From BD2-11 clade cluster bacterium bin43 (lineage in GTDB: Bacteria; Gemmatimonadota; Gemmatimonadetes; Longimicrobiales; Gaopeijiaceae), in contig MPMR01000003.1 in assembly GCA_002238605.1 (NCBI GenBank), forward strand, positions 1-64,000: a stretch of DNA of 64,000 nt. The letters run 5' to 3'. Position 1 is the stretch's first letter, and every line of letters starts with the position of its first letter. Position numbers and translations under genes: made by a program. Positions 1 through 64,000 of this stretch are shown here, piece after piece. Below the pieces are notes generated by a model that saw only the letters and a program-made list of their open reading frames with translations, did no database searches and was not told where the DNA came from.

Positions 1-1253
1 ACCCGCGCATCGCGAACCGGCCCGGCCGGGAGCGACCCGTCGGGCAGTGGGGAAGCGGCGGGGAGCGGGGCCGCGGGCGGCGCACCCGCCACACCTTCCG
101 CCACCGGTTCCCGCGATGCCACCGGATCGGCCCCTTGCGCGCGCACCTCGCCGCCCGCGGCGGTGGACTGCCCCACCGGCGTCCGGCTCGGTCCGGGGGT
201 GCGCTCCACGGCCGGCACCCGCCCACCCACATCCGGGCGCGGCTCCACACGGGTGGCCGGAAGCGCCGCTTCCGGCGGCCGCACGACCCTTCCCGGCAGC
301 TCCAGGCCCTCCACCGGCGCCGCCGCATCGGCCCGCGCGCTCACCCCCGGCCGCATCGGCTCGCGCAGGCCGGGAACCCGCGCGGTGGGCGCCCCACCGC
401 GCTCCCGCCCCACGTCCCCGCCGATACCGAGCACGGGCGTGTCCCCCGACCTCGTTCGGATCAGGGGCGTCGCCCCTTCGCCATCGGCGCGCTCCTTGAA
501 CTCGAACATGGGACGCGACGGTTCGAGCGGGCGCGTGTACACCACCCGGTCACCGCTGTATCGGTACACCGGGTAGTAGTAGGGGTCGTCGTGGATCACG
601 ACGCGGAAGTCGGTGCACCAGGCACCGTACGGGTTCCAGTCGAACATCGGCCTGAACCCGTGACACTGGTAGCAGAGGAAACGCGGATAGTCGTGGGGAC
701 CGTCAATGTCGTAGGCGACGAAGTCGAGCGCGTAATCTCCCGCCCCTTCCGGAATCAGCGACGCGACCACATCGTCCATCATCAGGAATGGATCGCGGTA
801 TGCGGCCTGCGCCACCGCGCCCAGGTTCCAGCCGCCCTCGTAGCGCGAGTAGGCGAAGCCGGAGAAATCGAGCGGCGCCGGCGACGCGACCACGAAGAGG
901 TAGCCCTTGCCCTCGTCCCCGTCCACCTGCCAATAGCGCGACTCCGGAAACAGCACCCGGTAGTCGCGCCCACCCAGCGCCACGTGGTCGTCGGTGGGGG
1001 AGCCGGGATGGAGCAGGCGCGCGAAGCCGTTGGTGTCGATATGGAAGATGCTCACGTAGGCATCGCGCGAGGCGCGGTAGAAGACACGCACCAGATCGCC
1101 CCGGCGCAGGACGGGGCTCGTGCCGCGATCCAGCCAGATGCGGGACTCCAGGGGTTCGTCCCGGACTGCGAACTGCTCCTGGGCGGCCATGGGCGCCGCA
1201 CACAGAAGCGTCAGCCCGAGTACCGGGCCAGTGGCCGACCTGGCGAACCGCAT
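1..1253 (-). CDS. Secreted DUF4384-like protein with Pro/Ala-rich tail (partial, runs off left edge)
   Basis: The frame is open from an ATG at 1253 to base 1, so at least 417 residues are visible and the C-terminus is missing. The start is supported by AGGA about six bases upstream. A signal peptide (MRFARSATG, a hydrophobic stretch, cut near MAAQE) points to export. Residues about 25-110 (YVSIFHIDTNGFARLLHP, then DYRVLFPE) resemble the DUF4384 fold found in bacterial surface and stress proteins. A Cys pair (CYQCHG) and a Tyr-rich stretch (DDPYYYPVYRYSGD) follow. From about residue 255 on, the chain is low-complexity Pro/Ala/Arg/Gly, which looks disordered. No enzymatic motif is seen and the function is unknown. 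It is transcribed away from the DUF58 gene across a 255-base gap. Confidence 0.75.
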   Translation of the reverse strand, partial: MRFARSATGPVLGLTLLCAAPMAAQEQFAVRDEPLESRIWLDRGTSPVLRRGDLVRVFYRASRDAYVSIFHIDTNGFARLLHPGSPTDDHVALGGRDYRVLFPESRYWQVDGDEGKGYLFVVASPAPLDFSGFAYSRYEGGWNLGAVAQAAYRDPFLMMDDVVASLIPEGAGDYALDFVAYDIDGPHDYPRFLCYQCHGFRPMFDWNPYGAWCTDFRVVIHDDPYYYPVYRYSGDRVVYTRPLEPSRPMFEFKERADGEGATPLIRTRSGDTPVLGIGGDVGRERGGAPTARVPGLREPMRPGVSARADAAAPVEGLELPGRVVRPPEAALPATRVEPRPDVGGRVPAVERTPGPSRTPVGQSTAAGGEVRAQGADPVASREPVAEGVAGAPPAAPLPAASPLPDGSLPAGPVRDAR

Positions 1254-1508
1254 CGTCCTGACTCTCTCCCCTGCCCGCGTGGGTGACCGGCGCAACGAAA
1301 CCCGGGTCCAATATGCTGCACCATGCGTGCCAGCGCATGAGACCGTCGCCTTCCCTAACCTATCTGACGATGAAGTCCTTCCCGCAAGTACACGTGAGCC
1401 TGATATCTTCCCTGCAAGGGCCTCGGGCGGCGCACGCCGCACGTTCGACCGATGACCGGATCCCGGCGGGCATGGCATCCTCTCTCCCGGTTTTCTACAC
1501 TACCCACC

Positions 1509-2462
1509 ATGAACGAACCCGACACATCCGCACCTGACGCCCGCCTGGGAACCGCTCCGGGCCGGCGGCGCGCCGACCTGATGGACCCGATCGCGCTGTC
1601 GGAGGTCGGCGGCCTCGAGTTCATCGCACGCGAGGTCGTGGAGGGATTCTACATGGGGCTGCACCGTTCGCCGCACCGCGGGTTCTCCGCGGAGTTCGCG
1701 GAGCATCGAGCCTACCAGGCCGGGGATGATCTGCGCTATATCGACTGGCGCATGTACGGACGCTCGGACCGATTCTACGTGAAGCAGTTCGAGGAGGAGA
1801 CCAACCTTCGCGCATACCTCCTTCTCGACAACAGCCTCTCGATGGCGTGGACGTCGCAGCCCGAGACGCTGGCCACCAAGTCGTGGTACGCGAAGCACCT
1901 TCTGGCATGCATCGCCCTTCTGCTTCTGGGTCAGGGGGACCTGGTCGGCTTCGCATCCTTCCACCACGAGATCCAGGCGCGCCTCGCACCCAGCGGAGGA
2001 CGCAAGCAGTGGCACGAGATCATTCGGCGCGTCTCGCCGCTGGAGCCCGCCGGCCTGACCTCCCCGCATTCCGCGCTGCGGGACATCGCGGGACGCCTGC
2101 GACGCCGCGGCCTGGTCGTGCTCCTGTCCGACCTCCTGATCGACCCGGAGGAAACCCGGCTGGCGCTCCGCTTTCTGAAGCACTACGGACACGAGGTGCT
2201 CGTTTTCCACATTCTGGATCCGGGGGAGCGCGAGCTGCCTCCCGCCGGAGACGTGCGCTTCTTCGATCCCGAGAGCCGCGACGAGATTCAGATCAGCGTG
2301 CCGGACATGCGCCGCGAGTACCGGGACGCCGTGGAGAGCGCGATCGCCGAGTGGGAGCGAGCGACAAAGCCGTACGGGATCGACTACTGCATGCTCGAAA
2401 CCAGCCAGCCCTTCTCGCTCGCCCTGAGGGCCTATCTGCGAAAGCGGCAGAGGCTGGGATAG
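1509..2462 (+). CDS. DUF58 domain protein (MoxR/Bat-associated)
   Basis: This 317-residue cytosolic protein has the DUF58 signature in its first half: HRSPHRGFSAEFAEHRAY, then DDLRYIDWRMYGRSDRFYVKQFEEE. A von Willebrand A-like MIDAS motif (DNSLSM) follows. Such proteins usually act with a MoxR AAA+ ATPase and Bat membrane proteins in assembling or protecting envelope or metalloprotein complexes. The BatA-like partner starts 12 bases after the stop, but no moxR gene is visible next to it. I chose the ATG at 1509; an in-frame ATG at 1452 would add 19 residues unlike the family, and neither site has a clear ribosome binding site. The family assignment is secure, but the exact role is not. Confidence 0.88.
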   Translation: MNEPDTSAPDARLGTAPGRRRADLMDPIALSEVGGLEFIAREVVEGFYMGLHRSPHRGFSAEFAEHRAYQAGDDLRYIDWRMYGRSDRFYVKQFEEETNLRAYLLLDNSLSMAWTSQPETLATKSWYAKHLLACIALLLLGQGDLVGFASFHHEIQARLAPSGGRKQWHEIIRRVSPLEPAGLTSPHSALRDIAGRLRRRGLVVLLSDLLIDPEETRLALRFLKHYGHEVLVFHILDPGERELPPAGDVRFFDPESRDEIQISVPDMRREYRDAVESAIAEWERATKPYGIDYCMLETSQPFSLALRAYLRKRQRLG

Positions 2463-2474
2463 GAGCCGGACGGC

Positions 2475-4436
2475 GTGGGCTTTCTGAACCCCCTCTTCCT
2501 CGCTGCCGCGGCGGTGGTCGCGGTCCCGCTGATTCTTCATCTCTTCCACCGCCACGAGCTGCGCCGGGTCCCGTTCCCCGCGCTGCGCTATCTGCTGCGC
2601 GCCACCCGCGATCACGCGCGCACCATCCGCATCCGCCAGCTGCTCCTGCTGCTCCTGAGAGTTGCCATCTGTCTTCTGCTGGTGCTGGCCGGAAGCCGCC
2701 TCTTCTGGAGAGGCGCCGGGGGCACCCACCAACCGACCGCGCTGGTGATCATCCTGGACAACTCGCTCAGCTCGGGGCTGATCCAGGGAGAACAGCGCGT
2801 GCTGGATCGATTGAAGGCGCTGGCCCTCGAGACCCTCGACGAGGCCGGGCCCGAGGATCGCATCTGGGTAATGAGGGCGGGGGAACCCTGGGATGTTGCA
2901 GTCCCGGGATCTCCCGTGGAGGCGCGCGCGCGCCTGCTGGAGACGCAGGTGGGCAGCGGACGAGGAGATCTCGCCGGTGCACTCGAGAGGGCCGGCGCCC
3001 TGGTCTCGGCAGCGCCGCTCGACGAAACCGAAATCCAGCTGCTGTCGGACCTGCAGGCCACCGCGTTCCCGGGCGACGCTCCCGTGCCCCTGCCCGACGG
3101 TACCCGTCTCCTTGTGTACCGCCCACCGTCCTCCACGGAGGACAACCGCTACCTCAGGGAGGTACTCGTGGGCGGGGGTCTCGCGCCCATGGCGAACGAG
3201 CGTTCCCAGGTATCCATCGCGGTGGGCGGCACGGGCGAGGGCGCCGATACCCTGGCCGTGCGGCTGGTTGCGGGAGGGCGCACGGTCGGCGCGACCACCA
3301 TAACCGCGGGATCGGAGGCGCTGCTCAGCGTGGGACCGTTCGCCGGCGGCGTGGTGGTGAGCGGGTACGCCGAGATCGACCCGGACGCGCTGCGCGGCGA
3401 CGACCGCCGCTATTTCTCGGTATCGGTGCGGCCACCGGTGGGGGTGTCGCTCCGGGGGGAGGGCGGCTTCTTTCTGGAGCAGGCGATCGAAGTGCTGGCC
3501 CGGGCCGGGCGGGCGCGGCGGACGGCGGACGCGGCAGCAGAGGTTGTCGTGAGCGTCGGTGGAGAGGGGCTGGATGGCCGGCCCGGCAGTTCCGCCGCGG
3601 TCGTGCTTCCTCCTTCCGACGCGGCCATGCTTCCCGCCCTCAACCGGCAGCTCCTGCTGGCGGAAATCCCGTGGCGCTACGAGAGCGAGACGGGCGCCGG
3701 GGAGATCGGCGTGGCCGACAGCCGCCTGCCGGTCGCTCTCGACGAGGTGCGCATCCTCCGCCGCTATCGCCTGGTGGCCAACGGAGAGGAGGCTGCGGGG
3801 CTGGTCCAGGCCACCCTCGACTCGGGCGAGCCCTGGATCGTGACCGGCACCGCGCCCGGCGGACCCTACCTGCTGGTCGGCTCTCCGATGGACGCCGAGG
3901 CCACCAGCCTGGCCGTGTCCGCCCCCATGCTGCCCCTCGTCGAGTGGATGGTGTCGCGCTGGCCTTTCCAGAGCGAGGGCAGATCGTTCACCGTCGGGGA
4001 TGTGCTGCCGATCCCGGCCGGCGTTGACGCCATCGCCGACGGCGCCGGCGTGCGGATGCCGGCCGACGCCGGCGCCCGGGTTGTCGCGCGCGCTCCGGGG
4101 CTCTATCGCCTTTTGGCCGGCGACTCCCTCGTGCAACAGGTCGCGGTCAATCCGCCCGAGGCGGAATCGATCCTCGAGGCGGTCTCGGACGACGCCCTCA
4201 GCGGCCTTCTGGGGGACGACTACGACCTGGCAGACGCGTCGTCCTGGCGCCGCTCGATCTTCGCCAGCCGGCAGGGCACCGAGATCTGGCGCTGGCTCCT
4301 GGCCGCGGCGCTGGCCCTGCTGCTCGTGGAATCCCGGGTTGCGGCAACCGGCCGGCGCGCCCGCTCCCCGGGCCACGCCGTCCTACCCGGCTCCCGCGGA
4401 CCGTCCGCCTCCGGCCCCCTTCCGCGAGCCGGATGA
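2475..4436 (+). CDS. BatA-like membrane protein with von Willebrand A-type domain
   Basis: This is 653 residues from a GTG start. The N-terminus (MGFLNPLFLAAAAVVAVP) with two membrane segments (about residues 5-25 and 55-75) and the HLFHRHELRRVPFPALRYL region is the BatA/aerotolerance N-terminal signature. A vWA-like domain begins at VIILDNSLSSG. A long, probably periplasmic region follows, and a third membrane helix (WRWLLAAALALLLVE) lies near the C-terminus. It probably forms a membrane complex with the preceding DUF58 protein. Its stop overlaps the mfd start as ATGA, so it is translationally coupled to a DNA-repair gene, which is unusual for Bat genes. Confidence 0.85.
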   Translation: MGFLNPLFLAAAAVVAVPLILHLFHRHELRRVPFPALRYLLRATRDHARTIRIRQLLLLLLRVAICLLLVLAGSRLFWRGAGGTHQPTALVIILDNSLSSGLIQGEQRVLDRLKALALETLDEAGPEDRIWVMRAGEPWDVAVPGSPVEARARLLETQVGSGRGDLAGALERAGALVSAAPLDETEIQLLSDLQATAFPGDAPVPLPDGTRLLVYRPPSSTEDNRYLREVLVGGGLAPMANERSQVSIAVGGTGEGADTLAVRLVAGGRTVGATTITAGSEALLSVGPFAGGVVVSGYAEIDPDALRGDDRRYFSVSVRPPVGVSLRGEGGFFLEQAIEVLARAGRARRTADAAAEVVVSVGGEGLDGRPGSSAAVVLPPSDAAMLPALNRQLLLAEIPWRYESETGAGEIGVADSRLPVALDEVRILRRYRLVANGEEAAGLVQATLDSGEPWIVTGTAPGGPYLLVGSPMDAEATSLAVSAPMLPLVEWMVSRWPFQSEGRSFTVGDVLPIPAGVDAIADGAGVRMPADAGARVVARAPGLYRLLAGDSLVQQVAVNPPEAESILEAVSDDALSGLLGDDYDLADASSWRRSIFASRQGTEIWRWLLAAALALLLVESRVAATGRRARSPGHAVLPGSRGPSASGPLPRAG

Positions 4437-7400
4437 ACGCGGCCGACAACGCCATTCTCGACCTGCTCGAGGCGACCGCGCCCTTCCGTTCGTTGCGGGC
4501 GCGGCTCCCGACCGCCGGCCACGAGGTGCGTCTCGGGGGCACGGCCAGCTCGCTCGGACACGCCGTGCTGGCCACCCTCGCCCGCGCGACGGGGGACCGC
4601 GTCGTCGTGCTCCTCGCCCCGTCACCGGACAGGGCGGTCGCGGCGGAGGCGGATCTGGAAGCGCTCGCGGGCCCCGATTCGGTCGCCGCCTATCCTCAGC
4701 GGGAGGCACTCCCCTACGAGAGCGACGACTTCCACATCGAGATCGAGGGGCGCCGGGTCGAGGCCGTGGAAGCCGTCTTCGGCAACCGCTGCCGCCTGCT
4801 GGTGACCACGCCGCGCGCCCTCCAGGAGCGGGCCTCCTTCCCCACCCGGCTCACCCACCTGCACCTCACCCTGCGCACGGGCGACGAGGTGGGGCTCACT
4901 GCTCTGGTGGAGAAACTGGGGGAGCGCGGGTTTCACAAGGCTCCGCTGGTGGAGGAAGTCGGTCAGTTCGCGGTGCGCGGGGGCATCGTCGACGTCTTCT
5001 CCTTCGGTTCCCCCGACCCGCTGCGCATCGAGTTCCTGGGTGACGAAATCGGATCCATGCGCCGCTTCGACATCTTCGACCAGCGCTCCACCGGGTCGGT
5101 CGCCGAGGTCCGTCTGCTCCCCGTCAGGCTGGACGACGGCGGTGGGGCGGACGCTCCCGGTCCGTCCCGCTCCCTCCTCGACCTGCTTCCCGGCGACACC
5201 CTGGTGGCACGCTGGGCGGACGACGACCTGAAGGCCTCCGCCGACCACACATGGCGAGAGGTGGAGCGGCGCCACGCCGAAGCCGTCGCGGGCGGCGACG
5301 ATCCTCCCCCGCCGGACACCGTCTGCCTCCGCCCCGGCGGCCTGCTCGAGCGGCTGGCCACCTTCCCCCGGCTGGCCCTCTCCCCTGCCGCCGACGGCCG
5401 GCTCCTCTTCGACTCGGAGGCACCCCCCGCCATCTCCCGCGACATGAAGCGGTTGAGGCAGGTGCTGCGCGACGGCGCGGCCCGCGGCGACCGGACCCTG
5501 ATCCTTTGCGACAACGACGGGCAGATCCAGCGCCTGGAGGAGATCCTGGGAGGGCAGACGCGCCTGCCCGCGGGCACCCAGCTTGCCGTGGGAGCGCTGG
5601 AGCGGGGATTCACCCTCAACGACTCGGTCCCGCGCCTGCGCATCCTCACCGATCACGAGATCTTCCTGCGCACGCGCCGCATTCGCCGGCGGCGTCGCTT
5701 TCGCGGCTCAGCCTCGCTGGAGAACGTCGCGCAACTCACCCCCGGAGACGCGGTCGTGCACATGGACCACGGCATCGGCCGCTTCCGGGGGCTGGAACAC
5801 GTCACGATCGGAGGCGAGGAGATCGAGTCGATTCTGATCGAATACGCGGGAGCGGAGTTCCTGCGCGTTCCCGTCTACCGGCTCGATCTCCTGGAACGCT
5901 GGGTCGGCAGCACCGAGGAGGCGGAGCCTCCGCCCGTGCACCGCATCGGAGGGAAGCGCTGGAAGAATCTGCGCGCCCGCACCGAGCGGGCCATCCGCAA
6001 GGTCGCCACCGAACTCCTCGAGCTGTACGCCCGCCGCGAGATGGCCCAGGGTCACGCCTTCGCTCCCGACACCCGCTGGCAGAAGGAAATGGAGTCGTCC
6101 TTCCTCTACGAGGACACGCGCGATCAGCGGCGCGTGGTTGAAGACATCAAGCGGGACATGGAGGCGGCCGCGCCCATGGACCGGCTGGTCTGCGGAGACG
6201 TGGGCTACGGCAAGACCGAGGTGGCGATTCGCGCCGCCTTCAAGGCGGTCCAGGACGGAAAGCAGGTCGCCGTGCTCGCGCCCACCACCGTGCTGGTCGA
6301 GCAGCACGCGCGCACCTTCGGAGAGCGTCTCGCCGACTACCCGGTGACGGTGGGGGCGCTGAACCGGTTTCGTAGCGCAAAGGAGACGACCCGCCTGCTG
6401 CGCGAGATCCGCCGCGGAACCCTCGACGTCGCCATCGGCACCCATCGCCTGCTCTCGAAGGATGTCGACTTCCGCGACCTCGGCCTCCTCGTCGTCGACG
6501 AAGAACAGCGATTCGGGGTCCGGCACAAGGAGCGGCTCAAGCGGCTGCGGGCCGCGGTCGACGTGCTCACGCTCACGGCCACGCCCATACCGCGCACCCT
6601 TCAGCTCTCCCTCGCCGGCCTGCGCAACTTGTCGCTCATCCGGACACCGCCCCGCGACCGGGTCCCCATCACCACCCACGTCATCCCGTGGAACGACCAC
6701 ATCCTCTACGATGGCCTGTCGCGGGAACTCGACCGGGGCGGCCAGGTCTTCTTCCTTCACAACCGCGTGCAGACCATCCACAGCACGGCCGAGAAGGTGC
6801 GCGCGCTGGCGCCGGACGCGGCCGTCGCCGTCGCCCATGGGCAGATGGGCGGCCGGCAGCTCGACCGGGTGATGCTCGATTTCGTCAACGGCGACCTGGA
6901 CGTGCTGGTCTGCACGGCCATCATCGAGAACGGCCTCGACGTCCCCAACGCCAACACGCTGATCGTCGACCGCGCCGACCGCTTCGGGCTCGCGCAGCTC
7001 TACCAGATTCGTGGCCGGGTCGGGCGCTCCGACCGCCACGCGCACTGCTACCTGGTCGTCCCCGACGGCGTTTCCAGAGACGCCATGCAGCGGGTGCGCG
7101 TACTCGAGCGCCACACCGACCTGGGCAGCGGCTACGCCGTGGCGATGCGCGACCTGGAGATGCGCGGCGCCGGCAACCTCCTCGGCGAGGACCAGTCGGG
7201 GTACGCCCAGGCGGTCGGCGTCGATACCTACATGCGTCTGCTGCGCAAGACCGTGGAGCAAATGAAGCGGGGACGGACCGAGGAGCCCGCGCCGCGCGAT
7301 CCGGAGATCTCGCTCGCCGGATCGGCCTACCTGCCGGACGGCTACGTGCCCGATTCGGGGCAGAAGCTCCACCTCTACCGCCGGCTGTCGCGCATCACGA

Positions 7401-7750
7401 CCAAGACGGAGCTCGACGAGTTCGCCGCGGAGTTGCGCGATCGCTTCGGGGCGCTGCCGCCGCCGGCCGACCGCCTGCTCGACAGCCACGTGCTGCGCCT
7501 GCTGGGCCGCGGGGCCGGCCTCCAGCGCATCCTGGTGCGCGGACGGCGGGCACGACTCACCTTCCGGGACGGCCTGGTACCCCGGCTGACCGCGCTGGAA
7601 GAGCCGCTCCGGGACCGATTGATCGCCGTGGAGGTACGCAGGATGTCGCCATTGTCGCTCGTGCTCCGCCAGGAGGGCGCCGATCCGCTGACCGCCACCC
7701 TGATCCGGGCGCTGGACCTGCTGTCGGCGAACCGCGCCAGAGCCGCCTGA
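4433..7750 (+). CDS. mfd: Transcription-repair coupling factor Mfd
   Basis: Mfd is an ATP-driven translocase that removes RNA polymerase stalled at DNA lesions and recruits UvrA. The 1105 residues match the usual family length. Visible in order are an N-terminal UvrB-like region, a CarD-like RNA-polymerase-interacting domain (about residues 437-500, PGDAVVHMDHGIGRFRGLE), Walker A GDVGYGKTE (about 588-596), DEEQ box VVDEEQRFG (about 687), motif III LTATPIPRTLQ, helicase motifs VCTAIIENGLDVPNANT and QIRGRVGRSDRHAHCYL, and a C-terminal TRCF domain. The ATG overlaps the stop of the BatA-like gene by four bases. All ATPase motifs are intact. Confidence 0.97.
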   Translation: MNAADNAILDLLEATAPFRSLRARLPTAGHEVRLGGTASSLGHAVLATLARATGDRVVVLLAPSPDRAVAAEADLEALAGPDSVAAYPQREALPYESDDFHIEIEGRRVEAVEAVFGNRCRLLVTTPRALQERASFPTRLTHLHLTLRTGDEVGLTALVEKLGERGFHKAPLVEEVGQFAVRGGIVDVFSFGSPDPLRIEFLGDEIGSMRRFDIFDQRSTGSVAEVRLLPVRLDDGGGADAPGPSRSLLDLLPGDTLVARWADDDLKASADHTWREVERRHAEAVAGGDDPPPPDTVCLRPGGLLERLATFPRLALSPAADGRLLFDSEAPPAISRDMKRLRQVLRDGAARGDRTLILCDNDGQIQRLEEILGGQTRLPAGTQLAVGALERGFTLNDSVPRLRILTDHEIFLRTRRIRRRRRFRGSASLENVAQLTPGDAVVHMDHGIGRFRGLEHVTIGGEEIESILIEYAGAEFLRVPVYRLDLLERWVGSTEEAEPPPVHRIGGKRWKNLRARTERAIRKVATELLELYARREMAQGHAFAPDTRWQKEMESSFLYEDTRDQRRVVEDIKRDMEAAAPMDRLVCGDVGYGKTEVAIRAAFKAVQDGKQVAVLAPTTVLVEQHARTFGERLADYPVTVGALNRFRSAKETTRLLREIRRGTLDVAIGTHRLLSKDVDFRDLGLLVVDEEQRFGVRHKERLKRLRAAVDVLTLTATPIPRTLQLSLAGLRNLSLIRTPPRDRVPITTHVIPWNDHILYDGLSRELDRGGQVFFLHNRVQTIHSTAEKVRALAPDAAVAVAHGQMGGRQLDRVMLDFVNGDLDVLVCTAIIENGLDVPNANTLIVDRADRFGLAQLYQIRGRVGRSDRHAHCYLVVPDGVSRDAMQRVRVLERHTDLGSGYAVAMRDLEMRGAGNLLGEDQSGYAQAVGVDTYMRLLRKTVEQMKRGRTEEPAPRDPEISLAGSAYLPDGYVPDSGQKLHLYRRLSRITTKTELDEFAAELRDRFGALPPPADRLLDSHVLRLLGRGAGLQRILVRGRRARLTFRDGLVPRLTALEEPLRDRLIAVEVRRMSPLSLVLRQEGADPLTATLIRALDLLSANRARAA

Positions 7751-7830
7751 CGCGATGCCGGGCACACCGGCGAGCGAACTCCGGGGAATCGGCGTACTAT
7801 GCACGCAGGCCTGACCATCGGGAGTGAAAC

Positions 7831-9288
7831 ATGAAGGTTCCTGTACACAGCGTCCCCCGGATCCTCGGCGCCGCCTGCCTCGCGGCGCTACCCGCGCTCG
7901 GCGGGTGCGGCGATCCTTCTCCGGGCGACGAAATCGTCGCGCGCGCCGCCGGCTACGAACTGTCCGTGGACCAGACCGCCGATCTGCTCGCGCGCCAGGC
8001 GCAGCTTCCCGACCAGGCCGACGTGGTGGAGGCCATCGCGGGCCTCTGGATCGACTACACCCTGTTCGCCGTCGCCGTCCTGGAAGACTCGACCTTCCAG
8101 CACATCGACCTGCTCCCGCTGGTGAGGCAGGAGATCGAGCAGGAGCTGGTGGCGCGCTTGCGCGCGCGCGTGATCCAGGTGGACACCGCCTTCACCGAAG
8201 AACAGCTGCGCCAGATCTACGAAGAGCAGGCGGCAGGGGTGGAACTGCGCGCGCGCCATATCCTCCTTTCGCTCGATCCGGGGGCGGACGCCCCCACCGC
8301 CGACAGCGTCATGGAGTTCGCCTCGGGCCTGCGCGAGCGAATCCTGGCGGGAGAGGATTTCGCGGCCCTGGCCGGTGAGTTCAGCCAGGATCCGGGGACG
8401 GCGATCCAGGGCGGAGACCTGGGCTCCTTCCGGCGCGGCCAGATGGTTCCGGCCTTCGACTCGGCAGCCTTCGCGCTGGCGCCCGGGGAAGTAAGCGGTC
8501 CGGTGCGCACGGGTTTCGGGGTCCACATCCTGCAGGTCGACGAGCGGATCCAGCTCCCCTTCGAAGAGGCGCGCTCCCAGTTCGAGCCGCAGCTCAAGCT
8601 GGGCCTCGTCAGCCAGGCCGAGGAGGCCTACCTGGGGCGGGTCATGAGCCGCGCCGAAATGGAGCCCGTCGACGGGGGCGCCGAGATCGCCCGTCAGTTG
8701 GCCGCGCGTCCCAGCCAGCGCCTGAGCAGCCGGGCTGCCGGCCGCGAACTCTTCCGCTTCGAGGGGGGCGCATACACGGCAGCCGACTTCCACCGCTTCC
8801 TGAGCGAGCAGGGACCTCCCCTCCGCGCACAGGTGCGCAACGCCACCGACGACCAGCTGACCGGGCTCCTCGGAAACCTCGCGCAAAGCAAGGTCCTGGT
8901 GAACGAGGCAGAGCAGGCCGGCATCTCGCTCAGCGATGCCGAGCAGGACTCGCTGCTCGTGGTCGCCCGCACCCGTTTCACGCGCGCGGCCCGCGACCTG
9001 GAGCTGACCAGCCTGACGCCGGCGGAGGGGGAATCGACGCAGGACGCCGTCGAGGCCCTCGTGCGCGGCGTAATGCAGCGCATCGTCGACGGAGACGAAA
9101 ACATTCCGGCCCTCGGACATCTCTCGTTCGCGCTGCGTGAGGAGTATCGGTCCGACGTGTACGAGAACAACTTCAACGCGGTGACGCAGCGCACCAGCGA
9201 GTTCAGGGTGATCCGGGGCCGCTCCCAGCCGATCCAGCCCCCGGACTCCCCGGTCGTGGCTCCCAACGCGCCGCCGCCCGGCAGTTGA
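7831..9288 (+). CDS. PpiC-type peptidylprolyl isomerase lipoprotein
   Basis: This is a 485-residue predicted periplasmic chaperone/prolyl isomerase. The N-terminus has a lipoprotein signal with lipobox LGGC (Cys about residue 27), preceded by a good ribosome binding site (GGGAGTGAAAC). A parvulin rotamase domain spans about residues 137-240, with RARHILL, the [17 protein letters not shown] block and [10 protein letters not shown]. SurA-like helical segments flank it, and the C-terminal tail is Pro-rich. A second SurA homologue follows directly, so the pair probably serves folding of outer-membrane proteins. It could equally be a PrsA-like general foldase. Confidence 0.9.
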
Positions 9289-9440
9289 AGGCGATGCCCA
9301 GGCAGGTGTCCCCGAAACCTCCGGATCCCGCCGCCGCACGCTCCGGAACCCGTCGCCAGCGGGGGGTTTACACGGGATCGAAGCACGGATGTGCGTTCCG
9401 TCCCCCGCTCGATCCCCCGATCTCCGCAGGTCCATACGGT

Positions 9441-10787
9441 ATGATGAAGTCTCTTCTTCCGACCCCTGGCCGCCCTTCCGCGCGGCATCTCCTCATCCTC
9501 GCACTGCTCTTCTGCCCGGCCCTGGCGGGGGCACAGGAGCCGGGACCCCTCCCGGAGGTCGTTGACGGCGTCGTGGCGATCGCCGGCGATTCGGTGATCC
9601 TGCGATCCGAGGTGCAGGAACGCCTGCTCCAGATGCGCGCCAGCGGGGCGCCCATGCCGGAAGATCCGGCGGGCATCATGCAGCTTCAGGATGAACTCGT
9701 CGAATCCCTGATCAACGAACAGCTTCTGCTGCAGGCGGCCGAGGGCGACAGCACCATCGTCGTCTCAGACGAGGAACTGGAAGCCATCGTCCAGCAGGAC
9801 CTGGACGAGCGAATACGCAACGTCGGAGGAATGGGGCAGCTGGTGGCCCTGCTCAGCGAACAGGGACTGAACCTCATCAGCTATCGCGAAATGCTGAAGG
9901 AGCAGGCGCGCCGGCAGCGCCTGCAGTCGCTCTGGATCGGGAGGAGACGCGCGGACATCGGTCCCATCGTGGTGACCGAAGGGGAGGTGCGCGAGTTCAT
10001 CGACGCCCAGCGCGACCAGCTCCCCAGGCGCCCCGCCTCCATCATCTTCCGCCAGGTTCTCGTGCGCGCGGAGCCATCCGCCTCCACCCGCGAGGCGGCC
10101 CGGCTGGAGGCGGAGCGCCTGCTCGGGCTCATCAGCGAGGGAGAGGACTTCGAGGAACTTGCCCGCCGGTATTCCCGGGATCCGTCGAGCGCGACGCAGG
10201 GCGGGGATCTGGGATGGTTCCCCCGGGGACGCATGGTGCGCGAGTTCGAGGACGCCGCCTTCGGGATGTTCCAGGAGGGACAGGTGAGCGACGTGGTCGA
10301 GACCGACTTCGGCGCGCACATCATCCGCGTCGACCGCATCAGCCTCGGGGAACGGAGGGCGCGGCACATCCTCATCACCGCCGAGACCAACCCGACCGAC
10401 GAGGAGGCCGCGCAGCTGCTGGCGGGCGAGATTCTCGAGCGGGCACGGGCCGGCGAATCCATGAGAGCGCTTCACGAGGAGTACGGCTACAAGGCCCAGC
10501 CGCCGCTGGATTCGCTTCAGGTCTTCACGCCCCAGCTGCAATCGCTCCCCCCGGGGTACGTGGCCGAAATCGGGTCCGCTGCGGACGGGGACGTCGTCGG
10601 ACCCATCGAGTTCGACGACCGCGGAACGGTGTTCGCGGTGGTCAAGGTCCTCGAGACGCGGCCGGAGGGCGACTACACCTATGACGATCTGCGGACCCGC
10701 GTGGAGGACCAGCTGCGCGAGACCAAGGTGCTCGACGAGATCATCGAAGAGCTGCGCGCACGAGCGCATGTCGAGCTGCGGCCCTGA
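9441..10787 (+). CDS. surA: SurA-like periplasmic chaperone, two parvulin domains
   Basis: SurA escorts unfolded outer-membrane proteins through the periplasm and isomerises prolyl bonds. This 448-residue product has a signal peptide cut after LAGAQ, a SurA N-terminal helical domain ([20 protein letters not shown]), a canonical parvulin domain ([10 protein letters not shown], the [14 protein letters not shown] block, [10 protein letters not shown]) and a second, degenerate one ([12 protein letters not shown] onward). I start it at ATG 9441, where the signal peptide begins; the frame is open upstream to 9285, but those residues are low-complexity and unlike the family. It lies 152 bases after a second PPIase gene, and pdxA follows 44 bases later. 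Confidence 0.9.
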
Positions 10788-10831
10788 GCGGCCCCACCTG
10801 ATCGCGCGCTGCGCACCGCACCAGGACTGAC

Positions 10832-11833
10832 GTGACCCCTTATTCCGCCCCCCCATCCGCGCGACTCGCCGTGACCCTCGGTGACCCGCGCGGAATCGGG
10901 CCCGAAGTGATGTCCGTGGCCGCCCGCCGCTTCCTGGACGAGGACCCGGGCGTCGAGCTGCTCGTGCTGGGACCGGCCGGGTCGGACCCGGGCGTGGGCG
11001 AGTACCGGCCCATGGGAGAGTGGGACGGCTCGGAGGTGAGCGCGGGAGCAGTGTCGTTCGCGGCGCTGGAGACCGCAGTGGAGCTGGCGACCGCAGGGGT
11101 GGTGGCCGGGATTGTGACCGGGCCGGTGCACAAGCCCGCGCTGCAGGCGGCCGGGAGCCGCCACCCCGGCCAGACCGAGCTGTTGCAGGCGCTCGCCGGG
11201 GCGGACGAATCCGGAATGCTCATGTGTGCCGAGCGGACGCGCCTTGGGGCTCCTCTGCGGGTTCTGCTGGCCACCCGGCACATCCCCCTGGCGGGGGTCG
11301 CTTCGCACGTAACGATAGACCTGCTCGTTCGGCAGACCCGCCTGCTGCTCGGGGGACTGCGGACGGACTGGGCCATCGCCGAGCCGCGGGTCGCGCTGTG
11401 CGCGCTCAACCCGCACGCCTCCGATGGCGGCCTCTTCGGGGACGAGGAGGAGAGGGTGTACGCGCCCGCGCTCGAGGCCCTGGGGGGCGCAGTCGGAAGG
11501 GTGGCCGGCCCTCTCCCCGCCGACACCGTGTTCGTGCGCGCGCTTCGGGGCGAGTTCGACGCGGTCGTAGCCCCCTACCACGATGTGGCGATGGCGGCCC
11601 TCAAGACGGTCTCTTTCGGTACCGGCGTGAACGTCACCCTGGGGCTGCCCTTCGTGCGCACCTCCCCCGATCACGGCACCGCTTTCGACATCGCCGGCCG
11701 CGGCGTGGCGGACGCCTCCTCCGCGCTGGAGGCAATGCGCCTTGCGAGCCGCGTGGCCGTCAACCGGGCGGCGGCCTCCGGGGGCGCCGGAGGGCAAGGA
11801 GACCGGGCCGCGGCGCTCCCCGCGACCCCGTGA
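10832..11833 (+). CDS. pdxA: 4-hydroxythreonine-4-phosphate dehydrogenase PdxA
   Basis: PdxA oxidises 4-phosphohydroxy-L-threonine in pyridoxal-phosphate synthesis. The 333 residues begin at a GTG. Recognisable blocks are VTLGDPRGIGPEV near the N-terminus, GIVTGPVHKPAL, RHIPLAGVASHV (metal-ligand His region), NPHASDGGLFGDEE, PADTVF, APYHDVAMAALK and RTSPDHGTAFDIAG. The usual YHDQGL segment reads YHDVAM, a mild departure that keeps the metal-binding His and Asp. The stop overlaps the next gene as GTGA, so it is co-translated with holB. Location after surA recalls the surA-pdxA neighbourhood of proteobacteria. Confidence 0.93.
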   Translation: MTPYSAPPSARLAVTLGDPRGIGPEVMSVAARRFLDEDPGVELLVLGPAGSDPGVGEYRPMGEWDGSEVSAGAVSFAALETAVELATAGVVAGIVTGPVHKPALQAAGSRHPGQTELLQALAGADESGMLMCAERTRLGAPLRVLLATRHIPLAGVASHVTIDLLVRQTRLLLGGLRTDWAIAEPRVALCALNPHASDGGLFGDEEERVYAPALEALGGAVGRVAGPLPADTVFVRALRGEFDAVVAPYHDVAMAALKTVSFGTGVNVTLGLPFVRTSPDHGTAFDIAGRGVADASSALEAMRLASRVAVNRAAASGGAGGQGDRAAALPATP

Positions 11834-12972
11834 CCCTGCCGCCGGTCGCGGGGCACGAGCCGACCCGCTCGACCTTCGCCGGAGCGCACGCCAGAGACTC
11901 TCTCCCCGCCGCGCTCCTGATCCATGGCCTGGCTGGAACCGGCAAGCAACGCATCGCCCTCTGGCTCGGCCAGCTGCTTCACTGCGAAGCCCCGGACGCC
12001 CGGGGCCCGTGCGCCCGCTGCCGGGCCTGCCGGATGGCGGTCGGGCTGCAGCACCCCGACCTGCACTGGTTCTTCCCCCTGCCCCGCCCCAAGCGCGCCA
12101 GCGGAGCGGAGCGGATGGTGGCCGCCCTGGAGGAGGCGCGCGCGGCCGCCCTGGAAACCATCCGGCGCGAGCCCCTCCGCCCCACCCCCGGTGGCCAGCC
12201 GCGAGGCATCTACCTGGGTGCGGTCACCACCATTCGGCGCATGGCCCTCAAGCGCCCGTCCCTTGGCGAGCGACAGGTCTTCGTCATCGGCAACGCGGAG
12301 GAACTCATCCCCCAGGAAGCCAGCGACCAGGCCGCCAACGCGCTGCTCAAGCTTCTGGAGGAGCCGCCGGCCGGCACGACCTTCATCCTCACTTCCAGCG
12401 AGCCGGGCCGGCTGCTCCCCACGACCCGGTCGCGCACGGTCCCCTTCCACCTGGGCCCCCTGCCCCGCGAGCGGGTGGAGCGCTTCCTGGTGGAGGCCGC
12501 CGGAGCGTCCCCCACCGACGCCCGTCTGGCCGCGGCGCTGTCACGCGGGTCGATCGGGCGCGGCCTGGCGTACCTGCCCGCGGACGGCGAGCCGGGCCCG
12601 CTCGAGCGCGAGCGGGCCAAGGCGCGCGGCCTGCTGGAGGCCACCCTGGACGGCGGCATCGGCGCCGCGGCGGCGGCAGCGAGCGGGGTCGGCGTGTCGG
12701 GCGCGCGCGGAATGCTCGGTCTGCTTGGCGCGCTCGAGGACTGGCTGCGCGACCTGGCAGCCGTGGCGACCGGCGCACCGGCCTTCAACCATGACGCCGG
12801 CCCGTTTCTCGAGCAGGCGGTCGCGCGGCGGAGCATACACCCGGCTGGAGTCGCGCGCGCGGTTGCGGAGGTGGAGCAGGCCAAGCACCTCGCTGCCGCC
12901 AACGTGAACCCTCAGCTGCTCGTCTACGGCATGGTGCGAGACGCGTCAGCGGCCCTGGAGACACGCACATGA
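11830..12972 (+). CDS. holB: DNA polymerase III delta-prime subunit (clamp loader)
   Basis: The 380-residue product is a clamp-loader AAA+ subunit. It shows a Walker A-like loop (residues 33-40, GLAGTGKQ), a zinc-type Cys cluster (C52, C61, C64, C67; GPCARCRAC) and the family block [15 protein letters not shown] with TFILTSS following. The SRC arginine-finger motif reads TRSRTVPF, so the Cys is replaced while the Arg is kept. The GTG start at 11830 lies in the GTGA overlap with the pdxA stop, and its own stop overlaps moaC as ATGA, so three unrelated genes are linked by overlaps. A DnaX-like identity is less likely given the length and the short C-terminus. Confidence 0.88.
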
Positions 12973-13463
12973 GCGATTCGCCGAAACTTACGCACCTCGA
13001 CGCGCGCGGCCGGCCGCGCATGGTCGACGTCAGCGACAAGCCGGGGACCCGGCGCACCGCCGTGGCCGAGGGCCGCATCAGCATGGCGCCCGCGACCCTC
13101 GCTGCGATCGAGGAGGGTGAAGTCGCCAAGGGCAACGTCCTGCGCGTGGCCGAGCTGGCCGGCGTCATGGCCGGCAAGCGGACCGGCGAACTCATCCCCC
13201 TGTGCCACATCCTTCCCGCCGCCTCCATCCGGGTGGAGGTGGCGCCCGACCCCGACCTCCCGGGGGTTCGCGCCCGCGCGGTCGCCCGCATCGCAGGCCG
13301 GACCGGGGTCGAGATGGAGGCGCTCACCGCGGTGTCGGTGGCGCTGCTGACGGTCTACGACATGGCCAAGGCGGTCGACCGCGGGATGGTCATCGAAGGG
13401 GTGCGGCTGCTGCGCAAGGAAGGGGGACGCTCCGGCGTCTGGCAGGTCGGGCGCGCCGGGTGA
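12969..13463 (+). CDS. moaC: Cyclic pyranopterin monophosphate synthase MoaC
   Basis: MoaC converts the rearranged GTP product of MoaA to cyclic pyranopterin monophosphate in molybdenum-cofactor synthesis. The 164 residues cover the whole family: [18 protein letters not shown], the [15 protein letters not shown] loop and [19 protein letters not shown] followed by AKAVDRGM, which contain the catalytic Lys/Asp region. It overlaps the holB stop by four bases (ATGA). moeA lies about 30 kb away at 44068. No moaA, moaE or moaD is in the window. Confidence 0.95.
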
Positions 13464-13493
13464 GGAGGGCGTGGCCTGGTGGCCCGCCGACAG

Positions 13494-14870
13494 CTAGGGG
13501 TTCCCCTCCCCGGCCAGCGCCCGGCGCAGCCGGGGCACCACCACCGTCTGCCCGATCTGCAGATAGCGCGGGCGCAGCCCCGGGTTGGTGGCGATCAGCT
13601 CGGAAAGCCGAACGCCGTAGATCTCGGCGATGTGGCCGAGCGTCTCGCCCGCGCTGATGGTGTGCTCCACGATGGTCAGGCGCTCCTCTGTGGGGATCGC
13701 CGAGTAGTTGCGCTCGAAGGTGGGCACCGTCCCCGCAGGCAAACGCAGCACCGTCGGGATGTGGGCCGGAACGATCCGAAGCGGCAGGTGAGGGTTCAGG
13801 ACCAGGATCGCGTCCTCGGGGACGCCCGCCGCCTGCGCCACCACGTCCAGCGAGGTCGCGTCCGGCACCGTCACTTCGTCGAATTCCAGCACGGGTTCGG
13901 GCGCCAGGCCGTTGATGCCGAACGCCCCGGGGTCTTCCGCGATCTCGGCGACCGCCAGGAACTTGGGGATGAAGTGGCGCGTTTCCCGCGGCAACCGGTC
14001 GCGGATCGCCAGGAAGGCGCTGTCGCCGCGCGCTCCGGAATTGTGCTGGCGCAACAACCGGGCGACGCGGTTGGGGCCCCCGTTGTAGGCGGCCAGCGCC
14101 AGGAACCATGAATCAAAGCGCTCGTGCAGTTCGCCCAGCATGTCCAGAGCGGCCTCGGTCGCCGCCACCGGGTCCCGCCGCTCGTCCACCAGCGAGTTCA
14201 CCGTGAGCCCGCGCTCGCGTGCGGTGCCGGGCATGAACTGCCACATGCCGGCGGCGCCCACGCGGCTGTACGCGCGAGGGTTGTAGTGGCTCTCCGCGAT
14301 GGGCAGATAGCGGAGGCTGCGGGGCAGGCCCCGTTCCTCCAGCGCGGCATCCACCATGCCCCCGTAGCGACCCATGCGCTCGAGCGAGAGCCGAAGGTGA
14401 CGACCGTATTCGTCCAGCCAGTTGTCCAACCACTCGTCCAGATGGTCCGCGAGTTCGTCGTGGGCAGCGGCGGGAGAGCCGGTGACGGCATCCACGGGGA
14501 CGGGCTCCGGTTCGGGCTCCGGTTCGGGCTCCGGTTCGGGCTCCGGAGGCGCCTCCACCTCCGGCGCCGGTGTCGGCTCGACCGCCGGTTCAGGAGCGGG
14601 CGATCGCGCCGCCAGGGTCTGTTCGCCGGCCAGCGCGGCGGGCCTCGCCTCCGCCTCCGCCGGCAACCCGGCTGCGGAGGGAGCCGCGGGCATCTCGACC
14701 GGCGTCCGGTTCGGCCCGGGGAAGCAGCCCGACGAACCCCAGGCCACCCCGGAGATGACAACCAGGCGACGCGCTGTCCCTGCCCATCGGCCCGCGTTGC
14801 CGGAGCCCCGGCCACCCTTCCTCCCGCCCCTGCTCGACCTCTCCCGGTACCCGCCCACGCCTCGGATCAT
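13494..14870 (-). CDS. MltD-like lytic transglycosylase with LysM domain
   Basis: This 458-residue envelope enzyme is predicted to cleave the glycan strands of peptidoglycan. A basic N-terminus is followed by a hydrophobic stretch with lipobox-like WGSSGC (Cys about residue 49), so it is likely a lipoprotein. A Glu/Pro linker made of EP dipeptides follows (about 109-125). The SLT domain carries IAESHYNPRAYSRVGAAGMW with the catalytic Glu and LALAAYNGGPNRV. After it come a degenerate LysM-like segment and a clear LysM (EHTISAGETLGHIAEIYGV, then ATNPGLRPRYLQIGQTVVVP). The gene converges on moaC with a 30-base gap. The true start could lie a few codons further in. Confidence 0.92.
   Translation of the reverse strand: MIRGVGGYRERSSRGGRKGGRGSGNAGRWAGTARRLVVISGVAWGSSGCFPGPNRTPVEMPAAPSAAGLPAEAEARPAALAGEQTLAARSPAPEPAVEPTPAPEVEAPPEPEPEPEPEPEPEPVPVDAVTGSPAAAHDELADHLDEWLDNWLDEYGRHLRLSLERMGRYGGMVDAALEERGLPRSLRYLPIAESHYNPRAYSRVGAAGMWQFMPGTARERGLTVNSLVDERRDPVAATEAALDMLGELHERFDSWFLALAAYNGGPNRVARLLRQHNSGARGDSAFLAIRDRLPRETRHFIPKFLAVAEIAEDPGAFGINGLAPEPVLEFDEVTVPDATSLDVVAQAAGVPEDAILVLNPHLPLRIVPAHIPTVLRLPAGTVPTFERNYSAIPTEERLTIVEHTISAGETLGHIAEIYGVRLSELIATNPGLRPRYLQIGQTVVVPRLRRALAGEGNP
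14501..14546. repeat. 12-bp tandem repeat encoding the Glu-Pro linker
   Basis: Three full and one partial copy of GGTTCGGGCTCC (plus-strand reading) lie head to tail inside the lytic transglycosylase gene. On the coding strand they specify alternating Glu and Pro, forming a stiff spacer between membrane anchor and catalytic domain. Perfect tandem copies of this kind can change number by slippage without shifting the frame. Confidence 0.9.
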
Positions 14871-14903
14871 TTCAGTCTTCCGTGCATTCAGTACGGTTTT
14901 CCG

Positions 14904-14939
14904 CGACTCGGGACGTCCCGCGAGTCGGGACTTCCCGCG
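14904..14939. repeat. Nested hairpin and 17-bp-period direct repeat between guaB and the transglycosylase
   Basis: CGACTCGGGACGTCCCGCG (14904-14922) is followed by a near copy with period 17 (14921-14939, two mismatches). Arms CGACTCG (14904-14910) and CGAGTCG (14921-14927) can pair around the palindrome GGACGTCC, giving a strong stem just downstream of the guaB stop on the minus strand. No U-tract follows in either direction, so it may be an mRNA 3' stabiliser or a protein site rather than a classical terminator. Confidence 0.55.
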
Positions 14940-14942
14940 AAT

Positions 14943-16533
<1,591 letters not shown>

Positions 16534-16569
16534 GCGCTGGCCGCCGCGGCGGGGCTGCGGCCCGGACGA

Positions 16570-16998
16570 CTACTCGGAGGGACCTTCGTCCTCACTCGGG
16601 GAAGCGCCACGGGTATCGTCGTCGCGACGGATCGCGCCGGCGCCCTCTCTGCGCCTCCCGGCGCCCTCCCGGCGCTCTCCGGAGCCTCCCTCGCGCTCAT
16701 CGGAGCCGTTCAGATCCCGCAGAAACTTCTGTCCGGCCGCCGAGACGTTGGAGAGGCCGCGATCCGCAGCCGCGAGGAGCTGAAAGGCCTCACGGATGAC
16801 GGCAGGCCTGACGGTGCGCTTGCGCAGGCTGTCCTCGAGCTTCTCGGCGAAGCGCTGGAACCCGGTGGGCTCCTGCTCCTCTTCCCGATCGCCGTACTTC
16901 TCCTCCAGGAACTCGATGTAGTCCAGGACCTGGTAGATCTGCCGGTCCGGCAGGCTCTCGATCCTTCTCAGCAGCCGGTTGCGCAGGGCATCATGCAT
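16570..16998 (-). CDS. Small charged protein with DUF2281-like N-terminus
   Basis: This 142-residue protein of unknown function has no signal peptide. The N-terminus (LLRRIESLPDRQIYQVLDYI, then EFLEEKYG) resembles the short helical segment of DUF2281/antitoxin-like proteins. A helical middle follows (FQRFAEKLEDSLRKRTVRPA, FQLLAAADRGLSNVSAAGQK). The last 45 residues are a disordered Arg/Glu/Gly-rich tail. No toxin partner is adjacent; guaB lies downstream on the same strand with its own promoter. It is probably a structural or regulatory helper, but the sequence alone does not say which. Confidence 0.65.
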   Translation of the reverse strand: MHDALRNRLLRRIESLPDRQIYQVLDYIEFLEEKYGDREEEQEPTGFQRFAEKLEDSLRKRTVRPAVIREAFQLLAAADRGLSNVSAAGQKFLRDLNGSDEREGGSGERREGAGRRREGAGAIRRDDDTRGASPSEDEGPSE

Positions 16999-17281
16999 TT
17001 CGCGTTCATCCTTTTCCGAGTCGTGGGCATCCTACGGAGGGCTCACGTGTCGGGTTCCCGGCGCGGACCGCCCGGCATCCCGATCCCGGTACACCGACGC
17101 CCGCCGATGCGAACGCGGGCGTTCCCGATGCAGACCGGGGAACACTTCCCTTCCAGACCTTGCTGCGGGTCCGGAACCGCGTATCCTTCTGGCAGGGCCG
17201 GAGCGTCCCGGCAATCCTCCGCGACACCGTCCCGTGATGTGCGCGGCTTCAACATACAACCGAACGCGGGAATTCGCGTAG

Positions 17282-18124
17282 ATGGCCTACCTGCCCCTGA
17301 GAAGCGTCCCCGTCACCGGCGAGGCGAAGGCGGTCTACCACCGCTGGCTGCAGGGCATCGACGACGAGCTGTCCCGGCCCGACTGCGACCGGCGGGAGCT
17401 CTGCCGGCGGGTGCTGACGGACATCTATCGTCCATGGGGAGCCGCGGCCGCAAGCCTGTCGCGACTCTTCGGGGAGGCTCTGAACGACACCGAGCGCGTC
17501 CAGCTCCTGCAGATGGATTCGGCCAACGTCACCGTCGAACCGGAGCACTACGCCGACATCGACACGGAGCGGTACGCCCGGGTCAAGCCCCTGCTCTGGA
17601 TGTGGGAGATGTTCGACCGGAGCCCGCTGGGTGAGAACGTGTACCTGGGCGTGCTCTTCCGGCGCATCCTGGCCCGGCGCATCTTCCGCCGCTGCGGCAG
17701 GGACTTCAAGGCATTCCACCAGGTCAGGTTCTCCTGCGGCTACAACATGGAGGTCGGAGACGGCGTCGTCGTGCACCGGCACGTGCTTCTCGATGACCGG
17801 GGCGGAATCCGGCTCGGGGACGGCGCCTCGGTTTCCGACTATTCGAACATCTACAGCCACAGCCACGATGTCGTGAACTCGCCCGAGATCACGAACCGGA
17901 TGACGGTGGTCGGGGCTGGCGTGCGCATCGCGTACCACGCCACCATCCTCACCGGCGTGACCCTCGCCGACGACAGCATGATCGGCGCGGGCGCGGTGGT
18001 GTCCAGGGACACGGAGGCCAGCGCGATCTACGCGGGGATTCCGGCCAAGCTGGTGCGAAGGAAGCCCGATCTGCCCAGGAAAACCGCGCCGTCCGATCCG
18101 TTCGCGGGGATGTTCAACAGGTAG
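17282..18124 (+). CDS. Left-handed beta-helix (hexapeptide) acyltransferase
   Basis: The 280-residue protein has a helical N-terminal half with no clear match and a C-terminal hexapeptide-repeat domain (about residues 150-250). That domain includes MEVGDGVVVHRHVLLDDRGG, the catalytic-type His region YSNIYSHSHDV, VVGAGVRIAYHATILTGVTL and IGAGAVVSRD, then AIYAGIPAKLVRRK. This is the layout of maltose/galactoside and LPS sugar O-acetyltransferases. The acceptor is unknown. A class IV aminotransferase gene follows 12 bases after the stop, suggesting co-transcription. Confidence 0.87.
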   Translation: MAYLPLRSVPVTGEAKAVYHRWLQGIDDELSRPDCDRRELCRRVLTDIYRPWGAAAASLSRLFGEALNDTERVQLLQMDSANVTVEPEHYADIDTERYARVKPLLWMWEMFDRSPLGENVYLGVLFRRILARRIFRRCGRDFKAFHQVRFSCGYNMEVGDGVVVHRHVLLDDRGGIRLGDGASVSDYSNIYSHSHDVVNSPEITNRMTVVGAGVRIAYHATILTGVTLADDSMIGAGAVVSRDTEASAIYAGIPAKLVRRKPDLPRKTAPSDPFAGMFNR

Positions 18125-18136
18125 GATCGCTCCTAC
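18121..18136 (+). promoter_or_regulatory. Hairpin that can sequester the ribosome binding site of the aminotransferase gene
   Basis: GTAGGATCGCTCCTAC is a perfect 6-bp stem with a TCGC loop. It includes the stop codon of the acyltransferase (18122-18124) and the only AGGA-like ribosome binding site of the next gene, whose ATG follows immediately at 18137. Ribosomes finishing the upstream gene would melt it, so it looks like a translational coupling device. The short stem makes this tentative. Confidence 0.4.
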
Positions 18137-19033
18137 ATGCTACAGCACTTCGACGAACGCAACCGTGACCTGATCGTCAACGTCAACGGCCGGCTCCTGC
18201 ACCGGGACGAAGCCGGGGTCAGCCCGTTCGACTCGGTCGTCCAGGGCGGCGACGCGGTCTGGGAGGGACTCAGGCTCTACGACGGACGCATCTTCAAGCT
18301 GGAGGAGCACCTGGCGCGGCTGCGCTCCTCCGCGCTCGCGCTCGCCTTCGCGGAGATTCCCTCCGGCGAGGCGATCGTCGAGGAGATCCGGCGCACGCTC
18401 GCCGCGAACCGGATGCGCGACGGCGTCCACATCCGGCTGACGCTCACGCGGGGCGTGAAGTACACGAGCGGCATGGATCCCCGCCTCAACCGGTCCGGTC
18501 CCACACTGATCGTGCTGGCGGAGCACAAGGCGCCCGTTTACGACCGTTCGGGACTTCGTCTCGTTACCAGCTCCCTCCGGCGGTTCGCCCCGGACGCGCT
18601 CGATCCCAGGATCCACCACGCCAACCTGCTCCAGTCGATCCTCGCCAAGATCGAGGCCAACGCCGCAGGCGCCGACGACGCGCTCATGCTCGACCGGCGC
18701 GGGTTCATCGCCGAGACCAACGCCACCAACTTCTTCATCGTGACCGGCGGGGTCGTAATGACCAGCCGGGCCGTGGCATGTCCCGAAGGGATCACGCGCG
18801 CGACCGTCATGGAGCTGTGCGGCGAGAACGGAATCCCCTCGCGGGCGAAGGACCTCTCCCTGACGGAAGCGTACCGTGCCGAAGAGGCCTTCTGCACGGG
18901 TACGATGGGCGAGCTGGCCAGCGTCACGGAGATCGATGGGCGGACCATCGGCGACGGTGAGCCGGGGTCGATGACGGCGCGGTTGAGCGAGCTGTTCCGG
19001 GAGCTGACGGCCCGCGCGGGAACAGCGATCTGA
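18137..19033 (+). CDS. Class IV PLP aminotransferase (branched-chain/D-amino-acid type)
   Basis: This 298-residue fold-type IV aminotransferase shows VNVNGRLLHRDEAGVSPFDS, GDAVWEGLRLYDGRIFKLEE (the Arg/Tyr phosphate and substrate region), VHIRLTLTRG, the catalytic-Lys segment HHANLLQSILAKIEAN, MLDRRGFIAETNATNFFIV and CPEGITRATVMELC. These match branched-chain aminotransferase IlvE and its relatives; D-alanine aminotransferase and aminodeoxychorismate lyase share the fold. I favour a BCAT-like role from the EGLRLYDG and EEAFCTGTMGEL blocks. It is probably cotranscribed with the upstream acyltransferase. Confidence 0.88.
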   Translation: MLQHFDERNRDLIVNVNGRLLHRDEAGVSPFDSVVQGGDAVWEGLRLYDGRIFKLEEHLARLRSSALALAFAEIPSGEAIVEEIRRTLAANRMRDGVHIRLTLTRGVKYTSGMDPRLNRSGPTLIVLAEHKAPVYDRSGLRLVTSSLRRFAPDALDPRIHHANLLQSILAKIEANAAGADDALMLDRRGFIAETNATNFFIVTGGVVMTSRAVACPEGITRATVMELCGENGIPSRAKDLSLTEAYRAEEAFCTGTMGELASVTEIDGRTIGDGEPGSMTARLSELFRELTARAGTAI

Positions 19034-19051
19034 TCCACCCCCCAACCATCG

Positions 19052-20488
19052 TCAGCCCCGCTCGCCACCCTCCCGGGCCGGGGCGTCGGCGCCACCCTCC
19101 GGGGCCGAGGCGCTGCCACCATCCACCGAATGGGACGACTCCCCCTGCCGCTGCCTCTCCAGCCGCCGGAAGGTCCCGACCAGTTCGCGGCGCATGCGGG
19201 CGAAGCGCATGCGCACATCGGGCCGCCCCTGAAGCTTCAGGAACAGGATCGTGTCCTCCTTCACCTCGCGAGCCAGTTCCCACCACACGATGGCCACGTA
19301 CCCGCACAGCGGCGCCACCACGGCCGCGCCGAGGGCGGCGATGGGGCCGCCCGCAGCATACCCCAGGACCACCCAGAGCACCCAGGCCGCGACCACGCCG
19401 CCGAGGAGACCCGCGAGCTTCAAGGTGGCTCTCACCTCGTAGTCGGGACGCAGACTCCGGACCGCGACCCCGGTCAACTGCGTCACAGGTACCCAGAACA
19501 CCGATCCCGACAAGGCGAACGGCAGCCCCAGCAGGAGCAGTGTACCCCGCACGGCGATGTAGCGGGCGACCGGCACGAGGCCGTAGCGGGGCGGCACGTC
19601 TCCCTCCCCGGCCCCAACCCGCGCAGTCAAAGCGGCGTAGCGTTCCACTCTGCGTCTGAGTTCCCGGTGCTCCTCGGGGGCCTCGCGCCGGATCCACTCC
19701 AGCCCGGCGGCGAACCGCTGCAGGCGGGGGAAACGGGTGCCCAGCGCCTCCCGCGCCTGCCACGGGACCCAGCGGGACTCGCGCGCGTAGAGCTGCTCCG
19801 CCACCTCCACCAGCGCCCGGTCCTCGTGATGTACGAAGTTGAGGGTGCGGGCGCGGATTCCCGCCTCGATCCGCTCGGTTAGCGCTCTCGCGGCCGCGAC
19901 CGGGTCCTCGAGATAGATGTCCCTGAGGTCGGCGCACTCGAAGGCATGCCCGAAACGCACGGTCACCGCCGTGCGCGCCCGCTCCTTGCGCGAATACGTG
20001 ATCCCCACCGGCACGATCGAGAGTCCCAACTCCCATCCCGCCTCCGCCTCGGCCTGCAGCGCGATGCGCGCGGCCCCCGTACGGAACTCGACCAGATGGG
20101 CCTCGGAGTGGCTCCGACCCTCCGGGTAGATCTGGATCGCACCGCCCTCACGGAGCACCCGAGCCGCCGCGCGGAACATGTCCTGGTTGCGGTGCATCGC
20201 CGCGGGATCGTCCTGGCGACGGTACACGGGGATGCCGCCCAGCACCCTCAGCAACGGCCCGAGCATGAGCCCGTCGAAGAGCGGTGCCCGCGCCAGCGGG
20301 CGGGGCATGCGCTCGCTGCAGAGGAAGATCAGGATAGGGTCCAGGAGGCTGTTGGGGTGATTGGCGGCGACGAGCAGCGGGCCATCGGGGAGGGAGGGAC
20401 CGTGGTGGTCCACCCGATAGAACACACCCGCTGCCGTACCCGCCACCCGGGTGATCAGCCTCGCGATGCGGCTCTGTGGCCTCGCCAA
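19052..20488 (-). CDS. PlsC-like glycerophospholipid acyltransferase with C-terminal membrane region
   Basis: The 478-residue protein starts at a TTG preceded by a strong GGGAGGGAC. The acyltransferase domain shows the His-Asp block NHPNSLLDPILIF (about 43-55), LGGIPVYRR and the EGRSHSE motif (about 122). A long helical region follows, then three or four hydrophobic segments (about 315-425; RGTLLLLGLPFALSGSVFWV, WVLWVVLGYAAGG, CGYVAIVWWELAREV) and a charged tail. The His-to-Asp spacing is one residue longer than in classic PlsC, as in a subgroup of bacterial GPAT-like enzymes. It probably acylates glycerol phosphate or lysophospholipid at the inner membrane. Confidence 0.86.
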   Translation of the reverse strand: MARPQSRIARLITRVAGTAAGVFYRVDHHGPSLPDGPLLVAANHPNSLLDPILIFLCSERMPRPLARAPLFDGLMLGPLLRVLGGIPVYRRQDDPAAMHRNQDMFRAAARVLREGGAIQIYPEGRSHSEAHLVEFRTGAARIALQAEAEAGWELGLSIVPVGITYSRKERARTAVTVRFGHAFECADLRDIYLEDPVAAARALTERIEAGIRARTLNFVHHEDRALVEVAEQLYARESRWVPWQAREALGTRFPRLQRFAAGLEWIRREAPEEHRELRRRVERYAALTARVGAGEGDVPPRYGLVPVARYIAVRGTLLLLGLPFALSGSVFWVPVTQLTGVAVRSLRPDYEVRATLKLAGLLGGVVAAWVLWVVLGYAAGGPIAALGAAVVAPLCGYVAIVWWELAREVKEDTILFLKLQGRPDVRMRFARMRRELVGTFRRLERQRQGESSHSVDGGSASAPEGGADAPAREGGERG

Positions 20489-20690
20489 CCGTGCGTCCCT
20501 CCCGCTTGTTGTCCGCCCAACGCCTTATCCTGCCTGCCAACGCCGAACTTCGCACCTGGTTCCGGAGCCGCAAGTGCCTGATCTGTTCGTCAAGCAACGG
20601 TGGACATGCGAACGGCCAACTATCGCCCGCCGAACCGGTGTGACAGATTGGGCCCGGAGCCGCCGATTCACCACCAGGCGAGGAAACGAG

Positions 20691-21782
20691 ATGCGCGATA
20701 CTGCTGTTTCACGGCGGAGTTTTCTTCAGGCCGCGACGCTCGCGATCGGCGGGCTGGGCATCGGCGCCTGTCGCCCGCGCGAGCCGGCGCCGGCACCCCT
20801 GCGCATTCTCATCCTGGGAGGCACCGGCTTCGTCGGCCCCAATCAGGTGCGTACCGCCCTGGCGCGGGGGCACGAGGTCACCCTCTTCAACCGGGGCATC
20901 ACCAACCCGGACCTGTTCCCCGACCTCGAGACCCTGATCGGCGACCGGGACGGCGACCTGGGCGCGCTGGAAGGGCGCACGTGGGACGTCGTCATCGACA
21001 ACTCCGCGAACATCCCGCGCCGGGTGCGGCTCTCGGCCGAGGCGCTGCGCGGCTCCGTCGGAACGTACCTCTTCGTGTCCTCGACCGGCGTATACCTCCC
21101 CTACCTCACCACCGACATCCGCGAGGACGCCCCGGTCGACGTCATCGACGACCCGGAGACCGAGGTGGTAAACGGCCGCACGTTCGGCGCCCTCAAGGCG
21201 CTCGCGGAGGACGAGGCGCGCAACGCCTTCGCGGACAACCACCTGGTCCTCCGCCCCACCTACATCGTCGGCCCCGGCGACCCGACCGACCGCTACACCT
21301 GTTGGCCCGTGCGGCTGGCGCGCGGCGGTGAAGTGCTCGCGCCCGGAACGCCCGACGACCCCATGCAGCACGTGGACGTGCGCGACCTCGCCGCCTTCAT
21401 GATCAAGGCCGTGGAAGACGACCTGAGGAGCACCTTCAACGTCGTGGGTCCGCGCGAGCCACTCACGATGGGCGGCCTGCTCGAGCGGACGCGCACGGCG
21501 GTGGGCTCCGACGCCACCCTGACCTGGGTCGACGCCGCCTTCCTGGCGGATAACGGCCTGTCGGCCCTGACCTACTGGACCGAGCCCGCGGGCGACTACC
21601 TGGGCATGATGCGGGTCAACGGCGACAAGGCGTTCGACGCAGGCTTCGCGATGCGCCCGCTCGAGGAAACGGCGCGCGACACGCTGGAGTGGTTCAACGC
21701 CCAGGACCCGGAACGGCAGGAGCTGCGGTCCGGCCTGTCGCCCGAGCGGGAGGCGGAGCTGCTGGCGGCGTTTCGGGGGTAG
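20691..21782 (+). CDS. Tat-exported NAD-dependent epimerase/dehydratase-like protein
   Basis: This is a 363-residue Rossmann-fold protein of the extended SDR family. It begins at an ATG with a good ribosome binding site (GAGGAAACGAG). The N-terminus carries a twin-arginine signal (SRRSFLQAATL) and a lipobox-like GIGAC, so it should be exported folded, perhaps as a lipoprotein. NAD-binding ILGGTGFVGPNQ lies at about residues 40-51, with DVVIDNSANIPRRV, FVSSTGVYLPY and LRPTYIVGPGDPTDRYTCWP. The usual catalytic YxxxK is not obvious: the expected Tyr position reads RTFGALKAL, so it may be non-catalytic. Substrate unknown. Confidence 0.88.
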   Translation: MRDTAVSRRSFLQAATLAIGGLGIGACRPREPAPAPLRILILGGTGFVGPNQVRTALARGHEVTLFNRGITNPDLFPDLETLIGDRDGDLGALEGRTWDVVIDNSANIPRRVRLSAEALRGSVGTYLFVSSTGVYLPYLTTDIREDAPVDVIDDPETEVVNGRTFGALKALAEDEARNAFADNHLVLRPTYIVGPGDPTDRYTCWPVRLARGGEVLAPGTPDDPMQHVDVRDLAAFMIKAVEDDLRSTFNVVGPREPLTMGGLLERTRTAVGSDATLTWVDAAFLADNGLSALTYWTEPAGDYLGMMRVNGDKAFDAGFAMRPLEETARDTLEWFNAQDPERQELRSGLSPEREAELLAAFRG

Positions 21783-21824
21783 AGGCGGGTGATGATACTA
21801 CTTGTGAGGTTCATGTGATACTAC

Positions 21825-21992
21825 GTGACCAAGCCCAGCATCCCCAAGCCGGATCGGCTGCGACGGTATGTGCCATGGACCGCTGGAACGGGAACAGGCT
21901 ATTCTTTGGATGAGGCGCGCCGCTGGCGTTGTGCACCGGATGGATCCGCGGCTTCTCGGAGCAAGAGGAAGCGTCTGAATCCTTATGCCTGA
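21825..21992 (+). CDS. Possible 55-residue small basic protein upstream of the AlbA_2 regulator
   Basis: A GTG-started frame encodes a 55-residue basic peptide (TKPSIPKPDRLRRYVPW near the start, DEARRWRCAPDGSAASRSKR near the end). Its TGA overlaps the ATG of the following gene by eight bases, typical of a coupled pair. Amino-acid composition looks like real protein rather than frame noise, but the nearest GAGG is 16 bases upstream of the GTG, so initiation is uncertain. It could be the small partner of the regulator that follows. I do not recognise a family. Confidence 0.4.
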   Translation: MTKPSIPKPDRLRRYVPWTAGTGTGYSLDEARRWRCAPDGSAASRSKRKRLNPYA

Positions 21993-23880
21993 CCGAAGAT
22001 TCGACATCACGCCCTTCCTGTCCCAGGACGAGGGTCAGCACTTCGACCGCAAGTCGATGTTCGAGGGCCCGCCCGGTGCCAAGAAGCCTCGGGGGCGCCG
22101 CGAGGTGCGTGAACAGGTCGCGGAGTACGTCGCCGCCTTCGCGAACGCCGATGGTGGCGTACTCGTGCTGGGCATCGAGGACGACGGCACGGTGACCGGA
22201 CACTCGGTTCCCTCTAAGCCGATGGATCTGCTGTTATCAGCACCACAGGCCCTCCTGAATCCGCCGCAGCCCAAGGGATTCCTGGTCTCTCAGGAAGGGA
22301 TCGAGCTGATTGTGTTCGATGTTCCCGCGGCGGACGTGCCGGTCCAGATGACGGGCAACGGTTTCCCGCTTCGTGTGGGCGACCGGACGGTCAGAGCCCG
22401 GGAATCCCTGATTGCCGCATCCAAGCAGCAGGGCATGCACGAGAGCTGGGAGAGCCGCCGTTCGCCCTGCACGCTCGACGACCTCGATCCGGACTTGCTG
22501 GTCCGCGCCCGCGCCGGGGCCGGGCTCTCAGCCTGGACCGACGAGGAGTACCTGCTGAGGCGAAAGCTCGCCGACCGCCGGGGACATCAGCTTCTGCTTC
22601 GGCGGGCGGCCGAGCTCCTGTTCGCCAGATACGAACCGGATCATCCGAACGCGGGCATCCGTGTCTTCCGGGTCATCGGCACCACGCGGCGGTTTGGCGT
22701 GGAGCACAACGTGGAGGAACGGCCTCGCATCGAGGGCAATCTGCCGACGGTACTGGACCAAGCACGGACGGAGGTCGGGGGTCTCCTGCGACGACCGTCC
22801 CGTCTCATGGGCACTCGATTTCAGGAGATGCCGGAGTACCCGGATTTCGCTTGGCGCGAGGCCATGCACAACGCGGTCGCCCACCGCGATTACGCCATCC
22901 AGGGAGCGGGCACCGAAATCTGGATGTTCGAGGATCGAATGGAAGTGGTGAGCGCGGGCGCTCTTCCGGAAGGCGTGACGCTCGAACAGGTGCTCCGGCT
23001 GGAGCGCATCCACCGGAGCCGCAACCCACGCGTCGTGCGCGTGCTGGTCGATCTCGGCTACGCCAAGGACCAGGGCGAGGGCATACCACGCATGTTCGCG
23101 GAGATGGAGGACGCCTTCCTGCCTCGCCCCGATGTGGAGGTGCAAGGGCAACAGGTGATGGTGACGTTGCGCAACACCTCCACGCTGACCGCCTCCGACC
23201 GCCGGTTCGTGGCAGGCCTCGGGGACGCGGAGTTGAGCCGTGGCGAATTCCGCGCGCTGCTGATGGCGTACCGGCACGGCCGCGTGGACAACGCCCGGCT
23301 GCGCGCCGTCATGGGACTGGATACGTTGACGGCGAGCCAGTTGCTGCGAGGACTACGGGACCGGGACCTGCTCACGTTGCATTCGCACGGGGCGGCCAGC
23401 TACTACACCCTGTCCCCGGCGCTTCGCGAGAATACCGGGGGGAGTTCGGGCGCGGATCGGGGGGAGTTCGCCCTGGATCGGGGGGAGCTCGACGACCCTA
23501 TTGACACCACCTCAGAACGGATCGGGGGGAGCTCGGGCGCGGATCGGGGGGAGCTCGCCCTGGATCGGGGGGAGCTTCCCGTTGATGTGCAGAACGCTAT
23601 CAGGCACTTGGGAACGCGACCACGCAAGGCAAAGCTTCGTGCGGTCATCGAAGCAATCTGCACAGCGAGAGAATGGACGACTTCGAGCGAGATTGCACGC
23701 TTTCTGAGTTTCTCGCAGCGAAAACTAGGTAGCCGACACCTCATGCCGATGGTAGAAGCCGGAAAGTTACTACGCCGCCATCCAAACAACCCGACTCACC
23801 CTGAGCAAGCATACAGGGCCACCCAACAACGACCCGCAGACTCACTCCCGAGGGGACGCTCTCAGGCGAAATCAGAATAG
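21985..23880 (+). CDS. AlbA_2/HATPase_c_4 transcriptional-regulator-like protein
   Basis: The 631-residue protein has an N-terminal Schlafen AlbA_2 domain (about 10-140; EGQHFDRKSMFEG, VAAFANADGGVLVLGIEDDG) and a HATPase_c_4 domain (about 270-385; WREAMHNAVAHRDYAIQGAG, EDRMEVVSAGALPEG, RNPRVV, KDQGEGIPRMF). Winged-helix-like segments follow (about 410-470 and 545-600). Between them sits a repeat-rich stretch (residues about 484-530). Codon use and base composition are visibly less GC-biased than the neighbours, especially in the last 250 bases, suggesting horizontal gain. Such proteins act as ATP-dependent DNA-binding regulators and sometimes sit in defence islands; no defence partner is recognised here. 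Confidence 0.83.
   Translation: MPDRRFDITPFLSQDEGQHFDRKSMFEGPPGAKKPRGRREVREQVAEYVAAFANADGGVLVLGIEDDGTVTGHSVPSKPMDLLLSAPQALLNPPQPKGFLVSQEGIELIVFDVPAADVPVQMTGNGFPLRVGDRTVRARESLIAASKQQGMHESWESRRSPCTLDDLDPDLLVRARAGAGLSAWTDEEYLLRRKLADRRGHQLLLRRAAELLFARYEPDHPNAGIRVFRVIGTTRRFGVEHNVEERPRIEGNLPTVLDQARTEVGGLLRRPSRLMGTRFQEMPEYPDFAWREAMHNAVAHRDYAIQGAGTEIWMFEDRMEVVSAGALPEGVTLEQVLRLERIHRSRNPRVVRVLVDLGYAKDQGEGIPRMFAEMEDAFLPRPDVEVQGQQVMVTLRNTSTLTASDRRFVAGLGDAELSRGEFRALLMAYRHGRVDNARLRAVMGLDTLTASQLLRGLRDRDLLTLHSHGAASYYTLSPALRENTGGSSGADRGEFALDRGELDDPIDTTSERIGGSSGADRGELALDRGELPVDVQNAIRHLGTRPRKAKLRAVIEAICTAREWTTSSEIARFLSFSQRKLGSRHLMPMVEAGKLLRRHPNNPTHPEQAYRATQQRPADSLPRGRSQAKSE
23436..23576 (+). repeat. Six-copy G-rich iteron inside the AlbA_2 regulator gene
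   Basis: CGGGGGGAG followed by C/T and T occurs at 23436, 23458, 23479, 23523, 23545 and 23566. These are two triplets with spacings 22 and 21 bases, i.e. about two helical turns. Copies are read in different codon phases: copy 1 gives Gly-Gly-Ser-Ser, copies 2 and 3 give Asp-Arg-Gly-Glu. The conservation is therefore at DNA level, not only protein level. Each unit contains a run of six G, so G-quadruplex formation is conceivable. Confidence 0.85.
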
Positions 23881-23985
23881 ATCGCTTGCCCTTCGACCAG
23901 GAACTGCAGCAGCCGCGTGCATTCGCGAACCGGGTCGGTGTACAGCCGCTTCAACGTCTACGTGTTTGAGTGAACACACGGGCCC

Positions 23986-25212
23986 CTACCCCGGCATCCT
24001 CCGAAACAGTCTCAGCACCGACCAGAACGCCGCCGCGTACATCAGCGCGCCCAGCAGGAACGGCGCACCGGGCAGCTCGATCGGCGCGCTCGCGGAGGTA
24101 AAGTAGCTGAACAGCCCCGCCGTGAAGACGAGCGGCGCCAGGATGCTGGTCAGGCTCATGAGGGACTGGATGCCGCCCTGGACCTTGCCCTGGTCCTCCG
24201 GAGGGACGGAGCCCGCCACCAGGCTCTGGATGGCGGGGCCGGCGACGCCGCTGATCGATCCGAACACGATGAACACAAGCAGCATCCAGCCTGCGGTGGC
24301 CAACCCGTATCCCAGGAAGGTGAAGACGGCGATGACCAGCCCGTAGAGGACCGCCCGACGTTCGCCGATCCGCTTGATCACGGGCTGGACCAGCCCACCC
24401 TGGACGATCGCCGACATGATCCCCACCAGCGCCAGCGAAAGGCCGTTCGCGCGCTCATCCCACCCGAACTTGTGTCCCGTGTAGAGCACCCAGACGGTTT
24501 CAAGCCCCCGCTGCGCCAGGATGACGAAAACGAAGGCCGCGGTCAGGCCGGCGACCAGGGGATAGGTGCGCAGCACATGCAGGCTCCCCACCGGGTTGGC
24601 CTTGCGCCAGCGGAAGGCGTCGCGCTTCTCCCGGGGCAACGATTCCGGCAGGACGAAGAAGCCGTAGAGCCAGTTCACGAGTGCGAGCCCCGCCGAGGCG
24701 AAGAACGGCAGGCGCAGGTCGATGCTTCCGAGCAGGCCGCCTATGGCGGGGCCGAAGATGAAGCCGAGCCCGAACGCCACGCCGATGAGCCCGAAGTTCC
24801 TGGCACGGTTCTCCGGCTTCGACACATCGGCGATGTATGCGTTGGCGGTGGTCGCGTTGGCCCCCATCACGCCGGCGATGAGGCGGCCGGCGAAGAGCCA
24901 CCCCAGCGTCGGGGCGAAGCCCATGATGAGGTAGTCGATCCCGAGCCCGAAGAGGGAGATGAGGATCACGGGCCTGCGCCCCACCCGGTCCGACAGCGCT
25001 CCGAGCAGGGGCGCGAAGAAGAACTGGGTGACGGCGTAGGTGGCGGCCAGGATGCCGTACCAGCGACCGGCCAGCGCGGCGCTCCCTCCGGCGAACTCCC
25101 TGATCAGCTCCGGGAGGATGGGGATGATGATCCCGATCCCCAGCATGTCGATGAAGACCGTGATGAGGATGAAGATCATCGCGGCCTTGCGGGGCTGACC
25201 GCCGGCCGTCAC
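23986..25212 (-). CDS. Tet-type MFS efflux transporter
   Basis: The 408-residue protein has 12 hydrophobic segments typical of the major facilitator superfamily. The loop 2-3 motif GALSDRVGRRPVILIS and FGLIGVAFGLGFIFGPAIGG in helix 5 (motif C-like) mark the drug:H+ antiporter DHA1/TetA group. It starts at a GTG (25212); an in-frame ATG (MIFILITVF) 11 codons later is also possible. It lies 54 bases downstream of the ankyrin gene on the same strand. The cargo is unknown, so it should not be read as proven tetracycline resistance. Confidence 0.9.
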   Translation of the reverse strand: MTAGGQPRKAAMIFILITVFIDMLGIGIIIPILPELIREFAGGSAALAGRWYGILAATYAVTQFFFAPLLGALSDRVGRRPVILISLFGLGIDYLIMGFAPTLGWLFAGRLIAGVMGANATTANAYIADVSKPENRARNFGLIGVAFGLGFIFGPAIGGLLGSIDLRLPFFASAGLALVNWLYGFFVLPESLPREKRDAFRWRKANPVGSLHVLRTYPLVAGLTAAFVFVILAQRGLETVWVLYTGHKFGWDERANGLSLALVGIMSAIVQGGLVQPVIKRIGERRAVLYGLVIAVFTFLGYGLATAGWMLLVFIVFGSISGVAGPAIQSLVAGSVPPEDQGKVQGGIQSLMSLTSILAPLVFTAGLFSYFTSASAPIELPGAPFLLGALMYAAAFWSVLRLFRRMPG

Positions 25213-25266
25213 GGGAAGCGTGCTGTCAAGGGCGTCGGGGACGGGACGCTGTGTTCGGCTGAACCC

Positions 25267-27618
25267 TCAGCAGGACACGCAGTTGTTGTTGTTCTTCGAC
25301 CCCAGCCGCTCCAGCAGGGCGATGGTGGACGGGAACGGCTGCACGCGCTGGACCGGACCGTTGGCCATGTCGGCGGTGGTCTGGCCCTTGCGGCTCAGCA
25401 CGGTCACGTCCGCGCCGTGCTCCACGAGATAGAGGACCAGCTCGTCGTCGCCCCGGGATGCGGCGTGATGGAGCGCGGTGTAGGCGTTGGCGTCGCGCAC
25501 GTTGACGTCCGCGCTGGCCTCCTCCACCAGGAACTTCACCGCCGCGAGCCAGTTGTCGGGCACGTAGCGGTGCGCGTTGCCCGCGAAGGACTGGCCGTAG
25601 CCGACGCCGGACGCAGCGTGGATCGCGTAGATGGCAGGTCCGCCGACCGGGACGGGCGGCACGCCGGAGAGATCTTCGTCGTCATCTCTCCCGTAGCCCT
25701 GCTGAGCGGGCTCTTCCTCCGCTTCGTCCGTCTCGCCCTCGGCGTTGGCCAGGACGGCGCCGGGTGCCTCGCTCTCGATGGCGGCCTCGCCGGCTTCGTC
25801 CGCGGCCATCTCGCCGGCTTCCTCCGCAACTGACTCGTCTGCTTCGTCCGCAAACGTCTCCCGAGCCTTGTCCGCCGCCGACTCCTCGCCTTCGGCCACG
25901 GTGGCTTCTTCCTCCGCTGCCTCTTCGGCCGCGACGGCTCCCTCGCCCTCCGCGGCCTCGGCCACCGCCTCCTCCGCCGGCGTCGGCTCAGGGGGCGGGG
26001 GGGGACGGCGGCGGCGGCGCTGGGGCGGCTTCATGGTCGGGATGGCGGGGTCGGCCCCGTGCTCCATGAGCAGCCGCATCGCGTCGACATCGAGGGCGTA
26101 GGCGGCACGCCAGAACGGCGTCGCGCCCTGCAGGTTGATGCCGCTGCCGCGCAGCACGCCGAAGGTGTACTCCATGAACCAGAGGTGGGCCTTCAGGCGC
26201 ACGTTGGGATCCGCCCCGGCTTCCAGCAGGGCTTCCAGCATCTCCAGGTGAGTCGCGTTCTGCTGCAGATGCTCGGTGGGGTGCGCGTACGACGCCCGGG
26301 GCGCCCACTGCCGCTCCAGCACCGCGAAGAGCGGGGTCGTGCCCGCCTCGCTCGCCAGGTTGGGGTCGGCGCCTCGCTCGAGCAGCGTGAGCGCCAGGTC
26401 GAACTGACCGTTCACGGACGCCATGAGGATCGGTGACGTCCGGTCGCCGTCGGAAACCCGGTTGACGTCCGCGCCGGCCTCGAGCAGCGCCAGGGTCGCC
26501 TCTGCATGGCCCTGCCGGATCGCGTGCAGGAGGGGGGTCAATCCGCCCCAGGCACCCACCATCTGAGCGTAGGACATCGGACGCGGCTCTTCCTGCTCGT
26601 CCTCGTCGGATTCGGCCTCTTCGGCGTCCGCTTCCTCCGATTCGTCGCCGGACTCGTCGCCTTCGCCGGACTCGTCGCCTTCCTCCGCCTCGCCGGATTC
26701 CTCGTCCGGTTCGGCGGCCTCGTCTTCGGCTTCCGGCGCCGCATCGGCCTCGGTCCCGGATTCTCCGCCCTCCTCTTCCTCCTCCGCCTCGACCTCGCCT
26801 TCCTGGTTGGCGAGCGCTCCGCCCCGCCCGTCGTTCGCCGGGTCGGGCACGTCGGGCCACCTGCGCTGGATCTCGCGCGAAGCTTCGATGGCCGCCTGCA
26901 CCTGGCTGGGGGTGGGCTGCCAGTCCGGGCCCCCGCCCTCCTTCTCCTTGAAGGCGGCGATGAACTCGTTCAGGCGGCGCTCGGCGGCGGCATCCGCCCG
27001 TTCCTGCTCCGCCACGTCCACCGACCAGGCCGCGAGCGACAGGTCGGCGCCGGCTCCCAGCAGCACCTCGATGGCTTCGACCCGGTTGTTGGCCGCGGCG
27101 AAGATGAGGGGGGTCTGCCCCCACGCGCCCTCGCGGCCGTTCACCTCCGCGCCCGCTCCCGCCAGCGCGCCGACCACGGCGGGATCGCCCGCGGCAGCCG
27201 CCAGGTGCAGGGGCGTTGCGCCCGAATTGGTGGTCGTCGCGTTGGGGTCGCTTCCCGCCTCGAGAAGCACCTGCACCACGGTCGCGCCCGCGTCCCGGGC
27301 GGCCAGGTGGAGCGGGGTGTAGTGCCCGATGCGGGTGCCCGCATCCACCCGGGCGCCCGCGTACAGCAGCACGTCCGCGAGCTCGGCGTCGTCGTGCTCG
27401 GCGGCCCAGTGCAGCGCGGTCATGCCGTCGCCCTGGGGCGCGTTCACGTCCGCGCCCTCGCGCAGCAGGCGCCGCACCGCCTCCAGGTCGCCCCGCGCCG
27501 CCGCGTCCGCCACGGGCGTATCCGACCAGCCGCCGCCCAGAAGCAGCAACGGCAGGATCGCCATGCCCAGGAAGCACGCCCGCACCGGCCGGCGTCCCGA
27601 GAACCTCGCCGGCTTCAC
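25267..27618 (-). CDS. Exported ankyrin-repeat protein with acidic spacers
   Basis: The 783-residue protein starts at a GTG that overlaps the stop of the DUF1552 gene (GTGA). A hydrophobic N-terminus (ACFLGMAILPLLLLGGGW) suggests secretion. Ankyrin repeats occupy about residues 38-215 (TALHWAAEHDDAELADVLLY, TPLHLAARDAG, TPLIFAAANNRVEAIEVLL), about 360-525 and about 690-770 (TALHHAASRGDDELVLYLVE). They are split by two long Glu/Asp/Ala-rich blocks, the second preceded by an Arg-Pro string. The chain ends in four Asn followed by CVSC. It may be a binding scaffold for the DUF1552/DUF1592 products encoded upstream. Confidence 0.9.
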   Translation of the reverse strand: MKPARFSGRRPVRACFLGMAILPLLLLGGGWSDTPVADAAARGDLEAVRRLLREGADVNAPQGDGMTALHWAAEHDDAELADVLLYAGARVDAGTRIGHYTPLHLAARDAGATVVQVLLEAGSDPNATTTNSGATPLHLAAAAGDPAVVGALAGAGAEVNGREGAWGQTPLIFAAANNRVEAIEVLLGAGADLSLAAWSVDVAEQERADAAAERRLNEFIAAFKEKEGGGPDWQPTPSQVQAAIEASREIQRRWPDVPDPANDGRGGALANQEGEVEAEEEEEGGESGTEADAAPEAEDEAAEPDEESGEAEEGDESGEGDESGDESEEADAEEAESDEDEQEEPRPMSYAQMVGAWGGLTPLLHAIRQGHAEATLALLEAGADVNRVSDGDRTSPILMASVNGQFDLALTLLERGADPNLASEAGTTPLFAVLERQWAPRASYAHPTEHLQQNATHLEMLEALLEAGADPNVRLKAHLWFMEYTFGVLRGSGINLQGATPFWRAAYALDVDAMRLLMEHGADPAIPTMKPPQRRRRRPPPPPEPTPAEEAVAEAAEGEGAVAAEEAAEEEATVAEGEESAADKARETFADEADESVAEEAGEMAADEAGEAAIESEAPGAVLANAEGETDEAEEEPAQQGYGRDDDEDLSGVPPVPVGGPAIYAIHAASGVGYGQSFAGNAHRYVPDNWLAAVKFLVEEASADVNVRDANAYTALHHAASRGDDELVLYLVEHGADVTVLSRKGQTTADMANGPVQRVQPFPSTIALLERLGSKNNNNCVSC

Positions 27619-29012
27619 GACGTCACCGGCACGGTCAGGGAGAACTCGCCGGTGGCATCTCCGAAGGTCTTCACATCCTCGTGCCCGAGCTTGTGCAGGA
27701 GCGTCGTGAATACGTTGGCCATGGGCGTTCCGTCCGGGGCCTTCAAGTGCAGGTTGCCCTCCAGCTGGCCGTTCGCCCCGCCCAGGATCACGAGCGGGCA
27801 GCGGCGGTGGTTGTGCAGGTTGGCGTCTCCCATGGGCGAGCCCCAGATCACCATGGACCGGTCCAGCAGGCTCATTTCGCCGTCCATCGTCTCCTGCAGC
27901 CGTTCCAGCAGGTACGCCAGCTGTCCCGTGCGCCACTGGCAGATCGTGTTGAATTCGAGGATGGCCTCCTCGTTGCCGCCGTGGTGCGAGGCGGGATGGA
28001 AGGCCCGGTCCGATCCGCTCTCGGGGAACCTGCGGTTGGATGCGTCGCGTCCCATCTTGAGCGCGGTGACCCGCGTTGCATCCGTCTCGAAGGCCAGCAC
28101 CTGCAGGTCGATGAGGAGACGCATGTGCTCGGCGAAGGAGTCGGGCACGCCCGGGGGCGCACCGGGCAGCTCGCGCGGGGCCCCGCTGGTGTTGCGCTCC
28201 TCCACCCGCTCGATGCGCCGCTCGATCTCGCGCACGCTGTCCAGATAACGGTCCACCCTCTGCAGGTCGACCGCGCCCAGCTGACGCCGCAGATCGGCCA
28301 CCTCGCCCGCGACCCAGTCCAGGATGCTCCCGTGGGTCCGGCGCCGCCGCGCCCGCTCGTCGGCGCTCCCGCCTGCACCGAAGAGCATGTCGAAGGCGGT
28401 GCGCGGACTGCGGATCATCGGAAGCGGCACGTCGGGCGATGCCCAGCTGATCGAGTCCATGTACGAACACGAATAGTTGTAGTCGCAGCCACCCCCCGCG
28501 TCCGTGGGCTCGATGGAGAGCTGAAGCGAGGGCAACACCGTGTCCTGCCCGAAGCGCTGCGCGTGCAGCTGATCGAGCGAGGTTCCGCAGTAGATGTCGG
28601 ACCCCTGGGTCTGCTTCGGATGCGACTGGGTCAGGAACACCGCACTGGAGCGGAAGTGGTCGCCGCCCACCTCCGGCGGCGCGAACGCCTCCGCCATGCG
28701 CACGTCGGTGTTGCTGATGATGGTCATGTAGTCACGCCACGGCTCGAGCCCCTTCAGCACGTTGACGTCGCTGAACTCGAAATCCCGCCCCTGGGTCACG
28801 GGCGCGAAGAGATGCTGCCTCGCCCCCCACTCGTTGCATCCGGGGACGCCGTGCACCTCCTCGATGCAGATCACGCGTGTCGGTTCGCCAGCGGCGCGCC
28901 CGCGCGCAACGGCGGCGGGGATCATCGCGTCCAGCAGCGGAAGAGCGAGTGTGGCGCCCGCCCCGCGCACGAAGGTGCGGCGCGGGAGAGCCTTGCCGGT
29001 CAGAAAATGCAT
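27615..29012 (-). CDS. Tat-exported DUF1552 protein
   Basis: This is a 465-residue member of DUF1552, an uncharacterised alkaline-phosphatase-superfamily-like group common in Planctomycetes, Acidobacteria and Gemmatimonadota. The N-terminus has a twin-arginine signal (LPRRTFVRGAGATLALPLLD). Characteristic blocks are NVLKGLEPWRDYMTIISNTD, GDHFRSSAVFLTQSHPKQTQ, SLDQLHAQRFGQDTVLPSLQ, SWASPDVPLP and VIWGSPMGDANLHNHRRCPL. It lies between a DUF1592 cytochrome-like gene and an ankyrin gene, the recurrent partner set of the family. The reaction is unknown. Confidence 0.92.
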   Translation of the reverse strand: MHFLTGKALPRRTFVRGAGATLALPLLDAMIPAAVARGRAAGEPTRVICIEEVHGVPGCNEWGARQHLFAPVTQGRDFEFSDVNVLKGLEPWRDYMTIISNTDVRMAEAFAPPEVGGDHFRSSAVFLTQSHPKQTQGSDIYCGTSLDQLHAQRFGQDTVLPSLQLSIEPTDAGGGCDYNYSCSYMDSISWASPDVPLPMIRSPRTAFDMLFGAGGSADERARRRRTHGSILDWVAGEVADLRRQLGAVDLQRVDRYLDSVREIERRIERVEERNTSGAPRELPGAPPGVPDSFAEHMRLLIDLQVLAFETDATRVTALKMGRDASNRRFPESGSDRAFHPASHHGGNEEAILEFNTICQWRTGQLAYLLERLQETMDGEMSLLDRSMVIWGSPMGDANLHNHRRCPLVILGGANGQLEGNLHLKAPDGTPMANVFTTLLHKLGHEDVKTFGDATGEFSLTVPVTS

Positions 29013-29090
29013 GCCACGATCCAGGATGAAGGATGACGGACACGAACCCGCCCGGGCCGTCGACGGTCTACGGCGCGGTGCGCGGGCATA

Positions 29091-31559
29091 TCAATCGAAT
29101 GTACCCCGAGTCCCGGTGTTCTCGCTATCGGCGAGCGCCAGGGCCTGCTTCATGCGGAAGGCGTCGCTCATCACCACTCCGATGATGAAGGACGACATCC
29201 GGTAGTCGTTGCGCTCGGCCTCCCTCGCGACGGCGCGCACGGCAGGCTGGTCCCGATAGTCGATGCCCCGTCCCAGCGCATAGGCCATCAGGCTCTCGGT
29301 GAACTGCCGCACCAGCGGAACGGGGCGCTTGAGCAGGACGCGCGAGAGGTCCGCCGGGGTCTCGATGTCCGTGCCGTCGTAGTAGGTGCTCCGGGTGTCG
29401 AGCGGGGTGCCCTCCTCGCGGATGCGCCACCTGCCGGTCACGTCGAAGTTGTCGAGCGCCAGCCCGATCGGATCGATCAGGTCGTGGCAGGACGAACAGT
29501 CGGGGCTATCGCGGTGGGCCTCGAGCCGCTCGCGGGTCGTGAGCACCTTGCCGTCACGGGCGCTCGCGGTCTCTTCCAGGTCCGGAATGCCGGGAGGCGG
29601 AGGCGGCGGGGGCGTCCCCAGCAGCACCTCCATTACCCACAGGCCGCGCAGCACGGGCGAGGTGCGGTTGCCGAGCGATGTCTGGACCAGCATGCTGCCG
29701 TGGCCCAGGAGCCCGCGCCGGCGATCGTCGGGATAGCTCACCCGCCGGAAAGCTTCGCCCCTTACCCCGTCGATGCCGTAGTGACTCGCCAGGCGCTCGT
29801 TTACGAAGGTGTAGTCGGCGCCGTAGAGCTCGAGCAGACTCCGGTCCTCGCGGATCAGGTTGTGGAAGAAGAGCTCGCTCTCCCGCCGCATCGCCTCGGC
29901 GACCTGCCGGCTGTAGTTCGGGAAGCGGAACGCGTCCGGACTCACCTTCTCGACGTCCTGCAGGCGGAGCCAGAGCGAAGCGAAGCGGGTGGCCAGCGCC
30001 TCCGAACGCGGATCCGCCAGCAGGCGGCGCGCCTGGGCCTCGAACCGGACAGGATCCGAGAGCGCCCCGTCCCGAGCCGCGGCCACCAGTGGGGCGTCCG
30101 GGCCGGTGCCCCAGAGGAAGAACGACAGGCGCGCGGCCAGGTCCTCGCCCGCAAGCGGATAAACCTCGCCGGGCGCCACATCCTCGGGTTCCCGCTCCAT
30201 GCGGAAGAGGAAGTGCGGGCTGGAGAGGATCGCTTCGAGCGCCGTGCGCACGCCGGCCTCGAAGCCTCCGTCCTCGGAACCCATCTCGTAGAAGACGAGG
30301 AGGTCGCTCACCTCGTTGTCGTCCACGTCGCGGCCGTAGGCTTCCGACGCCAGCCGGGACACGATCTCGTGAGCGCACGGCCGCTCTTCGGCGGCCGCGG
30401 TTGGCCGGCAGGAGAAGACCCGCCGCCGGGCATCGAAATCGGAGACGCCCGTGGTGTTGTGCGGTCCCTCCACCGTCAGGCTCATCATGTGCGGGAGCGA
30501 CGTGGTTCCGTAGCTGGTCTCGGTGCCGGTCAGGGACCAGTCGTGGGGACGGATCAGGTCCTCGTAGGGGCCATCCATCCTGCGGATGAAGGCTGCGGAA
30601 AGGCGGTGCTCGCCCGCGCGCAGGGGAATGGGATCGGTGCGCACCGGGAACCCCTTGCGCCCCTGGAAGTCGATGTTGCCCCCGTAGCGCAGCAGCGCCA
30701 CCCGCTCCCCGTTGACGGAGATGTCGATGTCGTGGCCGCGCTCGCCCCATCCCGACATGAAGCTCATCGAGAAGATGTACTCCCCGTCGGCGGGGAAGGA
30801 ATGCAGGACGCTCACCCCGCCGCGGGTGCCGAAGGGCGCGCCTTCGACCCGCTCCCATTCGTGCTGGGAGACGGAGGGCGGGTTGTTGTAGGACACGGAC
30901 GTGGTTGCCGCGTCGCGGTCCCCGATGGCGCGGCGCGCGATATCGCTGGCGGCGGACAGGTAGGCGTCCATCAGCGTCGGGGTGAGCGTCTGGGCCTCGG
31001 CATTGTTGTCGAAGCTCTCGCTGATGCGGTCCGGCGGCAACCAGTCTTCCGGGTCGACCGTGAGCCCCAGCAGGTCATGGATCACCCGTGCGTACTCGGC
31101 GCGGTTGAGGCGCTGGAAGGGGCGGGTGCCCGCGAAGGGCCGGGCGGCGGCGGCCTCGTCCACCACGTCCTCGAGGAACTGCGCCAGCGCCTGCAGGGTG
31201 TCGTCGGGGGGGCGTCGCTGACCCGGGGGCGGCATCATGCCCGCGCGCAGCTTGCGGATCATGCGCTCGGCGACCTCGGCGTTCTCGTCGGCGCGCGTGA
31301 CGTCGAACCCTTCCAGCGACAGGTTTCCGCGCATCCGGCGCTCGCTGTGACAGCGGGTGCAGTAGCGCTCGACGACGTCCTCGACCGGAGCGGACCCCAG
31401 GTCGGCAGGGAGAACGTCATGGGCGCCGCCGTATGCGGGATATGCGGCCGGGGCAGAACCATATGTGGCGTCGGACGGGCCGGCGGGCCCAGTCTCGCGC
31501 GCTCCTCCCGCAACCAGCACCACACCCCCCAGCGCAACCGCAACGGCCAGAACCTTCAC
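29091..31559 (-). CDS. DUF1592-family exported cytochrome-like protein (DUF1587/1595/1592/1588/1585)
   Basis: The 822-residue protein starts at a GTG with a textbook ribosome binding site (AAGGAGGTACC). After a hydrophobic leader comes a c-type haem motif CTRCH (residues 67-71), then DUF1587 (FQRLNRAEYARVIHDLLGL), a beta-rich carbohydrate-binding-like insert (about 235-370), DUF1595 (EAGVRTALEAILSSPHFLFR), DUF1592 (LAARLSFFLWG, LADPRSEALATRFASLWLRL), DUF1588 (LVQTSLGNRTSPVLRGLWVM, then poly-Pro) and DUF1585 (FTESLMAYALGRGIDYRDQP). CSSCHDLIDPIGLALDNFD holds another CxxCH. The family is associated with planctomycete-type extracellular breakdown or electron transfer; the substrate is unknown. 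Confidence 0.93.
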   Translation of the reverse strand: MKVLAVAVALGGVVLVAGGARETGPAGPSDATYGSAPAAYPAYGGAHDVLPADLGSAPVEDVVERYCTRCHSERRMRGNLSLEGFDVTRADENAEVAERMIRKLRAGMMPPPGQRRPPDDTLQALAQFLEDVVDEAAAARPFAGTRPFQRLNRAEYARVIHDLLGLTVDPEDWLPPDRISESFDNNAEAQTLTPTLMDAYLSAASDIARRAIGDRDAATTSVSYNNPPSVSQHEWERVEGAPFGTRGGVSVLHSFPADGEYIFSMSFMSGWGERGHDIDISVNGERVALLRYGGNIDFQGRKGFPVRTDPIPLRAGEHRLSAAFIRRMDGPYEDLIRPHDWSLTGTETSYGTTSLPHMMSLTVEGPHNTTGVSDFDARRRVFSCRPTAAAEERPCAHEIVSRLASEAYGRDVDDNEVSDLLVFYEMGSEDGGFEAGVRTALEAILSSPHFLFRMEREPEDVAPGEVYPLAGEDLAARLSFFLWGTGPDAPLVAAARDGALSDPVRFEAQARRLLADPRSEALATRFASLWLRLQDVEKVSPDAFRFPNYSRQVAEAMRRESELFFHNLIREDRSLLELYGADYTFVNERLASHYGIDGVRGEAFRRVSYPDDRRRGLLGHGSMLVQTSLGNRTSPVLRGLWVMEVLLGTPPPPPPPGIPDLEETASARDGKVLTTRERLEAHRDSPDCSSCHDLIDPIGLALDNFDVTGRWRIREEGTPLDTRSTYYDGTDIETPADLSRVLLKRPVPLVRQFTESLMAYALGRGIDYRDQPAVRAVAREAERNDYRMSSFIIGVVMSDAFRMKQALALADSENTGTRGTFD

Positions 31560-31695
31560 GGTACCTCCTTGCCGACCGGGCCGCGGTCATGCGGCCCTTC
31601 ACCCAGGCTCATCGCCGGGATCGGTGATCCAGACGATGTGCAACCCCTGAATGTAACGATGTGCCGCACGCGGGACAGCCCGCGCGTAACGCCCC

Positions 31696-31758
31696 CCCGG
31701 CAGCGCCCGCGACGGTGCATCAGCCCGCTTGCCGGGCTCTCCGGCAGCCTGTTTTATT
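31696..31758 (+). promoter_or_regulatory. Candidate transcription attenuator in the purine-permease leader
   Basis: TGCCGGG (31730-31736) can pair either with upstream CCCGGCA (31696-31702) or, through TGCCGG, with downstream CCGGCA (31741-31746). The downstream stem is followed by GCCTGTTTTATT, resembling an intrinsic terminator, 33 bases before the permease start at 31792. Mutually exclusive stems of this sort are the hallmark of riboswitch or attenuator leaders. No known purine aptamer consensus is recognisable, and GC-rich DNA gives chance pairings. Confidence 0.4.
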
Positions 31759-31791
31759 GACGAGTCTTTTCCAGTCACGGGAGCGGGTCTC

Positions 31792-33081
31792 ATGCTGAGT
31801 TATTTTCAGCTTCAGGAGCGTGGAACGACTGTCCGTACCGAGGTGCTGGCGGGATGCACCACCTTCCTCACCCTCGCGTACATCATCTTCGTGAACCCCC
31901 TGGTTCTCGGCGGCGCGGGGATGGACACGGGGGCCGTGCTGGTGGCCACCTGCCTGGCCTCGGCATTCGGCTGCCTGGTCATGGGGCTTTGGGCCAACTA
32001 CCCCATCGCGCTGGCGCCGGGGATGGGGCTGAACGCCTACTTCGTGGCGATCGCCGTAGGCACGCTGGGCCTGGCGTGGCAGGTCGCGCTGGGCGCGGTG
32101 TTCCTGTCGGGTGTGCTCATGTTCGCCCTTTCCGTGCTCCCCGTGCGCAAGTGGGTGGTGGAAAGCATCCCGCGCTCGCAGAAGATGGCCATCGCGGCCG
32201 GGATCGGGTTCTTCCTGGCGATCATCGCCCTGCAGAACGCCGGCGTGGTGGTCGACAGCGAAGCCACCCTGATCACGCTGGGCGACCTCACCCAGTGGAC
32301 GGTGCTGCTGGCGGTTCTGGGCTTCCTCGCCATGGTGGCGCTGGAGCACCGCGGGCTGCCTGGCGCGGTGCTGCTGTGCATTCTGGCAGTGGCGGTCGCG
32401 GGATGGCTGTCCGGCCTGGCGGCGGCGCCGGAGTCGGTGGTGTCCGCCCCGCCGTCCCTGGCGCCGACCGCGTTCCAGCTGGACGTGGCGGCGGCGGTCG
32501 AGGTGGGGCTGGTGGCGATCGTGTTCTCCTTCCTCATGGTCGACCTGTTCGACACCAGCGGCACCCTGGTCGCGGTGCTGAACGAGGCGGGGCTCACCGA
32601 CAAGGACGGGCGCGTCCCGGGGCTGCGGCGCGCGCTCGTCGCCGACAGCTCGGCCACCATGGTGGGCGCGCTCCTCGGCACTTCGACCACGACCTCCTAC
32701 ATCGAGAGCGCGGCGGGCGTGCGGGCCGGCGGGCGCACCGGCCTCACCGCGGTGGTGGTGGCGGGCCTCTTCCTGGCCGCGCTGGTGCTCGCACCGGTGG
32801 CGACCGCCATCCCCGCCTTCGCGACCGCCCCGGCGATCCTGTTCGTGGGCTGCATCATGGCGCGGGCACTGCGCGACGTGCCCTGGGACGACCTCACCGA
32901 GTGCGTCCCGGCCATCGTGACCGCGCTCGCGATGCCGTTCACCTACTCGATCGCGACCGGGATCGGCATGGGGTTCATCGCCTACGCGCTCATCAAGCTG
33001 TTCTCGGGGCGCGCCTCCGAGCTGAACGCCGCGGTCGTGATCGTGGCAGTGCTGTTCGGTATCCGCTTCGCCATCAGTTAG
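31792..33081 (+). CDS. NCS2-family (AzgA-type) purine permease
   Basis: The 429-residue inner-membrane transporter takes up adenine, guanine or hypoxanthine with protons. The ATG at 31792 follows GGGAGCGGG and begins MLSYFQLQERGTTVRTEVLAG, the usual AzgA/PbuG start. Family blocks are FLTLAYIIFVNPLVLGGAGM, LWANYPIALAPGMGLNAYF, SIPRSQKMAIAAGIGFFLAI, LMVDLFDTSGTLVAV and GALLGTSTTTSYIESAAGVR, then GGRTGLTAVV. The GTSTTTSYIESAAG block marks the AzgA subgroup. A possible attenuator precedes the gene, and guaB elsewhere in the window is the only linked purine gene. Confidence 0.93.
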   Translation: MLSYFQLQERGTTVRTEVLAGCTTFLTLAYIIFVNPLVLGGAGMDTGAVLVATCLASAFGCLVMGLWANYPIALAPGMGLNAYFVAIAVGTLGLAWQVALGAVFLSGVLMFALSVLPVRKWVVESIPRSQKMAIAAGIGFFLAIIALQNAGVVVDSEATLITLGDLTQWTVLLAVLGFLAMVALEHRGLPGAVLLCILAVAVAGWLSGLAAAPESVVSAPPSLAPTAFQLDVAAAVEVGLVAIVFSFLMVDLFDTSGTLVAVLNEAGLTDKDGRVPGLRRALVADSSATMVGALLGTSTTTSYIESAAGVRAGGRTGLTAVVVAGLFLAALVLAPVATAIPAFATAPAILFVGCIMARALRDVPWDDLTECVPAIVTALAMPFTYSIATGIGMGFIAYALIKLFSGRASELNAAVVIVAVLFGIRFAIS

Positions 33082-33136
33082 GAGTTCTGCGCGGCCGCAC
33101 CTCGGACCACAACATGGCGTGGGTGGGAACGTCGAA

Positions 33137-33152
33137 AACACAACATATGGTG
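33137..33152. promoter_or_regulatory. 16-bp near-perfect palindrome, candidate operator
   Basis: CACAACATATGGTGTG is symmetric at 14 of 16 positions (CACA-N-CATATG-N-TGTG). It lies in a relatively AT-rich intergenic gap between the purine permease and the M24 lipoprotein gene, about 135 bases before the latter start. The size and symmetry fit a dimeric regulator site. No regulator in the window is an obvious match. Confidence 0.45.
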
Positions 33153-33247
33153 TGCAGTGCGAGGTCCGGTAACCCCTGGATGATGCTCTCACCACCATAA
33201 AGTGCGGCCGATGGGACCCCTCCAAGCGCGACCAACAAGCATGACTC

Positions 33248-33278
33248 CATACAGGTTTCGTACATGATTCATACAGGT
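33248..33278. repeat. Direct repeat CATACAGGT upstream of the M24 lipoprotein gene
   Basis: CATACAGGT occurs at 33248-33256 and 33270-33278, exactly 22 bases apart (two helical turns). The second copy ends eight bases before the ATG at 33287 and contributes the AGG of a weak ribosome binding site. This may be a tandem regulator site overlapping the translation start region. Confidence 0.4.
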
Positions 33279-33286
33279 AGTTGCCG

Positions 33287-34738
33287 ATGCACACGATTTC
33301 TCCTCCGCTGAAACCGGGTTCACTGGCCGCGATCGCAGCCCTGATCGCCTCCTGCGCCCCCGCCAGCCCGTCCGGCGACGCGCCGCCCTCCGCCGGGAGG
33401 CCCGCCGTGTCCCCCGATCCCGTCGAACTCTTCGACGGCCGCGTCATCCCGGGGATGCCCGAACTACTGGGCCTGCGCGCCCAATACGAAGTCCGCCTCG
33501 ACTGGCTGGCGCGGAAGCGCCCCCTGTTGCTCCAGCAGATGCGCGAACACGGCATCGAGATGTGGATCGTGGTGAGCGAGGAGTTCCATCCCGACCCGGT
33601 CGCCCAGTACGTGGCCCCTCCCCTCCGCTACACGCGCCGGCGCGATGTCATGGTGTTCGTGGATGCCGGCGAGGAAGGGCTCGCGGCCTACTCCGACTAC
33701 TGGCGCCCCACGGAGGACTACCGCCGCTTCTTCCAGCCGCTCCCCGCGGCGCGCAACGCCCGAGGCATCCAGGACACCCGGGCCGGGTTGCGCGCGCTGG
33801 TGGAGCAATACGCCCCGGCCACCATCGGGCTCAACATCGGCGGAGCGCGCGGCCACGACAGCGGCCTCACCCACGACAGCTACCTGTTCCTGGCCGACGC
33901 GCTGGGTCCGGACGCGGAATCCCGCTTCCTCTCCGCCGCCGGCCTCATCGAGGATGTCTTCGATACCCGGCTGCCCGAGGAGCTGGAGCACTACCGCCAG
34001 CTCGTGCTCGCCACCGACGTCATCGCCCAGACCGCGCTGTCGAACGTGGTCATCACGCCCGGCGAGACCCGCGCGGCCGACATCAAGTGGTTCTTCGAGG
34101 AGACCATAGCCGAGCTCGGCGTCGGCGGCGTGCCCTGGTTCGAGATCCACGTGGCCGTTCAGCGCTACGATCCCGACACCGGCGAGATGATCCCCTACGT
34201 GCACCCCTCGCCCGACGACCTGGTCTTCCAGCAGGGCGACATCATCCACCTCGACTGCGGCTTCGACTACATTGGTTTCGCCAGCGACTGGCAGAAGGTC
34301 GCGTACATCCTGCGGGAAGGTGAAGACGATGTCCCCGAAGGACTTGAGGCCGCGCTCCAGAACGCCAATCTCGTGCACGAGGCGTTCGCCTCCGAGCCTC
34401 GCCCGGGGATGACCGGCTGGGAGGCCACGCTCGCCATCGCCGCCAGACTCGAAGGCGTCGACTTCCTCCCCAGCCTCTACTCACACCCCATCGGCTATCA
34501 CGGGCACGCGCTGGGCCCGAACATCAACGCCCGCGACATGGACCTGTCCTCGGCTCCGGAACGGGATTCCTACCTGAGGAACGGCGCGTATCGCTCCATC
34601 GAGTTCAGCGCCACGTCGGCGATCCCGGAATACGGCGGCGGAACGGTCAGGATCCCGATGGAGGACGACGGCTACCTCACCCCCGAGGGTTACGAGTACT
34701 TCCGGCCCTACCAGACGGAGTGGTACGTGATCCGGTGA
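33287..34738 (+). CDS. M24-family metallopeptidase lipoprotein (Xaa-Pro aminopeptidase-like)
   Basis: This is a 483-residue envelope peptidase. A lipoprotein signal ends in LIASC (Cys about residue 20). After a creatinase-like N-terminal domain (RKRPLLLQQMREHGIEMWIV), the M24 'pita-bread' fold shows all five expected metal ligands: Asp in IIHLDCGF, Asp in FASDWQK, His in YHGHALGP, Glu in RSIEFSATS and Glu in RIPMEDDGYL. It should remove N-terminal residues next to proline from peptides in the periplasm or at the cell surface. I use the ATG at 33287; a TTG two codons earlier is possible. A paralogue is at 41740. Confidence 0.9.
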   Translation: MHTISPPLKPGSLAAIAALIASCAPASPSGDAPPSAGRPAVSPDPVELFDGRVIPGMPELLGLRAQYEVRLDWLARKRPLLLQQMREHGIEMWIVVSEEFHPDPVAQYVAPPLRYTRRRDVMVFVDAGEEGLAAYSDYWRPTEDYRRFFQPLPAARNARGIQDTRAGLRALVEQYAPATIGLNIGGARGHDSGLTHDSYLFLADALGPDAESRFLSAAGLIEDVFDTRLPEELEHYRQLVLATDVIAQTALSNVVITPGETRAADIKWFFEETIAELGVGGVPWFEIHVAVQRYDPDTGEMIPYVHPSPDDLVFQQGDIIHLDCGFDYIGFASDWQKVAYILREGEDDVPEGLEAALQNANLVHEAFASEPRPGMTGWEATLAIAARLEGVDFLPSLYSHPIGYHGHALGPNINARDMDLSSAPERDSYLRNGAYRSIEFSATSAIPEYGGGTVRIPMEDDGYLTPEGYEYFRPYQTEWYVIR

Positions 34739-34773
34739 GAGGGCGTCCGTCATCGCCTCGCGAGGAGAACAGC

Positions 34774-35007
34774 ATGGCTCGACGTGTCAACATCATGATG
34801 GACGACGAGGCGTGGCGCGTGATCGAGAAGCTGCCGCGCGGTAGCCGGAGCCGCGCCGTCAACGCCGCGATCCGGGAGTGGTCCGGCACCTCCAGGAGGC
34901 GCGAGGCCTCCGCACGGATGGATGCGCTACGCGCTCGGCTGCCCGCCGTCGAGACCGACCGGATCGTTCGGTGGATACGGGAGGGGCGGGAGCGGCGGCT
35001 CCCGTGA
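34774..35007 (+). CDS. vapB: VapB-type ribbon-helix-helix antitoxin
   Basis: The 77-residue protein starts at ATG 34774 behind a GAGGAG ribosome binding site. The N-terminus (MARRVNIMMDDEAWRVIEKL) followed by PRGSRSRAVNAAIREW is a ribbon-helix-helix DNA-binding fold, which would autorepress the operon. The Arg-rich C-terminal half should wrap the toxin. Its TGA overlaps the toxin GTG by four bases (GTGA). Antitoxin assignment rests on this arrangement and fold. Confidence 0.82.
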   Translation: MARRVNIMMDDEAWRVIEKLPRGSRSRAVNAAIREWSGTSRRREASARMDALRARLPAVETDRIVRWIREGRERRLP

Positions 35008-35426
35008 TCGTCACGCCGGACGCATCGGTTCTTCTCAAGTGGGTTCTTCCGGGCGACGACGAGCAGGACACCGACGCAGCACTCGCGCTGCGTGACGAAG
35101 CGGTGGCCGGAACCGTCGATCTTGTCGTTCCCCAACTCTGGATCTACGAGGTGGGCAACACGCTGGCGAGGCGGTTTCCCGAAGACGCCGACGAATTGCT
35201 CATGTCGCTTGCGGACTTCGGTCTTGCTGAAGCGAAGCTGGACGCAAGGTGGAGGGCGCGCGCCGTGTCCCTATCGATAAGGTACGGTGTCGCGTTCTGC
35301 GACGCGGCCTACCATGCCGTGGCGCTCGGCCTCCGCGGTGTGTTCGTCACGGCGGACGAACGGTATGTGCGCCGCGCCTCGGGGGCCGGAGGCATTTCGT
35401 CCCTGCGACTCTGGCGGAGACCCTGA
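35004..35426 (+). CDS. vapC: VapC-type PIN-domain ribonuclease toxin
   Basis: The 140-residue PIN-domain protein begins at the GTG that overlaps the antitoxin stop. Acidic metal-site residues are in place: Asp6 (VTPDASVLLKW), Glu49 (WIYEVGN), Asp100 (FCDAAYHAVAL) and Asp118 (VTADERYVR). VapC toxins cut initiator tRNA or rRNA when the antitoxin is degraded. The pair is small and self-contained, typical of mobile stability modules, and lies between a peptidase gene and acs. Confidence 0.9.
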   Translation: MIVTPDASVLLKWVLPGDDEQDTDAALALRDEAVAGTVDLVVPQLWIYEVGNTLARRFPEDADELLMSLADFGLAEAKLDARWRARAVSLSIRYGVAFCDAAYHAVALGLRGVFVTADERYVRRASGAGGISSLRLWRRP

Positions 35427-35475
35427 TCCGGGCCGGTCGCCTCGCCCTGGCAGCCCCGCCCGCGATCCCCTTCCC

Positions 35476-37434
<1,959 letters not shown>

Positions 37435-37519
37435 CTCAGGTCTCCGCTGCATGGTCAGGGTCCTGTACTGACATCTACTGGTATTTACTGGCGTGTTATC
37501 CGGTTCCCTTCCCTCGGGG

Positions 37520-38089
37520 TCATGAATCTTCTGCCCCAAGAAACTCCGCCACAACCCGGCTCGCCAGCAGCGCCTCAAAGGACTTTACCGTGGCCGAGCT
37601 CAGCGTGCGTACCACGCGCGCGCCGGCGTCGATCGCCACATCGGGGATCACAAGCCTGAACCGGCACTCGGTGCGGGCGTCCTCGGGACGGGCGTTGCGG
37701 TGCGGCACGGTCGCGCGCAGCGTCACCGGGGTCCCGTGCCCCCGGGTCAGTGAGCGGTCCGCCTCCCGCGCCAGCCCCTTCAGCGCCCCGGCGAAGTCTC
37801 CAAGCTCGCCCAGAGTCCGCCCCCGCACGGCGAGCGCCAGATTGCCGCCGAGCCCCTGCGAAGTCTCGTCGAGAAAGACGTCCACGCTCACCGGCTCACG
37901 TCGATGCGGCTGGTGGAAGAAGAGGTATGCGCTGCGCGTGGATTCGCCGGTCCAGCGGCCTTCGAACTCGTGACTGGTGGTCTTCTGCATCCCGGAGAGC
38001 CTCCAGCCGGCGTCCTCAACTCCCTGCCGAACGGCATCGATCAGCGGCTCCAGCGTGAGCAGCGCGCTTTCGTCGGGATCGGTCGTCAT
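37520..38089 (-). CDS. Hypothetical protein, 189 residues
   Basis: I do not recognise a family. The protein begins [20 protein letters not shown] at an ATG with GGAG eight bases upstream; a GTG at 38104 would add five residues. It looks soluble with mixed alpha/beta content: [20 protein letters not shown], then [20 protein letters not shown], then [12 protein letters not shown]. No signal peptide, membrane segment or metal cluster is seen. It is divergent from the Fur/PerR gene and sits upstream of acs on the same strand. Confidence 0.7.
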
Positions 38090-38097
38090 CGCTCCGG

Positions 38098-38127
38098 TTG
38101 ACACATTTTCGCCCCGCTTAGTACGTT
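38098..38127 (+). promoter_or_regulatory. Possible promoter of the Fur/PerR-family gene
   Basis: A perfect TTGACA (38098-38103) lies in the divergent gap, followed after 18 bases by TACGTT (38122-38127), which matches only three -10 positions. Transcription would begin near 38134 and leave a leader of about 70 nt. The -35 overlaps the 5' end of the divergent gene, so shared control is possible. Confidence 0.35.
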
Positions 38128-38204
38128 GGCTGATCAGGGGGATACGTTCTACAGGTCCCGTTCCGGCAGGCCGTCAGCCGAGCACGGGCCGAAGATCACT
38201 TGCG

Positions 38205-38657
38205 ATGTTGACCCAGTCCGAGCAGAGCGACGCCATCCTGCGAGAGGCGATGGAGCGAAGCGGTCAGCGCTTCACCGCCCAGCGTGCGGCCGTCTTCCGG
38301 TTTCTGCACACCACCGACACCCATCCCACCGCGGACGACGTGTACCGCTGCGTGCGCGCCAACCTCCCGGGCATCTCCCTGGGCACCGTCTACAAGAGTC
38401 TGGAGACGCTCGTGGGATGCGGGCTGGCGCGCAAGCTCACCGGCGGCAACGGCTCGGCAAGGTACGATGGGCGCATGGATCCGCACTATCACGCGCGCTG
38501 TCTCGAGTGTGGCCGGTTGAGGGACGTGCCCGGCCCTGGCAAGCCCGAGTCGTTCGTGGACATCCCGGTCACGATGGACGGCTTTGCCGTGACCGAGTTG
38601 CGGTTGGAAGTGGTGGGGTACTGCGAGGGCTGTCGCCCCGACCAGCGCCTCGCCTAG
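38205..38657 (+). CDS. Fur-family regulator, PerR-like
   Basis: The 150-residue metal-dependent repressor begins at ATG 38205. The winged-helix half contains RFTAQRAAVFRFLHTTDTHP and GISLGTVYKSLETLV. The dimerisation half has the regulatory metal ligands YDGRMDPHYHARC (Asp, His, His) and structural zinc pairs CLEC and CEGC. The residue after CGRLR is Asp, as in peroxide sensor PerR (Asp104), where Fur has Glu, so peroxide sensing is favoured. No catalase or other oxidative-stress gene is adjacent. Its stop overlaps a convergent small gene by four bases. Confidence 0.88.
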   Translation: MLTQSEQSDAILREAMERSGQRFTAQRAAVFRFLHTTDTHPTADDVYRCVRANLPGISLGTVYKSLETLVGCGLARKLTGGNGSARYDGRMDPHYHARCLECGRLRDVPGPGKPESFVDIPVTMDGFAVTELRLEVVGYCEGCRPDQRLA

Positions 38658-38911
38658 CCGAACGCCCGCGAGGAAGCCCGGCCCCGGGCGGAACGCAGGC
38701 GTCGGCGCAGTTCCACGTCCGAGGTGGTCGCGAGCGTCCGCTGCGCCGTTCTGAGCGAATTCCAGCGCACGTCGGCCAGCTCGATCGGCTCGCCGCCTTC
38801 CTCGCCCTCCAACGCGAAAACGAACGAGTAGCGGCCCTTGTAGTCGTGCCCCGGCCGCTCCCGCACGCTCGCAACCCACGTCCGTCCGCTCTCGTCCTGG
38901 AAGCTCCTCAT
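38654..38911 (-). CDS. Small conserved-looking protein, 85 residues
   Basis: This is a soluble protein of unknown function. The first half is a beta-rich segment (MRSFQDESGRTWVASVRERP, DYKGRYSFVFALEGEEGG). The second is helical and basic (ELADVRWNSLRTAQRTLATT, then SDVELRRRLRSARG). I recall similar short proteins in other Gemmatimonadota, but that is memory, not a search. Its stop overlaps the stop of the convergent PerR-like gene by four bases. Confidence 0.7.
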   Translation of the reverse strand: MRSFQDESGRTWVASVRERPGHDYKGRYSFVFALEGEEGGEPIELADVRWNSLRTAQRTLATTSDVELRRRLRSARGRASSRAFG

Positions 38912-38951
38912 CTCGGTGCGCCCTCCGTCATCTCCAGCCGCTCTCCGCCTT

Positions 38952-39797
38952 CTACCCGCCTCCGAGTCCGCGGCCCGGCCGTCTCAGCAACTCCGGGAAC
39001 TCGTACACGATAACCCCTTCGTCGGTTACATCCGAACTCACGCGCTGGCTGTCCTCGAGCTCCATCCCGTCGAGGAGTTTCTTGGCGGCGTCCGGCGAAA
39101 GATCCATGTACGCCGCGACCTCGCTCGCGGTCAGGCGCCCCCCGTGCTGACTGGCCAGGCGGAGGATGCCGCGCTGGAGCTGACGGGGGGATCCCTTGCG
39201 CCAGCGCAATCTCCTGATCCCCGACCAGATCAGCGCCGCCCCCCCGGCGACTGCGGAAGCTCCGCCGGCGAGCATCAGCAGCGGCATGAAGGCGGGCCCC
39301 ACGCCGAGAACCATGGCTCCCGCGGACAGCCAGCCAGCGCCCATGAAGCCCAGCAGGGCGCCGCCCCCGATCCGGATCCACCCCTGGACGGAGCGATCTT
39401 CGGAGGGCACGAACATTGCGGGAGCCGATGGATCCCCATAGTGGGCGAGGGCCTGGTCACCGGATTGGATCTCCCGAGCTGCATCGGGACTCGCGATCGC
39501 GCGGTAGGAAGCATGTCGCCAGTTCAGGCCACAGCGCGGACAGAGCCGGTGCTGGAACCGCATCAGCCAGTAGATCAGCGCCCCCACGCCGGAGGTGACC
39601 AGGCCGAGGACCACCAGCAGGGCGATGTGCTGGGGCTTCGAGAAGTAGTGGTCCCCGTATCCCTGGTGCCGGCATCGTGGGCAGGTCTTCAACCAGGTCA
39701 AGGGGCGGCCGGGATTCTCCGCTCCGCACGTCGTGCAACTGCGCGCCGGGCCCTCAAGAGCGGCGCCGCAGGTGGTGCAACGGAGGGGTTTTGCCAT
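38952..39797 (-). CDS. Zinc-ribbon membrane protein of unknown function
   Basis: The 281-residue protein starts MAKPLRCTTCGAALEGPARS at 39797. Three Cys-pair ribbons are visible (RCTTCG/SCTTCG, CPRCRH and CPRCG) around a hydrophobic helix (HIALLVVLGLVTSGVGALIY). Two more membrane segments follow (about 160-205). The C-terminal 75 residues form a winged-helix-like domain (GILRLASQHGGRLTASEVAA, AAKKLLDGMELED). The open frame continues far upstream, but those residues are not protein-like. It may couple a membrane or metal signal to a DNA- or protein-binding domain. Confidence 0.72.
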   Translation of the reverse strand: MAKPLRCTTCGAALEGPARSCTTCGAENPGRPLTWLKTCPRCRHQGYGDHYFSKPQHIALLVVLGLVTSGVGALIYWLMRFQHRLCPRCGLNWRHASYRAIASPDAAREIQSGDQALAHYGDPSAPAMFVPSEDRSVQGWIRIGGGALLGFMGAGWLSAGAMVLGVGPAFMPLLMLAGGASAVAGGAALIWSGIRRLRWRKGSPRQLQRGILRLASQHGGRLTASEVAAYMDLSPDAAKKLLDGMELEDSQRVSSDVTDEGVIVYEFPELLRRPGRGLGGG

Positions 39798-40068
39798 GCG
39801 TCCTCGGACTGGTGAATCCGGAAGTACCGTACGACGATGCCGCGGGAACGGATTCGCGCAGCACGACCGGAACCGGCGCACCAACGGCATCGAACCGAGG
39901 GAGCAGATCGCCCGCACGGCGCAAAAAGCTCGACAGGGACGGCTGCGCTCTCGAATATAACACGCTTCCAGAGAGCGCCGAACAACGCCCGAGCACGTCG
40001 ATTCACACGGTCGATTCGCACCGTCGGTCCACCCGGGCGGGCCTCCCCTCCCGCGCAAGGCACATGCC

Positions 40069-41466
40069 ATGTTCCTGGATTTCGCCCTGATCTCCGGCCT
40101 GCTGGTGGTCGCGCACCTGCTGCGCTCCCGGATCCGGCTCTTCCAGGCGATCCTCCTGCCCACGCCGATCCTCGCGGGGCTGATCGGGCTGGCGGCGGGT
40201 CCCGAGGGACTGGACCTCATCCCCTTCGCGCGCGACGAGGGCGGGACGCCGGTGATGCGGCGCTACCCGGGCGAGCTCGTGATCCTCCTGTTCGCCACCC
40301 TGTTCATGGGCTCGCGGGCGGACGGACCGGGCCTCGCGAAGATGATCCGCAGCGCGGGAGACACCTTCTTCTACAACCTGTCGGCCTGGATCGGACAGTT
40401 CGGCCTCGCGCTCCTGTTCGCCGGCGCCGTCCTCATTCCCCTCTTCCCGGCAGTGGGCGGACCATTCGCGCTGATGCTCCCCTCGGGCTTCGCAGGGGGG
40501 CACGGGACCGCCACCGCCGTCGGATCCATTCTGGCCGACCAGGGGCACGAGAACGCCATGGGCATCGGGTACACCTTTGCCACCATCGGGCTGCTGGCGG
40601 CCGTGCTGGGGGGCGTCGCGGCGATCAACCTCGCCACGCGGGCGGGCTGGACGCGTCTCGTCGCCACCCCGCGCGAGCTTCCCGCCGACCTGCGGCGCGG
40701 GCTGATCGATCCGGCCGGCGCCAGGTACTTCGCCAGGGAGACGGTCAGCCCCCTGGCCCTCGAAACCCTCTCCTGGCATCTGGGGCTCGTGCTTCTCGCG
40801 TACGGGGCCGCGCACGCCGTCAGCGGGGCGCTCCAGTCGGCGGGAGACCACTTCACAGCCCTCCCCATGTTCGCGCTGGCGGTGATCTGCGGCGCCGTGC
40901 TCCAGAAGCTGCTGGACGCCATGGGCGTCGGCCGGCACGTGGACCGGCAGACCATGGGACGCCTCGGATCTTCGATCTCGGACTTTCTCGTCGCGTTCGG
41001 CGTGGCGTCGATCCCCCTCACCATCGTGGCCGACTACGCCGCGCCCATCCTGGTGATGTCGGCGTTCGGCTTCGGCCACGCCGCCCTAATCACGTGGTGG
41101 ATCGCCCGCCGGACCTTCCGCAACTACTGGTTCGAGCGCGGGATCTTCACCTTCGGATACGCCACCGGAGTGGTGGCCATGGGAATCGCTCTGTTGCGCG
41201 TGGTGGACCCCGAAATGAAGTCGAAGACGCTGGACGATTACGGGCTGGCATACCTTCCGATCGCGCTGGTGGAAATCGTCGTGCTTTCGACCCTGCCGCT
41301 GTGGGTTGCCGGAGGAGCGGTCTGGCAACCGGGATTGCTGCTGACCGGCGTGGCCGCCGGACTTCTGGTGGTTTCGTGGAAGACGATCGGGTTCTTTCCT
41401 TCCGACCCGGCGGCCCGGCGGGCGGGAGAGTCCCGTCGCCGTTCAGCTCCAGATTGTTGCGGATGA
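40069..41466 (+). CDS. Sodium/glutamate symporter (GltS)-family permease
   Basis: This is a 465-residue membrane protein of the GltS family with about 11 hydrophobic segments. Key blocks are LLPTPILAGLIGL near the N-terminus, the re-entrant-loop type MLPSGFAGGHGTATAVGSIL and the second-half partner GASIPLTIVADYAAP (here FGVASIPLTIVADYAAPI). It probably imports glutamate or a related dicarboxylate with sodium. The last 20 or so residues (ARRAGESRRRSAPDCCG) are unlike the family and run antisense into a truncated oxidoreductase remnant, so the original stop was probably lost in a deletion. Confidence 0.85.
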   Translation: MFLDFALISGLLVVAHLLRSRIRLFQAILLPTPILAGLIGLAAGPEGLDLIPFARDEGGTPVMRRYPGELVILLFATLFMGSRADGPGLAKMIRSAGDTFFYNLSAWIGQFGLALLFAGAVLIPLFPAVGGPFALMLPSGFAGGHGTATAVGSILADQGHENAMGIGYTFATIGLLAAVLGGVAAINLATRAGWTRLVATPRELPADLRRGLIDPAGARYFARETVSPLALETLSWHLGLVLLAYGAAHAVSGALQSAGDHFTALPMFALAVICGAVLQKLLDAMGVGRHVDRQTMGRLGSSISDFLVAFGVASIPLTIVADYAAPILVMSAFGFGHAALITWWIARRTFRNYWFERGIFTFGYATGVVAMGIALLRVVDPEMKSKTLDDYGLAYLPIALVEIVVLSTLPLWVAGGAVWQPGLLLTGVAAGLLVVSWKTIGFFPSDPAARRAGESRRRSAPDCCG

Positions 41467-41629
41467 CCCCGCAGGCGATTCCCGAGGCCCCGGCGCCGAC
41501 CCCGGTCTTGTCGATGACGACGATATCGCGCCCGTCCCCGCGACGGGCCGCCCGGAGTTCCCGGGCCAGGTGCCACGCGGTGGAAAGGCCGTGGATGCCC
41601 GCGCCGACGATGACGTATTTCGCGGTCAT
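41453..41629 (-). pseudogene. N-terminal remnant of a DAO-type FAD-dependent oxidoreductase
   Basis: From an ATG at 41629, 59 residues form a convincing FAD-binding start: MTAKYVIVGAGIHGLSTAWH with the GxGxxG dinucleotide fold, DIVVIDKTGVGAGASGIACG and VIRNN. Relatives of sarcosine oxidase beta/glycine oxidase continue for another 350 or so residues. Here the frame changes to low-complexity Arg/Pro antisense to the symporter. The substrate domain is missing, so the gene is a decayed fragment. The break lies close to 41453. Confidence 0.75.
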
Positions 41630-41739
41630 GGACCTCGAACCCCTCTACGGCTGCCGTGAAGGCCCGCGCAGCGACAGGAGAAGTCGCGAGGCACCCCGGG
41701 CGCCGGCCCGCCGCACCGGGCGAAGCGGCACCGGAGTGT

Positions 41740-43236
41740 CTAGCGAACCAGCAGAATCCGGTTGTTCGCGGGATAGAGCCACTCCACCCCGCGCTCCGTC
41801 ACCACGGCGTCGTCCTCGAGGGGGATGCGCACCTTGGCGTTGTCCCACTCCGGGTTGGCCGTGTAGGCGAACAGTTCTACGGAGATGAGCGTGCCGGGAC
41901 GCAGCTCGTAGGTCTGCCGGGTCGGGTTGAAGAAGGCCAGCGAGGGGCCGATGCCGTGCCCCCAGTTCCCCACCGAGTGCGGACCGATGACGACATCCGT
42001 GACCGCCGGATCGTCGGTGGGCTGGTTGAACTCGATGCGGTTGAAGCCGGCAGCCTCGATGGCGGCCCAGGTGGCGTCCAGCGCCTCCCGGGCGGTGGCG
42101 GCGGGCTTGATCGCGGCCTTCATGACGTCGCGCACCTCGACGCCGCGGTCGAACGCGCGCTGGAGCCCGGGCGGGGCTTCGGTCTCGCCCTCGCGCAGCA
42201 CATAGGCGATGCGCTTCATGTCGGTGTAGAAATCGAGGTAGCCCACGCCCCAGTCGATCATCAGCAGGTCTCCCCGCTGGATGATGCGCGCCGACGAGGT
42301 GGCCTCGATGCCCTCGGGGCCGGTGATGTAGATGGAGGGCATGTCGAAGGACGACTCGAGCCCGCGCTCGAGCAGCCGGTCCCAGATCCACCAGGCCACG
42401 TCTTCGAGCGCGGTCACGCCCGGCTCGATGACCTCGTTGGAGAAGGCCCGCTCGGCGATCTCGCGGCTGATCTCGCCGGCTTCGGCGAAGGCTGCGATCT
42501 CCATGGCGGTGCGGGTGGCGCGGAAGTCCGACACGAAGCGCTCGGCCGAGACCAGACGCTCGCCATACGTCGGCCCCAGCGTCTCCTGCAGATGCAGATA
42601 CGAGGTATGCGAGAGGCCGTCCGCGCCGCCGATGGAGGCGGCCATGTTGACGCCGATGCGGTCCGGACTGCGTTCGGCCACGTAGTCGGCAAGCGAGGCC
42701 GCGGAACCGAAGTGGTCGTAGACGCCGCACTGCTCGAGCATGTATCCGCCCACGCCCAGCGCCGCGCGCTCGACGCGCCCGCCATCGCCCGGGCTGGTGA
42801 AGACGTAGTACGCCCAGTCACCCACGTAGCCCCGGCCCAGAGCCTCCCACAGCGGATCCAGCAGCCCCTCCCGCATCACCACGATCCACATGTCGAGGTC
42901 GTTGTCCTGCATCGCCCCGGGGAGGACCAGGTCGAACTTCTCGGCACGGATCTGGCACATGCGCTCCCAGCGGCGGCGCGCTTCCTGTCCGTCGGCGGGA
43001 GAGGCGGCGGAGAGACCGGCTACCAGCAGGACGGCGGCCGGGATCAGGCCGCGGACCGAGGGCGGCGCGGGGGACCGGCGACGGGCCGGCAGGTCCGCGG
43101 CGGATGGCGCGGTCGAGCGCGGGCGCGCCGCAACCCTCGCGCTCTGCCCGGCTGTCGCGGAGTGGTGCCCCCGCGGCGCTGGACGCGGTGAGTGTAGAGA
43201 CGGACGGGCCGATTGGGTATCTTCGGTCACGCGCAT
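41740..43236 (-). CDS. Secreted M24-family metallopeptidase (Xaa-Pro aminopeptidase-like)
   Basis: This is a 498-residue paralogue of the peptidase at 33287. A hydrophobic segment with a likely cleavage site (IPAAVLLVAGLSAASPADGQ) sits at about residues 65-85, so the 60 preceding basic residues suggest that the true start is downstream of 43236, though no clear start codon is seen there. Metal ligands are conserved: Asp in LMIDWGV, Asp in FYTDMKRIAY, His in GNWGHGIGP, Glu in ISVELFAYT and Glu in RIPLEDDAVV. It probably trims proline-containing peptides outside the cytoplasm. Confidence 0.88.
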   Translation of the reverse strand: MRVTEDTQSARPSLHSPRPAPRGHHSATAGQSARVAARPRSTAPSAADLPARRRSPAPPSVRGLIPAAVLLVAGLSAASPADGQEARRRWERMCQIRAEKFDLVLPGAMQDNDLDMWIVVMREGLLDPLWEALGRGYVGDWAYYVFTSPGDGGRVERAALGVGGYMLEQCGVYDHFGSAASLADYVAERSPDRIGVNMAASIGGADGLSHTSYLHLQETLGPTYGERLVSAERFVSDFRATRTAMEIAAFAEAGEISREIAERAFSNEVIEPGVTALEDVAWWIWDRLLERGLESSFDMPSIYITGPEGIEATSSARIIQRGDLLMIDWGVGYLDFYTDMKRIAYVLREGETEAPPGLQRAFDRGVEVRDVMKAAIKPAATAREALDATWAAIEAAGFNRIEFNQPTDDPAVTDVVIGPHSVGNWGHGIGPSLAFFNPTRQTYELRPGTLISVELFAYTANPEWDNAKVRIPLEDDAVVTERGVEWLYPANNRILLVR

Positions 43237-43253
43237 GGCAACGTTCCTGAAAG

Positions 43254-44057
43254 GTGCGAAGTCTCAAGTACATGTATCGGATGCACACACGCGGGGAATC
43301 TCGGCGATCGCCCGCCGTCTGGCAAAGGCGGCGGCGGCCACTCCTCCAGACACTCGTCCTCGTGGGCATCCTGGTCCCCGCGATTCTTCCCGCGCACCTT
43401 CGCGCGCAGCAGATTCCCTCGGCCTACCGCTTCATCGAGACCGCGCAGGAGGCGGGCGCGTCGATGTTCACGGTGGAACCGCGGGCGGGAATCTTCGGGT
43501 TCGGGCCCAAGGGCGGCCGGATCATGGGCTCGTATTATCAGATACGCGTCGGCGGACCGTTCTCCCTCCAGGGCAACGTCGGGTATCTGCCCACGACCCG
43601 GGACGTCATCGATCCGCGCCGGGACGAGGGGGACCGCAAGATCGGCGAAGCGGACCTAACCATGGGGACGGCCGACGTGCGCCTCCAGTTCACGCTCACG
43701 GGCCCGCGGACCTGGTACCGGCTGGCGCCCCACCTGTTCGCGGGCGGTGGCATCGCCATGGACTTCGCGCCGGACCAGGATATCGACATGGTGCTCGAGG
43801 AGGATGACCGCTTCTCGTTCGGCCCCTCCTTCCTGGGAAGCTTCGGGGCCGGGATCAAGCTGTTTCCCGTCGACCGCATCTCGGTACGGGCGGAGGGCAT
43901 CGTGACCTACTGGAAGGTCAACACGCCGCGCGGCTTCCTGCGCACCGACCGCGCGCTCCTGCCGCCGCCCGAGGGCTCCGACCAGCCTGCCATCCCCGAG
44001 GACGGTTTCTGGGCGGTCGGAAGGGGACTGTCCCTCGGGATCGCCTGGCGGTTCTAG
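43254..44057 (+). CDS. Predicted outer-membrane beta-barrel protein
   Basis: The 267-residue protein has a long basic N-region, a hydrophobic core and a cleavage site near HLRAQ. Alternating hydrophobic strands follow (YYQIRVGGPFSLQGNVGYLP, APHLFAGGGIAMDFAP, SFLGSFGAGIKLFPV) and a C-terminal aromatic, LSLGIAWRF, the usual barrel-insertion signal. I start it at the GTG 43254; an ATG at 43272 (MYRMHT) is equally plausible. It is ten bases upstream of moeA, an unexpected operon partner. Function unknown. Confidence 0.8.
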   Translation: MRSLKYMYRMHTRGESRRSPAVWQRRRRPLLQTLVLVGILVPAILPAHLRAQQIPSAYRFIETAQEAGASMFTVEPRAGIFGFGPKGGRIMGSYYQIRVGGPFSLQGNVGYLPTTRDVIDPRRDEGDRKIGEADLTMGTADVRLQFTLTGPRTWYRLAPHLFAGGGIAMDFAPDQDIDMVLEEDDRFSFGPSFLGSFGAGIKLFPVDRISVRAEGIVTYWKVNTPRGFLRTDRALLPPPEGSDQPAIPEDGFWAVGRGLSLGIAWRF

Positions 44058-44067
44058 GAGACGGCTG

Positions 44068-45420
44068 ATGGGTGACGGGCCGGAAGCCCGGAGGGATCGG
44101 ACGCCGACGACGCGATTCGAGTCCCGCTCCGCCGACTGGCTCTCCTGTACCGACGCGCTGGCGCGGGTCATGGGGCATGCCCGGGCGCTTCCGGCGCTCC
44201 TGCTGCCGGTCGAGGCCGCGAGGGGCATGGCGCTGGCGCGACCGGTCGAGAGCCCGGTCACCCTGCCCCCATGGGACAACTCGGCGATGGACGGCTACGC
44301 GGTGCGGGGCGACTCCATCGCCGGAGCCTCACCCGAAGCCCCCCGCACCCTGCGCGTGACCGGCGCCCTGCGCGCGGGCGAGGTCGGCGGGGTGGCGGTG
44401 GGAGCGGGCGAGGCCGTGCGCATCATGACCGGCACCCCTGTCCCGGAGGGGGCCGACTGCGTGATCCGGGTCGAGGACACCGACGCCGAGCGCGAACCGG
44501 GACGTGTGGCGGTGTTCTCCGAGCGGGACCGGGGCCGCAACGTGCGCCCGGCCGGACAGGACATGCGGGCGGGCGAGACCGTCGTCCCCCGCGGGACCAC
44601 GCTGGGGGCGGGCCAGGTCGGCGTGCTGGCCGCGTGCGGGCTCACCTCGGCGGAGGTGCACCGGCGGCCGGTGGCGGCGGTGCTCGCGAGCGGCGACGAG
44701 ATCGCCCCGGCGGAGCGGTTCGCCGAGGTCGCGGCCGGGCGCGCCATCCCCGACACCAACGGTCCCATGCTGGCCGCCGCGGTGGAGGAGGCGGGGGGGA
44801 ATGCGGTGCGGCCGGGGATCGCGCGCGACACCGAGGAGAGCGTGCGCGAGCACCTGCTGCGGGGCGCCGCGCAGGCCGACCTGCTGATCACCATCGGGGG
44901 CGCGTCCATGGGCGAGGGCGACCTCTTCAAACGGGTGCTCGACGAGCTCGGTTACATGCCCGACTTCTGGCGCGCGCGCATCCGCCCCGGCAGCCCGTTC
45001 GGCTTCGGACACCTGCCCGTCGAGGGGCGAAAGCCCGTGCCCGTGTTCGGGCTCCCCGGGAATCCGGCGTCGGCCTTCGTCACCTTCCATCTCTTCGCGC
45101 GGCCCTTCATCAGCGCGCTGGCGGGACATCGGCATCCCTTCCCTCCGGTCGTGCGGGCCCGAGCCGGCGTGGCCATGGGTGGCCCCAGGGGGCTGGCGGT
45201 CTACCCGCGGGTACGCCTGCGGCGCGCCGCCGGCGGCGGATGGATCACGGTGCTCGCGGGGCATCAGAGTTCGGCGCTGGTGGCGCCCACGGGCCGCGCC
45301 GACGGGCTGGCGGTGATCCCCGACGGTGTCGCGGGCATCGCCGAGGGAGAGGAGGTCGACGTGCTGTTGTTCGGCAGTCCGGGCCGGCTTCGCGGCGAGG
45401 CCGGTCCCGGCGCGGAGTGA
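44068..45420 (+). CDS. moeA: Molybdopterin molybdenumtransferase MoeA
   Basis: MoeA inserts molybdate into adenylated molybdopterin. The 450 residues contain PPWDNSAMDGYAVRGDS, VRIMTGTPVPEGADCVIRVE, the MoCF domain ITIGGASMGEGDLFKRVLDE and PVFGLPGNPASAFVTFHLF. The usual TSGGVSVG is ITIGGASMG, a conservative change. moaC lies 30 kb upstream in a different operon. A drug/metabolite transporter gene follows after 28 bases. Confidence 0.94.
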   Translation: MGDGPEARRDRTPTTRFESRSADWLSCTDALARVMGHARALPALLLPVEAARGMALARPVESPVTLPPWDNSAMDGYAVRGDSIAGASPEAPRTLRVTGALRAGEVGGVAVGAGEAVRIMTGTPVPEGADCVIRVEDTDAEREPGRVAVFSERDRGRNVRPAGQDMRAGETVVPRGTTLGAGQVGVLAACGLTSAEVHRRPVAAVLASGDEIAPAERFAEVAAGRAIPDTNGPMLAAAVEEAGGNAVRPGIARDTEESVREHLLRGAAQADLLITIGGASMGEGDLFKRVLDELGYMPDFWRARIRPGSPFGFGHLPVEGRKPVPVFGLPGNPASAFVTFHLFARPFISALAGHRHPFPPVVRARAGVAMGGPRGLAVYPRVRLRRAAGGGWITVLAGHQSSALVAPTGRADGLAVIPDGVAGIAEGEEVDVLLFGSPGRLRGEAGPGAE

Positions 45421-45448
45421 TGCGGCCGGACACCGCTTCCGCCAGCCC

Positions 45449-46450
45449 GTGAGAGGCTTCCGCGCGCGCGCTCCCCGGCTGGCCCGCACCCCCACCGGCG
45501 AGTTGGACCTCCTGGCCCTGGTGGTCATCTGGGGCGTCAACTTCACGGTCGTGAAGGTGGTGTTGCAGGAGGTCGAGCCGCTGGCCTTCAACGCCCTGCG
45601 CTTCCCCTTCGCCGCGCTGACGGTGTTGATCCTCCTGCGCGCCCAGGGGCGGCCCCTCCTGCCGCGCCGGAGGGATTGGGCCCGGGTCGCGTGGCTGTCG
45701 CTGTTCGGACACCTGGCCTACCAGGTTTTCTTCATCTTCGGGCTCGCGCTCACCCTGGCCGGCAACGCCTCGCTCATGCTGGCGACGGTCCCCATGTGGA
45801 TCGCCATCCTCTCCCCCGCGCTGGGCCACGAACGCTTCAGCTGGATGATTCTGGGCGGTGTGTTCATCACGATGTCGGGACTGGTGCTCGTCATCCTGGG
45901 AGGATCCGCGGGAATGACGCTGGGCGGAGAGACCTTGCGCGGAGACCTGTTGATGCTGGCCGCCGCGGTCGTCTGGGCGCTGTACACCGTGCTGGGGCGC
46001 CGGGCGGTGCGGCGCAACGGGGCGCTCGAGATGACCGCCTGGACCCTCTGGCTGGGGACCCCCGCGCTTGTTCTGATGGGTCTTCCGGGCCTGCTTCGCA
46101 CCGACTTCGGATCCCTCTCGGCGGGAGCCTGGGGGGGCATCGTGTACGCGGGCGTGCTGGCGATCGGGATCGCATACTTCATCTGGTATCGGGGGGTGCG
46201 GAGACTCGGCAGCAGCCGTACCGCCGTCTACTCCAACCTGGTGCCCGTGGCTGCGATCCTCACGGCGTGGCTCTGGATCGGCGAGACCCCGCGCGCGTTG
46301 CAGTTGCTCGGGGCCGGCGTCATCTTGGCGGGCATCGCCGTCGTTCGCCTGGCGCCTCCGACCAGGGCAGGCGATCGGGCCCGTCGAAGAGTCCTGCGGG
46401 AACGCCGGCGAGCCGAAAAGGCGGCACGATCCAGGAGGAAACGACGATGA
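45449..46450 (+). CDS. EamA/DMT-superfamily transporter
   Basis: This is a 333-residue permease with ten hydrophobic segments in two EamA repeats (LVVIWGVNFTVVKVVLQEVE, then LMLAAAVVWALYTVLGRRAV in the second). The start is a GTG at 45449. A basic tail (RRRVLRERRRAEKAARSRRK) follows the last helix. These proteins export metabolites or drugs; substrate unknown. Its stop overlaps the next ATG (ATGA), and the tail coding sequence supplies the AGGAGG-like ribosome binding site of that gene. Confidence 0.88.
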   Translation: MRGFRARAPRLARTPTGELDLLALVVIWGVNFTVVKVVLQEVEPLAFNALRFPFAALTVLILLRAQGRPLLPRRRDWARVAWLSLFGHLAYQVFFIFGLALTLAGNASLMLATVPMWIAILSPALGHERFSWMILGGVFITMSGLVLVILGGSAGMTLGGETLRGDLLMLAAAVVWALYTVLGRRAVRRNGALEMTAWTLWLGTPALVLMGLPGLLRTDFGSLSAGAWGGIVYAGVLAIGIAYFIWYRGVRRLGSSRTAVYSNLVPVAAILTAWLWIGETPRALQLLGAGVILAGIAVVRLAPPTRAGDRARRRVLRERRRAEKAARSRRKRR

Positions 46451-47766
46451 GTTGCGAGCCGGGACATCTGCCTCCTCTGCAAGGCGCATTTCGCCATGCT
46501 GGTTCCGGCCGCGCACCGGATTCTGGTGCGCGTTGGTTGAACGGCCCGCTGTTGCCTGCGTCTCCAACAGCGCACGCACCACATTTTGTTGTGCGGCTGC
46601 TCCTGATGGCGGCAGTCATGTCCGGCGCCGCCGGCCCCCTTGTGGCCCAGGACTCCCCCGCCGACTACATCGCGCTCATCGAGGGCGTCCAGAGCCCGAA
46701 TCGGCAAGGTCTGGACGTGCTTACGTTGCCGGAGGTGATGGAGCGCTTCGGCGTGCCCGGAATGAGCGTTGCCGTCATCCGCGACTTCGAGGTGCACTGG
46801 GCCAGGGGGTACGGGATCGCGGACGTGGTGACCGGCGCGCCGGTGGACACCGGGACCCTCTTCCAGGCCGCCTCGATCTCAAAGCCGGTGACCGCCATGG
46901 CGGCACTGACCGCCGTCCAGGAGGGCCTGTTCACGCTGGACGACGACATCAACTCGATCCTGCGCTCCTGGTCGCTTCCGGGGCGCGGTTTCACGGACGA
47001 TCGTCCCGTCACCCCGCGGCTCCTCTTCAGCCACACCTCCGGGCTGGGCGACGGCCACGGCTTTCCGGGCTACGCACCGGATGCCCCCCGTCCGACCCCG
47101 GTGCAGATCTTCGAGGGAGACGGGCCTTCGAACGTGGGACCGGTCGAGCTGGTGCGCGCGCCCCTCACCGCGATGCACTACTCCGGCGGCGGCACGACCA
47201 TCATGCAGCTGGCCCTGACCGACGCCCGCGGCGAGTCCTTCCCCGACCTCATGCGCCGGACCGTCCTGGCGCCCGTTGGGATGACGCGCAGCACCTTCGA
47301 GCATCCCCTCCCCCCGGCCCTCGACGTGAACGCCGCGCGCGGCCACCGGGGCGACGGCCTGCCGATGGGACTGGAGAAGTGGCATGCGTACGCCGCGCTG
47401 GCCGCGGCCGGGCTGTGGACCACGCCCACCGACTTGGCGGGCTTCGCGATCGAGGTGCAGAAGGCGGCCCGCGGCGACCCGGACCGGGTGCTGTCGCGCG
47501 CGAGCGCGCAAGAAATGCTGAGCCCGGTGGGTGTGGGCTCCTACGCCGTGGGCTTCCACATCGAGCAGCGCGGCGAGGGCTGGTATTTCAACCACTCCGG
47601 GGGCAACTGGGGCTTCGTGTGCTACCTCACGGCGCACAGGGCCAAGGGGTACGGCGTGGTGGTAATGGCCAACTCTTCCGGCGGAGGCGGCCTTTATCGC
47701 GAAGTGCTGGAGCGGGTCGAGCGGGCCTACGGGTGGGATTCCCTGGACAAGCCGGTGCTGCGTTAG
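46447..47766 (+). CDS. Beta-lactamase-related serine hydrolase
   Basis: The 439-residue protein starts at the overlapped ATG behind GGAGGAAACGACG. A hydrophobic stretch ending in PLVAQ predicts secretion. The class C/penicillin-binding fold shows SxxK in AASISKPVTAM (catalytic Ser), a motif-2 region MHYSGGGTTIMQLAL where YSG replaces the usual YxN, and motif 3 in FNHSGGNWGF. It could be a D-aminopeptidase, esterase or transpeptidase-like hydrolase. True beta-lactamase activity is not implied. Confidence 0.9.
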   Translation: MSCEPGHLPPLQGAFRHAGSGRAPDSGARWLNGPLLPASPTAHAPHFVVRLLLMAAVMSGAAGPLVAQDSPADYIALIEGVQSPNRQGLDVLTLPEVMERFGVPGMSVAVIRDFEVHWARGYGIADVVTGAPVDTGTLFQAASISKPVTAMAALTAVQEGLFTLDDDINSILRSWSLPGRGFTDDRPVTPRLLFSHTSGLGDGHGFPGYAPDAPRPTPVQIFEGDGPSNVGPVELVRAPLTAMHYSGGGTTIMQLALTDARGESFPDLMRRTVLAPVGMTRSTFEHPLPPALDVNAARGHRGDGLPMGLEKWHAYAALAAAGLWTTPTDLAGFAIEVQKAARGDPDRVLSRASAQEMLSPVGVGSYAVGFHIEQRGEGWYFNHSGGNWGFVCYLTAHRAKGYGVVVMANSSGGGGLYREVLERVERAYGWDSLDKPVLR

Positions 47767-47858
47767 GGGCCACCCGCAGTCTGCAACCCGCCCGGCATCG
47801 CGCCGCGCCACGAGCTGGCGGGCACCGCCGTGTGCCGCGAGCCGGCAAGCGCTGGACT

Positions 47859-48863
47859 CTATCCCCCGCTCTCGCTCTTCAGCCGCCGAATCTCCTCGGC
47901 CAGCGCCGGCCCCACCTCGAACACGTCCCCCACGATGCCGTAGTCGGCCACGTTGAAGATGGGAGCGTCGGCGTCCTTGTTCACCGCGACGATGGTGCGC
48001 GCCGTGCGCATCCCGGCCAGATGCTGGATCGCCCCGGAGATGGCGAGCGCGAAGTAGAGCTTGGGCGCGATGGTCTTGCCCGTCTGGCCAACCTGCTCCG
48101 CGTGCGGGCGCCACCCGGCGTCCACCACCGCGCGCGAGGCTCCCAGGGCCGCGGTCGGTCCCAGGGCATCGCGCACATCCTCGATCACGCCCCAGTTCTC
48201 CGGACCGCGCATGCCGCGGCCGCCGGACACCACGATCTCCGCCTCCGCCACGTCGACGCTGCCACCCGAGGCGGCCCGGAACTCCACCACCCGCCCCGCC
48301 GGCGGCGCTCCTCCCGCCGGAGTGAACGCCTCTACCCTACCGGCCGCCGCGTGGGTGCCCGGTGGAAACACATGGGGACGGAGCGACACCACCGCCGGGC
48401 TGGCGTCGAAGGTGACGCGCGCAAACGCCTTCCCCCCGTACACCGGCCGGGTGACGACCAGCCCACCGTCCACCACCTCCAGGCCGGTGGCATCCGAGGC
48501 GAGCGGCACGTCGAGGAGCGCCGCCACCCTGGGCGCCAGGTCGGCCCCCAGCGCGCTGGCGGGAAAGAGCACGGCCCTGTATCCGCCTCCGGCGATCATG
48601 TCGGCGACGATGCGCGCGTAGCCCTCTGACTGGTATTGCGCCAGCTCGGCGCCCTCGGCCACCCGGATCACCTCCGCCCCGCGCGCGCCCAGCGACGCGC
48701 AGGCCGCGCCGAAGCCGGGTCCGCCTGCGGCCAGCCCGTGGGCTTCTCCACCGATTTGGCGCGCCAGCTCGGCCGCGGCCCCGACGACCTCGTGGGCCGT
48801 GGCGCGGACGCTGCCGTCCCGTTGCTCCACGAACGCGGCTACCACACCTGCGCCGGACTCCAT
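47859..48863 (-). CDS. etfA: Electron transfer flavoprotein alpha subunit
   Basis: The 334 residues form the FAD-binding alpha subunit that collects electrons from acyl-CoA and related dehydrogenases. Visible are [45 protein letters not shown] and the FAD block [20 protein letters not shown], then [20 protein letters not shown]. It lies 58 bases downstream of etfB on the same strand. No acyl-CoA dehydrogenase or ETF:quinone oxidoreductase is in the window. Confidence 0.95.
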
Positions 48864-48921
48864 CTCCGCCTCCGACCCGTACCCGGTGTCGTCAAAGGTT
48901 CGGTCAACACCGCGGCGGCGC

Positions 48922-49671
48922 TCACAGCGCCCCCGCCTCCTCCCGCAGCAGCCGCACCAGCTCGGGAACCGCCTTCACGCCCTCCCCCACGATCCGACCC
49001 GGCGGCCGGGGCGCAGGCGGTTCCAGCTCAAGCACGCGCAGGCGCGCGGCCGGGAGCTTGGCCGGCCGCCGCTCCAGGGGCTTGCGGCGCGCCGCCATGA
49101 TGCCCTTGAGGGTGGCGTAGCGGGGCTCGTAGGCACCCTTGGTGATCGTGACCACGCACGGAAGAGGCAGATCCACCACCTCCGTTCCCCCCTCCACCTC
49201 GCGGTGGCAGCGGACGTGGCCGTCCCCCGCCTCCAAGCGCGTCACCGCGGTCGCACAGGGCCGTGCGAGCAGCGTGGCGAGCATCGGGCCCACCTGCTGC
49301 TGGTCGTCGTCCGCCGCCTTCACCCCGAGCAGGATCAGCGGGGCGTCGGCTTCGGCGAGCTCCTCGGCCAGCGCCTTGGCGGTCGCAAGCCCGTCCATCG
49401 TGACCTCGCCTTCCAGCAGCACGGCCCGGTGCGCGCCCATCGCCAGGCTGTTCCTGAGGCTCTCCGCGGCGCCCGCGTCTCCTACGGTCACCGATGTAAC
49501 CTCGCCCGCCCCCAGGCCTTCGGTCACCTGCAGACCCGCCTCCAGGGCGAACTCGTCGTAGGGGCTCACGATGTACTTCACTCCGCTGGTATCGATAGAG
49601 ACGCCGTCGTCACCGACGCGTATCCGCGTCTCGGTGTCGGGTACCCTGCGGATGCAGACGCTCACGTTCAC
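48922..49671 (-). CDS. etfB: Electron transfer flavoprotein beta subunit
   Basis: The 249-residue subunit binds AMP and pairs with EtfA. It starts at a GTG (MNVSVCIRRVPDTETRIRVG). Conserved stretches are YIVSPYDEFALEAGLQVTE, LLEGEVTMDGLATAKALAEE, VGPMLATLLARPCATAVTRL and LPCVVTITKGAYEPRYATLK. The order etfB-etfA is the usual one. Together they would feed beta-oxidation electrons to the quinone pool, in line with the acyl-CoA ligase at 54140. Confidence 0.95.
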   Translation of the reverse strand: MNVSVCIRRVPDTETRIRVGDDGVSIDTSGVKYIVSPYDEFALEAGLQVTEGLGAGEVTSVTVGDAGAAESLRNSLAMGAHRAVLLEGEVTMDGLATAKALAEELAEADAPLILLGVKAADDDQQQVGPMLATLLARPCATAVTRLEAGDGHVRCHREVEGGTEVVDLPLPCVVTITKGAYEPRYATLKGIMAARRKPLERRPAKLPAARLRVLELEPPAPRPPGRIVGEGVKAVPELVRLLREEAGAL

Positions 49672-49792
49672 TTCGGGGTCGCTCCGGTTCGAGGATCAGG
49701 ACGGGAGAACCGCCGGCAAGCGCGCATTTCAACCACCGGCCGGCGCAAACAGCCCACAGAAGGTACACGAGATCCCGCCCGGGGGAATGGCC

Positions 49793-51205
49793 TCAAAGCG
49801 TCGCCCCCAGCACCGCGAAGCAGACGGCCGCCGCCCCTCCGGCCAGCAGCGCGTAGGGCAGCTGCGTGCGCACGTGGTCGATGTGATCGGTGGCCGCCGC
49901 CATGGACGAAATGATGGTGGTGTCGCTGATGGGCGAGGAGTGGTCGCCGAAGATGCCCCCGGAGAGCGCCGCCGCCACGAACGGGGCCAGCGGCATGCCC
50001 AACGTCTCCGCCACGGGCACCGCAATGGGCAACATGATGGCGAAGGTGCCCCAGCTCGAGCCGATCGAGAACGCGATCCCGCCCGCGACCAGGAACACGA
50101 GCGGCAGAAAGAGCATCGGCGGAAGCACGCCCTCGGTGACCTGCGCCACGTACTCGCCGGCGCCCAGGGTGCGCGCCACGGATCCCAGCGCCAGGGCCAG
50201 CAGCAGGATGAGCGCCAGCGGCATCAGCCCTCCCGCGCCCTTGAGGCCGGTCCGGGTGAGCTCGTCAAGGGTCGCGCCCCTCTGCGCCAGCAACAGCAGC
50301 CACGCCGCTCCCAGGCCGGCCAGCACAGCCCATAGCACGCTCGTCGACCCGGACCCCTCGAGCATCGATCCGCCGCCGGTCACGTACAGGCCCAGCGGCA
50401 TGGTCAGCACCATCACCGCGATCGGCACCAGCATGTTGCGCGCGCGCGGCGCGATTCGGCCGACCGGCGTGGGCGAGAGCACCGTCTCGTCCACCATCGG
50501 CTGGGCATTGGGCCACAGCACCTGTCCCTCCCGGGCCCGCTTCTCGGCCCTCTTCATGGGACCGATGTCGATCTTCCACATGATCGACGCGCCTGCGAGA
50601 AGGAAGGCGATGAGCGCGTAGAAGTTCACGGGAATCGCGGCGATGAAGACCCCGAGCGCGTCCTCCACGCCCAGCTCGTTCAGGATCCCCAGGTTCAGGG
50701 CTCCCCAGGCGTTCAGTGGAATGAGGATGCAGATGGGCGCCGAGGTGGAGTCGACGATGTAGGCAAGCCGTTCGCGGGAGATGCGGAAACGGTCGAAGAG
50801 CGGCCGCGACACCGCCCCGGCCACGAGCACCGTGATGTTCGACTCGATGAAGATCACGATGCCGATGATCCACGCCAGGAACTGGGCGCGGCGTCCGTCG
50901 GTGACCCAGCGGTTGCCCTCGATCCAGCGCACGAATCCACGCACGCCGCCGGCGGCTTCCAGCGTCGCGATCATCGCGCCGATGACCAGGGTGAACAGGA
51001 TCACCCGGGCGTTGCCGGGGTCGCCCAGCACCGCCACGGTCTGCTCGATCGCGGTGGCGAGGCCGGCGAGCGGGTTCCAGCCTTCGAGGATGGTCCAGCC
51101 GATCCAGATGCCCGCCGCAAGCGACACGTAGACTTGCCGGCTCCAGATCGCCAAGACGATCGCGAGGACGGTGGGAAGGAGCGAAATCCAGCCGGGTTCG
51201 TTCAT
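49793..51205 (-). CDS. NhaC-family Na+/H+ antiporter-like permease
   Basis: This is a 470-residue inner-membrane protein with about 11 hydrophobic segments. It starts [20 protein letters not shown] at 51205, overlapping the stop of the glycosylase gene (ATGA). Family blocks are [60 protein letters not shown] and [20 protein letters not shown]. These fit the NhaC-like Na+/H+ antiporter group, whose members also include malate/lactate-type exchangers. The ion and counter-ion are not decided by sequence. Confidence 0.88.
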
Positions 51206-51819
51206 CGGGTTCCGCCTGTGCGCCTGGAAACGTGAGGGTTGCCCTGAAGGAAGAAGCGCAGTTCGCGGTCGCGCGCCCGGGTTACCCCGATGCGCGGGGA
51301 CCGTGCGACGCTCCCGGCCGGAACCGGTTTCCGAGGAATGAGACGCAGGGGCGCCCGGTCCAGGAAGTGGCCGTCGAGCGCCCCTGTGACGCCCAGTGCC
51401 TGGCAGAGCCGCGCCGGACCGGAGCACAGGTCGCGGGTCCTGCCCCGCCGCGCCGCCATGGTGGCGTCACCCGCCACCGGCTCGAGCGCGCGCACCAGCA
51501 CCGCGGCCGGAAAGCCCTCCTGCCCGGTCACGACGTTCAGGCACCAGTGCATGCCGTAGATGAGGTAGACGTAGGCGATTCCGGGAGGACCGAACATGGA
51601 CGCGTTGCGCCTGGTGCGGCCGATTCGCTCGGCGGCGTGGGACGCGGGGTCGTGGGGTCCGGTGTAGGCCTCCACCTCTACGATGCGGCCCGCCGTTCGG
51701 ACGCCGCCCACGGTCGACTCCACCTCCCAGCCCAGAATGTCGGGAGCGACGGCCCGGGCGCCCCTCGCCAGAAGGCCGGGGAGCGTTTCGTTCGAAGCGG
51801 AGGTATCGAACGCCACCAC
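51202..51819 (-). CDS. 3-methyladenine DNA glycosylase (AAG/MPG family)
   Basis: The 205-residue base-excision enzyme removes alkylated purines. Conserved features are [31 protein letters not shown] with the catalytic Glu, [20 protein letters not shown] and MHWCLNVVT. The [14 protein letters not shown] region is present as [14 protein letters not shown]. It starts at a GTG 19 bases after the NYN-LOTUS gene and overlaps the antiporter start by four bases, so all three are probably one transcript. Confidence 0.93.
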
Positions 51820-51838
51820 TCGCTCGGCCGCGCGCCGC

Positions 51839-54025
51839 TCAGGAGGATCCGCGGCGACGCCCCAGCCGTGTCCGCCGAGCTGCGTCCGAAGACGTCTTCC
51901 GGGTTGCGGCCTTCTTCGAGGTCGTGGCCTTCTGCGGGGTTGCGGCCTTCTGCGCGGTCGTGTCCTTCTGCGAGGTCGTGGCCTTCTTCGGGGTTGCGGC
52001 CTGCTGCGAGGTCGTGTCCTTCGGCGGGGTCGTGTCCTGTTTCGAGGTCGCGGCCTTCTTCGCGGTCATGTCCTTCTTCGAGGTCGCGGCCTTCTTCAAG
52101 GTCGCACTCTTCTGCGGGGCCGCGGCCTTCCTAGCGGTCGCACTCTTCTTCGAGGTCGTGGCCTTCTTAGCGGTCGCACTCTTCTTCGAGGTCGTGGCCT
52201 TCTTAGCGGTCGCGGCCTTCTGCGACGTCACCGCCCCTGGCGCGACCGCACTCTGCTCCGAACCCGCCTCCGTCCTGGAGCGGCGGCCGAAGTCCTCCAG
52301 CCACGCCTCTTTTACCTTGGCCACCCGGTTGGGCGGAAGGACGCCCTCCAGCTTCTCGATGGAGTCGTGCAGCACGTGGAAGACGCGGTCGCCGAAAACT
52401 TCGATGAGACGCTCCGCGGTCTTCGCGCCCACGCCCCGGTAGCGGTTGGCCAGGTAGCGCTGGACCGCGGCGGCATCGGTGGGCAGCCCGAGACCGCCGG
52501 GATCGAACGCGGGTTCGGGCTCGGCGCGCTGTTCACGCCTGGCGTCCTCCTTCTCGTGCTCGCGGGCCCGCTGGCTTTGACGCCACATGCGCAGCCGCGG
52601 CGAGCGGGGCGTTCGCCCGCCCTTCTTCGCAGCGGGCGCCTCCGCGGGCGCCGCCGGCTCCGCCGGAGCTGCGCTACCCGTCTGCGCGGAGGTGGAATCG
52701 GCCTCTCCCGCTTCCGCGACCGCTCCCCGCGACGCGGAAGCAGCGGCAGCCGATCCGTCGGGAGCCCCTTGCTTCGGCCCGGCGGGCGATCTGCTCCCGT
52801 CCTCCGATCCGGTGGGCGAAGCCTCAGCCGCCCGGGCACGGTCTGACCGGGGAAGCCGCACGACGAAGTTACCCGCCTCGTTGCGGCGGATGCGCACGAC
52901 CTCGTGCTCGTGGGCCTGCGTGAGGAACTTGCTGAACTTGCTGAAGCCGAGCCCCGCTTCGTCAAAGCTCCGGTCGAGGTCCAGCATGCGGCGCTTCACA
53001 TCGGAATCCCGCGTCCAGTTGTTGTCCGGGCTGATGTCCGGCAACGCCCTGCGCAGGAGCGCGTATGCGTCCGCAAGGGGGTCGGCGCCTTCTGCTCCGT
53101 TTCCGGAAACGCCCTCCCGGCGGGGTTCGCTCTCCGGGGACGCGGCCTCGCTGCGCGCCGCAGCCGCGCGCCTGCGCTCCGGACCACCGGGACCGCCTGC
53201 CCGGGTGCGCGCGCCGGGATGTCGTGGGGCGGAGCTGTCTCGCCGGCGGGCGCCCGCCGGAAGTATCTCGTGCTGGCCGTTCTCGAGCTTGCGCAGGCGC
53301 ACGAGCCCGCGGGAGGCCGCCTCCGCGAGAAACTTGCTGAACTTGCTGAAACCGTACTTCGATTCCTCGAAACCCGGGTTCATTTCCAGCATTACCTGCT
53401 TGAGGCGGTCCGAGCGCATCACGTCTCCGCGCTCGATCATCTTCTTCGACGCCTCACTGACCAGACTCCAGGGGTCCACGGACTTGCCCTTGTCTCCCGC
53501 GGACGTCTTCTGAAGTCCGGTGATCGACGAGTACGAGTAGTATTCGTCGCAGTTCTGGACCAGGATATCGGAGCTGGATTCCTGGATCCCCACCCCGATC
53601 ACGTACTTCCCGTACTCCTTCAGCTTCAGGACCAGACTGGAAAAGTCACTGTCTCCCGTAAGGAGAATGTAGGTTCCGATTTCCGGACGAATGAAGACCA
53701 GCTCCATGCCATCGATCGCCATGCGGATATCGGTGGCGTTCTTCTTCGAACTGCCGTAGGCGGGCGCGAAGATCAGGTCGACCGACGCCTCCGAGAGCGG
53801 CACGATGTACTGGGGATACCGGCGCCAGTCCGCGTAGGCCCGCTGGACGGTGACCTTGCCCTTGATGATGTCGGAGTTGAGGAGCGTCTTGATCTCTTTG
53901 GAAAGATCGCTCCGGATGCCCATCGTCACGTTGTCGAAGTCGATGAGCAGCGCCGCGTTGGGCGCCGAAGACAGGACCGGGCCCACCCCTTCGACATGCG
54001 GGGCGCGCGTGAAGTGATTGATCAT
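51839..54025 (-). CDS. NYN-domain / tandem OST-HTH (LOTUS) / HhH protein with H1-like tail
   Basis: This is a 728-residue multidomain protein. A LabA-like NYN (PIN-fold) ribonuclease domain fills about residues 20-170, with acidic-site Asp residues in [24 protein letters not shown] and [14 protein letters not shown]. Two OST-HTH/LOTUS RNA-binding domains follow at about 185-255 and 316-393, each with [10 protein letters not shown] or [11 protein letters not shown] charged Ala/Pro linker leads to a helix-hairpin-helix segment (about 495-560; [20 protein letters not shown]) like that of RecD2. The last 125 residues are nine Lys/Ala/Thr units resembling histone H1. It probably binds nucleic acid and cuts RNA. 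A glycosylase gene is 19 bases downstream. Confidence 0.85.
51890..52213 (-). repeat. Nine 36-bp tandem units encoding an H1-like Lys/Ala/Thr tail
   Basis: The repeat encodes 12-residue units in one frame, from [12 protein letters not shown] twice in perfect copy through degenerate versions ([24 protein letters not shown]) to [12 protein letters not shown], then an Arg-rich end. The pattern is that of bacterial histone-H1-like or AlgP-type tails that coat DNA or RNA. Copy number could vary between strains by slippage, without frame loss. Confidence 0.9.
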
Positions 54026-54139
54026 CTGATGTTCTCTTGCAACCGAAGTTCCGGCCGCCGAGCCTCCCTCTCCGGTCCACCCTCTCTCCGGCGGCGCACG
54101 CCGGGATCGGTTGTGGAGCGGGGCTGGGAAGCCAGTGAC

Positions 54140-55756
54140 CTAGCCGTGCCGGCGCAGGATGTCAGCCCGCAAAAGGCGAGCCAGTTCTCCGCGTCCGACC
54201 TTCCCGGCTGCCGTCGCCGGGAAGTCGTCAAAAAATTGGATCCGATCAGGCACCTTGTAGGTGGCCAGCGAGGGGCGGCACCACGCTCTCAACTCCTCCG
54301 CCGAGACCATGGCCCCTTCGATCGTGTGCACGCAGGCGCAGACGGCCTCGCCCAGAAGTTCGTCGGGCAGGCCCACCACCACTACATCCCGTACCGCCGG
54401 GTGTGTCGCGATTCTGTTCTCGACTTCCCGGGGATACACATCGAACCCAGCCTTAATGATAACATCGCCCTGGCGACCGACCAAATGCAGGTAGCCGTCT
54501 TCGTCCACGATGCCCATGTCGCCGGTGTGCAGGAAGCGGTCAGCGTCGAAGTGCCGCCGGGTATTGTCCGGCTGCCGGTAGTAGCCGCGCATCACGCCCG
54601 GGCCGCGAACCCGGAGCTCCCCCAGGCTTTCGACCGGCAGCACGGATCCGTCGCCGTCGCAGACCCGCACCGAGACGTCGGCCAGCGGACGTCCCACGGT
54701 GAAGCGCTGCTTCTCGGGGGGATCCCCGGCGCGAGTCATGGAGAGGGTGGACCCGGCCTCCGTGAGCGAATACGCCACCTGCAGGTTCGGACAGAGCTCC
54801 TCGCGCACATGGCGCAGGGGGAGATCGCCGATGGGCCCGCCCGTGACGATGCCGGTTCGCAGGCTGGAGAGGTCGCGCGGCATGCGCCGCTGGGCATGCA
54901 GCTCGGTGAGGAAGTGCGTGGGCACACCGTAGTGCACGGTGGCGCGGTGCCGTTCGATCAGATCCAGCGCCTCCTCCCCCTCGAAGCTCTCCTGCAGCAC
55001 GATCGACGCGCCCGCGCCCGCGGTGCCGAGGATGGCGGGACCGAGCGAAAACGCGTGGAAGATGTCGCTGGCCCCTATGACGCGGTCAGCCGGGGTCACG
55101 CCCAGCTCCGCCGCGGTCTGGCGCGCGGGCTGCACCAGGTTGGCGTGGGTCAACTCCACGCCCTTCGGCTTTCCGGTGGTCCCGGCCGTGTAGAGCAGCG
55201 CGAATTGGTCGTCAGCCGCCAGCTCCGGCTGTGGACACTTCTTCGCCCGTCCCGCCGAGACCAGGTCTTCGAATGGATAGATCTGGTCGTCGTACCAGAG
55301 GTCGTCTTCACCAACCGTGATTACGTAGCCCAGTTCCGGCAGCTCTTCCAGCACTTCCTCGGCGAACTGCAGGTAGTCGATGCCTTCGAAGGTCTCGGGC
55401 GTCACCGCGACCGCGGCCTGGGAGTGACGCAGGCGGTAGCGCAGCTCGAGCGGCGGGAGACGGGGATTGAGCGGCACTACGACGATTCCGAGTCTGGCCG
55501 CCGCGAAGGCCGCCACGATGAACTCGGGACATCCGGGCAGCAGGATCGCGAGGCGGTCGCCCCGCTCGATGCCCAGGCGGTGCAGGGACGCCGCCAGGTC
55601 CCGGGCCTGGCTCTCCACCTGGCCGTAGGTCATCATGCCGCCCTCGAAGAGAAGAAACGGCCGGCCGGGATCGGAGGCCGCAGCCGCGGCCAGCACGGCG
55701 CCGGCTGTGGAGGGTGACGAACCCGGAGAACGGGCGCGGTCGGCGTCGCGGTTCAT
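54140..55756 (-). CDS. AMP-binding acyl-CoA synthetase/ligase
   Basis: The 538-residue adenylate-forming enzyme activates a carboxylic acid, probably a fatty acid, to its CoA thioester. Motifs are the P-loop [16 protein letters not shown] (about 185-200), YSLTEAGSTLSMTR, ELRVRGPGVMRGYYRQPD, LHTGDMGIVDEDGYLHLVGR and the C-terminal VPDRIQFFDDFPATAAGKVG with the catalytic Lys. It starts 23 bases after aroB on the same strand. Medium- or long-chain acids are the likely substrates, but the pocket cannot be read from sequence. Confidence 0.92.
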   Translation of the reverse strand: MNRDADRARSPGSSPSTAGAVLAAAAASDPGRPFLLFEGGMMTYGQVESQARDLAASLHRLGIERGDRLAILLPGCPEFIVAAFAAARLGIVVVPLNPRLPPLELRYRLRHSQAAVAVTPETFEGIDYLQFAEEVLEELPELGYVITVGEDDLWYDDQIYPFEDLVSAGRAKKCPQPELAADDQFALLYTAGTTGKPKGVELTHANLVQPARQTAAELGVTPADRVIGASDIFHAFSLGPAILGTAGAGASIVLQESFEGEEALDLIERHRATVHYGVPTHFLTELHAQRRMPRDLSSLRTGIVTGGPIGDLPLRHVREELCPNLQVAYSLTEAGSTLSMTRAGDPPEKQRFTVGRPLADVSVRVCDGDGSVLPVESLGELRVRGPGVMRGYYRQPDNTRRHFDADRFLHTGDMGIVDEDGYLHLVGRQGDVIIKAGFDVYPREVENRIATHPAVRDVVVVGLPDELLGEAVCACVHTIEGAMVSAEELRAWCRPSLATYKVPDRIQFFDDFPATAAGKVGRGELARLLRADILRRHG

Positions 55757-55779
55757 TCAGAAGATGCGTGTTGGGGGAA

Positions 55780-56898
55780 TCATGGCGCCTCGCCAAGTAC
55801 GGCCAGCACCACTTCGTCGGGCAGGGCGTGCGTCCACCCGCCTGTACCGTCCACTCGCCCGATCCGGTCCAGGAGGACGTACGCGGGAGATCCGGCGCGC
55901 GTTTTCTTGTCGGTGGGAGTGCGCGCCAGGACGGCGGCGGCATCGGTGCCCGGGGGCGGGGTTGTGGGCAGGCGGCAACCGTTGAGCGCCTCGGCCAGGC
56001 GGTCGGAGGTGCCCGGCGCGGTGCGCCCGATCCGTTCGCCGGCGCGCGCTTCCAGAATCATGCCGAGGGAGACGGCGGACCCGTGCGGGAGCGTGTAGCC
56101 GGACTCCGCCTCGAGCGCGTGCCCGAGCGTGTGCCCGAAGTTGAGGAGCTTCCTGAGCCCTCCTTCCCGTTCGTCCTCGCTGACCACGCGGGCCTTGAGT
56201 TCCACCGACCGGCGCACCACCGCCTCCATGGCGGCGCCGTCTCCCGCCAGCACCCCCGCGGCGGAGCGCGCGACCTCCTCGAAGTAGTCCTCGTCCAGGA
56301 TCGCTCCGTGCTTGACCGCCTCGGCGAGCCCCTGGGCGCGCTCCGCCGCAGGCAGGGTGAAGAGGTAGTCGGGATCGGCGACCACGACCCGCGGCGGGTG
56401 GAAAGCCCCGATCAGGTTCTTGCCGGCGCGCGTGTCCACCCCTGTCTTCCCCCCCACCGAAGCATCGACCATGGCGACCAGACTGGTCGGAACCTGCACC
56501 ACCGGAATGCCCCGCAGCAGGGTCGCGGCCACGAAGCCCGCCAGATCTCCGGTCACCCCGCCCCCGAGCGCGACCACGCAGCCGTCGCGCCCGAATCCCG
56601 CAGCCAGCAGCTCGTCCGAGAGTCGCGACCAGCTCCGCCGGATCTTGTTCTCCTCCCCCGCGGGAAAGGTGAACAGCTCCGCCCTCGCACCGTGCACGGC
56701 CAGGGCGTCCAACAGGTCGCGTCCGTGCAGCACGGCCACCGTCGCGTCCGCGATCACCGCATAGCGGTGCGCGGGCGCAAACTCGGCGAGCAGTTCCGGC
56801 ATCGCATGGCGCAGGCCGCGCGACACGAGCACCGGGTATGCCCCGCCCCCCCTCGTGTTCACATGCACGGCGTGGGCTGCGGACGCGCGCGAACTCAA
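55780..56898 (-). CDS. aroB: 3-dehydroquinate synthase AroB
   Basis: AroB closes the ring of DAHP in the shikimate pathway, using NAD and a metal. Family blocks are VVALGGGVTGDLAGFVAATL, RGIPVVQVPTSLVAMVDASV, GGKTGVDTRAGKNLIGAFHP, AEAVKHGAILD and the metal site LNFGHTLGHALE with SGYTLPHGSAVSLGM. The TTG at 56898 overlaps the upstream stop (TTGA) and gives 372 residues; a GTG at 56868 gives 362, nearer the family average. No other aro gene is adjacent. Confidence 0.93.
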   Translation of the reverse strand: MSSRASAAHAVHVNTRGGGAYPVLVSRGLRHAMPELLAEFAPAHRYAVIADATVAVLHGRDLLDALAVHGARAELFTFPAGEENKIRRSWSRLSDELLAAGFGRDGCVVALGGGVTGDLAGFVAATLLRGIPVVQVPTSLVAMVDASVGGKTGVDTRAGKNLIGAFHPPRVVVADPDYLFTLPAAERAQGLAEAVKHGAILDEDYFEEVARSAAGVLAGDGAAMEAVVRRSVELKARVVSEDEREGGLRKLLNFGHTLGHALEAESGYTLPHGSAVSLGMILEARAGERIGRTAPGTSDRLAEALNGCRLPTTPPPGTDAAAVLARTPTDKKTRAGSPAYVLLDRIGRVDGTGGWTHALPDEVVLAVLGEAP

Positions 56899-58151
56899 GC
56901 GCCCCCCACGATGGTCGCCACCGGCGCGGACGGCACGACCCCGACGGTCAGCACCGCCGCGGACCGACCATCCAGCATATGCGCCTCGAGCGTAGCGTCG
57001 GTCAGCGCCGCGGCCACCGCCTGGCCCCGGGACACGAACGCGTCGCGCGCCGCCTCGTCCTCCCAGATCGACCACCAGACCAGCCCGCGGCTTTCGTCCT
57101 CGCCTTCGACCAGGGCGAACTGGTCGCCCTCCCAGCCGCCGATCGGCTCCCCATCCGCCGCGACCTCCTCGAACAGAATCCCGATCTCCGCCAGCCCGAG
57201 CGAGTTCGTGTAGATCACCGCGGCACCGCCACCGTTGATGTCGATGTCGACCGGTGCATCCGGTTCCGGCCCGAACGCCCGATCCGGTTCCAGCACCTGC
57301 TCGGTGGAGTGAGGAAGCAAATCTCCGAAGGGAGGCGGCCGGCCGGGACGCTGCTGCCACAGCACGCGGACGTACTCCGTGCCCTGCACGTAGGGGAAGA
57401 TGAGCGACTCGCGCACGAGCCTGGGAGCAGTGCTCAGGACCGGCGATGCACTCGCGGCCCCCGCCAGCGATGGCCCCATCAGGTCGATGAAGTTCGGAAT
57501 CGCCACCAGGTCCACCTGAGCCCCCTGCTGCTTCTCGAGCGCGTACTCGAGCATCACGAGGGTGGCGTGGCCCTCGGCCGCCGCCTGAGCCGCGATCTGG
57601 CGGTCGTTGCCGCGCGCGCGCGCGGTCAGCGCGTCGAGGTCGACGGCCTGGTCCTGGGCGGCGTGGACGAGTTCGTGGACCAGCACGGTTTCGACGGTCT
57701 CTTCGTCCTGGCCGGACCGCACGTAGAGGGCCACCGAGTCGGGATCGTAGAAGCCGGCCACCTGCTCGGTATAGAGCGCCAGGAAGAGCGCGCCCAGGTC
57801 GAGGTCGGAGGGAACCAGCCCGAGCAGCGCGTAACTGTCCCGGATGCGCTCCACTTCGCCCTCCCGAAACTCCTCGTCGAGCTTGGAGGCCAGGTACCGC
57901 ACCAGCTCTTCCTCGCTTCGCCACTCCACGCGCACCGGCTCCGTAAAGCTGAGCCCGGAGCGCTCGCTGATGTCCTGGAGCAGCCCGTTGGCCATTTCCT
58001 GCAGGGCAGCGTCCGACGATACGGCCAGACCGCTGGTGGGCGATTCCTGGCTGCACGCGATGCTGGGCACGAGGACGACCGGCAGGAGCGCCCACCACCA
58101 CCGTGCGGGCAGCGCGGCACCGTCGCGCGGACCGTGGATGCCCGGCCTCAT
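56895..58151 (-). CDS. Zinc metalloprotease-like lipoprotein
   Basis: The 418-residue protein has a lipoprotein signal ending PSIAC (Cys33). A zincin motif HELVHAAQD (His159, Glu160, His163) and a probable third ligand in AAAEGHATLVM (about 190) form an active site, as in gluzincins. A beta-rich C-terminal half follows. It sits in an overlapping gene set: the ATG overlaps the cupin stop (ATGA) and the stop overlaps the aroB start. I do not recognise a named family. It probably acts in the periplasm. Confidence 0.83.
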   Translation of the reverse strand: MRPGIHGPRDGAALPARWWWALLPVVLVPSIACSQESPTSGLAVSSDAALQEMANGLLQDISERSGLSFTEPVRVEWRSEEELVRYLASKLDEEFREGEVERIRDSYALLGLVPSDLDLGALFLALYTEQVAGFYDPDSVALYVRSGQDEETVETVLVHELVHAAQDQAVDLDALTARARGNDRQIAAQAAAEGHATLVMLEYALEKQQGAQVDLVAIPNFIDLMGPSLAGAASASPVLSTAPRLVRESLIFPYVQGTEYVRVLWQQRPGRPPPFGDLLPHSTEQVLEPDRAFGPEPDAPVDIDINGGGAAVIYTNSLGLAEIGILFEEVAADGEPIGGWEGDQFALVEGEDESRGLVWWSIWEDEAARDAFVSRGQAVAAALTDATLEAHMLDGRSAAVLTVGVVPSAPVATIVGGA

Positions 58152-58540
58152 CCCCGCCGCCCGGAACTCCCGGCGCGCCCGGAGTTCCCTGCACGCCCGT
58201 AACGATCCTCGAGGCGGACCACGTCGTCCAGTTCGGGCGTCGACGCCTCCAGGATATCCACGTCCGTCACCGCCTCCATGCGGTGCACGGTTCCCGGAAC
58301 GATGCGCACCGCATCCCCTTCCCTCATCATCCGCTCCTCCAGTTCATCCGCCGAGGAGCCGAGCCACAGATGCATCGACCCGGCCAGCACGTACAGGGTC
58401 TCATCCTTCTCGCGGTGGTACTGCAGCGAAAGCGCCTCGCCGGCGTTCACATGAAGGATCTTGCCTGCGTAGCGTCCGGTGTGCGCCCAGATGAGCTCGT
58501 AGCCCCAGGGCTTGTCGACCCGGACGGAGTGTGTCTTCAT
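58148..58540 (-). CDS. Cupin, mannose-6-phosphate isomerase type II-like
   Basis: This is a 130-residue single-cupin protein. It begins MKTHSVRVDKPWGYELIWAH, the start of the type II phosphomannose isomerase domain, and has metal-site blocks SLQYHREKDETLYVLAGSMH and IVPGTVHRMEAV. The last 20 residues are a Gly/Arg/Ser tail. Stand-alone versions may isomerise or bind sugar phosphates. The open frame extends 32 codons upstream, but residues there do not fit the family. It is the first gene of the overlapping set with the metalloprotease and aroB. Confidence 0.87.
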   Translation of the reverse strand: MKTHSVRVDKPWGYELIWAHTGRYAGKILHVNAGEALSLQYHREKDETLYVLAGSMHLWLGSSADELEERMMREGDAVRIVPGTVHRMEAVTDVDILEASTPELDDVVRLEDRYGRAGNSGRAGSSGRRG

Positions 58541-58637
58541 CTCCAGGACTCCGCCAGTTGCCTCATCGCAGGGGAATCTATCACCCGGAGCAAGTGCGAG
58601 GGCACCGGCTCCCGTCGGGAACCGCCCATGCAACAAA

Positions 58638-58669
58638 CGCGCCCGCCACCCCTGCGGGCGGCGGGCGCG
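58638..58669 (-). terminator. Rho-independent terminator of the surface-protein operon
   Basis: CGCGCCCGCC (58638-58647) and GGCGGGCGCG (58660-58669) form a perfect 10-bp GC stem with a 12-nt loop. On the minus strand the stem is followed at once by TTTGTTG. It lies 28 bases past the stop of the lipoprotein gene at 58697 and upstream of the cupin gene, separating the two transcripts. Confidence 0.8.
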
Positions 58670-58696
58670 GACTGCTGCGACATGCCGGCGCCGACC

Positions 58697-60466
58697 TCAG
58701 CCTCCGAAGAACTCCTTGAACTTGTTCTTGTAGTCGTCGCTCTGCTGCACCCACATCTCGGTGATCGACGTGATCCCGTCCGGCTCAAGCACGACCAGAT
58801 AGTGGGTGAACGACGCGAAATCGCCGACCTGCCCCGCCTCCAGCCGGTCCGCCCCGTTTCCGCGGGCATCCAGCGTGATCGTGTTGCCCCGGGACGAAGT
58901 GCCGACGCCCGTAGCCGAGACAGCGGCAAGATAGCTCTGGTAGTGCATGCCCGGAGGTGGCGCCGGCAGCCTGTTGAGTTCCACCAGCAGCGAACCTTCG
59001 TAGAAGGACCCCGAACCCGAGCCACCACCGAAGAAGGGCTCTATCTCCCCGCCCGAACCCAGGTGGCCGAAGGTCATGGCCCCCTGCTGCATGAGGTTGT
59101 CGGACGTCAGGTATTCCTGGAAGAGGAACGGCCCCCCGGTCGGAGCGCTCGCCTGCCCCGATTCCGCACTCACGGCAACATGCGTGAACCCGGCGAAGTC
59201 CTGGTCCATCGACACTTCCAGCTTCGCGTGGTACACATCCTCCGAGGATGATGGCGAGAAGATCGAACCCATCATCATCATGTCCATGTCCGTTGCAGGA
59301 TAGATCGTGGCGTCAGCGGCGGAGTAGGATCCCGACCCGGCGTCGTACAACCAGAGCTGGTACGAACCACCGGAGAGGGGCGACAAGCCGCTCAGCGTGA
59401 CGTCGATCTGGCCGGGCGCGGCGAAAGAGTTGGCACCCCCGGAAAGCTCCGGTGCGTTCGGCACCACATCAGTCGGGAAGGGCGCCATCGTGTTGTTGAT
59501 GACGTTTCCGTTGGCATCGATGTCCGGACCCAGCTGCATGCGGACGGTCGGGGGACCCGCGGGCAGGGCGTCCTCGCCCGGCGGCCCCTCGTAGAGGAGC
59601 AGATAGTTGTACTGCCCGGGCGCGAGGGTGGCGCCCACCTCGTTCGAGCCGAACGGAGTGTTGGCCGCGGTGAACTCGGCGGCCGTAGTGGCCTCCGCAC
59701 CTGCCGCCGGTACCGGCCAGAGGTCCCCGGGAGTGGCCCTGATGATACAGTCGACGGTTCCGTTGCCGTCGGCGTCGGTCTCGATGATCCCGAGCGCTAC
59801 CGGATTGACCGGCGCGCCTACGCCGGTGATCGAGCTGTAGTCGCACGTGACGTCCGAATAGACGAGTTCCCGCCCCGGGAGGAAGGACAGTTCGTCGGGA
59901 GCGTCCACCGGAACCCCCGTCAGCACCTGGTTGTGGTCCAGTTCACCGTTGACCTGAAGCGCCATGCGCGCCAGGACGACCGTATAGACGGTGGAAGGCT
60001 CAAGGCCGGTAACCACGCCCCACATGTCCCAATCGCCCGGCGCAAAGGCCGGGTTGGCGGAAATCGAAATGAGTTCATACATGCCGAAGTGACTGCCGAC
60101 CGCGGCCGAACTCTCCCTCAGGGCGGGGAGCCTCGGATCCTGTGAGGAGTTGCGAACCGAAGGACCCATGTCCACGGCGGGGGCTGTGAACTGACCATTG
60201 TTCACGTCGCGGAACAGCCCTCCCGCCCCCGTCCCCCGGTCAAACCCGTCCGGAACCGAGAAATCGAACCCGGACACGACCGCCTTCGAGAGCTCTACCG
60301 AGCCGGAGGGGTACACCGCATCCCCCGGCGCGATCGCCATCTTGAGAATGGGCCGGTCCGCGGTAAGGTCGGTGATGTTGTCGGTTTCGCAGGCGGCGAG
60401 GAGAAGCGCGCCGCAGAGGGCGACACCCACCGCGTGCAGCCGAATTCGCTTGCGTACTGGAATCAT
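58697..60466 (-). CDS. Large surface lipoprotein of unknown function
   Basis: The 589-residue protein starts at an ATG behind AGGAGGCGATCCAGA. A lipoprotein signal ends LLLAAC (Cys about residue 26). The rest is Gly/Ser/Asp-rich with beta-strand character and Ig-like stretches (GLSPLSGGSYQLWLYDAGSG, GPPTVRMQLGPDIDANGNVI), a Met run (ATDMDMMMMGS) and the charged end DDYKNKFKEFFGG. No catalytic motif is seen. It is the last gene of the PorV operon and may be a surface anchor or adhesin-like protein. The family is not recognised. Confidence 0.78.
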   Translation of the reverse strand: MIPVRKRIRLHAVGVALCGALLLAACETDNITDLTADRPILKMAIAPGDAVYPSGSVELSKAVVSGFDFSVPDGFDRGTGAGGLFRDVNNGQFTAPAVDMGPSVRNSSQDPRLPALRESSAAVGSHFGMYELISISANPAFAPGDWDMWGVVTGLEPSTVYTVVLARMALQVNGELDHNQVLTGVPVDAPDELSFLPGRELVYSDVTCDYSSITGVGAPVNPVALGIIETDADGNGTVDCIIRATPGDLWPVPAAGAEATTAAEFTAANTPFGSNEVGATLAPGQYNYLLLYEGPPGEDALPAGPPTVRMQLGPDIDANGNVINNTMAPFPTDVVPNAPELSGGANSFAAPGQIDVTLSGLSPLSGGSYQLWLYDAGSGSYSAADATIYPATDMDMMMMGSIFSPSSSEDVYHAKLEVSMDQDFAGFTHVAVSAESGQASAPTGGPFLFQEYLTSDNLMQQGAMTFGHLGSGGEIEPFFGGGSGSGSFYEGSLLVELNRLPAPPPGMHYQSYLAAVSATGVGTSSRGNTITLDARGNGADRLEAGQVGDFASFTHYLVVLEPDGITSITEMWVQQSDDYKNKFKEFFGG

Positions 60467-60486
60467 TCTGGATCGCCTCCTGCCCG

Positions 60487-61194
60487 CTAGCGGTTGAGTC
60501 CGGGGACGTATGTCAACCCGATCGACAGGCGGATGTTGTGGATCATGTCCTGCTTGTCCGGGATGTCGGTTCGCTCGGCATCGGGGAACCGACAGGTCCC
60601 GTCGCTGCCGCAGTTACGCAGTCTTTCGTCCACCGGGTTCAGGACGTCGCGGTCGAAGTCCCTGTAGATGACGTCGCGCACGTCGACCTGGATACCGGCG
60701 GCTTCGGTGACGGCGTAGCGCACGCCCGCGCCTCCCTGGACCATCTGATGGGTCACGCGCCGGAAGTCGTCGTTCGCCTGCGTATCCAGGTACAGCGTGG
60801 CTCCACCCGCGCCGACGACGACATATGGGTCCAGGGAGCTTCCGGGCATGACGCTGATGTGCGCGTTGAAGCCGTAGTGGAGCGCGCTCAGCGTCTGGCC
60901 GACCTCGTAGATGCGCGTGCTGTCGGCGCCGAAGTCGATGGCGGCCACATAGAAGCTTCCGTCGGTATCGGCGCGGTGAAACTGGATCGCAGGCCCCAGC
61001 GCGATGCGCGGCGTGAGCTGATACAACGCCTCCAGGGCAAGCATGGGGCTGTTCATGAGGGAACTCGACGGGGCGTACATCTGAGTTCCCGCGGACACTT
61101 CTACGCTCCAGGCACCCTGCTCGGACTGGGCATGCACGGCCGAGGGCAGCGCCATCACCAGCCCGGCCAGCGCCAACCGGTTCAGTACTCTCAT
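60487..61194 (-). CDS. Outer-membrane beta-barrel protein (OmpA/OprF-barrel-like)
   Basis: The 235-residue protein starts at ATG 61194 behind GGGAGGAAATAGACTG, with a signal peptide cut near VHAQS. Strand-like segments are WSVEVSAGTQMYAP, LEALYQLTPRIALGPAIQFH, YGFNAHISVMPGSSLDPYVV and IRLSIGLTYVPGLNR at the end. One Cys pair in NCGSDGTCRF could be a disulfide in a loop. It sits between the PorV-like barrel and the lipoprotein, with short gaps on the same strand. Probable barrel of eight strands; role unknown. Confidence 0.8.
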   Translation of the reverse strand: MRVLNRLALAGLVMALPSAVHAQSEQGAWSVEVSAGTQMYAPSSSLMNSPMLALEALYQLTPRIALGPAIQFHRADTDGSFYVAAIDFGADSTRIYEVGQTLSALHYGFNAHISVMPGSSLDPYVVVGAGGATLYLDTQANDDFRRVTHQMVQGGAGVRYAVTEAAGIQVDVRDVIYRDFDRDVLNPVDERLRNCGSDGTCRFPDAERTDIPDKQDMIHNIRLSIGLTYVPGLNR

Positions 61195-61262
61195 CAGTCT
61201 ATTTCCTCCCGTTTTTCCACGGGGTCGCGCAGCCAGGTCTCCCTTTCCGACACCGAGCCGCA

Positions 61263-62378
61263 TCAGAACTGCAGCTGGAAGCTGAAGACCTGGATGTTCT
61301 CCAGCTGCTCCATCGACGTGTAGGCGTAGTCCACGCTCAGCGTGCCCAGCTCCCCGACCGGCAGCCGCAGGCCTCCACCCGCGGCGGCCGCGTGCATGAG
61401 GCCGTGATCGATCTGGTCTTCGTTCGCGAAGCGCTTGCCGGCGCGCACGAAGGCCAGTCCCCTGAAGCCGTACTCGAGTCCGAGCGCGGTTTGCTGGGGC
61501 GCGTCGACGGGGTCGTTGATGTCGGCCATCAGGCGGAGCGACTGGTCCGCATCTGGAGAAACGATCGCATCCGCGCCCCCGATCAGGTCCAGCATCACGC
61601 TGAAACGGAACGACGTCGGGAGTTCGAGATGGTCGGTCGCCGCGGACAATTCCATGACCCTGATGAAATCCTCGATCTGGTTCTCGGAGAACGACGTGTT
61701 CACCCGGCTGTTAAGCAGGTTTCCCTCGAATCGACCCGAAGTCCCGAGGTTGGTGAGCGACGCTCCGAGGGTGACCCCGTAGAGCCCGGTGCGGAACACC
61801 GTGCTCATGTCGACGCCGACGTAGCTCGCGGTCGCGTTGGTGATTCCTTCCTCGACGACCTTGCCCGCCAGACCCACCGTCAGGCGGTCGGTGATGGGCT
61901 GCGCGAAGTGCAGTCCGATGGCGGTTCCCGTCCAGCTGAAGGACGCGGCGGTCGGATCCTGCTCGCCTCCATAGCCGGCGTTGGGCCAGTACTCGCTCTG
62001 CCAGGGCATCTCCCCGGAGTCGAGGGTGTTTACGCTGATGCCGATGCGGGTGAATCCGAACGGCATCACCACGCCCACGAAGGTGTGCTGGATGTCGAGC
62101 TCTTCGAACAGCCGTGCCGTTGTCATCCCTGCCGAAAAGCCGTCGAGGCGCGACATGGCCGCGCTGTTCCAGTAGAGCGAAGTGACGTCGTCGGCCGCCG
62201 CTCCGAAGGCGCCTCCCAGCGCCTGGCCTCGCGCGCCGACGCCCAGCGCGAGAAAGGCGGCGCCCCGGGTTCCGACCCGGGTCACGATCTGTTCCGGCGT
62301 TGAGGTCAGCGTTTCCTGAGCCTCCAGCATCTCCGCCGTCGCCACGAGCGTGAGCGCTAGCAGCAGTGCACGGTTCAT
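61263..62378 (-). CDS. PorV/PorQ-family outer-membrane protein
   Basis: The 371-residue protein has a signal peptide (cut near EAQET) and the family start TRGAAFLALGVGARGQALGG, then AFGAAADDVTSLYWNSAAMS, the typical PorV/PorQ and UPF0164-like block. ALGLEYGFRGLAFVRAGKRF and the C-terminal VFSFQLQF fit a large barrel. In type 9 secretion PorV shuttles cargo carrying a C-terminal sorting domain. Its upstream neighbour carries such a domain. Ribosome binding site AAGGAGATAGATCA. No PorU or PorK-M genes are visible. Confidence 0.88.
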   Translation of the reverse strand: MNRALLLALTLVATAEMLEAQETLTSTPEQIVTRVGTRGAAFLALGVGARGQALGGAFGAAADDVTSLYWNSAAMSRLDGFSAGMTTARLFEELDIQHTFVGVVMPFGFTRIGISVNTLDSGEMPWQSEYWPNAGYGGEQDPTAASFSWTGTAIGLHFAQPITDRLTVGLAGKVVEEGITNATASYVGVDMSTVFRTGLYGVTLGASLTNLGTSGRFEGNLLNSRVNTSFSENQIEDFIRVMELSAATDHLELPTSFRFSVMLDLIGGADAIVSPDADQSLRLMADINDPVDAPQQTALGLEYGFRGLAFVRAGKRFANEDQIDHGLMHAAAAGGGLRLPVGELGTLSVDYAYTSMEQLENIQVFSFQLQF

Positions 62379-62411
62379 TGATCTATCTCCTTGGCCTTTA
62401 GGCCTTTAGGC

Positions 62412-64000
62412 TCAGCGAATGACGACGAACTTGCCCATCTTCTTCTGGCCGCCGGATTCGAGAACGAAGATGTACAGTCCCGCTCCCAGGTTCGTGCGCT
62501 CGCGGGTCTGCATGTCCCAGTTCAGGTCTCCTCCGCAATCTCCGGCACCGCAGTAGGCGGTGATCCCCTGGAGATCCTCGGGGCCATAGACGAGCTCCTG
62601 GATGAACCGTCCCGCCACGTCGAAGATGCGGATGGTCCCTTCCTGGGGAAGGTTGGTGAACTTCAGCACCCGCGCGTCGGTCGCGCGCTCGAACGCGCTC
62701 CCGTAGAGGTACGGGTTGGGCACCACGTGTACGTCGTCGAGCGAAACCGCGCCGCTCGCCGCCGCCTCGGCCGCCGTGATCGCCCTCTGCACGTCCACCA
62801 CCACCTCGTCGCCCGACTGAAGCGGTACCAGCCAGGGAACCGTCAGCGTGACCTGCTCGGTCACCGGGATGTAGCCGGATTCGGTCGACCCTCCGGTGGT
62901 CGGATCGCAGGAGGGACGCGGGGCGTCGCAGCCAAGGGTCACGTCAAAGGTCACGGCCGTGGCCGTCTCCGTTGCGGGCTGCCCGCCCGCGTCGAGGACG
63001 GTATTGCCCTCGTCGTCGGTCACCTCCCGGGTCACGGTCTCAACGAAATAGATCTGGTCGCCCGGCACCCACACGCCCGCCGGAACCTCCACCCGGGCCG
63101 TGTCGACGCCCTGTCCGACGAGCACCGATTCCTGGTGGCCGACCACCGCGATCTGCACATCGCGGCCGTAGGTGTTGTTGCGCACCGAGAACGGAAGCGA
63201 ATACGACTCCAGGGTTTCGACGTCCGGATCGACCTCCTGAACGGCTGCCAGGATATCCTCGCCCGTGCTCGAGGTCGAGGCCGCCGGCCGTCCCGACAGG
63301 GACGCGGCCACGGTGGCCTCGATCGCGGGATCCGGAAGGCGGAAGGGCGCGCCGGCGCCCCAGGCGTCCGCGTTCCACACGATCGCGTACTCGCCATACT
63401 CGTCGCCGCCCGCATACCCGGAGGGACCGGTCAGCCACCACACGGTGGGCTGCACGCGCGCCGCGACGGTGTCGGCCGACCCGGTGGTGAAGACCCTGGA
63501 CGGCGGATCCAGCGTACCCCCGTCCGCGGCGTTCACCGACACCGTGAAGAAGGGAAAGTCCTCGCGGCTGAAGAAGGCGCCGGGGGTGGCCTCGTCGCCA
63601 TCCAGAGTGGTCGAGGCGAGCAGGGGCGTCGATCCGGCGGCGACCACCATGCCGAAACCTCCTTCGAACACGGTGGTGCGCTGCATGGAACTCTGCATCG
63701 CGCTGTCGACCGGCAGTTCCTCCAGCCCGGACAGAGTCACGGTGCCGGACCGGTTGAAGTCCACGCCGGCGATCACGACCTCCTTCGGCTCTCCCTCCAT
63801 GCCGGTGACGGTGCGCACCGTCTGGGCAGCCACCGTGGTCTGAGTGGAGGTGGGCGAACCGGTGTCGTCCAGGTTGTCCACCTGGTTGACCACCAGCTTG
63901 TCGCCGAAGACGACCCGGTACTGCCCGGAAACGGGGGAGGTGCCGACGACGGAGAAATCGACCGGTACGGTGGAGTTTCCGCTGCGCGAGACCTCGTTCA
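62412..64000 (-). CDS. Large secreted protein with FlgD/type 9-like C-terminus (partial, runs off right edge)
   Basis: The frame is open to base 64000, so the N-terminus is missing; 529 codons are visible. The visible part has beta-rich repeats (RVVFGDKLVVNQV, VVAGVDFNRSGTVTLSGLEE) and ends in the pattern of a Por/FlgD Ig-like sorting domain: VHVVPNPYLYGSAFERA, LPQEGTIRIFDVAGRFIQEL, LNWDMQTRERTNLGAGLYIF, VLESGGQKKMGKFVVIR. Such ends direct export across the outer membrane. It lies directly upstream of the PorV-like gene. Full size and any catalytic domain are outside the window. Confidence 0.85.
   Translation of the reverse strand, partial: NEVSRSGNSTVPVDFSVVGTSPVSGQYRVVFGDKLVVNQVDNLDDTGSPTSTQTTVAAQTVRTVTGMEGEPKEVVIAGVDFNRSGTVTLSGLEELPVDSAMQSSMQRTTVFEGGFGMVVAAGSTPLLASTTLDGDEATPGAFFSREDFPFFTVSVNAADGGTLDPPSRVFTTGSADTVAARVQPTVWWLTGPSGYAGGDEYGEYAIVWNADAWGAGAPFRLPDPAIEATVAASLSGRPAASTSSTGEDILAAVQEVDPDVETLESYSLPFSVRNNTYGRDVQIAVVGHQESVLVGQGVDTARVEVPAGVWVPGDQIYFVETVTREVTDDEGNTVLDAGGQPATETATAVTFDVTLGCDAPRPSCDPTTGGSTESGYIPVTEQVTLTVPWLVPLQSGDEVVVDVQRAITAAEAAASGAVSLDDVHVVPNPYLYGSAFERATDARVLKFTNLPQEGTIRIFDVAGRFIQELVYGPEDLQGITAYCGAGDCGGDLNWDMQTRERTNLGAGLYIFVLESGGQKKMGKFVVIR

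Follow-up and report, generated by a model that had tools for sequence, protein, structure and literature searches.

The window, which is the whole 64 000-nucleotide stretch of DNA analyzed, comes from a contig of the 4.47-Mb genome G000, which its relatives place in Gemmatimonadota. On its minus strand it carries a complete open reading frame of 728 amino acids, checked for coordinates and strand, that encodes a NYN nuclease domain, two LOTUS (OST-HTH) domains, a helix-hairpin-helix (HhH) module and a basic tail. The gene lies between an acyl-CoA ligase gene upstream and a DNA glycosylase gene downstream. The features of the locus are listed below in the direction of transcription:

54140..55756, minus strand: AMP-binding acyl-CoA ligase, upstream with a 114-bp gap (PF00501, E 1.8e-84)
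51839..54025, minus strand: NYN-LOTUS-LOTUS-HhH protein with basic tail, complete open reading frame
53534..53956, minus strand: NYN (PIN-like) nuclease domain, residues 24-164 (Pfam NYN, Foldseek, VIA-align)
53255..53476, minus strand: LOTUS/OST-HTH domain 1, approximately residues 184-257 (PF12872 above cut-off; pLDDT about 87-96)
52850..53086, minus strand: LOTUS/OST-HTH domain 2, approximately residues 314-392 (PF12872 at residues 321-388; pLDDT mostly 95-98; TDRD7 fold match)
52250..52504, minus strand: HhH module, residues 508-592, with one canonical hairpin (GVGxKTA) and a second half without a GxG hairpin (RecD2, HHH_5 and XPF matches)
51899..52222, minus strand: 18 six-residue Lys/Ala/Thr units (18-bp tandem repeat), residues 602-709, in only this genome among those compared
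51842..51898, minus strand: basic C-terminal end, common to genus mates by comparison
51202..51819, minus strand: DNA-3-methyladenine glycosylase (MPG/AAG family), 19 bp downstream (PF02245, E 1.3e-60; NF002003 above cut-off)

Domain assignments

Profile searches agree with the original prediction on the NYN domain, both LOTUS copies and the HhH block, and predicted folds further back the NYN and LOTUS assignments. In the AlphaFold2 model, built from 58 sequences, LOTUS1, LOTUS2 and the HhH module are confident and the linkers between them are disordered, while a shallow alignment over the NYN domain leaves that part at low confidence (pLDDT mostly 40-79). Structure prediction therefore gave the LOTUS folds with confidence, and the NYN fold was recognized through Foldseek and VIA-align matches of a model that is itself uncertain in this part.

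The NYN domain is matched by Pfam PF01936 at residues 24-164 with an E-value of 6.2e-24 (85.6 bits against a cut-off of 24.2). The best Foldseek matches of the model are NYN domains, namely those of Vibrio VPA0982 (2qip, E 2.1e-5) and MARF1 (5yaa), the latter aligned by VIA-align over 127 residues with Z 13.6 and an rmsd of 2.9 Å; 6fdl is a further fold match, and 2qip is also the best sequence match to this part among solved structures (E 4.4e-6). Among the Foldseek and VIA-align matches listed, the FEN-type 5' nuclease fold is absent. The active-site aspartates that had been proposed fall in acidic columns that are invariant in the 58 aligned sequences and include D29, D31, D99, D105, D125 and D127. 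In the available text of the MARF1 study, the MARF1 NYN domain is a demonstrated metal-dependent endoribonuclease with an acidic patch of Asp358, Asp426, Asp427 and Asp452 (PMC6294520). By our own mapping, made by motif rather than by superposition, the invariant acids would correspond to these four residues.

Over the whole protein, PF12872 (OST-HTH) matches two stretches with an E-value of 3.7e-11, and each copy alone scores above the cut-off, at positions 52862-53065 and 53270-53422. Both copies contain the motif GFSKFSKFL, in keeping with the shared FSKFSKFL noted earlier. Structural matches of the LOTUS domains are to TDRD7 and TDRD5, with the LOTUS2 model aligning to the TDRD7 LOTUS domain (3rco) over 77 residues at Z 10.6 and an rmsd of 1.7 Å.

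For the HhH module, the NCBIfam RecD2 HhH segment matches residues 514-578 (E 2.7e-6), and all 22 family members sampled match it, the best at 3.3e-11; HHH_5 is matched by 11 of the 22. A search of the PDB with a profile of this region finds the XPF endonuclease (E 1.7e-5). GVG and TA are invariant in the family, and by eye the first hairpin is canonical and the second non-canonical. Predicted alone, the segment folds with a pLDDT of 92, and its Foldseek matches are weak, with LigA (DNA ligase) first and HhH regions of Hel308 also found. Since none of these falls below an E-value of 0.001, the HhH assignment rests on sequence profiles. The protein is not a RecD2 helicase: Pfam finds no helicase domain, and the RecD2 model scores 25.8 bits against a cut-off of 500, over the HhH segment only. 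An HhH profile search of the same genome at E 0.01 found no second copy, and thus no local donor was identified.

A local repeat array in the tail

The original prediction described the tail as nine 12-residue repeats. A repeat array is present, but its unit is better given as 18 units of six residues, the 12-mers being pairs of units; Tandem Repeats Finder reports a period of 18 with 18.2 copies, and a higher period of 54 bp. The array is absent from nine proteins compared (L009-L012, L112 and L114-L117). Four of these (L009-L012) are from genus mates that are about 80% identical overall and 96-97% identical over NYN-LOTUS1, and in the window protein the array directly precedes the C-terminal end that it has in common with them. 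This indicates a recent local expansion inserted before a common end. The chromatin-like tail, which had been taken as a defining part of the protein, is in this respect the local oddity that the original prediction had allowed for, and the same genus mates rule out an H1-like, Lys/Ala-rich tail as a conserved feature or functional module of the family. The HhH module, by contrast, is retained across a whole clade.

Among proteins with a tail of at least 15 residues, the tail is net positive in 66 of 75 with the HhH module and in all 21 without it. In two HhH-less proteins (L092 and L120) a Lys/Ala/Pro-rich, H1-like tail arose independently. Basic, disordered tails therefore recur, without conservation of their sequence. 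Disordered Lys/Arg/Ala-rich tails also occur in two Burkholderiales plasmid relatives with a NYN-LOTUS-like part (L132 and L133, from Caballeronia and Eleftheria), so basic tails recur beyond the phylum.

Distribution in the class and the phylum

In our phylum sample, the gene was found in 112 of 121 genomes, comprising 112 of the 115 genomes of its own class (Gemmatimonadota) and none of the six from another class. Whole-genome searches of near relatives found it in 56 of 59. It is normally present in a single copy per genome, and full-length matches are 61-97% identical over NYN and LOTUS1. A scan of GTDB genomes returned 316 relatives, and the best 80 of the 316 are nearly all labelled Gemmatimonadota. 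All 113 complete open reading frames have the order NYN then LOTUS (or LOTUS-LOTUS); 92 are NYN-LOTUS-LOTUS-HhH, 19 are NYN-LOTUS-LOTUS and 2 are NYN-LOTUS, counts in which a few loci represent one genome entered twice. Taken together, this is a near-universal and slowly evolving gene of one bacterial class, and it probably has a housekeeping role.

Three class members in the phylum sample (G088, G141 and G149) have no match despite a completeness of at least 95%, and are the only such cases there; G002, G006 and G057 are without a match among the 59 near relatives. Three records of metagenome-assembled genomes labelled Gammaproteobacteria (JAPPJO010000088.1, JAPPHB010000080.1 and VXNP01000059.1; L010, L011 and L028) have the gene order of the window and 79-93% protein identity, and the first two appear to correspond to genomes G010 and G008, placed in the window's own Gemmatimonadota genus. 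These labels look wrong. Some phage records also contain NYN-LOTUS relatives, as do plasmids; when viral contigs were scanned with the family profile, no relative came up.

Linkage to the MPG glycosylase

The gene order in the window's clade is aroB, acyl-CoA ligase, the NYN-LOTUS gene, MPG, Na+/H+ antiporter, etfB and etfA. MPG lies directly downstream on the same strand at 93 of the 104 loci with enough sequence. In the clade without the HhH module, MPG is still a neighbour at 19 of 21 loci, in contrast to the ligase (6/21, against 81/90 in the HhH-bearing clade), aroB (0/21), the antiporter (0/20) and etfB (0/19). Because these other flanks, which serve as an internal control, were lost while MPG stayed, selection likely acts on the NYN-LOTUS/MPG pair within the class, and the coupling to a 3-methyladenine glycosylase proposed from the single locus holds up in the survey of neighbours. 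AroB, the acyl-CoA ligase, the Na+/H+ antiporter and EtfAB were rejected as parts of the same system; their association is real in the HhH-bearing clade, with 0-6 of 19-21 loci in the other. That the gene has stayed beside MPG suggests that the two are expressed together and may have a common role after alkylation damage.

At 11 loci (L020, L024, L026, L029, L040, L044, L077, L093, L102, L110 and L126) MPG is not adjacent downstream, and most of these retain some of the other neighbours. Three plasmid NYN-LOTUS genes from beyond the phylum have no MPG annotated alongside.

Two clades with and without the HhH module

In a tree of NYN and LOTUS1, a single branch separates the HhH-bearing proteins from the rest (support 97/99, recovered in 98% of bootstrap trees), so the module was either gained once or lost once. 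Two outgroup proteins, from Caballeronia and Eleftheria, lack it by eye, which favours gain over loss, although the outgroup branch is long. The existence of an HhH-less clade shows that the module is inessential for the core role. LOTUS2 in that clade is strongly diverged, scoring 9-28 bits with the family's own models where it is found.

Relation to known proteins

Bacterial proteins with a NYN/DUF88 domain and a single or duplicated OST-HTH domain have been described before and predicted to be stand-alone RNases (Anantharaman, Zhang and Aravind 2010, PMC2848206), with genes for which the available text of that study reports no link to CRISPR or other known RNA-processing systems. The proteins studied here share with this LK-nuclease and OST-HTH group an N-terminal NYN/DUF88 domain followed by one or two OST-HTH domains, and differ in the RecD2/XPF-type HhH module of one clade, unmentioned in the same text, and in the class-wide linkage to MPG. 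Arabidopsis DNE1 has the same order of NYN and two LOTUS domains and is an endoribonuclease of mRNA decay that cuts mRNAs in vivo (PMC10226599); it is eukaryotic and acts with decapping factors, and neither an HhH module nor a basic repeat tail is reported for it in the available text. MARF1 (Limkain b1) likewise shares the NYN fold and LOTUS domains, but has RRMs and eight LOTUS domains, with no HhH module reported in the text available (PMC6294520).

Among solved structures, VPA0982 has the same NYN/DUF88 domain, but its 165-residue chain consists of the nuclease domain only, without LOTUS or HhH. The HhH modules of the RecD2 helicase and archaeal XPF are homologous to the one described here and have the GxGxxTA hairpin in common with it; the helicase or XPF nuclease domain is lacking here, and the second hairpin is non-canonical by eye.

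In the open-licence papers searched, where absence is weak evidence, we found no report of an HhH fusion or MPG linkage of NYN-LOTUS proteins, no paper on Gemmatimonadota with NYN, and none on LOTUS with methyladenine glycosylase; a mention of DUF88 in a Pseudomonas review proved to be the unrelated DUF883. To our knowledge the HhH fusion and the MPG linkage are new, while NYN with one or two LOTUS domains was already known in bacteria. LOTUS-NYN proteins have been studied in eukaryotic germlines and in plant mRNA decay, and in the literature searched none from bacteria had been studied functionally. Because this gene occurs in nearly all sampled members of one class, in single copy, and evolves slowly, it offers a good system for the ancestral function of LOTUS-NYN proteins. 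The interest lies in this conservation and in the MPG linkage rather than in the tail; the conserved neighbour and the HhH fusion are concrete hints, open to testing, that RNA turnover and DNA repair may be linked. Together with the near-universality and the MARF1-like nuclease domain, they make the protein a good candidate for an unrecognized housekeeping RNA-decay enzyme with a possible connection to DNA damage.

Probable function and alternatives

The gene product is, in our view, probably a housekeeping endoribonuclease of the MARF1/DNE1/DUF88 (LK-nuclease) kind, encoded once per genome across the class. Its LOTUS domains would pick the RNA, and its HhH module and tail would act as anchors. 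By analogy with MARF1 and DNE1, and with the invariant acids, metal-dependent endoribonuclease activity guided by LOTUS-RNA binding is the most likely one. The PIN-like NYN domain would be the catalytic part, using divalent metal to cut single-stranded RNA, and the two LOTUS winged helices would bind and select it. By analogy with their eukaryotic counterparts, they may favour RNA that is G-rich or structured, a kind expected to be abundant at a genomic G+C content of about 69%. The disordered Arg/Gly- or Lys/Ala-rich linkers and tails may hold the nucleic-acid backbone independently of sequence, a hold to which the RecD2/XPF-type HhH module would add in one clade, and such anchoring may let the enzyme act near DNA or on ribonucleoprotein.

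HhH folds occur mainly in proteins that act on DNA, and the partner conserved best is an enzyme of DNA repair, which makes it less than certain that RNA is the sole substrate. NYN and HhH could instead form a FEN-type or R-loop enzyme of genome maintenance that acts on RNA-DNA hybrids or flaps where base excision by MPG has opened the DNA, with LOTUS binding the RNA or hybrid part. In FEN nucleases, too, an HhH-like DNA-binding module accompanies a PIN-like core, and the RecD2/XPF/UvrC-kind module in all 22 members sampled, its weak Foldseek matches to LigA and Hel308 and the conserved MPG neighbour all fit. We regard this as unlikely, however: MPG adjacency persists in the clade without the HhH module, so module and neighbour are uncoupled, the nearest nucleases among the structural matches listed are RNase MARF1 and VPA0982 rather than FEN, and LOTUS domains are known to bind RNA, including G-rich or G4 RNA, or DEAD-box helicases. 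A damage-response role is plausible from gene linkage, the one line that points to it. In its specific form, a nuclease co-expressed with MPG would remove RNA that is alkylated or transcripts that have stalled where the DNA is damaged, and in one clade the HhH module would keep the nuclease on the damaged template; we think this version rather improbable, and if true it would connect cleavage of RNA (or of RNA-DNA hybrids) with alkylation damage across a whole class.

Returning to the endoribonuclease reading, its catalytic premise would fail if the NYN fold were a platform for binding RNA or the ribosome in a regulator that has lost cutting, and the MPG linkage an inherited operon. Adjacency inside one class can last by common descent, and the active site is not confident in the AlphaFold model. 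Against this, none of the acids that catalysis would be expected to need varies among the 58 aligned sequences, and the retention of MPG compared with the other neighbours exceeds a uniform decay of synteny, which leaves a non-cutting regulator a slim prospect. Least probable is an RNase of anti-phage or mobile-element defence, like several other PIN/NYN fusions. The plasmid and phage-record relatives and PHROG matches to the NYN domain would suit such a role, but PADLOC gives no match, and the gene is near-universal, single-copy and slowly evolving in a conserved chromosomal context, unlike patchily distributed defence genes.
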